Shown: in pieces, positions 1 to 34,144 of the stretch
Layout of the letters: every line of letters begins with the position of its first letter
How positions within the stretch are numbered: position 1 is the first letter of the stretch
Assembly (NCBI GenBank): GCA_030148085.1
Contig: JASBUF010000018.1
Coordinates: forward strand, 1 to 34,144
From: Methylophaga sp.
GTDB taxonomy: Bacteria; Pseudomonadota; Gammaproteobacteria; Nitrosococcales; Methylophagaceae
Direction of reading: 5' to 3'
DNA: 34,144 nt
Made by a program: the position numbers and the translations under genes
The notes under the pieces: generated by a model
What the model was told of the DNA's origin: nothing
The model's input: the letters and a program-made list of their open reading frames with translations, nothing else
The model's database searches: none

Positions 1-969
1 TAACTTACCAGCGAGCTTTTCTGCCGAATCGACATCCATCTTGCGCTGGGCTTCTTCGACCAGTGACAACACGTCACCCATACCCAGAATTCGTGATACC
101 ACACGGTCAGGATAGAAAGGTTCCAGCGCTGCGGTCTTTTCACCCACACCCATAAATTTGATGGGCTTGCCGGTGATATGACGAATAGAAAGCGCCGCAC
201 CACCGCGCGCATCACCATCGGTCTTGGTCAGAATCACACCGGTCAGTGGCAAGGCATCATTAAATGCCTTCGCTGTGTTGGCTGCATCCTGACCGGTCAT
301 GCTGTCGACGGTAAACAGGGTTTCTATCGGATTAATGGCGGCATGGATCTGCTTGATCTCAGCCATCATGCCATCATCAATATGCAGACGACCGGCGGTA
401 TCGATGATCAACACATCGACATAATCTTTTTTCGCCTGTTTGATCGCGTTTCTAGCGATATCAATAGGGTTCTGATCTGATTTGCTGGGGAAAAACTTTG
501 CGTCAACTTCCTTCGCAAGGGTCTCCAGCTGATCTATCGCCGCCGGACGGTACACGTCGGTACTGGCGACCATGACCGATTTGCGGTCACGTTCTCTCAG
601 CCAGCGCGCCAGTTTGGCAACACTGGTGGTTTTACCGGCACCTTGCAGACCCGCCATCAGGATGACTGCTGGCGGCTGAGTATTGAGACTCAAGCCGGGA
701 TCCGCATCCCCCATCACTGCGATTAATTCATCATTAACCACTTTGACGAGTGCCTGCCCTGGCGTCAGGCTACGCAGCACATCCTGCCCCATCGCCCGCT
801 CTTTCACCCGTTCGATAAATTCACGCACAACGGGCAGCGCCACATCGGCTTCGAGCAGCGCCATGCGGACTTCACGTAGCGTCTCTTTTACATTGTCTTC
901 AGTGATACGGCCCTGGCCACGGAGCTTCTTGAGTGTACTCCCCAGCCTGTCACTTAAACTGTCAAACAT
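1..969 (-). CDS. ffh: Signal recognition particle protein Ffh (partial, C-terminus outside window)
   Basis: Ffh is the GTPase of the signal recognition particle. It binds 4.5S RNA and targets nascent inner-membrane proteins to FtsY. Read on the minus strand from the ATG at 969-967, 323 codons are open to the window edge, so about two thirds of the usual 450-residue protein is present. The N-terminal four-helix bundle starts MFDSLSDRLGSTLKKLRGQG. The G domain shows the P-loop GLQGAGKTT near residue 107, DTAGR near 188, and TKTDGDARGG near 246. The methionine-rich M domain lies outside the window. A GGTGATC stretch just upstream of the ATG can serve as ribosome binding site. The gene is divergent from ypjD, the arrangement commonly seen in gammaproteobacteria. 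No anomaly is visible. Confidence 0.97.
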   Translation of the reverse strand, partial: MFDSLSDRLGSTLKKLRGQGRITEDNVKETLREVRMALLEADVALPVVREFIERVKERAMGQDVLRSLTPGQALVKVVNDELIAVMGDADPGLSLNTQPPAVILMAGLQGAGKTTSVAKLARWLRERDRKSVMVASTDVYRPAAIDQLETLAKEVDAKFFPSKSDQNPIDIARNAIKQAKKDYVDVLIIDTAGRLHIDDGMMAEIKQIHAAINPIETLFTVDSMTGQDAANTAKAFNDALPLTGVILTKTDGDARGGAALSIRHITGKPIKFMGVGEKTAALEPFYPDRVVSRILGMGDVLSLVEEAQRKMDVDSAEKLAGKL

Positions 970-1107
970 AGATCACCTTGCTGGTTTGGCGGATTGTCGC
1001 CAATGATTGTTGCTTTGAACGCATAGTATAACTGATATATTGTTCAGGGCAGGATGACATCGTTTATCATTGCCAAGTTGAGCTAAGACAACACTCCAAG
1101 GATCGAT
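970..1107. promoter_or_regulatory. Divergent ffh / ypjD intergenic promoter region
   Basis: This 138-bp gap separates two divergent genes, so both promoters should lie here. On the minus strand TATACT (1030 to 1025) is a good -10 for ffh, but I found no convincing -35. On the plus strand TATAAC (1027-1032) overlaps it and could serve ypjD. A small perfect hairpin (TTGGCG, 986-991, with CGCCAA, 998-1003) sits in the ffh leader just before its ribosome binding site. Assignments are by eye only. Confidence 0.35.
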
Positions 1108-1911
1108 TTGACTATGGCCATTGCCAATGCGCTCGCTTTTCTGCTCTATCTGGGCAGCAGCGTGATTCTAATCCGACGCTTCGTACAGAAGGATCAGTTT
1201 GCAGTATCTACCAGTCTGCCCGTCGGTATTATGACCATCATGGCCCTGTTGTTTCACGGTGCCGATATTTACTTCACCATGCATGCGGCTGGCGGCTGGC
1301 ATCTTGGTTTGTTCACCACCTTTTCGTTAATTACATGGCTGATGGCACTCATCGCCCTTATTGTCGGCAGCCGTCTGCCCAATGCTCACCCTGGCATCCT
1401 CATTTATCCTCTAGTGGCATTAAGCCTGATTCTTAAAGTAGAACTGCCCTCACCTCAGCCCCCCTCATTGTCAGAACCGGCATTGGAATGGCATGTGCTA
1501 CTGTCGCTGGCGGCCTACAGTCTGTTTATGCTGGCAGCGATTCAGGCCATCGTTTTAGCGATACAGGAAAAACAACTTCGCCAACGCCATGTCGCAGGCA
1601 TTATTCGCAAGTTGCCACCCTTACAAACGATGGAAGCGGCGCTGTTTCAATTAATCATTACCGGTTTTGTCCTGTTGACGATTGGTCTTATTACCGGCCT
1701 GATGTTTGTTGATGATTTGTTGGCTCAGCACTTGGTCCACAAAACCGTTTTATCAATTCTGGCCTGGTGTATTTTTGCCGGTCTGCTATGGGGTCGTTTT
1801 CGTTATGGCTGGCGTGGCAAAACAGCGGTGAAATGGACATTAAGCGGCTTTGCTCTGTTATTGCTGGCCTATATGGGCAGCCAATTTGTACTTGAATATT
1901 TAGTGAATTAA
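1108..1911 (+). CDS. ypjD: YpjD-like inner-membrane protein, CcsA/cytochrome c assembly family
   Basis: This is a 267-residue, almost entirely hydrophobic protein with about eight predicted membrane helices, matching the YpjD branch of the CcsA/CcmC cytochrome-c assembly superfamily in length and in its place next to ffh. Histidines inside or next to helices (for example FHGAD near residue 50 and QHLVHKTVLSILAW near 210) recall the haem-handling histidines of that superfamily, although a haem role for YpjD itself is not established. The TTG at 1108 lies 6 nt after AAGG (1098-1101), which favours it over the in-frame ATG at 1114, 12 nt away. yfjD begins 7 nt after the stop, so the two are probably co-transcribed. 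The E. coli ffh-ypjD-yfjD order supports the naming. Confidence 0.85.
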   Translation: MTMAIANALAFLLYLGSSVILIRRFVQKDQFAVSTSLPVGIMTIMALLFHGADIYFTMHAAGGWHLGLFTTFSLITWLMALIALIVGSRLPNAHPGILIYPLVALSLILKVELPSPQPPSLSEPALEWHVLLSLAAYSLFMLAAIQAIVLAIQEKQLRQRHVAGIIRKLPPLQTMEAALFQLIITGFVLLTIGLITGLMFVDDLLAQHLVHKTVLSILAWCIFAGLLWGRFRYGWRGKTAVKWTLSGFALLLLAYMGSQFVLEYLVN

Positions 1912-1918
1912 CGCTCAC

Positions 1919-3199
1919 ATGCTAGAAGAAACATCATTACTGGTTCTATTTTTAATACTGTTCTTTCTGCTGTTTCTGTCGGCCTTTTTTTCCAGCTCAG
2001 AAACTGCATTGATGTCACTCAATCGTTACCGTTTGCGGCATCTTGAACAGGAAGGCCATCGCGGCGCGATTATCGCCAGTCAGTTACTTGGTCGCCCGGA
2101 TCGACTCATCGGTCTGATTTTGCTCGGTAATAACTTCGTTAATATCCTCGCCTCCGCCATTGCAACCGTCATCGGCCTCAAATTACTGGGTGAGAACGGC
2201 ATCGTTGTGGCGACCTTTGTACTGACACTGGTCGTTTTGTTATTCGCTGAAGTCACACCGAAAACTCTGGCCGCATTGCATCCGGAACGCGTTGCTTTCC
2301 CTGCAAGTTATATCCTCAAGCCCTTATTGTTTGTGCTTTACCCGCTAGTCTGGTTTACCAATGGCATTACCAATCGGATGGTGCGACTGTTCGGCGTGTC
2401 ACCGGAAGATGCCGCTTCCAGCGCCATTAATACGGAGGAACTGCGCGTTGCATTGATGGAAGCGGGCAGTATGATTCCAATCCGCCATAAAGACATGCTG
2501 ATGAGTATCCTTGATCTGGAAAAAGTCACGGTCAACGATGTGATGGTGCCGCGTAATGAAATCGAAGGCCTCGATATCAACGCGCCTTTCCCGGATATCA
2601 TTAAACAACTGTCTCATTGTGGTTATACCCGTCTGCCAGTCTACGAAGACACGATGGACAATATCGTCGGTATCCTGCACCTTCGTAAGGCTCTGCACCT
2701 GCTGACTCAGGACAACCTGACACCAGCCACGCTACGCAGCATCATCAAACACGCCTACTTTGTGCCTGAAAGCACCCCGCTGAATACACAGCTGATCAAC
2801 TTCCAGCGTAACCGCCGTCGAACCGGACTGGTCGTGGATGAATACGGCGATCTGCTGGGCCTCATCACTCTGGAAGATATCTTCCGTGAAATTGTCGGCG
2901 AATTTACGGCTGATACCATCGATGAAGACAAGGAAATTCATCCGCAGGAAGATGGCAGCTACCTGATTAATGGCAGTGCCACCATTCGAGATATCAACCG
3001 CAGCAATAACTGGCAATTGCCAACTGATGGCCCCAAAACGCTTAACGGTTTAGTGCTCGAACATCTGGAAAGTATTCCTGATCCCGGCGTCAGTATCCGC
3101 ATGGACGATTATGTTATTGAAGTCGTACAAACGACTGATAATGCTATAAAGACCCTTAGAATACGACATATCATGAACGACCTTGAGGAGGATAGCTGA
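1919..3199 (+). CDS. yfjD: CNNM/CorC-family membrane protein with CBS pair (YfjD-like)
   Basis: This 426-residue protein has the complete architecture of the HlyC/CorC (UPF0053, CNNM) family, linked to Mg2+ or Co2+ homeostasis. Residues 1 to about 190 form the DUF21 transmembrane domain, including FFSSSETALMSLNRYRL, the conserved signature at the first helix, and FAEVTPKTLAA. Two CBS motifs follow at about 200-330 (VMVPRNEIEGLD; TGLVVDEYGDLLGLITLEDI). A CorC_HlyC transporter-associated domain covers about 345-420. No strong Shine-Dalgarno precedes the ATG, consistent with coupling to ypjD just upstream. The last codons contain GAGGAGGA, which is the ribosome binding site of the next gene, so the run ypjD-yfjD-orphan looks like one operon. 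The transported ion cannot be read from the sequence. Confidence 0.93.
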   Translation: MLEETSLLVLFLILFFLLFLSAFFSSSETALMSLNRYRLRHLEQEGHRGAIIASQLLGRPDRLIGLILLGNNFVNILASAIATVIGLKLLGENGIVVATFVLTLVVLLFAEVTPKTLAALHPERVAFPASYILKPLLFVLYPLVWFTNGITNRMVRLFGVSPEDAASSAINTEELRVALMEAGSMIPIRHKDMLMSILDLEKVTVNDVMVPRNEIEGLDINAPFPDIIKQLSHCGYTRLPVYEDTMDNIVGILHLRKALHLLTQDNLTPATLRSIIKHAYFVPESTPLNTQLINFQRNRRRTGLVVDEYGDLLGLITLEDIFREIVGEFTADTIDEDKEIHPQEDGSYLINGSATIRDINRSNNWQLPTDGPKTLNGLVLEHLESIPDPGVSIRMDDYVIEVVQTTDNAIKTLRIRHIMNDLEEDS

Positions 3200-3201
3200 C
3201 A

Positions 3202-5139
3202 GTGTCTTCATTACGTCTCAAATTATCTGGCCTGAACGGCGTCGACAAGAACACGATACGTTCTATGCTCAGGCTCTCTGCTGATTTGCTGACTGAGGAA
3301 TGGACGATTATTGATGAGGGTCCGGCCGATCTGGATATTTTTTCCTTCGACAGTGAAGCTGGCCAACATGCCTGGCAACAACGCCAGCCAGGCTTCACAG
3401 CCTTGTTAACCCATCATGGCAATGTCACCGAACCGGTTGATATTGTGCTGCGAAAACCGCTGAGGAAATCCAATTTTTCCGATGCCCTCAATCTGGTCGA
3501 AGAAAAAATTCGTCTCCAGCAGGACGCTGACACTAAGCTGAATGCGAACACCGCACCAAATAATGCTTCCAAGACAGAATGGTCCAAAAAGCTGCTCGAC
3601 ACTCTCACACTGAGAAAAAAACCGGCTTCCCACCTACCAACACTGGATCTGCAGCAGGCTGAAGCATCGAACAAACAGGTTGATACCATCAAAGATCCAG
3701 CCTTATTGCAAAGCTGGATTAACCAATTGCCAAAAGATGTGGGACAACGAACAGCCACGCTACTGAAAAACCTGACTCCGCTGTGTGGGCTTAACCTAAA
3801 GCCCTTGCTGATGCTGGACTTGCTGGAAATCTACCGTGGCGAGATTCACGACTTACTGTTTACCCGCGATATCTCTGCCGTCAAACGGGATCTGTATGTC
3901 ACCACCGAAAGTCAGCGTGCCATACAGGGGCTCAGCGATCTGCTTTCCAAGCTGGCTATCGGCTATCAACATATCGCCCGCTATTACTACGAACGAGGCG
4001 AAACCCCGGATCAAAACCCACTATTGCTACTGAGTCTAAATCGCAGTGCAGAGCAGTTGGCTTTACGTATTCTGCACGCCTTCCAGTATTACCGTCGTGC
4101 CCCCGATGGCGCCTGGCAGTTCTTACATCAAATCTATGTGTATCAGGAACAGGCAGGGACACTTCAACAAACTCCGGTCATCAAACAACCATATGACTCT
4201 CGCTGTTTCTTTGAGATCTACGCACAAATCATACTCACCGCTTTGGCTGACCCATACAGCTTAGCCCGTTTCGATGTTTTCAAGCTGTACAGCCTGATGA
4301 CACAGCTGACCGATAAAATCGAAATTGGCCTACCCAGCGAAAAGCAAATCAATACCACCAGTAACTTCTTCCTGACGGGCCACTTCTGCATTGATCCGAC
4401 CGATGACCAACAACCACAACCGATGGTCAAAACCGATATCAAAATTCGCCAACTACCAACGACTCGGCTGTTGAACACGCAGCCTGCTTTGTTATTTGTC
4501 GAAAACCTGTTCAAGGGCGCTAAAAGTCGATCGCATGCTTCGCTGGATACCGAACTGCGTTTGCTGAAGAAAATCATTCCGCAGCTTAACACCACCCACG
4601 AGCGTCGCTACCACCGCCTCAGTACCGGCAAAAACCGCAATGTTGAAATCGCTCACGGTATTAAAGCGATACATCAAAGTCTGGCAGACACTCTGACCCA
4701 TGCCCTATCATGGCAAATGGTGAATCAGAGCAGTGGTGGCATCATGGCTCATCGCGACACAGAAGGTAGCTATCACCTCAATATCGGTGATTTTATCGGC
4801 ATCTTCGAACCAGGACTGCCGATCAAACTTGCCACGGTTCGCTGGCTGCATATCGAACTCGATGGCAAAACCACCATCGGCCTCGAACTTATTGACGGAA
4901 AACCTGTCCCGGTATTCTGTACCCCTGATGGTGAGGCAGAACAACATCCGGCGCTCATCCTGCCAGCAGCTAAACCGGATGATCCCTCAACCATGATTAC
5001 GGAAAAAGGTCTGTACTCACCCAAACGCAAGCTGCGGGTAAAAGACCATGGTGAGCCATACATGATTGTGGCTAGTGGTATGATTGATAGTACGCTCGAT
5101 TACGAGCAGTTCAACTTTACCATCAAGCCCGGTTCATAA
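3202..5139 (+). CDS. Large uncharacterised protein, possible divergent PilZ-like C-terminal domain
   Basis: I do not recognise this 645-residue protein as a named family. It has no signal peptide and no convincing membrane helix, so it is probably cytoplasmic. The GTG start lies 9 nt after GAGGAGGA (3185-3192) inside the end of yfjD, a strong coupled start. Three parts can be seen. Residues 1-110 end in VLRKPLRKSNFSDALNLVEE, reminiscent of the Lys-Pro and last helix of a receiver-like fold. Residues 150-450 are helical and leucine-rich. In the C-terminal part, ERRYHRL near 465 and then LATVRWLHIELDGKTTIGLE near 540-560 resemble a PilZ barrel that has lost part of the canonical RxxxR and (D/N)xSxxG signature. 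Binding of c-di-GMP is speculation. A perfect palindrome follows the gene. Confidence 0.85.
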   Translation: MSSLRLKLSGLNGVDKNTIRSMLRLSADLLTEEWTIIDEGPADLDIFSFDSEAGQHAWQQRQPGFTALLTHHGNVTEPVDIVLRKPLRKSNFSDALNLVEEKIRLQQDADTKLNANTAPNNASKTEWSKKLLDTLTLRKKPASHLPTLDLQQAEASNKQVDTIKDPALLQSWINQLPKDVGQRTATLLKNLTPLCGLNLKPLLMLDLLEIYRGEIHDLLFTRDISAVKRDLYVTTESQRAIQGLSDLLSKLAIGYQHIARYYYERGETPDQNPLLLLSLNRSAEQLALRILHAFQYYRRAPDGAWQFLHQIYVYQEQAGTLQQTPVIKQPYDSRCFFEIYAQIILTALADPYSLARFDVFKLYSLMTQLTDKIEIGLPSEKQINTTSNFFLTGHFCIDPTDDQQPQPMVKTDIKIRQLPTTRLLNTQPALLFVENLFKGAKSRSHASLDTELRLLKKIIPQLNTTHERRYHRLSTGKNRNVEIAHGIKAIHQSLADTLTHALSWQMVNQSSGGIMAHRDTEGSYHLNIGDFIGIFEPGLPIKLATVRWLHIELDGKTTIGLELIDGKPVPVFCTPDGEAEQHPALILPAAKPDDPSTMITEKGLYSPKRKLRVKDHGEPYMIVASGMIDSTLDYEQFNFTIKPGS

Positions 5140-5150
5140 TGCCGCCATAT

Positions 5151-5170
5151 TGTCCTATCATGATAGGACA
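5151..5170. promoter_or_regulatory. Perfect 20-bp palindrome in the asmA leader
   Basis: TGTCCTATCA is followed directly by its exact reverse complement TGATAGGACA, with no spacer. It lies 12 nt after the stop of the preceding gene and 38 nt before the asmA ATG. No T-run follows on the plus strand, so it is not an intrinsic terminator. Perfect symmetry without a loop fits a dimeric repressor or activator site better than an RNA hairpin. The cognate protein is unknown. Confidence 0.55.
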
Positions 5171-5207
5171 CACGCAGGATTACTCTTCAAAAACGGAATA
5201 TTGACTT

Positions 5208-7661
5208 ATGCGCATCGCCATTAAACTGATTTTTGCGATTATTCTCATTATCGTGGCCGGCCTGGTCGCATTGCCATTTATCGTTGACCCTAACGATTAC
5301 AAAGACGAAATTTCTACCCAAGTAGAAAAAATGACCGGGCGTAACCTGACCCTGCAGGGCGATATTGGTCTTTCCGTCTTCCCTTGGATTGCATTGGAAC
5401 TGGGTCCTTTGTCGCTAAGCAACGCGGAAGGCTTTAAAGCCGACTCCTTTGCCAAAGTCGATGCCGCAGAGATTCGCATCAAATTGATGCCACTGCTGAA
5501 AAAGCAGCTGGAAATGGACACCATCGTACTTGATGGCCTGGTACTGAACCTTGAAACCAACAAAGAGGGTAAAACCAACTGGGACGATCTGACTCAGGCA
5601 GATGAAGTCGTCAAAGAAGACAAACAGCCAAGTGAAGAAAAGGCTGGTCCCGCTCTCGCAGCAGTCAGTATTGCCGGCGTGCAATTAAGCAATGCCAATA
5701 TCCTCTGGTCCGATGCATCTAAAGGCGAAAGCTTCCAACTGCGTAATCTCAACCTGAACACTGATCCACTGGTGCCGGGCGAACCGACCGCGCTGGAAAC
5801 AGCTTTTGATCTCATCAGCGCCAAACCTGAAGCCAAGGCCCACGTCACTTTGAGCAGCAAGGTAATGGTGGACATGGAAAATCAGCAATACGCACTTAGT
5901 GATCTCGCGTTTACCACGCTTGCCGAAGGCAAGACCTTGCCATTCACCCAAGCGGATATCGCGCTGAACGCGGATGTTCAGGCTGATCTGGGCAAACAAT
6001 TGGTCACTATCAGTAACCTCGTTCTTTCAGCCAAAACCAATAATGACAAGCAAAGCATTGATGCCACGCTGAGTGGTCAGGTCAACTCAAACCTCGCCAC
6101 GCAACAAACCGTGATCGAAGGTTTAAAACTGAACGCCGATATTACTGACCCGGCTCTGCCTGGCGAAAAAGCCAAGTTGGAATTAACCAGCAAAGTCACG
6201 GCAGATATGAAGCAAGAGACCGTCACCCTGTCGGCATTGGCGCTGCAACTACAGGAACTGGTGCTGGAAGCCGACATCAAAGCCAGCAATATCCTCAGTG
6301 ATAAATTAGGCTTTGCCGGTAGCGTCAATATCAAGCCGTTTAGCCTGCGCAAACTGGCGAAAGACATGAATATTGAACTACCAGAGATGGCTGACAGCAG
6401 CACGCTGGAAACAGTGGCTTTAAGTTCCGAACTGGAAGGCTCAGCCAATCATATCAACGCCAAACAACTGAATCTGACGTTCGATCAGAGCAAGCTGACA
6501 GGACAATTGGCGATCAACAATTTCAGCAAACCTGCATTTAACTTTGCACTGAAGCTGGATCAGATTGATGCTGATCGCTATCTGCCTCCTGTTGAAGAAT
6601 CAACAACCAAAGCGAAACCTGCCACTTCTTCAGAAACGGCAGCCAAAGCTGGAAGTGATGCCTTACCGCTGGATTCGCTGCGTCAGATCAATGCTAAAGG
6701 CACGATCGATATCGGCAAAATGAAAGCCACCGGCATGACCAGTGAAAACATTCACGTCACTATCAATGCCGCTGATGGCTTGGTAAAGCTAAGCCCGATG
6801 CGCGCTGACCTGTATCAAGGCAAATACAACGGAAATGTCAGCCTGGATGCCCGTGGCGACAAGTTAAAACTGGCCCTTGATGAGAGCGTGAAAGGCGTGA
6901 AAGCAGAACCTTTGCTCAATGATATCGCTGGCGAAGCCAAAATCACGGGTACAGCCAACGCTAATGCTAAATTAACCGGTACCGGTGCCACCGTCGATGA
7001 AATCAAGCAAACGTTGAGTGGCAACGGCGGCTTTTCATTTACCGATGGTGCGCTAAAAGGCGTGAATATTGCCGAATCGATTCGTAAAGCCAAGGCTGCG
7101 TTATCTGGGCAAAAACTCGCCGACTCAGGCGAGCCGGTTCAAACTGACTTCTCGACACTCAGTGGTACCTTTACAGCGACTAACGGTCTTATCGATAACC
7201 AAGACTTAGCTCTGAAATCACCGTTGTTGCGGATCAGCGGTGCTGGCCAGGCCAGCCTGCCCAAGGAGACGATTGATTACAGCCTGAAAGTCGCTATTGT
7301 CGGCAGCATTTCCGGACAGGGCGGGAAGGAACTGGCCGAGCTGAAAGGCCTGACTATCCCAGTCAAAATTGGTGGCACCTTTAGTGAACCAAAACCGACT
7401 GTCGATTTAGCCAGCATGGTTCAGGACAAAGCCAAAGAGGAACTGAAAGCCAAGGCTGAAGAAAAAATCAAAGAAAAACTGGGTGGTGATCTGGGCGGTC
7501 TGCTCGGCGGCGCGCTGGGAACGAAATCAACCGAAGAAGCCGAGCCAACAGAAAGCAAAGCTGAAGAAGCGACGGCTGAAGAGTCAGCACCGGCAGAAGA
7601 AAAAGCACCAGAAAAACAACTGGAAGATGCGGTTAAAGACAAACTCAAAAACTTCTTCTAG
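5208..7661 (+). CDS. asmA: AsmA family protein
   Basis: This is an 817-residue AsmA-like protein. The family is anchored in the inner membrane, projects into the periplasm as a long beta-rich groove, and is linked to phospholipid transport and outer-membrane assembly. One N-terminal membrane helix (IKLIFAIILIIVAGLVALPF) is followed by the family opening VDPNDYKDEISTQVEKMTGR. Long beta-repeat segments fill the middle. The typical C-terminal AsmA_2 region (GNGGFSFTDGALKGVNIAES) is near residue 610. The last 90 residues are a low-complexity tail rich in Glu, Lys and Ala with a GGLLGGALG segment, probably extended. The ATG lies 10 nt after GGA in AACGGAATA, a weak site. A perfect palindrome sits in the leader and a strong terminator follows, so this gene ends the operon. 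Confidence 0.93.
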   Translation: MRIAIKLIFAIILIIVAGLVALPFIVDPNDYKDEISTQVEKMTGRNLTLQGDIGLSVFPWIALELGPLSLSNAEGFKADSFAKVDAAEIRIKLMPLLKKQLEMDTIVLDGLVLNLETNKEGKTNWDDLTQADEVVKEDKQPSEEKAGPALAAVSIAGVQLSNANILWSDASKGESFQLRNLNLNTDPLVPGEPTALETAFDLISAKPEAKAHVTLSSKVMVDMENQQYALSDLAFTTLAEGKTLPFTQADIALNADVQADLGKQLVTISNLVLSAKTNNDKQSIDATLSGQVNSNLATQQTVIEGLKLNADITDPALPGEKAKLELTSKVTADMKQETVTLSALALQLQELVLEADIKASNILSDKLGFAGSVNIKPFSLRKLAKDMNIELPEMADSSTLETVALSSELEGSANHINAKQLNLTFDQSKLTGQLAINNFSKPAFNFALKLDQIDADRYLPPVEESTTKAKPATSSETAAKAGSDALPLDSLRQINAKGTIDIGKMKATGMTSENIHVTINAADGLVKLSPMRADLYQGKYNGNVSLDARGDKLKLALDESVKGVKAEPLLNDIAGEAKITGTANANAKLTGTGATVDEIKQTLSGNGGFSFTDGALKGVNIAESIRKAKAALSGQKLADSGEPVQTDFSTLSGTFTATNGLIDNQDLALKSPLLRISGAGQASLPKETIDYSLKVAIVGSISGQGGKELAELKGLTIPVKIGGTFSEPKPTVDLASMVQDKAKEELKAKAEEKIKEKLGGDLGGLLGGALGTKSTEEAEPTESKAEEATAEESAPAEEKAPEKQLEDAVKDKLKNFF

Positions 7662-7678
7662 GACCAATCCTTACTATT

Positions 7679-7713
7679 GCCCGCGACCGTCAGCGACTCG
7701 CGGGCATTTTTTT
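7679..7713 (+). terminator. Intrinsic terminator after asmA
   Basis: The stem GCCCGCGA (7679-7686) pairs perfectly with TCGCGGGC (7698-7705) around an 11-nt loop. A run of seven T follows one A later (7707-7713). The T-run ends only 8 nt before the mutY start codon, which is unusually close. Confidence 0.9.
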
Positions 7714-7721
7714 ATCTGACC

Positions 7722-8768
7722 ATGACACCCAATTTCGACTTCGCAACCGCCCTGCTTGACTGGTTTGATCAGTTCGGCCGTAAGGATCTGCCCTGGCAGC
7801 AATCGCCGACGCCTTACCATGTCTGGCTGTCAGAAATCATGTTGCAACAAACCCAGGTCAGCACGGTCATTGATTATTACCTGCGATTTATCGCACGTTT
7901 TCCCGATATTCACGCTTTAGCTGATGCCCCTCAGGATGATGTGCTGGCCTTATGGTCAGGTCTGGGGTATTACGCCCGCGCCAGAAACCTGCACAAAACT
8001 GCACAGTTGGTGGTCGCAAATCATGGCGGAACGATGCCGGCCGATTTGCAACAGCTCACAGCCCTGCCAGGCATCGGCCGTTCCACCGCTGGTGCGATAC
8101 TGACCCTAGGCTATCACCAGAGCTTTCCCATTCTTGATGGCAATGTGAAACGGGTATTGGCCCGCTATTATGCGGTTGAGGGCTGGCCCGGCAAAAAACA
8201 CGTGGAAAGCGTGCTCTGGGACTATGCTGAAAAGCTGTTGCCGCAACAGCGCATCGCCAACTATATTCAGGCACAAATGGATCTGGGTGCCACCTTATGT
8301 ACCCGCAGCAAACCCGCTTGTGAGCGTTGCCCGCTGCAGTCGGCCTGTCAGGCTTATGCTTTGGGACGAGCCAGCCACTTCCCCGGTAAAAAACCGCCAA
8401 AAGCCACGCCCATTCGCCAGACTTATTGGCTGGTATTACAAAACGATCAGGGGCAAGTGCTATTGGAACAACGTCCCCAAACAGGCATATGGGGTGGTTT
8501 ATGGAGTTTTCCCGAACGAGTTGACACTGCTGATCTTGATGTCTATTGCCAGCAACAATGGCAACTGAGGTTAAATTCTCAAAGCATGCTCAGTCCGATT
8601 CAGCATGTATTCAGCCACTTCAAGCTGGATATTCAACCACTCTTATTACGCTGCGAAAGCGCTGGCGTCACCGACAAAGACCGTGGCAACTGGTATAAAA
8701 TAGAAGACACTTTAAAGCTGGGGCTGCCCGCCCCGGTCAAATCATTCTTACAATCTTTGCAACAATAG
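7722..8768 (+). CDS. mutY: A/G-specific adenine DNA glycosylase MutY
   Basis: MutY removes adenine mispaired with 8-oxoguanine or G, limiting oxidative G to T mutation. The 348-residue product aligns closely with E. coli MutY from its first residues ([16 protein letters not shown]). Glu38 in [11 protein letters not shown] and Asp139 in [11 protein letters not shown] are the catalytic acid and aspartate. The helix-hairpin-helix [12 protein letters not shown] lies between them. Cysteines spaced C-x6-C-x2-C-x5-C ([17 protein letters not shown]) ligate the 4Fe-4S cluster. The C-terminal Nudix-like domain contains [16 protein letters not shown] and [10 protein letters not shown]. The ATG at 7722 is chosen because it reproduces the family N-terminus. 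A longer frame from 7677 would read through the asmA terminator. I see no Shine-Dalgarno between that terminator and the ATG, an oddity. yggX follows after 8 nt, a widely conserved pair. Confidence 0.97.
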
Positions 8769-8776
8769 AGGTAGCT

Positions 8777-9043
8777 ATGGCTCGCACTGTACACTGCGCC
8801 AAACTCAATAAAGAAGCTGAAGGTCTCGACTTCCCTCCCTACCCAGGTGAACTCGGCAAACAGCTTTACGAAAGCGTATCCAAAGAAGCCTGGCAGATGT
8901 GGCTCGGTCAACAAACTATGCTGATCAATGAGTATCGTTTGTCTCTGGCTGATCCAAAATCTCAGGCTTTTCTGAAGACAGAAATGGAGAAATTCTTCTT
9001 TGGCGAAGGCTCTGAACCGCCAGCCGAGTTTGTTCCAAAATAA
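8777..9043 (+). CDS. yggX: Probable Fe(2+)-trafficking protein YggX
   Basis: This is an 88-residue member of the small YggX family, which protects Fe-S proteins from oxidants and is proposed to handle labile iron. Diagnostic stretches are [20 protein letters not shown] with the conserved Cys7, [18 protein letters not shown], and [21 protein letters not shown] gives a good ribosome binding site before the ATG. It follows mutY by 8 nt, and the mutY-yggX pairing in many gammaproteobacteria joins a 4Fe-4S repair enzyme to an Fe-S guardian. A hairpin 46 nt after the stop probably ends the transcript. Confidence 0.96.
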
Positions 9044-9057
9044 GTAATTTCGACCAT

Positions 9058-9079
9058 TTTTCGCGCAATTGCACGAAAA
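9058..9079. repeat. 22-bp inverted repeat with one mismatch, between yggX and its terminator
   Basis: TTTTCGCGCAA (9058-9068) faces TTGCACGAAAA (9069-9079). The arms are complementary except for one C/A pair and have no spacer. It starts 14 nt after the yggX stop. Zero spacing suggests a protein site or a structure stacked on the next terminator. No regulator can be named. Confidence 0.4.
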
Positions 9080-9089
9080 TAGCCCAAAA

Positions 9090-9130
9090 ACAGGCCGCTT
9101 ATGTTATTTAGGCGGCCTGTTCTCATTTTT
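9090..9130. terminator. Probable bidirectional intrinsic terminator after yggX
   Basis: ACAGGCCGC (9090-9098) pairs perfectly with GCGGCCTGT (9112-9120) around a 13-nt loop. On the plus strand the T-tract is weak and slightly displaced (TTTTT at 9126-9130). On the minus strand the stem is followed directly by TTTTT (complement of 9086-9090). Confidence 0.6.
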
Positions 9131-9249
9131 GGCCTTCGATCTATGCTCAGTGCCCATCATCATTGGGCTGACAGCTTTTCGTGCTAGCCATTTCCTCATT
9201 TTTTTTCGACACTATCTGAAAAAAAATGTGATTTTGTTGGTCCAAAGTA

Positions 9250-9280
9250 CTGACTTTTTTGCATTTTTTAGGCGTACAAT
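9250..9280 (+). promoter_or_regulatory. Candidate promoter of the cold-shock gene
   Basis: TACAAT (9275-9280) matches the -10 consensus at five of six positions. CTGACT (9250-9255) is a four-of-six -35 but with a long 19-nt spacer. Transcription would start near 9287, giving a leader of about 70 nt, within the range of cold-shock genes. Confidence 0.35.
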
Positions 9281-9356
9281 GCAAAAAGCTTCGTTTGAAG
9301 CAGTGAGTCCGCCAGCGCTGGAAGGCAAAGGCATTGTTTTACGAATTGAGGTTGAT

Positions 9357-9566
9357 ATGGCAGATCAAGTAACAGGAACCGTTAAATGGTTCAATGACGC
9401 TAAGGGATTCGGTTTTATTGAACAGGTCGATGGTCCGGATGTATTCGTCCATCACACCGCGATTAAGTCTGAAGGCTTTAGAACATTGAAAGAAGGACAG
9501 ACAGTGACAATGCAAGTGGTCCAAGGTCAGAAAGGTCCACAGGCGGAAAATGTTGTTCCCGCCTAG
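9357..9566 (+). CDS. Cold-shock domain protein (CspA family)
   Basis: This 69-residue single cold-shock domain is a five-stranded OB-fold that binds single-stranded RNA or DNA and melts RNA structure. Both nucleic-acid binding motifs are intact: RNP1 as KGFGFIEQ and RNP2 as VFVHHTAI, with the family opening [15 protein letters not shown]. The ATG at 9357 is chosen because GAGG (9348-9351) lies 5 nt upstream and because the protein then has the normal length. The upstream continuous frame has no resemblance to a known domain. The gene is monocistronic, with its own promoter candidate and a strong terminator. Which Csp paralogue this is, and whether cold induces it, cannot be read from the sequence. 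Confidence 0.95.
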
Positions 9567-9590
9567 AGCATTGCTCTTATAGAATTCCAG

Positions 9591-9623
9591 GGCCGGTCGG
9601 TGCAAACTGACCGGCCTTTTTTT
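9591..9623 (+). terminator. Intrinsic terminator with GCAA tetraloop after the cold-shock gene
   Basis: GGCCGGTC (9591-9598) pairs with GACCGGCC (9609-9616). The stem extends inward through a G-U, a G-C and a U-A pair to close on a GCAA tetraloop (9602-9605). A run of seven T (9617-9623) follows at once. This is the most canonical terminator in the window. Confidence 0.95.
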
Positions 9624-9641
9624 ATGTCTGCAATCGGGTAG

Positions 9642-10427
9642 TTGGCATTGAAGGTCTTCTCTTTTCGTAATATTCGAATTCTGTTTCTGCTTAGCCTACT
9701 GGCTATCACGCTAATCTATACCCAGGAACAAAAGCTCAGTACAACCTCTTGGTATAAGCCAGTCACCGTGACTATCTTCCCTATTAATGGTGATGGTCAG
9801 ATAGACACTGGCTCATTCATCAATTCACTGGATGTTAACGCTTTTCAGGATATTGATGAGTTCTTCGCCCGGAACAGCCGCGATTATGACCTGATTGCCA
9901 GTCAACCAATACAAACTACTCTAGGCGAAGAAATTCGCGATCTTCCACCACAGCCCCCAAAAGACGCTGGCATGTTGTCGGCAATTCTGTATAGCCTGAA
10001 ACTGCGTTATTGGGCCTATCAACACACACCAGACAACATCTCAAATAAAAACCGTATACGCCTCTACGTGCTTTATCATCAGAGTAGTCAACAAAAAGCG
10101 CTGCCACATTCTCTTGGCTTACAAAAAGGGCTGATAGGCATCGTACATGCATACGCTAATGACAAGTTATCAGGCCAGAATGCCGTGGTGATGGCACATG
10201 AGATCTTGCACACCGTCGGTGCCAGCGATAAATACGACCACCATTTAATGCCCATCTACCCGCATGGCTATGCTGAGCCTGACAGACAGCCGCTGTATCC
10301 ACAACATTTTGCTGAAATCATGGCCGGACGTATGGCCACCAGCGACCATGAAGCAGAAATTCCGACCAGTCTCCGTGCTGTAAAAGTTGGTAATACAACG
10401 GCCAGAGAAGTGAACTGGATTCCGTGA
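9642..10427 (+). CDS. Membrane-anchored zinc-metallopeptidase-like protein of unknown function
   Basis: The product is about 260 residues. An N-terminal hydrophobic helix (IRILFLLSLLAITLIY) follows basic residues, so it is probably an exported or anchored periplasmic protein. The key motif is VMAHEILHTVGASDKYD near residues 183-199: HExxH supplies two zinc ligands and the catalytic glutamate. The following YPHGYAEPDRQPLYPQHFAE contains acidic residues that could give a third ligand. This is a gluzincin/metzincin-like pattern, but I cannot name a peptidase family or substrate. There is no ATG start: TTG at 9642 or TTG at 9648 are possible, and GGG at 9636-9638 is better spaced for 9648. Its TGA overlaps the start of the next gene, so the two are translationally coupled. 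Confidence 0.8.
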   Translation: MALKVFSFRNIRILFLLSLLAITLIYTQEQKLSTTSWYKPVTVTIFPINGDGQIDTGSFINSLDVNAFQDIDEFFARNSRDYDLIASQPIQTTLGEEIRDLPPQPPKDAGMLSAILYSLKLRYWAYQHTPDNISNKNRIRLYVLYHQSSQQKALPHSLGLQKGLIGIVHAYANDKLSGQNAVVMAHEILHTVGASDKYDHHLMPIYPHGYAEPDRQPLYPQHFAEIMAGRMATSDHEAEIPTSLRAVKVGNTTAREVNWIP

Positions 10428-10870
10428 TGGCACTCAATCCGGCCCGCTTTATCCAACAACATCAGTCCGGCATTTTGTCGACCCATTCGCAGCGTTACCC
10501 CGGTTTTCCATTTGGTTCAGTCGTGCCCTACGTGATTTCACCGTCAGGCCAGATTGCCATCTTTATCAGTCACCTGGCAGAGCATACAAAAAATATTCTT
10601 AGCGATAACAAGGTGGCTCTCACCATCAGTGAAGCCGACAACAACCCGGTCGCTCAGGCACGTATAACGCTGTTAGCTCATGCAGTCATCAGTCAGCGGC
10701 AGGAACAGCTTCGCGCGCTCTATCAACAACAATTTCCAGATGCCGACACCATTCTCAGCTTGGGTGGCTTTCAGTTTTTTGAACTGGAACTTATCGCTGT
10801 CAGGCTGATTGCCGGTTTCGGCGAAATTAGCTGGCTGAGTCCCGAGCAGCTCACTTTACAAAAGTATTAA
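10427..10870 (+). CDS. Short HugZ-like pyridoxamine 5'-phosphate oxidase-fold protein
   Basis: This is a 147-residue split-barrel (PPOX/FMN-binding fold) protein resembling the N-terminal domain of HugZ haem-utilisation proteins: NPARFIQQHQSGILSTHS, then FPFGSVVPYVISPSGQIAIF, SHLAEHTKNI, VALTISEA and later GGFQFFELELIAVRLIAGFG. It lacks the C-terminal DUF2470 domain that in larger HugZ proteins helps bind haem, so haem handling is unproven. Flavin binding is possible but the residues are not diagnostic. The ATG at 10427 overlaps the upstream stop (TGATG). A GTG at 10424 is an alternative start. Overlap with a metallopeptidase-like gene implies co-expression, for reasons unknown. Confidence 0.82.
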   Translation: MALNPARFIQQHQSGILSTHSQRYPGFPFGSVVPYVISPSGQIAIFISHLAEHTKNILSDNKVALTISEADNNPVAQARITLLAHAVISQRQEQLRALYQQQFPDADTILSLGGFQFFELELIAVRLIAGFGEISWLSPEQLTLQKY

Positions 10871-10949
10871 TCACTTGACTGCGCCTCAGCATCAGCGACA
10901 ATGAGCTTCTAGCTTGTCAAACCATCAAGTTCGGATAAAGGATGTCGTG

Positions 10950-11699
10950 ATGAAAGCCAAAACTTTTGTGACAGCAATCGTTCTCAGCCAATGCCTGCTC
11001 ATCAGTCAGGCACAAGCCGACTGGGGTGCCGTGCTGAACGATTTAAAACAAGCAGGCAAAACATTACTGCCGGGCGCCGAAGAACAAAGCAGCCTTGATA
11101 CTGGCACCGTGATCTCAGGCCTGAAAGAAGCACTCAGCATCGGCAGTGAACGCGCTATTGATACTATCAGCCAAACCAATGGCTACCTCGGCAATCCATC
11201 AATTCGTATTCCCCTGCCCCCACAAGTAGAAAAAGTCGGCAAACTGATGCGTCAGTTCGGTATGAGTGATCTGGCCGATAATTTTGAAACCAGTATGAAC
11301 CGTGCTGCGGAGCAAGCCGCGCCAGAAGCTACCAGCATCGTGATCGATGCCATAAAGAACATGAGCTTCGACGATGCCCGTAAGATTCTGAATGGACCGA
11401 ATGATGCGGCAACCCAGTACTTTCGTGAGCAAACCAGTGATCGTCTGACCCAGTTATTTCGCCCCAGTATCGAAAAATCGCTGGATCAGGTGGGCTCCAC
11501 CCGCTACTACAATCAACTAACTGATCAGGTTGCCAGCGTGCCGATGGTAGGTGAAAACATTAACCTTGATCTGCCGGATTACGTGACGGATAAAGCACTG
11601 GAAGGCCTGTTCGCCATGATCGCCGTAGAAGAGAAGAAAATCCGTGAAAATCCAGCAGCAAGAACCACTGAACTGCTGAAAAAAGTATTCACTCAGTAA
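10950..11699 (+). CDS. DUF4197 family exported protein
   Basis: This is a 249-residue protein with a clear Sec signal peptide (KAKTFVTAIVLSQCLLISQAQA, cleavage after AQA), so it is periplasmic. The mature part is mostly helical and carries the features I associate with DUF4197: GLKEALSIGSERAI, GYLGNPSIRIPLP, FDDARKILNGPNDAATQYFR and the C-terminal ALEGLFAMIAVEEKKIRENP. No function is known for the family. The ATG at 10950 is chosen because AAAGGA (10937-10942) lies 7 nt upstream and the signal peptide starts there. A TTG at 10914 would add an improbable extension. The gap of 79 nt from the HugZ-like gene permits but does not prove co-transcription. Confidence 0.9.
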   Translation: MKAKTFVTAIVLSQCLLISQAQADWGAVLNDLKQAGKTLLPGAEEQSSLDTGTVISGLKEALSIGSERAIDTISQTNGYLGNPSIRIPLPPQVEKVGKLMRQFGMSDLADNFETSMNRAAEQAAPEATSIVIDAIKNMSFDDARKILNGPNDAATQYFREQTSDRLTQLFRPSIEKSLDQVGSTRYYNQLTDQVASVPMVGENINLDLPDYVTDKALEGLFAMIAVEEKKIRENPAARTTELLKKVFTQ

Positions 11700-11771
11700 T
11701 CCGCCTTCACGCTACTCATTAGTAGCTGAATGTAATAACATAATGCCCGCACAAATAATAAAGGAATTACC

Positions 11772-12536
11772 ATGGCTTCATCGCACAAATTGAACCTTGC
11801 CAGTCAGGGTACGTCACTGAAAGCCCTGTTCAGTGGCTACCTGATCGTTGTCGCTGTCGGTTATCTGATGGCACTGGTACAAATTCAGTTAACCCACGGC
11901 CTTGCTGATGGCGAATATGGCCTGTCGGTCGATGACATTGTTTACAGCTATTACGGCAACCGCAGTGGTTCGCTGCTGGAAAACAAACTGCACGGCTCGA
12001 TGAAGCCCATGGCTAGTGATGAAGAACGTGCGGCAATTATCACCTGGATTCATCAAGGTGCCAGCGAAGACGTTTACGAAAGCAGTGGAATTGAGCAAAT
12101 CTTCGAAACCAAATGTATCGCATGCCATAACGCCGATTCCGGCATGCCGATTCCTGATTACACCGAGTTCAAAAACATTAAGGATCGTGCTCTGGTTGAT
12201 ACCGGCGCCAGTATCTCCGCCCTGGCTCGCGTGTCACACATTCATTTGTTTGGCATTGCCTTTATCTTCATGTTCGTCGGCCTGATTTTCAGTCTGGCAG
12301 CAGGTGTGCCGAAACCACTCAAAGTGATTGCAATTGTCACTCCATATGCATTCCTGCTGGTTGATATCGCTTCTTGGTGGTTGACCAAGCTGAATCCAAA
12401 CTTCGCCTGGCTGGTCATTGTTGCCGGTGGTTCGATGGCGCTGTCATTTGCTTTTATGTGGCTGGTGTCAATGTACGAAATGTGGGTTCTGCCTCGCCTG
12501 CGTCAGGATGACCGTGACGCCTTACTGGACGAGTAA
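11772..12536 (+). CDS. Multi-pass membrane protein with one c-type haem site (CxxCH)
   Basis: This is a 254-residue protein. One N-terminal membrane helix (about 18-40) is followed by a region of about 110 residues with a single haem-c attachment motif CIACH (Cys115, Cys118, His119), placing that region in the periplasm. Three or four further helices fill residues 155-235. A methionine a few residues later (ADSGMPIPDY) could be the second axial ligand. Histidines at the start of the second helix (ARVSHIHLFGIAF) might bind another cofactor. The ATG has an excellent AAGGA site. It is therefore a membrane cytochrome with a probable electron-transfer or redox-sensing role, but I cannot name its family. 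A strong terminator closes the unit. Confidence 0.88.
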   Translation: MASSHKLNLASQGTSLKALFSGYLIVVAVGYLMALVQIQLTHGLADGEYGLSVDDIVYSYYGNRSGSLLENKLHGSMKPMASDEERAAIITWIHQGASEDVYESSGIEQIFETKCIACHNADSGMPIPDYTEFKNIKDRALVDTGASISALARVSHIHLFGIAFIFMFVGLIFSLAAGVPKPLKVIAIVTPYAFLLVDIASWWLTKLNPNFAWLVIVAGGSMALSFAFMWLVSMYEMWVLPRLRQDDRDALLDE

Positions 12537-12556
12537 GGACGCACCTTGCTGAACCT

Positions 12557-12589
12557 AAAAGCCATTGCCGAAAGACAATGGCTTTTTTT
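12557..12589 (+). terminator. Intrinsic terminator after the membrane cytochrome
   Basis: GCCATTG (12561-12567) pairs perfectly with CAATGGC (12576-12582) around an 8-nt loop. AAAA before the stem can pair with the seven-T run after it (12583-12589). Confidence 0.93.
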
Positions 12590-12722
12590 ATGGCTGTCAC
12601 TTTGCTTTATTGATGCAGGTCATAAACCACGCTCCTTTTTTACTTTGCTACCTAATTCAATTGGATTTTTTGTGTGTCATGCCGTAAAAGAAAGATGACG
12701 GTTCTCAATCAAGGAGCATGAT

Positions 12723-15700
12723 GTGGATAGTCTGTGGCTGCTGTTCTCAGCATTTCTGGTATTTACCATGCAGGCCGGTTTCCTCTGTTTGGAAAGTGGG
12801 CTGGTCAGAAGCAAAAACAGCATTAACGTTGCCGCCAAGAATATCACTGACTTCACGCTCTCCAGCGCCATATTCTGGTTAGTCGGCTTCGGCCTGATGT
12901 TTGGTCAAAGCTCAACCGGATGGTTTGGCACCAGTGAGTTCTTTTTCGGTAGCAACAACACAAGCTCAGACACCCTGATCATCTTTTTTCTTTTCCAGAT
13001 GATGTTCTGCGGTACCGCGGCTACGCTGGTATCGGGCGCGGTAGCAGAAAGAACCCGCTACGTCGGTTATGTCATCATCACCGTAGTCATTACCTTGTTA
13101 ATTTACCCGGTAGTGGGCCACTGGGCCTGGGCAGGTATTCTTTCCGGCAACCCAGCAGGTTGGCTTGAAAAGCTGGGCTTTATCGATTTCGCGGGTTCAA
13201 CCATTGTCCACTCCGTTGGAGGCTGGGTCGCATTAGCCGCCATTCTGGTTATTGGTCCAAGAATTGGGCGTTATGATATATCCGATCGACGCATACCTGG
13301 CAGTAACCTCCCGTTGGCCGTGTTGGGCGGTTTGATTATCTGGTTTGGCTGGTTTGGCTTTAATGGCGGCAGTACCCTGGCCTGGAATGCTTCTGTACCC
13401 GGCATCATACTGAACACGGTGTTGGCTGCTACTTGGGGAGCAATTGCCACCACGCTTCTGAAATACCTGATCGATGGCTATATTGATGTTTTGATGATAA
13501 TCAACGGCGCACTGGGCGGTCTTGTTTCGATAACAGCAAACTGTCATATCGTCACCCCACTTGATGCCATGTTGATCGGTATCGTCGGCGGCATCATTGT
13601 GTTCTATGGCGAACGTCTACTGGAATGGAAAAAAATCGATGATGCGATTGGTGTCGTGCCCGTTCACCTGTTCGCCGGTATCTGGGGCACACTTGCCGTA
13701 GCCTTATTCGGCAACCCTGAAAAAATCGGTGCCAGCTTCACACTACTGGATCAGTTGTGGGTTCAAGGCCTCGGCATTGCCAGTATTGGCCTGTACAGCT
13801 TTACCACATCGTATGTCCTGTTTCGGCTGATTAACCGGTTTTATGCGCTGAGAATCGATGCCCAGTCTGAACTGATTGGTCTCAATGTGGCTGAGCATCG
13901 GGTCAGCACCGAGGTATTTGATTTGCTTGCTGCAATGCAGCATCAGCATCAGAAGTCAGACTTTTCATCCCGGGTCCCAGTAGAGCCGTTCACCGAAGTC
14001 GGCCAGATTGCGCAGCAATACAATCAGGTCATCGACAAGGTTAACGAGGAAATTGAACAACGCGATCAGGCATTCAATGCGTTCAAACAGAGTGAGTTCC
14101 GCAAAGGCGCTATTTTGCAGGCAGCCATGGATTGCATAGTCACTATCAATCAGCGCGGTGAAATCATTGAGTTTAATCCCGCCGCTGAACAATGTTTCGG
14201 TATGTCACGAAAATCCGTGCTGGGGCAAAATTTCATTAATTTATTTATATCCCAAGGCTCAAGGACGGCGGCGATGAGCAGTCTTTCGCAGGGCTTTGTA
14301 GTCGGTGATGGCTTAGTCTTAAAACGCCAGAATATTGCCGAACTCTCGCGTAGTGATGGTGAGGAGTTTCCAGCCGAAGTGGTGATTACCCAAACCACGG
14401 ATACCAATCAGCCTCTGGTTGAATACACCCTGCATATCCGCGATATCACCAGGCAGATCAAACTTCAGACCCGACTCAAGCAATTGGCATACAATGATCC
14501 GTTGACTGGACTCTACAACAGAACTTACTTCCTGATTAACCTCCGGCAGCGTATTGAGTTTCACACTGAAAATCCCGGTTCAGTGATTCTGATGTTCCTG
14601 GACTTGGATCAATTTAAAAAGATTAATGACAACCTCGGTCACAAGGCAGGCGATGAGCTGCTGTGTGAAGTCGCCAGACGGCTGACCCGCGTCACCAGAG
14701 AAATGGATATGGTCGGACGCTGGGGTGGCGATGAGTTTGTCATCGTCCTCTCTGGCAGCGTCACTCAGCATGATGCTGAAATGAAAGCCAAGCAGATACT
14801 GGAAACCATGCAGCAGCCGGTACAACTCAGCAAAGAAAGCCTAGTGGTTAAAACCAGTATTGGTATCGCCATATCACAACAGGGCGAAATCAATTCTGAA
14901 CAACTGATGCAGCGGGCAGACATTGCGATGTACCGGGCGAAACAAGCTGGTCGCAACACCTATCGCGTATTTATCGAGGAAATGAGTGAGAAAACCAAGC
15001 ATCAGTTCGAATTGGAAAACGCCCTGCCTGAAGCCATTAAGCACGGACAACTGGAGCTTTTTTATCAGCCCAAAGTGTCGGTTTCAACCAGTGAAGTGGT
15101 CGGCTTTGAAGCCTTAATTCGCTGGCAGCACCCGGAACAAGGCCTGATTATGCCCGGCGATTTCATTCCGCTCGTGGATGAGACGGATCTCATCATTGAT
15201 GTCGGTGAGTGGGTGATAAAAACCGTCGTCAGGCAGTTGGCCGAATGGCGAGAAAAAGGAGCGACCCTGTTACCAGTTGCCATCAATATCTCAGGGCACC
15301 ATCTGCACTCAGCGACGCTCCCAACCTTTGTAGAGCAGTTGCTCGCTGATTATGACCTCAGTGGTGAATTACTTGAGTTTGAAATTACCGAAGGCGTTCT
15401 TACCGGTCACACAGAGGAAAGTCTCAACGCCATGACAGTGCTGAAAAAAACCGGCATCCGACTCTCCATTGATGACTTCGGTACCGGCTATTCATCGCTG
15501 AGTTACCTGAAAAAATTTCCTGTCGACATAGTCAAGATTGATCAGGTATTTATCCGAGAATGTCAGCTCAACCGTGAAGATGCCGCCATCTGTAAAGCCA
15601 TCATCACTTTGGGTAAAAGTCTGGGCCTGCTGATCATCGCGGAAGGAGTTGAAACCGAGGAACAGCTCGGCTTCCTTAAACTCAATCAATGCGATATTTA

Positions 15701-15776
15701 TCAGGGCTATTACTTCAGCCGCCCTGTACCTGTAGCCAACATCCCCTTACTAATGGAGCAGAGATTACCGGCTTAA
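12723..15776 (+). CDS. Ammonium transporter fused to HAMP-like, PAS, GGDEF and EAL domains
   Basis: This single 1017-residue protein joins an Amt/Rh channel to c-di-GMP turnover domains. Residues 1 to about 375 form the Amt domain, opening LFSAFLVFTMQAGFLCLESG and keeping both pore histidines: His163 (DFAGSTIVHSVGGW) and His315 (VPVHLFAGIWG). Residues 390-445 look HAMP-like (DFSSRVPVEPFTEVGQIAQQ). A PAS domain spans about 460-580. The GGDEF domain (585-750) has an intact GGDEF (668-672) and an RxxD inhibitory site (659-662). The EAL domain (765-1010) keeps EAL (796-798), NIS, EITEG, DDFGTGYSS (from 917) and AEGVE. Both enzymatic halves therefore look active. The GTG start lies 6 nt after AAGGAG. 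It is probably a sensor converting ammonium binding or flux into c-di-GMP change. Its stop is 2 bp from the convergent uup stop. Confidence 0.96.
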   Translation: MDSLWLLFSAFLVFTMQAGFLCLESGLVRSKNSINVAAKNITDFTLSSAIFWLVGFGLMFGQSSTGWFGTSEFFFGSNNTSSDTLIIFFLFQMMFCGTAATLVSGAVAERTRYVGYVIITVVITLLIYPVVGHWAWAGILSGNPAGWLEKLGFIDFAGSTIVHSVGGWVALAAILVIGPRIGRYDISDRRIPGSNLPLAVLGGLIIWFGWFGFNGGSTLAWNASVPGIILNTVLAATWGAIATTLLKYLIDGYIDVLMIINGALGGLVSITANCHIVTPLDAMLIGIVGGIIVFYGERLLEWKKIDDAIGVVPVHLFAGIWGTLAVALFGNPEKIGASFTLLDQLWVQGLGIASIGLYSFTTSYVLFRLINRFYALRIDAQSELIGLNVAEHRVSTEVFDLLAAMQHQHQKSDFSSRVPVEPFTEVGQIAQQYNQVIDKVNEEIEQRDQAFNAFKQSEFRKGAILQAAMDCIVTINQRGEIIEFNPAAEQCFGMSRKSVLGQNFINLFISQGSRTAAMSSLSQGFVVGDGLVLKRQNIAELSRSDGEEFPAEVVITQTTDTNQPLVEYTLHIRDITRQIKLQTRLKQLAYNDPLTGLYNRTYFLINLRQRIEFHTENPGSVILMFLDLDQFKKINDNLGHKAGDELLCEVARRLTRVTREMDMVGRWGGDEFVIVLSGSVTQHDAEMKAKQILETMQQPVQLSKESLVVKTSIGIAISQQGEINSEQLMQRADIAMYRAKQAGRNTYRVFIEEMSEKTKHQFELENALPEAIKHGQLELFYQPKVSVSTSEVVGFEALIRWQHPEQGLIMPGDFIPLVDETDLIIDVGEWVIKTVVRQLAEWREKGATLLPVAINISGHHLHSATLPTFVEQLLADYDLSGELLEFEITEGVLTGHTEESLNAMTVLKKTGIRLSIDDFGTGYSSLSYLKKFPVDIVKIDQVFIRECQLNREDAAICKAIITLGKSLGLLIIAEGVETEEQLGFLKLNQCDIYQGYYFSRPVPVANIPLLMEQRLPA

Positions 15777-15778
15777 CA

Positions 15779-17674
15779 TTACTGTTCCTGTTTGTCCTCG
15801 AGGAACTGCCAGCGCGCATAAGCCTGCTCTAACTCTGTGGCTATATCGGTGACGGACTTTTGTACCTTGGCAATAGCTTCAGCATCTTGCTGATAAAACG
15901 ACGGAGCGGACATCTGTTCATTAAGTGCTGCTTGCTTTGTCTCCAATTCTTCAATCTTTGCAGGCAAAGCTTTTAAGTCGAGTTGTTCCTGATAGGTCAG
16001 CGACGATTTTTTCTTTTGCGCAGGCTTAGTCTCTGCTAACACCGTCTTTGACGATTTTGCAGACTGAGCAGCTCCAGCTACAGGTTTTTGACGCTGCCAG
16101 TCATCATAACCACCGACATATTCGCGAAGCTGACCATCTGTATCAAACACGATACTGCTGGTCACCACGTTATTCAGAAAGGCACGATCATGGCTCACCA
16201 GCAGCAAAGTTCCACTGTAGTTAAGCAGCAAATCTTCCAGCAGCTCCAGGGTTTCAGCATCCAAATCGTTAGTTGGTTCGTCCATCACCAGCAGATTCGC
16301 AGGCTGGGTAAACAGTTTAGCCAATAGTAGGCGGTTACGCTCCCCCCCCGACAGGGCTTTCACAGGTGTGCGGGCGCGTTCAGGGGTGAACAGAAAGTCC
16401 TGCAGATAGCCAATAATGTGTTTTCGGCTGCCGTTAATATCGACATGGTCACTGCCCTGACCAACGTTTTGTACTACGCTTTCCTCTTCATCCAGTTGGC
16501 TACGCAACTGGTCAAAAAAGGCGATTTCAAGGTTGGTGCCCAGCTTCACTTCACCCTGCTCTGGCTCAATGCGTTTAAGCAGAATCGACAGCAGCGTACT
16601 TTTACCACAACCGTTTGGACCGATAATACCAATACGGTCACCACGCTGAATCAGGGTGTTAAAGTTTTCAAACAGCTGTTTACCACCGTAACTCTGACTG
16701 AGGTTTTCTCCTTCGATAACCAGCTTGCCGCTGCGCTCCGCTTCCTGCAGTTGCATGCTGACACTGCCCTGACGCTCACGACGCTGACTGCGTTCCGTAC
16801 GCATTTTTTCCAATGCGCGCACGCGGCCTTCATTACGGGTACGACGAGCCTTAATACCCTGACGGATCCAGACTTCTTCCTGCGCCAGTTTTTTATCAAA
16901 CTGGGCATTCTGCTCGGCTTCTGCAGCCAGCATTTCTTCACGCTTTTTCAGGTAATTGTGATAATCACCGGGGAAGCTGGCCAGTTGGCCACGATCCAGT
17001 TGTACGATACGGGTCGCCAACGCCTGCAGGAAAGTACGGTCATGGGTGATGAACAGTAGCGTGCCGCCATAGCTTTTCAAAAAACCTTCCAGCCAGGTGA
17101 TGGACTCAATGTCCAGATGGTTGGTCGGCTCATCCAGCAGCAAAATATCAGGCTGTTTGACCAGCGCCTGAGCCAATAATACGCGGCGCTTCTTACCCCC
17201 TGACAGACTGTCGAAGTCTGCATCAGCATCCAATGACAAGCGCGATATCACGGTTTCAACCCGTTGCTCCAGCGACCAGCCATCAACGGCTTCGAGTTTA
17301 TGCTGCGCTTTTTCCAGCTTGTTGAGCAAAGCCTCACTGCTATCGGTTTCCAGTGCATGAATCAATTCATGGTATTCCACCAGCAGAGGGGAAATATCAC
17401 CTAGACCATTGGCGACGACATCAAACACTTTGCCATGGGTTCCGGTCGGGACTTCCTGTTCCAGTCGGGCAATTTTGACAGTTTGACCACCAATCATTTC
17501 ACCGCTATCGGCTTTGATTTCACCGGCAATGAGTTTCATAAGGGTAGATTTGCCAGCACCATTGCGGCCGACCAGACAGACGCGTTCACCGCGATCGAGC
17601 TGAAAGTCGACCTGATCCAGCAGGTTTGGCCCGCCAAAGCTGACGGTAATTTGTTTCAACGACAGTAATGCCAC
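15779..17674 (-). CDS. uup: ABC-F ATPase Uup
   Basis: This is a 631-residue soluble ABC-F protein without membrane helices. Two ATPase cassettes are complete: Walker A GRNGAGKST and GPNGCGKST, signatures LSGGKKRRVLLAQAL and LSGGERNRLLLAKLF, and Walker B LLLDEPTNHLDIES and LVMDEPTNDLDAET. An arginine- and lysine-rich linker (RRTRNEGRVRALEKMRTERS) joins them. The C-terminal roughly 80 residues form the coiled-coil DNA-binding extension that marks Uup, a protein tied to transposon excision precision and ribosome assembly. The start is a GTG, 3 nt after the yheS stop, with GGAGA inside the end of yheS, so the two ABC-F genes are translationally close. It converges on the Amt fusion gene with a 2-bp gap and no terminator between. 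Confidence 0.95.
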   Translation of the reverse strand: MALLSLKQITVSFGGPNLLDQVDFQLDRGERVCLVGRNGAGKSTLMKLIAGEIKADSGEMIGGQTVKIARLEQEVPTGTHGKVFDVVANGLGDISPLLVEYHELIHALETDSSEALLNKLEKAQHKLEAVDGWSLEQRVETVISRLSLDADADFDSLSGGKKRRVLLAQALVKQPDILLLDEPTNHLDIESITWLEGFLKSYGGTLLFITHDRTFLQALATRIVQLDRGQLASFPGDYHNYLKKREEMLAAEAEQNAQFDKKLAQEEVWIRQGIKARRTRNEGRVRALEKMRTERSQRRERQGSVSMQLQEAERSGKLVIEGENLSQSYGGKQLFENFNTLIQRGDRIGIIGPNGCGKSTLLSILLKRIEPEQGEVKLGTNLEIAFFDQLRSQLDEEESVVQNVGQGSDHVDINGSRKHIIGYLQDFLFTPERARTPVKALSGGERNRLLLAKLFTQPANLLVMDEPTNDLDAETLELLEDLLLNYSGTLLLVSHDRAFLNNVVTSSIVFDTDGQLREYVGGYDDWQRQKPVAGAAQSAKSSKTVLAETKPAQKKKSSLTYQEQLDLKALPAKIEELETKQAALNEQMSAPSFYQQDAEAIAKVQKSVTDIATELEQAYARWQFLEDKQEQ

Positions 17675-17677
17675 TTC

Positions 17678-19570
17678 TTATTCTCCAGCGGCTTCGGCCG
17701 CCTCTAATTGTTCGCTGGCGTCCATCCAGTCCATTTCAGCCTGCTCCAAGGCGCTCTTGAGCTCAGCCTGCTTTTGCAGCAGGTTTTTTAATTTATCTTT
17801 GGCCGCGTCCGTGTAAAGGCTATTATCCGCCAGTTCGTTTTCCAGTTCTGACAGCGACTTTTGCAGCTTGTCCATCTGGTTCTCAGCAGACTTCACCTTG
17901 TTGCGTATTGGCTGTAGCTTCTGCCGTAGTGCCGCCGCGGCCTGACGGTCCTGTTTTTTGTTATTCGCAGCTGCGGATACTACCGTTTTCTTTTCCTGCT
18001 TATCTTTGCTCAGCAGCCATTGGCGATAATCATCAAGATCGCCATCAAATTCTTTTGCCTGCCCTTCACTGACCAGCCATAAGTCGTCGGTCACCGTACG
18101 CAGCAAATGACGATCATGTGAAACCACCACCAGCGCACCGTCAAACTCCTGCAAGGCGACAGTTAATGCCAGACGCATTTCCAGATCCAGATGGTTGGTC
18201 GGCTCGTCGAGTAGCAGTACCGCAGGGCGTTGATAGACCAGTATCGCCAGGACCAAACGCGCTTTTTCACCACCGGAAAACGGTGCGACTTTTTCCAGCG
18301 CCTTATCACCGTGGAAACCAAAACCACCGAGAAAGTCTCGCAGTTCCTGCTCGCTGGCCTTCGCATCGAGCCGCATCAAATGACGCAACGGCGTGTCATC
18401 TGGTCGCAACTGCTCAAGCTGATGCTGTGCAAAATACCCAATTCGAATATCACGGGCTTCTTTACGCTTACCAGCGAGAGGTTCTATGACGCCAGCAATC
18501 AGTTTGATCAAGGTTGATTTACCGGCGCCATTTGGCCCCAATAAGCCGATCCGGTCACCGGGAGCCAAGCTCATTTCAACATTACTTATCAGCGCCGTAT
18601 TGTTATAACCCACCGCCGCTTTATCCAAACTCAACAACGGCGTTGTCAGCCGGGTTGGCGGCAGAAAAGAGAAATGAAACGGTGAGTCGACATGCGCAGG
18701 AGCAATCTTTTCCATGCGTTCCAGCGCTTTAATCCGGCTCTGCGCCTGTCTGGCTTTAGTCGCCTTGGCTTTAAAGCGGGTGACAAAGCTGCGCATATGC
18801 GCGATTTCACGCTGCTGTTTCTGATAGGCCGATTGTTGGTTCGCCAGATGTTCGGCCCGTGCCAGCTCAAAGTCAGAATAACTGCCGGTGTAGAGTTTGA
18901 TGCCCTGCTGTTCAATATGCGCGATATGGGTCACGACCCGGTCAAGGAAATCACGATCATGTGAAATTACCAGCAAAGTGCCGGGATAGGAACGCAGCCA
19001 TTCTTCCAGCCAATACACCGCTTCCAGATCCAAGTGATTGGTAGGCTCGTCTAGCAGCAATAAGTCAGAACGACACATCAAAGCCTGAGCTAGGTTAAGA
19101 CGCATTCGCCAACCACCGGAAAACGCAGTGACAGGCATAGTTTCCTGACCGGGTTTAAAGCCCAAGCCATGCATCAGTTTGCCCGCCCGACTCTCCGCCG
19201 TGTAACCGTCAATCGCCTGCAGCTTTTCGTGAATATCGCTTTGTTCATGTCCATCACCTGAGGCTTCCGCTTCGGCAAGGGCCTTTCGTAACTGGCTTAA
19301 TTCGACATCACCCTGCAGTACGTACTCCATCGCCGTAATATCTACGGCCGGTGTTTCCTGCGCCACATGGGCTGTCACCCAGACATCAGGTATCGACACA
19401 TCACCCGTGTCAGCGTGGAGTTCATCACGCAATAAGGCAAACAGACTGGACTTTCCGGTGCCATTGGCGCCAGTCAGACCGACACGTTGTGCCGGATGAA
19501 TAATAAGGTTGGCGGCTTCAAACAGCAGTTTGCTGCCTCGACGCAGGGAAACCTGACTGAACTTAATCAT
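17678..19570 (-). CDS. yheS: ABC-F ATPase YheS-like
   Basis: This is a 630-residue ABC-F protein close in length to E. coli YheS (637). Cassette one has Walker A GANGTGKSS, signature FSGGWRMRLNLAQALM and Walker B LLLDEPTNHLDLEAVYW. The YheS-type signature FSGGWRMRL separates it from Uup. The interdomain linker carries MRSFVTRFKAKATKARQAQSRIK. Cassette two has GPNGAGKST, FSGGEKARLVLAILV and LLLDEPTNHLDLEMR. A C-terminal coiled-coil rich in Gln, Glu and Lys follows. YheS proteins are thought to rescue ribosomes stalled on particular nascent peptides. It lies first in a two-gene unit with uup, and a likely extended -10 promoter precedes it, so it may be transcribed apart from ung. Confidence 0.94.
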   Translation of the reverse strand: MIKFSQVSLRRGSKLLFEAANLIIHPAQRVGLTGANGTGKSSLFALLRDELHADTGDVSIPDVWVTAHVAQETPAVDITAMEYVLQGDVELSQLRKALAEAEASGDGHEQSDIHEKLQAIDGYTAESRAGKLMHGLGFKPGQETMPVTAFSGGWRMRLNLAQALMCRSDLLLLDEPTNHLDLEAVYWLEEWLRSYPGTLLVISHDRDFLDRVVTHIAHIEQQGIKLYTGSYSDFELARAEHLANQQSAYQKQQREIAHMRSFVTRFKAKATKARQAQSRIKALERMEKIAPAHVDSPFHFSFLPPTRLTTPLLSLDKAAVGYNNTALISNVEMSLAPGDRIGLLGPNGAGKSTLIKLIAGVIEPLAGKRKEARDIRIGYFAQHQLEQLRPDDTPLRHLMRLDAKASEQELRDFLGGFGFHGDKALEKVAPFSGGEKARLVLAILVYQRPAVLLLDEPTNHLDLEMRLALTVALQEFDGALVVVSHDRHLLRTVTDDLWLVSEGQAKEFDGDLDDYRQWLLSKDKQEKKTVVSAAANNKKQDRQAAAALRQKLQPIRNKVKSAENQMDKLQKSLSELENELADNSLYTDAAKDKLKNLLQKQAELKSALEQAEMDWMDASEQLEAAEAAGE

Positions 19571-19641
19571 CGCTCACCACCCTGCTAGGGGGAAACGATA
19601 AAACAAACCATGGAAGAAAAAACGATGTATTCATGGCGCGC

Positions 19642-19650
19642 ATTGTAGCA
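19642..19650 (-). promoter_or_regulatory. Candidate extended -10 promoter of yheS-uup
   Basis: On the minus strand TGCTACAAT is an extended -10 element (TG-N-TACAAT). No good -35 lies upstream, which extended -10 promoters tolerate. It lies in the 104-bp gap between ung and yheS, and transcription would start near 19635. Confidence 0.4.
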
Positions 19651-19674
19651 AGCACGCCGCTATGGGTTCAGGAT

Positions 19675-20367
19675 TTATGATTCAGTTGGGCAGTCCGGCA
19701 ACTGCCAATCCACCGGCTGACGGCCATGTGCTTCGAGATATTGATTGGCCTGACTGAAGTGACGGCAACCGAGAAAACCTCTGTGCGCCGACAATGGTGA
19801 GGGGTGCGGCGCTTTCAGCACACAATGCCTGGTCGCATCAATAACACTGCCCTTACGCTGGGCATAACTGCCCCAGAGCATAAACACCACGTTTTGCTGC
19901 TTTTCATTGATGGTACTGATGACCTTATCAGTAAACTGCTCCCAGCCCTTACCCTGATGCGAGTTGGGATTAGAGTCTTCCACCGTCAGTACGGCATTGA
20001 GCAATAACACGCCCTGCTTCGCCCAATGTTCCAGATAACCATGAGTTACCGGTTTGACACCAAGATCCGCTTCCAATTCTTTATAGATATTGACTAATGA
20101 AGGTGGCGTTTTCACACCGGGTTTAACCGAGAAACACAGACCATGCGCCTGTCCCGGTTGATGGTAGGGATCTTGTCCCAGAATCACCACTTTAACGTCA
20201 TATAACGCTGTCGTCTCGATGGCATGGAACCATTCTGATGAGTGAGGATAAATCGTTTTGTGCTGATCTTTTTCGCAACGCAGGAACTGTTTTAATCCCT
20301 GCATATAGGGAGCGGAAAATTCAGGCTCCAAAGCCTGTTGCCAGCTTGGTGCGTTATCCAGAACCAT
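19675..20367 (-). CDS. ung: Uracil-DNA glycosylase, family 1
   Basis: This 230-residue protein excises uracil from DNA at the start of base excision repair. Both active-site motifs are exact: GQDPYH with Asp66 activating water and His69, and [11 protein letters not shown] with the leucine that is pushed into the helix. The conserved [18 protein letters not shown] and [22 protein letters not shown] lie between. The length matches E. coli Ung (229). The ATG has AGAGGACAG upstream. It is the second DNA-repair glycosylase in the window after MutY, though they are not linked in an operon. Confidence 0.98.
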
Positions 20368-20433
20368 GATCTGTCCTCTGTAAATTCAGAAGCAGATGAT
20401 AACGAATCCTTAAGTGTTCTGTCGTCCATTAAG

Positions 20434-20485
20434 AAAAAGCACAGTACCTCCCGGATAGGATAGGAGAGGAAAGGAGGCACCGTGC
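20434..20485 (-). terminator. Intrinsic terminator of the CpxP/Spy-like gene
   Basis: Read on the minus strand, GCACGGTGCCTCC pairs at 11 of 13 positions with GGAGGTACTGTGC around a 21-nt purine/pyrimidine-biased loop. TTTTT follows directly (complement of 20434-20438). It lies 8 nt after the end of the gene and ahead of ung. Confidence 0.75.
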
Positions 20486-20493
20486 ATAAACTT

Positions 20494-20943
20494 TTAGTGA
20501 GCGTGTTTTTTCTTAAACTCCGCCATCTTGGTCTGTAACTGCTCCTGTTGTTCCGGCGTCAGCATATTGAAGACCTCATGATGAAAGCGGGCTTTATCCA
20601 TTGCAGCCTGTTTCTTCATCTTCAGAGAGGCATCCACCAGTTTTTCCAATTCGGCTTCATTGAGGGTTTCTGCCTGAGTCAACTGAGCAATAGCCTGCTT
20701 GTTTTTCCAGTAGTCCGCTTTACCGGCTTTGTGATCATCATGACGCTTTTCCATCATCGCTTTGATCTGTGCTTTCTGAGCATCATCCAGTTCAATGCCT
20801 CTTAAATAGAAAGGCATATCGCCGGCACTTTTATGCTTCATCTGATGGTGATGTTTGCTGTCACATTGTTTCACCTCAGTGTCTACAGGGTTCGCCATAA
20901 CCGCGATGGGAACTAGGCTTAATAACAGTAAAGATTTGTACAT
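20494..20943 (-). CDS. CpxP/Spy-like periplasmic protein
   Basis: This 149-residue protein has a signal peptide (YKSLLLLSLVPIAVMA) and a helical, very Lys-, Gln- and His-rich mature part. Two copies of the weak LTxxQ-type motif of the Spy/CpxP family are visible: ELDDAQKAQIKAMMEKRHDD and MLTPEQQEQLQTKMAEF. Such proteins bind misfolded periplasmic clients or damp the Cpx sensor kinase. A His cluster (KHHHQMKH) after the signal peptide could bind metal. The start at 20943 is set by AAGGAG 7 nt upstream and by the signal peptide; a longer frame to 21093 adds nothing recognisable. Divergent placement from the cpxR-like gene with CpxR-type repeats between mirrors the E. coli cpxP-cpxRA layout. Confidence 0.9.
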   Translation of the reverse strand: MYKSLLLLSLVPIAVMANPVDTEVKQCDSKHHHQMKHKSAGDMPFYLRGIELDDAQKAQIKAMMEKRHDDHKAGKADYWKNKQAIAQLTQAETLNEAELEKLVDASLKMKKQAAMDKARFHHEVFNMLTPEQQEQLQTKMAEFKKKHAH

Positions 20944-21023
20944 AATTAAACTCCTTTTCAGGTTCAAAAACCGGCCCGGAATGGGCTCGTTCAAAACACA
21001 CTTCCAGTATCTCCCAGCTATCG

Positions 21024-21059
21024 GTAAAGAAACGTTAGTGAATGGTAAAAATAGGTAAA
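21024..21059. promoter_or_regulatory. CpxR-type box: GTAAA-N5-GTAAA plus a third GTAAA
   Basis: GTAAA occurs at 21024-21028, 21045-21049 and 21055-21059. The last two form GTAAA-N5-GTAAA, the classical E. coli CpxR site, and the first lies 21 bp (two helical turns) before the second. All are on the same face and in the same orientation, in the 189-bp gap between the divergent CpxP/Spy-like and cpxR-like genes. A weak -35-like TTGACG (21078-21083) follows toward cpxR. On the other side a GATACT -10-like element (21011 to 21006, minus) would place the box about 50 bp upstream of the start. Confidence 0.75.
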
Positions 21060-21132
21060 GATAAGCTGTACTGCTGGTTGACGCGTAGTCCAAGAGCTAT
21101 CATGAAGTCATTGACAACATTGAGGTTTATTC

Positions 21133-21819
21133 GTGGCGAAAGTACTAATCATTGATGATGATGTAGAGTTGGCCGAGTTATTCCAGGAATACCTGCAGCA
21201 AGAGCAGTTCAGCGTTGATACCTGTTTTACTGGTATGGAAGGTCTCGATGCCGCCCTGAGTGGGGACTATGACCTGGTGATACTCGACATGATGCTGCCA
21301 GACATCAAAGGCACGGATATCCTGTTAAAAATCCGCCAGCAGAGCCTGATTCCTGTTTTGATGTTCACCGCCAAAGGGGATGATATCGACCGCATTATCG
21401 GGCTCGAATCCGGTGCCGATGATTACGTGCCGAAACCCTGCACACCACGTGAGCTGGTCGCTCGGATCCGGGCTATTCTGCGTCGCACAGAGCTCGTTTC
21501 TGACCGCAATGACAAACATCAACTTACCGTCGGCCCCTTATCCATTCACGCTGAAACCCGCCAGGCCTTCTGGTTTGAAGACGCTCTGGATCTGACCAGC
21601 ACCGAGTTCAACTTGCTGGAAGTTCTCGCCCGTCAGGCCGGTCAGGTTGTCACCAAGCAGGAATTGTCGCAACAGGCACTGGGGCGCCCTCTGGCCCGGT
21701 TCGACCGCAGTATTGACGTTCATATGAGCAGTATTCGGCAAAAACTCGGCAAGCAGGCTGATGGTCACCACTATATTCAGACCATACGTGGTCAGGGCTA
21801 TCAACTGATTAAGGAATAA
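21133..21819 (+). CDS. cpxR: Response regulator, CpxR-like (OmpR family)
   Basis: This 228-residue OmpR/PhoB-type regulator has a receiver domain with the acidic triad Asp8-Asp9-Asp10, phospho-acceptor Asp52 (DLVILDMMLPD), Thr79 and Lys101 (VPKPC). A winged-helix DNA-binding domain occupies about 130-226 (LDLTSTEFNLLEVLARQAGQ; SIDVHMSSIRQKLG; IQTIRGQGYQL). The IDVHMSSIRQKLG and GQGY stretches match CpxR. The GTG start has GAGG 7 nt upstream. It is followed after 2 nt by its kinase gene and preceded by CpxR-type repeats, suggesting autoregulation. The Cpx name rests on sequence feel plus the CpxP-like neighbour and the box, and an independent role in metal or solvent stress remains possible. 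Confidence 0.88.
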   Translation: MAKVLIIDDDVELAELFQEYLQQEQFSVDTCFTGMEGLDAALSGDYDLVILDMMLPDIKGTDILLKIRQQSLIPVLMFTAKGDDIDRIIGLESGADDYVPKPCTPRELVARIRAILRRTELVSDRNDKHQLTVGPLSIHAETRQAFWFEDALDLTSTEFNLLEVLARQAGQVVTKQELSQQALGRPLARFDRSIDVHMSSIRQKLGKQADGHHYIQTIRGQGYQLIKE

Positions 21820-21821
21820 CA

Positions 21822-23162
21822 ATGGGACGTCTGTTCTGGAAATTTTTCTTCTCTTTCTGGCTGACCCTACTGCTAGCGGCACTCAGTGCAGGCTCTTTGG
21901 TCTGGCTTAAACGTGCAGCAGACAATGATGACTTGAGCCAGAACTTAAAATTTATCGATTACCGCGGTATTCCGTATGTGATGGTAGCCACCGATATTGC
22001 AGAACAAAACGGGTTGTCTGATCTGACCGAGTTCCTTATACGTATTAACGCCGATAAGTTGCATCAGGTGCTTGCAGTCGACACTGATGGCCGGGATTTA
22101 TTGGACCGCTATGTTGATCCTCAGGCTCTGCAACAGGCACGTTATTGGCTGGCTGAGGGCAAACAACGTATTGTCAATGAGGTTAATATTGGCGAAAAAA
22201 ACTATCTTCTCTATGCGCCACTGGCAGAACCCGCTCCGGCCACATCATATCGACATAAAAAAGGCCCGCCTTTCCCATTATTCTTAGTGATTACCACGGC
22301 CATTTTAGCCAGTCTGCTGTTCAGTGCCTTACTTGCCTGGTATTTCACCAAGCCTATTCGTAGTCTCAAACAGGCTTTTCAGTCTGTTGCAGGAGGCAAA
22401 CTGGATACCCGTGTCAGCGACAGCATGTCCCGCCGCCATGACGAACTGTCAGAGTTGGGGCAGAACTTTGACTATATGACGGCGCAGATCAGCGCACTGG
22501 TCAATGGGCAACGACATCTACTGCATGATGTGTCTCATGAACTTCGTTCACCGCTGGCTCGTATGCAGGCCGCTATCGGTATAGCTCAGCAACAGCCCGA
22601 CAAGGTCGATACCACACTGAGCAGGCTTGAAAAAGAAGCCGAACGTATGAGTGATCTGGTCGGTGAGTTGCTGTTGCTGTCTCGTATGGAAACGGGCGTC
22701 AATCACAACCAGCCTGCACTGGTCGATATTCATTTATTACTGGATGAAATTGTTGCTGATGCCCGCTTTGAGGCTGAAGCCAAGTCGGTTAGCATCAACT
22801 ACCAGCCTAACGGCGAGATCAGCCTTCATGGGCAACAGGAATTACTGCATCGCGCCATTGAGAACGTGCTTCGTAATGCCATTAAGTTCAGTGAAGCGGG
22901 TGATACGGTCAGTGTAGAAGCCACCCTGGATCCTCTCAGACAGCAATTCCAGATTACCATCTGCGATCAGGGTCCCGGTGTAAGTGATGGTGAGTTGGAA
23001 AAACTGTTCCGTCCTTTTTTCCGGGGACAACAGCAGCGGCGTGATGGCATCGGACTGGGGCTCACTATTGCTCAACGTGCTGTTGCAGCCCATCGCGGTC
23101 ATATTGAGGCTGTAAACCGCCCTCAAGGCGGCCTGTGTATAACGATTACACTGCCTGTCTGA
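21822..23162 (+). CDS. cpxA: Sensor histidine kinase, CpxA-like
   Basis: This is a 446-residue membrane kinase. The first helix is at about 8-29 (FSFWLTLLLAALSAGSLVWL), a periplasmic sensor segment spans about 30-145, and the second helix is near 150-175. HAMP follows at about 175-230, and the dimerisation helix has phospho-acceptor His239 (HDVSHELRSPLARMQ). The ATP-binding domain has an N box (AIENVLRNAIKFS), G1 (DQGPGV), F box (KLFRPFFRGQ) and G2 (GIGLGLTIAQRA). The HDVSHELRSPLAR form is the one found in CpxA. It lies 2 nt after cpxR with AAGGA as ribosome binding site, so they are co-translated. The sensor segment is shorter and different enough that the stimulus cannot be inferred. Confidence 0.9.
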   Translation: MGRLFWKFFFSFWLTLLLAALSAGSLVWLKRAADNDDLSQNLKFIDYRGIPYVMVATDIAEQNGLSDLTEFLIRINADKLHQVLAVDTDGRDLLDRYVDPQALQQARYWLAEGKQRIVNEVNIGEKNYLLYAPLAEPAPATSYRHKKGPPFPLFLVITTAILASLLFSALLAWYFTKPIRSLKQAFQSVAGGKLDTRVSDSMSRRHDELSELGQNFDYMTAQISALVNGQRHLLHDVSHELRSPLARMQAAIGIAQQQPDKVDTTLSRLEKEAERMSDLVGELLLLSRMETGVNHNQPALVDIHLLLDEIVADARFEAEAKSVSINYQPNGEISLHGQQELLHRAIENVLRNAIKFSEAGDTVSVEATLDPLRQQFQITICDQGPGVSDGELEKLFRPFFRGQQQRRDGIGLGLTIAQRAVAAHRGHIEAVNRPQGGLCITITLPV

Positions 23163-23214
23163 GTCCGTCCTGGTGGCATCCTTAACTAAAACAATAAAAA
23201 ATTAAAATTACCCC

Positions 23215-23250
23215 TTGCAAAACTAAATGTAAATCATTACTATTTACATT
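23215..23250 (+). promoter_or_regulatory. Promoter overlapped by a Fur-like inverted repeat
   Basis: TTGCAA (23215-23220) and TACTAT (23238-23243) form a promoter with an exact 17-nt spacer, each matching consensus at four of six positions. AATGTAAAT (23226-23234) and its exact complement ATTTACATT (23242-23250) flank a 7-nt spacer and cover the -10 and start point, the classical position of a repressor. The 19-mer at 23223-23241 matches the E. coli Fur consensus at 12 of 19 positions by my alignment. Another dimeric regulator is possible. Confidence 0.6.
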
Positions 23251-23262
23251 GATGGAGCGAAT

Positions 23263-23304
23263 ATGCGTTGCGACTCAGGCGCATTGACACTCCCTCTCTC
23301 TTAA
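23263..23304 (+). CDS. Possible 13-residue leader peptide inside the candidate sRNA
   Basis: ATG at 23263 follows GGAG (23254-23257) with 5-nt spacing and opens a 13-codon frame, MRCDSGALTLPLS, ending in TAA at 23302-23304, 17 nt before the terminator stem. A start this well placed is notable, but frames of this length are common by chance. If translated, the RNA could be dual-function or an attenuation leader. No codon run typical of amino-acid attenuation is present. Confidence 0.25.
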   Translation: MRCDSGALTLPLS

Positions 23305-23321
23305 ATCTGAAAACCGAGTTT

Positions 23322-23351
23322 GTTGCCAGTCGTCAGACTGGCAACCTTTTT
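23322..23351 (+). terminator. Strong intrinsic terminator upstream of msrB
   Basis: GTTGCCAGTC (23322-23331) pairs perfectly with GACTGGCAAC (23336-23345) around GTCA, followed by C and five T (23347-23351). It is about 160 nt beyond the cpxA stop and 84 nt before msrB, so it ends the intergenic transcript and may also end cpxRA. Confidence 0.88.
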
Positions 23352-23373
23352 CAGCTTCTCCTTCTCGCCTGGG

Positions 23374-23402
23374 CTGACCTTTCGGACAACTTTGCTTACA
23401 AT
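23374..23402 (+). promoter_or_regulatory. Candidate msrB promoter
   Basis: CTGACC (23374-23379, four of six) and TACAAT (23397-23402, five of six) are separated by exactly 17 nt, downstream of the terminator. Transcription would start near 23409, leaving a leader of about 26 nt before the msrB ATG. Confidence 0.5.
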
Positions 23403-23434
23403 ATCGCTGAGCAAACTGGTAATTGTGCAATCCC

Positions 23435-23833
23435 ATGTCTGACAAACTGATTAAATCCGACTCTCAATGGCGAGAGCAGCTAACCGAAGAACAGTTTTTT
23501 ATTACCCGCCAGGCCGGCACCGAACCACCGTTTTCCGGCAGTTACGTTAATAACACCGATGATGGCATCTATCGCTGTATCTGTTGTCAGCAAGCCTTGT
23601 TTAATTCCACATCCAAATTCGATGCAGGCTGCGGCTGGCCCAGCTTTTACTCCCAGATAGATGTCGATGCCGTGACTCATCATGCCGATTACAGCCACGG
23701 CATGGATCGCACCGAAGTTCGCTGTCAGCACTGTGAGGCCCATCTCGGCCATGTGTTTGATGATGGCCCAGCCCCTACCGGTTTACGCTATTGCATTAAT
23801 TCCGTTGCACTCGATTTTGATGCCAAAAACTGA
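23435..23833 (+). CDS. msrB: Peptide-methionine (R)-S-oxide reductase MsrB
   Basis: MsrB reduces the R epimer of methionine sulfoxide in proteins. The 132-residue product matches the cytoplasmic single-domain form. Zinc is held by two CxxC pairs (Cys48/Cys51 and Cys97/Cys100). The catalytic cysteine is Cys120 in GLRYCINSVAL. GCGWPSFY and HLGHVFDDGPAPTG are exact family motifs. Cys66 (AGCGWPSF) could be the resolving cysteine. The ATG at 23435 matches the family N-terminus; a TTG at 23423 is in frame but adds only four residues. No clear ribosome binding site precedes it. The following GIY-YIG gene overlaps its last 14 nt. Confidence 0.96.
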   Translation: MSDKLIKSDSQWREQLTEEQFFITRQAGTEPPFSGSYVNNTDDGIYRCICCQQALFNSTSKFDAGCGWPSFYSQIDVDAVTHHADYSHGMDRTEVRCQHCEAHLGHVFDDGPAPTGLRYCINSVALDFDAKN

Positions 23834-24092
23834 CTGGTTCGTCTATATCATCGAAGCCGATAACGGTAAGCTCTATACTGGTATCACCACTGATTTATCA
23901 CGACGCTTCAAACAACACCAAGAACACAGCGGCGGTGCCCGCTTTTTCCACACCAGCGCGGCACGCAAGCTGGTTTATCATGAAGTCCTGCCAGATCGCA
24001 GTACGGCATCGAAACGTGAAATCGCGATTAAGAAACTGCGGCGCGAACAAAAGCTGGCACTTATTGAGTCTAAAACTACTACCGATGGATGA
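23820..24092 (+). CDS. GIY-YIG endonuclease-like protein (YhbQ/UPF0213 type)
   Basis: This is a 90-residue single GIY-YIG domain. The motif pair reads VYIIEADNGKLYTGITTD, followed by the conserved arginine in LSRRFKQHQ, and the later glutamate candidate is in ASKREIAIKKLRREQK. The length and layout match the YhbQ/UPF0213 family, small nucleases proposed to act in DNA repair. The ATG at 23820 overlaps the msrB end by 14 nt, so the genes are translationally coupled. A longer frame back to 23682 runs through msrB in another phase and is rejected. Confidence 0.9.
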   Translation: MPKTDWFVYIIEADNGKLYTGITTDLSRRFKQHQEHSGGARFFHTSAARKLVYHEVLPDRSTASKREIAIKKLRREQKLALIESKTTTDG

Positions 24093-24152
24093 CTGATATC
24101 CGTCATCTTTTCGTGCTAATGTAAGCCCTGTCCGATTTAAGGAGAACAAGCT

Positions 24153-24722
24153 ATGAATTTGTTTCACACGCTTATCGCAAGGAAGTTGGCCCCGATTATT
24201 GCCTGCCTGGGCATGCTGTTCTTTATCTCACCCACCGTCACCCTGGCGGCTTCAGCAAGTGAAATTGATATTGGTGTGAATGAAACCCTGAAACAATTCA
24301 AAGCGGAAATTCCTGGCGGTGAAGCCTTCCTGCGCAAGGCACATGGCGTGTTGGTATTCCCAAAAGTGATCAAAGCCGGTTTTGGTATTGGCGGTGAGTA
24401 TGGGGAGGGCGCGTTGCGGATTGGCGCTGAAAACGTCGCCTATTACAATACCGCCGCAGCTTCTATCGGTCTTCAGCTTGGAGCCCAAAGCAAATCTATC
24501 GTCATCGTGTTCTTAGAAGCCGAGTCACTGAAATACTTCCGTAACAGCAAGGGCTGGAAAGCTGGTGTTGATGGTTCCGTCGCCGTGGTTGAATGGGGTG
24601 CCGGTGAAGATATCAACACCATTGATATTGAAGATCCGATTATTGGTTTTGTCTTTAGCAATAAAGGCCTGATGTTTAACCTGACCCTGGAAGGGTCGAA
24701 ATTTACCCGAATCAACAAATGA
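24153..24722 (+). CDS. SYLF-domain (Ysc84-like) exported lipid-binding protein
   Basis: This 189-residue protein has a signal peptide (ACLGMLFFISPTVTLAA) and a complete SYLF/DUF500 domain: LRKAHGVLVFPKVIKAGFGIGGEYGEGALRI, YYNTAAASIGLQLGAQSKSIVIVF, WKAGVDGSVAVVEWGAG and FSNKGLMFNLTLEGSKFTRI. Eukaryotic SYLF domains bind phosphoinositides; bacterial ones are periplasmic and poorly understood, with lipid binding inferred. AAGGAG lies 8 nt before the ATG. Its stop overlaps the ATG of the following ASCH-like gene, so the pair is co-translated. Confidence 0.93.
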   Translation: MNLFHTLIARKLAPIIACLGMLFFISPTVTLAASASEIDIGVNETLKQFKAEIPGGEAFLRKAHGVLVFPKVIKAGFGIGGEYGEGALRIGAENVAYYNTAAASIGLQLGAQSKSIVIVFLEAESLKYFRNSKGWKAGVDGSVAVVEWGAGEDINTIDIEDPIIGFVFSNKGLMFNLTLEGSKFTRINK

Positions 24723-25057
24723 CCGACACACAATACCCAGAAAAAACCTGCGAGATTGACCGTCTTGTTACACATGAACGGTTAGTTGATGCTGCTTTGG
24801 CAGGAAGAAAAACACAGCAGCGCCGCAACGGCGTCTATGGCTACCCCGGCGAACGCTTTCAGTTAGGCGGCGAAAACTTCGTCATCACTTCGCTCACCCG
24901 TCAGAAACTAGGTGAGATGACTGAAGACGATGCGCAAGCAGAAGGTTTTCCTAGCTTGCAAAGCTATAAAGACCTGATCATTCGCATGCATGCCGGCATG
25001 GAGTGGAACGAGTCCCATCCAGTCTGGGTACACAGTTTTAGCAAACAGTCAGCCTGA
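24719..25057 (+). CDS. ASCH-domain-like small protein
   Basis: This 112-residue cytoplasmic protein begins at an ATG overlapping the SYLF gene's TGA (ATGA). The pattern fits an ASCH domain, an RNA-binding PUA-like barrel: VDAALAGRKTQQRRNGVYGYP with the usual GxKT-like loop, then EDDAQAEGFPSLQSYKDLII and VWVHSF at the end. A related E. coli protein, YqfB, is an amidohydrolase on N4-acetylcytidine, and this gene may share either activity. The stop codon lies inside a 26-bp perfect palindrome. Confidence 0.8.
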   Translation: MTDTQYPEKTCEIDRLVTHERLVDAALAGRKTQQRRNGVYGYPGERFQLGGENFVITSLTRQKLGEMTEDDAQAEGFPSLQSYKDLIIRMHAGMEWNESHPVWVHSFSKQSA

Positions 25058-25071
25058 TATCAGGCTGACTG
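25046..25071. terminator. 26-bp perfect palindrome, probable bidirectional terminator
   Basis: The arms at 25046-25058 and 25059-25071 are exact complements with no spacer, beginning CAGTCAGCC. It covers the end of the ASCH-like gene, including its stop, and lies 12 bp before the end of the convergent dodecin gene. AAA precedes and TTT follows one base later, so T-tracts are short (three) on both strands. A role as shared terminator fits its location. Confidence 0.65.
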
Positions 25072-25083
25072 CTTTAACCCGGT

Positions 25084-25293
25084 TTAGTCTTCCAGTCTGA
25101 AACCGATTTTTATCGTCACCTGCCAATACTGCACACCACCATCTCTGATTGAACCGCGGGTTTCAGTGACTTCAAACCAGTCCATATGCTTGACGGTTTT
25201 TGCTGCCTTTTTGATCGCGTTTTGAATCGCATCATCCGAGCTTTCTGTTGAACTACCTGTGAGTTCAATCAGCTTATAAATGTGATCGCTCAT
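25084..25293 (-). CDS. Dodecin
   Basis: Dodecin is a 69-residue flavin-storing protein that forms dodecameric shells. The family pattern is clear: HIYKLIELTGSSTESSDDAI, then IKKAAKTVKHMDWFEVTETRGSI with the flavin-stacking Trp39, and VQYWQVTIKIGFRLE. The ATG at 25293 follows AAGGAGCAGACC, a strong ribosome binding site, and gives the normal dodecin length. The start lies 20 nt inside the end of the upstream FNT channel gene, so expression is coupled. Confidence 0.93.
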   Translation of the reverse strand: MSDHIYKLIELTGSSTESSDDAIQNAIKKAAKTVKHMDWFEVTETRGSIRDGGVQYWQVTIKIGFRLED

Positions 25294-26137
25294 GGTCTGC
25301 TCCTTTGTCTGTGCGTAGATAGATAAACCAATACACAAGGCCGACAAACAGGCCTCCTCCCAACATATTGCCCAAGGTTACCGGGATCAAGTTATTCCAG
25401 AAAAAACCGCTGACAGTGAGCGGGCTTGACTGTGTACTAAGGGCCAGCGTGAATAACTCCGGGTCGTGACTTGCCAGAATACCGGCAGGAATGAAGTACA
25501 TATTCGCGACAGAGTGTTCAAAGCCGAGGGCGACAAAAGCGGTAATAGGAAACAGGATCGCTACAACCTTATCAATCACTGTTCTACCTGCAAAGCATAA
25601 CCACAAAGCGAGACATACCAGGACATTACATAAAATCCCGCGAAAAAAAGCCTCATGCCAATCCAAACTAACCTTGGCTTGGGCAATGGCAACGACCTTA
25701 TTCGCTAACGCCCCCTCCGCGAGTTGCCAATGACCGCTGAGATAAATCATCACGAGCATGCCCATAGCACCGATGAAATTGCCCACATACACCAGCCCCC
25801 AGTTTTTGACGAGCTGAGCTAGAGACACATGTCCGTCCACATAGGCCATTACAATCAAGTTATTGCCGGTAAATAACTCAGCGCCAGCGATAACAACCAG
25901 GATTAAGCCGAGGCAGAAAGCGAGTCCCCCTGTCAGTCGGAGTAGTCCCGCCGCGACGCCACTACTGTCGAACGTCACCACGGTGAAAAACGCCGCGCCC
26001 AGCGCAATAAATGCGCCTGCCAATAGCGCCAATGCAAAAATCTGGAGTGGTGCTGTAGTAGCCTTACTCACCCCCACCTGCTGCACCCGTGCAGCAATCT
26101 GTTTGGGGCTATATGCATCGACTGAAAATGACTCCAT
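25274..26137 (-). CDS. Formate/nitrite transporter (FNT) family channel
   Basis: This 287-residue protein has six to seven hydrophobic segments and the FNT fold. Signatures are the N-terminal SYSP-like DAYSPKQIAARVQQVG, the first pore loop ELFTGNNLIVMAY, and GFEHSVANMYFIPAGI with the conserved pore histidine. FNT pentamers pass formate, nitrite or hydrosulfide. Formate would be relevant if the host is methylotrophic, but the substrate cannot be read here. The ATG at 26137 has CAGGAG 6 nt upstream. A CTGGCA and TATGAT pair with an 18-nt spacer is a possible promoter. The end overlaps the dodecin start by 20 nt. Confidence 0.93.
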   Translation of the reverse strand: MESFSVDAYSPKQIAARVQQVGVSKATTAPLQIFALALLAGAFIALGAAFFTVVTFDSSGVAAGLLRLTGGLAFCLGLILVVIAGAELFTGNNLIVMAYVDGHVSLAQLVKNWGLVYVGNFIGAMGMLVMIYLSGHWQLAEGALANKVVAIAQAKVSLDWHEAFFRGILCNVLVCLALWLCFAGRTVIDKVVAILFPITAFVALGFEHSVANMYFIPAGILASHDPELFTLALSTQSSPLTVSGFFWNNLIPVTLGNMLGGGLFVGLVYWFIYLRTDKGADHERSHL

Positions 26138-26245
26138 GTTTGGCTCCTGCCTGTCTGTCTATTTTTCATCATAGACTTATGCCAGCACCGTTGCCAGAAG
26201 ACACGTAACAAAAGGTTTTTTCTATCTTTTCTGTATTTGGGAACG

Positions 26246-26298
26246 TATAATGCTTTCTTTAATCACCCCCCATATCAGTTTTTGAGTTCAGAACTGAT
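26246..26298 (+). promoter_or_regulatory. deaD promoter -10 and leader hairpin
   Basis: TATAAT (26246-26251) is a perfect -10 with no recognisable -35. In the expected leader ATCAGTT (26274-26280) pairs with AACTGAT (26292-26298) around an 11-nt loop, ending 16 nt before the start codon. RNA-helicase leaders are often structured and autoregulated, so this hairpin is a plausible control element. Confidence 0.45.
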
Positions 26299-26314
26299 CA
26301 CCACAGGTTAATCC

Positions 26315-28132
26315 ATGTCCACACAAGATCGTGAAACGGTACCCTCGTTCAGCGAGTTAGGTATTGCCCCGGCTATTTTGCAAGCTATTCAGGAAGCCGG
26401 TTATGAAACCCCCTCGCCGATTCAGGCGCAAAGCATCGGCCCACTGCTGGAAGGCAGGGACTTACTCGGACAAGCACAAACCGGTACCGGTAAAACTGCG
26501 GCCTTTTCTTTACCGCTGTTGAGCCGCCTCGATCCTAAGCAAAAAACACCACAGCTGCTGGTATTAACGCCTACCCGTGAATTGGCTATTCAGGTTGCAG
26601 AAGCGATGCAAGCCTATAGCCGCCATATGAAAAACTTTCATGTTTTGCCGATTTACGGTGGTCAGAGCATGGGCATACAACTGCGCGCCCTGCAACGTAA
26701 TCCGCAAGTGATTGTCGGTACACCAGGTCGTATTCTGGATCATATTCGCCGCGGCAAACTGCAGCTGGAAGATCTACGTTCACTGGTGCTGGATGAAGCA
26801 GACGAAATGCTGCGCATGGGCTTTATTGATGATGTCGAAACCATCCTGCAGGAAACACCGCAGAATCGTCAGGTTGCATTGTTCTCAGCCACCATGCCAA
26901 AACAGATTCACCGTGTCGCACAGCGTTATCTGAACAATCCGGTTGAAGTCCATATCAAGTCCAAAACCTCGACTGTTGATACCATTACCCAACGTTACTG
27001 GCAGGTGACCGGCCTGCATAAACTTGATGCATTGACCCGTATACTCGAAATCGAAGAGTTCGATGGCATGATCATCTTCGTACGTACCAAAAACTCGACC
27101 GTCGATTTGGCCGAGAAACTGGAAGCACGCGGTTATGCCGCATCAGCATTGAATGGCGATATGAACCAGGCGCTGCGTGAAAAAACCATCGAGAAGATGA
27201 AAGCGGGCCAGATTGATATCTTGGTCGCCACCGATGTTGCTGCGCGCGGTCTGGATATAGAGCGTATGAGTCATGTCGTCAACTACGACATCCCTTACGA
27301 CACTGAATCCTATGTTCACCGTATTGGTCGTACCGGTCGTGCCGGACGCAAAGGCGAAGCCATTCTTTTTGTCTCGCCGCGTGAAAAACGCATGCTGGCC
27401 GCTATCGAAAAAGCGACTCGCCAAACCATCAGCCGTATGCAATTACCGAGTGGTGAAGAGATTGCTGATCGCCGCGTCATGGCCTTTAAACAAATGCTGT
27501 CAGAAACCATTGAAGCGCAGGATCTAAGTTTCTTTGAAACCCTGATCAGCAGCTACCATGACGAGCATATGTCTGATCCTGTGGAAGTTGCTGCTGCTTT
27601 GGCATTTCTGCTGCAAAAAGATCGTCCATTGGTACCACCGGCACGGACCAGTGAGCGTAAAAACAGCCGTGAAGATCGTCCTGAACGTAGTGAACGTGGT
27701 GAACGTAGTGCTGGCCGTCCAGAACGCGCAGAAAGGCCTCCACGCAATGCATCACCTAGACCACGTCATGCTACCGAAGAAGGCATGAGAACCTTTCGGG
27801 TTGAGGTCGGTCATGAGCACAATGTCGAGCCGAAACATTTAGTCGGTGCCATTGCCAATGAGGCCGGTCTCGATAGTCAGTTGATTGGTCGTATTACCAT
27901 CATGGATGATCACAGCTTTGTCGATCTGCCGGACGGTATGCCCAAGGATATTTTCCAGCACCTGCGTAAGGTCTGGGTAAATCAAAAGCAGTTACAGATC
28001 AGTGTGGCTGAGGATGCTGGCGGCGATACATCTGCACCAGCCCGTAAACCTCACAAAATGTCGAATAAACCGGGTGAGCGTCGTAGCTTTAAATCTAAAA
28101 AGCCTAAGCCACCGCGTAACAAACGTAGCTGA
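26315..28132 (+). CDS. deaD: DEAD-box ATP-dependent RNA helicase, DeaD/CsdA type
   Basis: This is a 605-residue RNA helicase. The Q motif (PSPIQAQSIG), Walker A AQTGTGKT (54-61), motif Ia PTRELAIQV, TPGR, DEAD (160-163), SAT, and motif VI HRIGRTGRAGR are all present. The C-terminal half carries the DbpA/CsdA-type RRM-like domain (TFRVEVGHEHNVEPKHLVGAIANEAG, about 485-555). A basic tail (KPKPPRNKRS) ends the protein. Between core and RRM, residues 440-480 are an Arg/Glu-rich linker with ERS/ERG repeats. The DeaD family unwinds RNA in ribosome assembly and at low temperature, consistent with the Csp gene also present. It is followed by a hairpin lacking a T-run. Confidence 0.96.
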   Translation: MSTQDRETVPSFSELGIAPAILQAIQEAGYETPSPIQAQSIGPLLEGRDLLGQAQTGTGKTAAFSLPLLSRLDPKQKTPQLLVLTPTRELAIQVAEAMQAYSRHMKNFHVLPIYGGQSMGIQLRALQRNPQVIVGTPGRILDHIRRGKLQLEDLRSLVLDEADEMLRMGFIDDVETILQETPQNRQVALFSATMPKQIHRVAQRYLNNPVEVHIKSKTSTVDTITQRYWQVTGLHKLDALTRILEIEEFDGMIIFVRTKNSTVDLAEKLEARGYAASALNGDMNQALREKTIEKMKAGQIDILVATDVAARGLDIERMSHVVNYDIPYDTESYVHRIGRTGRAGRKGEAILFVSPREKRMLAAIEKATRQTISRMQLPSGEEIADRRVMAFKQMLSETIEAQDLSFFETLISSYHDEHMSDPVEVAAALAFLLQKDRPLVPPARTSERKNSREDRPERSERGERSAGRPERAERPPRNASPRPRHATEEGMRTFRVEVGHEHNVEPKHLVGAIANEAGLDSQLIGRITIMDDHSFVDLPDGMPKDIFQHLRKVWVNQKQLQISVAEDAGGDTSAPARKPHKMSNKPGERRSFKSKKPKPPRNKRS

Positions 28133-28143
28133 GACTGAGTAAC

Positions 28144-28172
28144 GCCTTCCCTGAATAAAGTTCAGGGAAGGC
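28144..28172. repeat. 12-bp perfect hairpin after deaD without T-run
   Basis: GCCTTCCCTGAA (28144-28155) pairs with TTCAGGGAAGGC (28161-28172) around TAAAG. The stem begins 12 nt after the deaD stop. No T-tract follows on either strand, so it is not a standard intrinsic terminator. It may protect the deaD mRNA 3' end or attenuate read-through. Confidence 0.6.
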
Positions 28173-28227
28173 ACTCCACGTCCGGCGGTGCTTCCTCAAT
28201 CCGGATCGGCATGCCACAATAGGCCGC

Positions 28228-29457
28228 ATGCTCAATATCATCTGGATGGCCTTTTTTCTCATCGCGTTTCTGGTCGCGTTATTTAAGCTTATCGTATTGG
28301 GCGATCAGGCTATTTTCGGCCAGTTGATGGAAGCGATGTTCGCGCTCTCCAAAACCGCATTTGAAATCTCCCTCGGTTTAACCGGCATTTTGGCCTTATG
28401 GCTGGGCATTATGAAAATCGGTGAATACAGCGGCTTTGTCAGTCTGCTGACTCGTTGTCTGACACCGCTATTCCGACGGCTGATGCCTGAAGTGCCGAGT
28501 AATCATCCGGCGTTGGGTTCGATGGTGATGAATATCTCGGCCAATGCATTAGGGCTTGATAATGCCGCCACCCCGCTTGGCATAAAGGCCATGAAAGAGT
28601 TGCAGAGCCTGAACCCTTTCAAAGACACAGCGAGCAATGCCCAAATCCTATTTCTGGTGATTAACACCTCAGCCGTGACTTTGTTTCCGGTCACTATTTT
28701 CACTTATCGTGCCCAGCTCGGTGCGGCCAACCCCACCGATGTATTTATTCCGATATTACTGGCCACATATATGTCGACACTTGCCGGACTGCTGAGTGTG
28801 GCCTGGATACAGAAAATCAATTTGCTCGATCGTGTAATCCTCGCCTATCTCGGTGGTTTCACTTTGCTGATTGTTGCACTGCTTGGCTACTTCGCCAGCC
28901 TGTCTCAACAGGATATGCTGGTGCAGTCAGCGATGATAAGTAATATCATTCTGTTTTCTTTAGTCGTCGTATTTATCGCCGCCGCAGCAATCAAAAAGAT
29001 CAACGCTTACGACGCCTTTATCGAAGGTGCCAAAGAAGGCTTTGAAACAGCCATTCGAATCATTCCTTACCTTGTTGCCATGCTGGTTGCGATCGGCGTC
29101 TTCCGTGCCAGTGGCGCACTGGATTTACTGTTTGATGGTTTGCGCAGTCTGGTGCTGAGTCTCGGCTTTGATGATCGCTTTATTGATGCCATGCCTACGG
29201 CATTGATGAAACCATTCAGTGGTAGTGGTGCCCGTGCGATGATGGTCGATACCATGCAGGTTTATGGGGCCGACTCCTTTGCCGGACGCCTGTCTTCCAT
29301 CGTTCAGGGCAGTACTGAAACCACCTTCTATGTGCTCGCGGTCTACTTCGGCGCTGTCGGTATCAAAAATATCCGTCATGCGCTGGGCTGTGGGCTACTC
29401 GCAGATGCTGCCGGCATTCTGGCCGCCATCACCGTTGCCTACTGGTTCTTTGGCTAA
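28228..29457 (+). CDS. Fused SpmA/SpmB-like nucleoside-recognition (Gate) membrane protein
   Basis: This is a 409-residue polytopic protein. The N-terminal half resembles spore maturation protein SpmA, with ALGSMVMNISANALGLDNAATPLGIKAMKELQ typical of the Gate domain. The C-terminal half resembles SpmB, with AFIEGAKEGFETAIRIIPYLVAMLVAIGVFR and the second Gate signature FSGSGARAMMVDT. In Bacillus these are separate genes needed for spore dehydration. In non-sporulating proteobacteria the fused form is common and its substrate is unknown. The ATG at 28228 is chosen by the hydrophobic start, but no good ribosome binding site is seen. It probably has its own promoter in the 95-bp gap after deaD. 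Confidence 0.9.
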   Translation: MLNIIWMAFFLIAFLVALFKLIVLGDQAIFGQLMEAMFALSKTAFEISLGLTGILALWLGIMKIGEYSGFVSLLTRCLTPLFRRLMPEVPSNHPALGSMVMNISANALGLDNAATPLGIKAMKELQSLNPFKDTASNAQILFLVINTSAVTLFPVTIFTYRAQLGAANPTDVFIPILLATYMSTLAGLLSVAWIQKINLLDRVILAYLGGFTLLIVALLGYFASLSQQDMLVQSAMISNIILFSLVVVFIAAAAIKKINAYDAFIEGAKEGFETAIRIIPYLVAMLVAIGVFRASGALDLLFDGLRSLVLSLGFDDRFIDAMPTALMKPFSGSGARAMMVDTMQVYGADSFAGRLSSIVQGSTETTFYVLAVYFGAVGIKNIRHALGCGLLADAAGILAAITVAYWFFG

Positions 29458-29596
29458 ACAAAAAATCTCCCAACTTACTAAAAAATCTGTTATTTTTAGC
29501 GCCCGTTCAAACTCTTTCACCTCGCGTTTGTTGCTGGTTTTCAGAGCTAGTGGCAGAGCCAAAAACGGTGTTTGAGTTTGTCTGGAGATACCATGC

Positions 29597-30235
29597 TTGA
29601 AAGCGCTGCTACTACCCACTGAGGCCACTTACGATCTGATCGCCGCTCAACTTGCTGATCGCGGTTATTGCATCCTCCCCCAGCTATTACCTGCTGAACT
29701 CAACAATGCCTTGCATCGTCGTGTAACAGGGCTGGATGATGAGGATTTTCATCGCGCCGGTATCGGTCGTGAACTCGACTTTCAGTTAAACCGTGATGTC
29801 CGCCGTGACGAAACCCGTTGGCTCAACAATGAACACCCGACTGATGCTGCCTATATCGAAAAAATGGCAGAATTTCGTCTGGCAATAAACCGTCGTTTAT
29901 TTATGGGCCTGTTTGATTATGAGTCGCACTATGCGCACTATGCACCGGGGGCATTCTACAAAAAGCATCTTGATGCCTTCAAAGGCCAGTCCAACCGAGT
30001 ATTAACCACGGTGCTGTACCTTAACCCTGAATGGCAACCGCAGGATGGCGGGCAGTTACTGATTTACGCTGAGAACTCAGATACGGTGATTGAAACCGTT
30101 GAGCCTAACTTCGGTACGTTCGTCATTTTTCTGAGCGAACAATTTCCACACGAAGTAGTCAAAGCTAGTCGTGACCGCTACAGTATTGCTGGTTGGTTCC
30201 GCTTACACGATCCGCTTCAGGCCCCCGCTTTATGA
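29597..30235 (+). CDS. 2-oxoglutarate/Fe(II)-dependent oxygenase (PKHD/proline hydroxylase-like)
   Basis: This 212-residue protein has the double-stranded beta-helix iron site: His124 and Asp126 in KKHLDAF, His185 in FPHEV, and Arg194 (RYSIAGWFR) to bind 2-oxoglutarate. GGQLLIY and GTFVIF are strands of the barrel. The N-terminal YDLIAAQLADRGYCILPQLLP resembles family starts. The frame can only start near TTG 29597 (GGAG 9 nt upstream); an ATG at 29593 lies in another frame and encodes only nine residues. The substrate is unknown, with protein prolyl or small-molecule hydroxylation both possible. Its TGA overlaps the peptide deformylase ATG. Confidence 0.88.
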   Translation: MKALLLPTEATYDLIAAQLADRGYCILPQLLPAELNNALHRRVTGLDDEDFHRAGIGRELDFQLNRDVRRDETRWLNNEHPTDAAYIEKMAEFRLAINRRLFMGLFDYESHYAHYAPGAFYKKHLDAFKGQSNRVLTTVLYLNPEWQPQDGGQLLIYAENSDTVIETVEPNFGTFVIFLSEQFPHEVVKASRDRYSIAGWFRLHDPLQAPAL

Positions 30236-30768
30236 GTGAAATCTTTGAGATTCTACAACTTGGTCATCCGTTGCTGCGTCAGACAGCGGAACCGATTGTC
30301 GCTATCTCTGAGTCATCATTTCAGTCTCAGCTTGATGCCTTGCTGGAGTTTGTATTGGCACGCGGTGGAATGGGTATTGCCGCGCCACAAGTCGGCATCA
30401 GTCAGCAATTTTTTATTCTGTCATCACACCCAAACGCTCGTTACCCCTACGCTCCACAGGTAGAGCCTTTTGTTGTCATCAATCCGGTGATTACTAGTAG
30501 CTCAGCTACACAAACGAAAGACTGGGAAGGCTGTTTGAGCCTGCCCGGCATTCGTGCGCTTGTGCCACGTTTTGATTACGTTGACGTGCGCTATCAGACT
30601 CATTTGGGAGAAACCATTGAAACGCGATATGAGGGCTTTCTGGCTCGAGTATTCCAGCATGAGTTGGATCATCTGCACGGTAAAGTGTTTCTCGATCGTG
30701 TAGAAACAACATTAGATGTCATGATGGAACAGGAATGGCAGCGGCAGATAGTCAGCCAGCGTAGCTAA
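30232..30768 (+). CDS. def: Peptide deformylase
   Basis: Peptide deformylase removes the N-formyl group from nascent proteins. The 178-residue product has all three motifs: GMGIAAPQVG (47-55), EGCLSLPG with the metal ligand Cys101, and QHELDH with His143, catalytic Glu144 and His147. The ATG at 30232 overlaps the upstream stop as ATGA, and a longer frame from 30193 would only read into the oxygenase gene. It sits away from the usual fmt neighbourhood, so it may be an additional deformylase, which the window cannot settle. Confidence 0.95.
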   Translation: MSEIFEILQLGHPLLRQTAEPIVAISESSFQSQLDALLEFVLARGGMGIAAPQVGISQQFFILSSHPNARYPYAPQVEPFVVINPVITSSSATQTKDWEGCLSLPGIRALVPRFDYVDVRYQTHLGETIETRYEGFLARVFQHELDHLHGKVFLDRVETTLDVMMEQEWQRQIVSQRS

Positions 30769-30780
30769 CAGGGATGCCCC

Positions 30781-31335
30781 ATGGGACAAAAATTTGATGC
30801 TCTATCCGATCGCCTGATTGAGTTTATCCGACAGCAACATCTGTTTTTTGTCGGTACTGCCACTAAAGATAGTCGGGTGAACATATCCCCAAAAGGCATG
30901 GACTCTCTAAGAGTGATGAATGCTAATCGCATCCTGTGGCTTAACGTCACTGGCAGTGGCAATGAGACAGCAACGCACATCAAACAGAATCCACGTATGA
31001 CCGTTATGTTTGCCGCTTTCACTGGTAAGCCAATGATCCTGCGGATTTATGGCACAGCTACAGCCGTGCATCATAATGACCCAGAGTGGCAGACATTGTA
31101 TACGCTGTTCGATCCTTTGCCTGGTGCCCGCCAGATTTTCATTCTCGATATTGATTTGGTTCAGACATCATGTGGAATGGCTGTGCCACTCTATGACTAT
31201 GCCGGTGATCGTGAGCAGCTGAATAGTTGGGCTGAGAAAAAAGGCCAGGCCGGTATTGAGGAATATTGGCGCGAGAAAAATGTTTTAAGTATTGATGGTG
31301 ATGCAAGCGGCATCATCGAAAAAAATCTATGCTAA
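30781..31335 (+). CDS. Pyridoxamine 5'-phosphate oxidase-fold (PPOX) family protein
   Basis: This 184-residue protein has an FMN-binding split-barrel pattern: FFVGTATKDSRVNISPKGMDS near the start, LWLNVTGSGNETATHIKQNPRMTVMF in the core, and LRIYGTATAV as a barrel strand. A C-terminal extension (GDREQLNSWAEKKGQAGIEEYWREKN) is typical of one PPOX branch. Enzymatic activity and ligand are unknown; flavin or another cofactor is inferred from the fold. It begins 12 nt after the deformylase stop and probably shares its transcript. It converges with the DUF3549 gene with a 5-bp gap. Confidence 0.88.
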   Translation: MGQKFDALSDRLIEFIRQQHLFFVGTATKDSRVNISPKGMDSLRVMNANRILWLNVTGSGNETATHIKQNPRMTVMFAAFTGKPMILRIYGTATAVHHNDPEWQTLYTLFDPLPGARQIFILDIDLVQTSCGMAVPLYDYAGDREQLNSWAEKKGQAGIEEYWREKNVLSIDGDASGIIEKNLC

Positions 31336-31340
31336 CGGCC

Positions 31341-32393
31341 TCAGCCAAACATTTTTCCGACAAATCGCCCGAGTTTATCTGAGCGCTTGGGATCGCGCAG
31401 CGATTGCATTACCGGTTCACGCATGCCCGGTAAAAACACCAGATCGGCAAACAGTTGACTGAATACCGGATAACCACCGGCTTCATTATTTGCCAGTTGC
31501 TCCATATACAGCTTACAGATGTGCGGCTGTTTCAGGCTGCGCCAGCAACGGCCTGTGATAGTGGCCAATACCTCGACATCACGGCTACAACGGTGTTTGA
31601 GAACGCGCTGTACCATACTATCGACCAGCCCGCTCGCCGGGCTATTTGAGGCCGCACGCAGAGTGGCACAAACAATACTGATATCTGGCTGTCTATCCTG
31701 CAGTTGTACCTCAAGCCGTTGTGACAGCATCTCCACGATATTTGTGGTGGGGCTGGCTGATTCGAGAAACGTGCTCAAAACCTTAAATGGTTCTGCAGGC
31801 AGCTTGGGCAAGGTTTGAAGTAGTCCCAGTGTTTCCTGATGATCATCCACCCTGACCGCCACATCCGCGACCCCCTGCATGCCCAGCGTATCCCAGCTTT
31901 CCATAGGCCGTTTACCGGTGAAGTAGGCATGGGCATCTTTGAAAAACGCTGACGGTGGGAGTGACAGACTACGCGTGGCATGTGCATTAAAGGCAGCCAT
32001 TTTGTCTTCACGCGGGGTAAAGGTATACGGACTGTCTTTCAGCGCGCCTTCGATTTGCTGACCATCCGCCGCAGCCAGCATACATTCACCGACACGTTCC
32101 AGCAGCATGACCAGAAATTCATCCCGTGCCGATTGAATTAACAGCCCCTGCTCATCAAGCGGAAACTTAAGAAACCACACATAGTGTTTATCAACGGCAT
32201 CTGGATGCCAAAAAATGACACCAAACAAGGCGCTACGCTGAAATGGATAGGGATAGGGCGTTTTAGCCCATTCAAAATTCACGAACTCATCTGGACTGAG
32301 CTTGGCGACACGGCGGCCAAGATCAAACACGCGGTATTTTGCGCCGCTGTGATGCAGAAACTCACTCAGAGTGGTGATTTTTTGTTCGCTCAT
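31341..32393 (-). CDS. DUF3549 family protein
   Basis: This 350-residue cytoplasmic protein has no signal peptide or membrane helix. Its start TLSEFLHHSGAKYRVFDLGRRVAKL and the YPYPFQRSALFGVIFW block match what I recall of DUF3549, found in pseudomonads and relatives. The second half is helical, possibly repeat-like (PAEPFKVLSTFLESA; TNIVEMLSQRLEVQ). No function is known. It lies 8 nt after argJ on the same strand, so it is likely co-transcribed with it. Confidence 0.85.
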   Translation of the reverse strand: MSEQKITTLSEFLHHSGAKYRVFDLGRRVAKLSPDEFVNFEWAKTPYPYPFQRSALFGVIFWHPDAVDKHYVWFLKFPLDEQGLLIQSARDEFLVMLLERVGECMLAAADGQQIEGALKDSPYTFTPREDKMAAFNAHATRSLSLPPSAFFKDAHAYFTGKRPMESWDTLGMQGVADVAVRVDDHQETLGLLQTLPKLPAEPFKVLSTFLESASPTTNIVEMLSQRLEVQLQDRQPDISIVCATLRAASNSPASGLVDSMVQRVLKHRCSRDVEVLATITGRCWRSLKQPHICKLYMEQLANNEAGGYPVFSQLFADLVFLPGMREPVMQSLRDPKRSDKLGRFVGKMFG

Positions 32394-32401
32394 GCTTGTA
32401 C

Positions 32402-33628
32402 TCAGGTGCGGTACTCAGCGTTGATTTTGACGTAATCGTAGGAAAAGTCACAAGTCCAGACCAAATCTTCCGCCTGACCACGCTCTAAATCAACGGTAAT
32501 AGTAATTTCAGCCTGATTCATCACCGTCTGGCCCTGCTCTTCAGTATAGCTGGCGGCAGGCTGGCCATGATCGACAATGCACACCTCATCAAGGTAGATA
32601 CTGACACCATTCAAATCGAAATCCTCAATGCCACTACGGCCGACTGCAGCGAGAATCCGTCCCCAGTTAGGATCTGATGCAAATAAGGCCGTTTTCACCA
32701 ATGGTGAATGGGCAATGGTATAGGCGACTTGACGGCATTCATCTTCATGACGGCCTTGCTTGACCGCAATCGAAATAAACTTGGTCGCACCTTCACCGTC
32801 TCTGACAATCGCTTGTGCCAGATAACGGCACAAATCAGTCAATGCAGTTAACAAGCGCTCACCATCATCGCTCGTGATGCTGTCAATTTCAGCATTACCG
32901 GCTTTACCGGTTGCCATCAACACACAGGCATCATTGGTCGAGGTATCACCATCGACGGTAATGCGGTTAAACGATTGGTTCATTGCCTGCTGTAACATTG
33001 CTGACAGCACGGGCTGTGACACTGCCGCATCAGTCGCAATGTAAGCGAGCATAGTCGCCATGTCTGGACGGATCATGCCAGAGCCCTTGGACATACCGGT
33101 GATGGTGATTGTTTTACCATCCAGTTCCAGTTGTACCGATCTTGCCTTGGCAATGGTATCGGTGGTCATGATGGCATGGGCTGCGTTAAACCAGTTGTCT
33201 GCACTTAAGGCTTCACGCGCTTCAGGCAACACAGCCGTGATTTTATCTACCGGCAGCGGCTGACCGATTACCCCTGTGGAGAATGGTAATACCGCTTCTG
33301 CCTGTGAAGACATCACCTCAGCAACCGCCTGACAGCAGGCTTTGGCAGCCGCCATCCCGGCCTCGCCAGTCCCGGCATTGGCATTACCGGAATTAATCAG
33401 TAAATAGCGGGTAGCCGTCGCAGCCTGATGGGCTTTCGCCAGGGTGACCGGCGCGGCACAAAAGGCATTCGTAGTATAGACCGCGGCACTGTTTGTACCT
33501 TCAGCCAGTTCAATCAGCACTACATCTTTACGGCCGGGCTTTTTAATACCAGCACTAGCCGTAGCCAGCCGAATACCGTCAACAGTGAACAAACTATCCG
33601 GTGCTGGTGCCGCAAGATTTACCGCCAT
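32402..33628 (-). CDS. argJ: Glutamate N-acetyltransferase / amino-acid acetyltransferase ArgJ
   Basis: ArgJ transfers acetyl from N-acetylornithine to glutamate, recycling the acetyl group in arginine synthesis, and some versions also use acetyl-CoA. The 408-residue precursor contains the autocleavage site ATML with nucleophile Thr192 (RPDMATMLAYIATDA), and SAGIKKPGRKDVV, INSGNANAGTG and ASDPNWGRILAA are family blocks. The ATG at 33628 overlaps the secA stop (TAATG), and its MAVNLAAP start matches other ArgJ proteins; an ATG at 33649 would start inside secA. Cleavage would yield alpha and beta chains. Substrate range (mono- or bifunctional) is not evident. Confidence 0.96.
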   Translation of the reverse strand: MAVNLAAPAPDSLFTVDGIRLATASAGIKKPGRKDVVLIELAEGTNSAAVYTTNAFCAAPVTLAKAHQAATATRYLLINSGNANAGTGEAGMAAAKACCQAVAEVMSSQAEAVLPFSTGVIGQPLPVDKITAVLPEAREALSADNWFNAAHAIMTTDTIAKARSVQLELDGKTITITGMSKGSGMIRPDMATMLAYIATDAAVSQPVLSAMLQQAMNQSFNRITVDGDTSTNDACVLMATGKAGNAEIDSITSDDGERLLTALTDLCRYLAQAIVRDGEGATKFISIAVKQGRHEDECRQVAYTIAHSPLVKTALFASDPNWGRILAAVGRSGIEDFDLNGVSIYLDEVCIVDHGQPAASYTEEQGQTVMNQAEITITVDLERGQAEDLVWTCDFSYDYVKINAEYRT

Positions 33629-34144
33629 TAACTGATGGCTCCATGACATTGTTTGAACTTCTTGCCACTACCACATGGGCAAGGATCATTACGGCCCACT
33701 TTGCTGCCGTCACGCATATACGGTTGTGAAGCTTCCGGTGCCTCCGCATCCTCCTGCCCCATCTGCTCGGCTGAATCATGCTGATATTCGACATCCGCCG
33801 ATTGACGACGCTGCTCATTGACCGCTTCAACATCTTCCGGTGCTCTGACCTGCACGCGCGAGAGAATGCGAATCACCTCGTGCTTAATATTGTCCAGCAT
33901 GGTGGTGAACAGGCTGAAAGACTCGCGTTTGTATTCCTGTTTCGGATCTTTTTGTGCGTAACCACGCAGATTGATACCGGTGCGCAGGTAGTCCATCTGT
34001 GCCAGATGCTCTTTCCACTGGCCGTCCAGCGTCTGCAGCATGACGGCTTTTTCGAAATGACGCATCAGCTCTTCGCCGACAGTTTCTTCCTTCGCTTTAT
34101 AGGCCTTGTCGGCTTCTTCCAGAATACGCTCGCGCAGGCTTTCT
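33628..34144 (-). CDS. secA: Preprotein translocase subunit SecA (C-terminal part)
   Basis: This minus-strand frame is open to the window edge, with about 171 residues of the C-terminus. SecA is the ATPase that drives Sec-dependent export. The helical scaffold end [36 protein letters not shown] is highly conserved. An acidic, variable linker follows, then the zinc-binding tail [13 protein letters not shown] that binds SecB. Everything N-terminal of this lies outside the window. The stop overlaps the argJ start. Confidence 0.96.

Follow-up and report, generated by a model that had tools for sequence, protein, structure and literature searches.

A candidate Fur-controlled small RNA of one Methylophaga clade with complementarity to the sodB leader

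Organization and conservation of the small RNA locus

The window, that is, the whole stretch of DNA analysed here, comprises 34,144 nucleotides from Methylophaga sp., in which the spacer between a gene for a CpxA-like sensor histidine kinase (HAMP, HisKA and HATPase_c domains; 21822-23162, + strand) and msrB (SelR domain; 23435-23833, +) harbors a small RNA gene of about 100 nt (23251-23351, +), recognized by its conservation and predicted fold, with the start placed from the –10 hexamer and the end from the terminator. Its putative promoter (23215-23243, +) consists of a –35 TTGCAA (23215-23220), a 17-nt spacer and a –10 TACTAT (23238-23243), and the –10 and start point are covered by an operator (23223-23250), in which a degenerate Fur-type box encloses a perfect 9-7-9 inverted repeat (23226-23250) formed by AATGTAAAT (23226-23234) and ATTTACATT (23242-23250). 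About 70 nt separate this repeat from an intrinsic terminator (23322-23351, +), composed of a 10-bp stem (23322-23345) followed by CTTTTT, and no convincing gene lies between promoter and terminator. Downstream of the terminator, a separate promoter-like site for msrB, CTGACC-17-TACAAT, is located at 23374-23402 (+), and a TACAAT –10-like hexamer is likewise present ahead of msrB at the orthologous loci. The promoter, the repeat, the 10-bp terminator, the lack of a substantial gene between them and the candidate msrB promoter had all been claimed in an original prediction made from the nucleotide sequence alone, and each was found where it had been placed, leaving the small RNA unit free-standing.

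The small RNA promoter agrees with the consensus at 8 of 12 bases and was therefore missed by the promoter scan, whose threshold was 9/12. The scan returned one promoter-like site versus 1.2 in shuffles, and one terminator-like site versus a mean of 1.0; promoter, repeat and terminator are each within chance in the window when taken alone. What raises the unit above chance is its conservation in relatives, with an almost invariant core. Further upstream in the window, a Spy/CpxP-like protein with LTXXQ and metal-resistance domains is encoded at 20494-20943 (–), divergently from the two-component pair (21133-23162, +) to which the kinase belongs, an arrangement known from Cpx systems.

The conservation was evaluated by several searches. 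A 161-nt DNA query (23200-23360) matched 10 of 24 Methylophaga genomes, its own included, at E 1.4e-15 or better, with values from 1.4e-15 to 2.0e-29 in the nine others. Among 58 relatives, 11 were matched, ten of them within the genus; the eleventh (G031) was set aside, its match being limited to 34 nt of the promoter and Fur-box part. When as many as 3 mismatches were allowed, a core pattern occurred in the same 10/24 genus genomes, at one place per genome, and a pattern scan of one genome per species (84,980 species) returned 7 stretches, all from Methylophaga, including M. aminisulfidivorans MP and M. sulfidovorans. A covariance model, with 150 candidates scored per genome in the genus search, recovered the ten at E 2.8e-14 or better and G009 weakly at E 0.012, while nothing further convincing was detected over the family (57 genomes, genus included), a search in which stricter filters lose weak matches. 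Weak matches of the model other than G009 (L040-L047, L048) were judged to be chance, since they were coding or corresponded to gene-end terminators lacking a Fur box. Additionally, a promoter-plus-core pattern was present in 11 of 63 genomes of the order, namely the ten and G009. The promoter layout is similar in the orthologues and in the G009 variant, with a weak –35 in G015, and msrB follows the small RNA in 10/10 orthologous loci. The covariance search suggested in the original prediction found the unit conserved in ten genus genomes, contrary to the lack of conservation of 23250-23351 in relatives that would have spoken against the proposal.

A gene tree of sodB covering 23 genomes, from which G019 is missing because no sodB match was found there, placed the ten genomes together with G002 and G003 in one clade with support 100/99. 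Absence of the small RNA in these two genomes may be an assembly matter, as msrB starts at contig base 31 in G002 and the msrB locus was not found in G003, where only a longer, 53%-identical MsrB homologue was detected; for this reason, neither was counted as lacking it. Outside the clade, no such small RNA was found in 10 of the 11 tree genomes, and the eleventh, G009, carries a diverged unit located before an ABC-F ATPase gene, with a laminin-G-domain gene on the other side (L039, 1455-1578). The identification of the ATPase as EttA was rejected by a domain check. This unit is shorter and displays a Fur box, GATGG...CCATCTCTCTCT and a strong terminator, with GATGG...CCATC in place of GATGGAG...CTCCC, and its predicted fold is strong (z –5.8). 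Its pairing with the sodB of the same genome was within chance, as 111/300 shuffles were as good.

The RNA of the window folds with a z of –3.8 relative to 200 shuffles. A 5' stem (23251-23296, +) is predicted between GA.GGAG (23251-23257) and CTCC.TC (23290-23296), with a variable apical part between them, and is followed by the putative target-pairing segment CTCTCTTAAATCTGAAAACCGAGTT (23296-23320, +). When the orthologues were aligned, the 5' GGAG, the core CTCCCTCTCTCTTAAATCTGAAAACCGAG and the terminator stood out from a variable middle, with small core changes in G007 and G015, and the predicted folds agree in pairing GGAG with CUCC, leaving an open stretch before the terminator. The mean unpaired probability of the pairing segment (core positions 7-31) ranged from 0.73 to 0.78 in the predicted folds of the 10 orthologues. 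Only 1 of the 17 pairs proposed by RNAalifold changed on both sides, so that covariation adds little. The original prediction had suggested a C/U-rich seed against ribosome-binding sites; comparison supports such a seed, but the predicted pairing segment is longer than the C/U stretch and continues into UUAAAUCUGAAAACCGAGU, and in the predicted fold the CUCC portion is sequestered by the 5' GGAG.

The operator and its proposed link to iron

The Fur consensus is the 19-mer GATAATGATAATCATTATC, and boxes were scored as the number of matches to it, the better strand being taken. In 7 of 10 orthologous promoters, a match of 15-17/19 lies over the –10. The box of the window reaches 12/19, a score within chance, since it was attained by 325/1000 base shuffles, and its near relatives G005 and G013 show 13/19 and 11/19, respectively; AAATCATTAYTATTT is kept in the promoters of all three. 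In sampled stretches of G014, which corresponds to M. aminisulfidivorans, 31 Fur-like sites of at least 15/19 were found, four of which lie 8-34 bases ahead of ECF sigma-factor genes and one ahead of a TonB-receptor gene, and in those of G013 there were 15, one of which (17/19) precedes a TonB-receptor gene. The ECF sigma and TonB-receptor proteins were confirmed by their domains, one of the sigma factors being nearest to FecI-type models, and the other Fur-like sites in both samples were mostly inside genes or before unrelated ones. A motif search over about a third of two genomes revealed no fur gene. An Hfq protein over the NCBIfam cut-off is encoded in M. aminisulfidivorans (L212), which is consistent with an Hfq-assisted RNA.

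These findings suggested that Fur control is well supported for the clade and is extended by inference to the window species, because the orthologous boxes reach 15-17/19 and the same consensus precedes TonB-receptor and ECF sigma-factor genes. Of the Fur-repressed, iron-regulated small RNA that had been anticipated, the unit and its putative link to iron are supported by comparison, while the box of the window itself is degenerate.

Predicted pairing with sodB and other candidate targets

Superoxide dismutase was chosen beforehand as a target, since RyhB and PrrF act on it. The sodB gene was present in 11/11 genomes first searched and in 12/13 of the others. In 10/10 genomes bearing the small RNA, the leader has ACTCGGTT some 35 nt ahead of sodB and then a stretch that ends in TTAGGAGA or a similar sequence, and the nearly invariant core is complementary to the 5'UTR from ACUCGGUU through the Shine-Dalgarno sequence; in the genome of the window, this complementarity amounts to 22 pairs with a 4-nt bulge and covers the Shine-Dalgarno. 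The duplex of the consensus core with the 11 sodB copies of these 10 genomes had energies from –19.9 to –24.6 kcal/mol, and for each copy 0/500 core shuffles and at most 1/500 leader shuffles were as good. The variant cores of G007 and G015 paired more weakly with their own leaders (–17.9, 3/500 shuffles as good, and –21.0, 4/500, respectively). In an alignment of eight leaders, i.e., those of the 10 genomes minus the near-copies G007 and G023, 19 of 36 columns were invariant in the part reaching from the site to the start codon, versus 18 of 81 upstream. The target prediction against iron-protein mRNAs recommended along with the original prediction thus returned sodB as the best target. In G022, a single contig, sodB is found at two places with identical leaders (L140, C1:10010, and L147, C1:3063171), possibly a duplication or an assembly end overlap.

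The pairing largely follows the phylogeny. Among 11 sodB-bearing genomes without the small RNA, 7 showed no such pairing: these sister genomes carry ACGTTGGTT in the sodB leader, and their duplexes (–11.0 to –12.5, z about 0) were no better than those of shuffles. These genomes would be expected to have a partner RNA whose seed has changed. At the same place, the sodB leaders of these genomes (G018, G021, G006, G017, G001, G020 and G016; L152-L158) display TTTACGTTGGTTATTTTCAATCAAGGAG or nearly so. Two others, G010 (–21.4) and G011 (–17.6), keep the site, retaining ACTCGGTT before sodB (L148, L149), with no copy of the small RNA found, and may possess a diverged or moved partner. The duplexes of G008 (–16.9, 23/500) and G009 (–15.8, 52/500) were weak, and those of G002 (–23.5) and G003 (–24.2) fit the clade membership of these genomes. 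A diverged RNA was also sought in 12 genomes with a pattern placing AACCRAS behind a Fur-like half site, and the matches were all either coding or unconvincing.

The specificity of this pairing was evaluated against other leaders. Ranked by core duplex energy, sodB was seventh of 763 leaders in G014 and third of 391 in G013 in a first sample (762 and 390 leaders, respectively), and fifteenth of 1187 and fourth of 851 in a larger one, to which the sodB and msrB loci had been added on purpose. Summing the energies over 270 G014/G013 orthologue pairs placed sodB first and rpe second, and no known iron proteins were recognized on inspection at places 3 to 7. When the whole RNA body was used with no accessibility term, sodB ranked only 115/762 in G014 and 251/390 in G013; with accessibility included, only the 80 raw-best leaders were scored, and 9 and 7 of them, respectively, matched or beat it. 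The whole-body duplex allowed unlimited loops and was replaced by the exposed core, both results being reported here. Genes were first named by protein motifs and later checked against NCBIfam, where rpe, bfr, ccoG and hfq pass the cut-offs.

The rpe gene is the likely second target after sodB as judged from complementarity. A TTTAAGAGAGA-like sequence lies over its Shine-Dalgarno, and pairing was observed in 3/3 of the genomes bearing the small RNA in which rpe was found, namely G014 (–20.7, 0/200 shuffles as good), G013 (–18.2, 3/200) and G005 (–21.1, 0/200), while in G016, which lacks the small RNA, it was weak (–15.1, 33/200). Rpe is described as a mononuclear Fe(II) enzyme in PMC8115020. 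A siroheme-type reductase and bfr are possible, weaker candidates by the same approach. The reductase gene belongs to the nitrite/sulfite reductase family, ranked eighth of the 270 pairs and paired unevenly over six genomes (–13.3 to –20.6, 4 to 68/200); the name cysI was rejected, as the protein falls below the CysI cut-off. One bfr gene paired moderately in G013 and G003 (12 to 20/200 over repeated runs), and a second bfr paralogue did not pair (199-200/200 shuffles as good). The G013 bfr leader (L104, L233) contains a Fur-box-like ACGATAATCATC, and its AGGAGAGAGG Shine-Dalgarno is compatible with pairing to the RNA core. Two further genes were dropped: ccoG, strongly paired in M. aminisulfidivorans (–22.9, 0/200), because one G013 homologue was unpaired (–7.7, 196/200) and the other only partly aligned, and a b-type cytochrome gene, because pairing occurred in one genome only (12/200).

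Alternative explanations, proposed mechanism and known counterparts

One objection, that a promoter, a palindrome and a hairpin came together by chance in an AT-rich spacer, draws on the near-chance frequency of each element in the window and is refuted by the conservation in nine other genomes at the E values given above and by the clade-wide presence of the unit, leaving it practically no probability. A small protein gene overlapping the unit is also highly improbable. A 60-aa open reading frame with a TTG start does exist (23268-23450), and some relatives have an ATG behind the start point whose frame runs open through the core; but this ATG is missing in 3/10 orthologues (GAAGGAG/GAAGGAA), the corresponding frame of the window reaches a stop after 11 codons, and, in contrast to coding sequence, the core barely changes even at third positions, which makes translation unlikely. 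The hairpin could instead be a conditional terminator within an msrB leader, as suggested by the constant presence of msrB downstream and by the regulation of msrB by RyhB in E. coli (PMC3650055). However, beyond the terminator msrB has a promoter-like site to itself, its leader shows no pairing with the core (–6.6 kcal/mol, 277/300 shuffled cores as good in the window, the only case considered), the G009 variant sits elsewhere, and the 11 msrB upstream regions of genomes lacking the small RNA are devoid of the unit, so that such an attenuator is very unlikely.

Somewhat more room, though still little, is left for a genuine small RNA that escapes iron control in the window species, its degenerate operator being recognized weakly by Fur or by a different regulator (Zur, MntR-like or Cpx) and its pairing with sodB serving general oxidative or metal balance. 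The low box scores of the window, G013 and G005 agree with this, given that a TonB-receptor gene of G013 keeps 17/19; the Cpx-like two-component pair next door is also in its favor. On the other hand, these three promoters share AAATCATTAYTATTT, the box is well matched in 7/10 orthologues, and the best target encodes an iron enzyme. The locus is therefore best read as encoding a Fur-repressed, stand-alone, trans-acting small RNA of one Methylophaga clade that, like RyhB, would silence sodB and spare iron, with a probability of roughly 0.8.

In the mechanism proposed for this Fur-repressed RNA, Fe-Fur would occupy the box over the –10 and block transcription when iron is plentiful, and under iron shortage an RNA of about 100 nt would be made and end at its own terminator. 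The exposed segment CUCUCUUAAAUCUGAAAACCGAGUU, probably delivered by Hfq, would then pair with the sodB 5'UTR as described above, blocking ribosome entry and lowering Fe-superoxide dismutase, and its C/U part might pair likewise with the Shine-Dalgarno regions of other iron users, sparing iron. If this holds, the RyhB solution would have been invented independently once more, sodB again being the target, and the genus offers a natural test, given that the small RNA and the full sodB site occur together clade-wide, seven sister genomes are without both and two have the site alone. A more speculative and rather doubtful extension holds that the core was shaped by the sodB 5'UTR, that rpe silencing ties methanol use to iron, and that the sister clade, with ACGTTGGTT and not ACTCGGTT, has its own co-changed partner RNA. 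Under this extension, the Fe(II) epimerase would be needed to regenerate the formaldehyde acceptor, and iron supply could throttle methanol use; such a target in central carbon metabolism would link methanol use to iron supply.

The RyhB, PrrF and NrrF types of families are represented in Rfam. No Rfam covariance model matched the window at gathering, and at E up to 10 only two chance animal or viral families appeared within 23150-23430; membership in RyhB, PrrF or another Rfam family was thus rejected. In the available portions of the literature on Methylophaga small RNAs, Fur and iron limitation, no report of this RNA was found, and a methylotroph iron-sparing RNA was absent among the matches listed in the literature on Fur, iron starvation and RyhB. 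The RNA is most likely a functional analogue of RyhB, PrrF and BrrF with an independent sequence, and independent iron-sparing RNAs are already established, according to the accounts of BrrF and IsrR in PMC7377471 and PMC9410917.

RyhB is about 100 nt long, ends at an intrinsic terminator and targets sodB near the ribosome-binding site. In enterobacteria and Vibrio, it also resembles the Methylophaga RNA in having a Fur box at its promoter and in base-pairing to the mRNAs it targets, as described in PMC4144887, whereas msrB, its E. coli target mentioned above (PMC3650055), adjoins the gene here and yet does not pair. PrrF of Pseudomonas is likewise Fur-regulated, and PMC7377471 attributes to it the effect of iron on SOD, bacterioferritin and TCA genes, but it is described as a tandem pair (PMC7948967), versus one core match per genome here. 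BrrF of Burkholderia is similarly lineage-specific, lacks sequence similarity to other Fur-regulated RNAs according to PMC7377471, and has sodB as a predicted and regulated target; it adjoins hemP and was found in Burkholderiales only, whereas the Methylophaga RNA lies beside msrB and was found in one clade only. FsrA of Bacillus and IsrR of Staphylococcus resemble it in their C-rich segments, independent origins and shared targets, and FsrA in pairing with Shine-Dalgarno sequences, as stated in PMC9410917. However, both belong to Gram-positive bacteria with other chaperone needs, and the main predicted pairing of the Methylophaga RNA involves 25 nt reaching well past the C-rich part. HrrF, of about 97 nt, with Fur boxes at the promoter and intrinsic terminators (PMC4144887), and the Fur-controlled NrrF (PMC5586341) share its general layout or regulation, but are unrelated in sequence as far as Rfam shows, and the targets reported for them differ, being mod, asn and nrdB for HrrF and sdhCDAB and petABC for NrrF.
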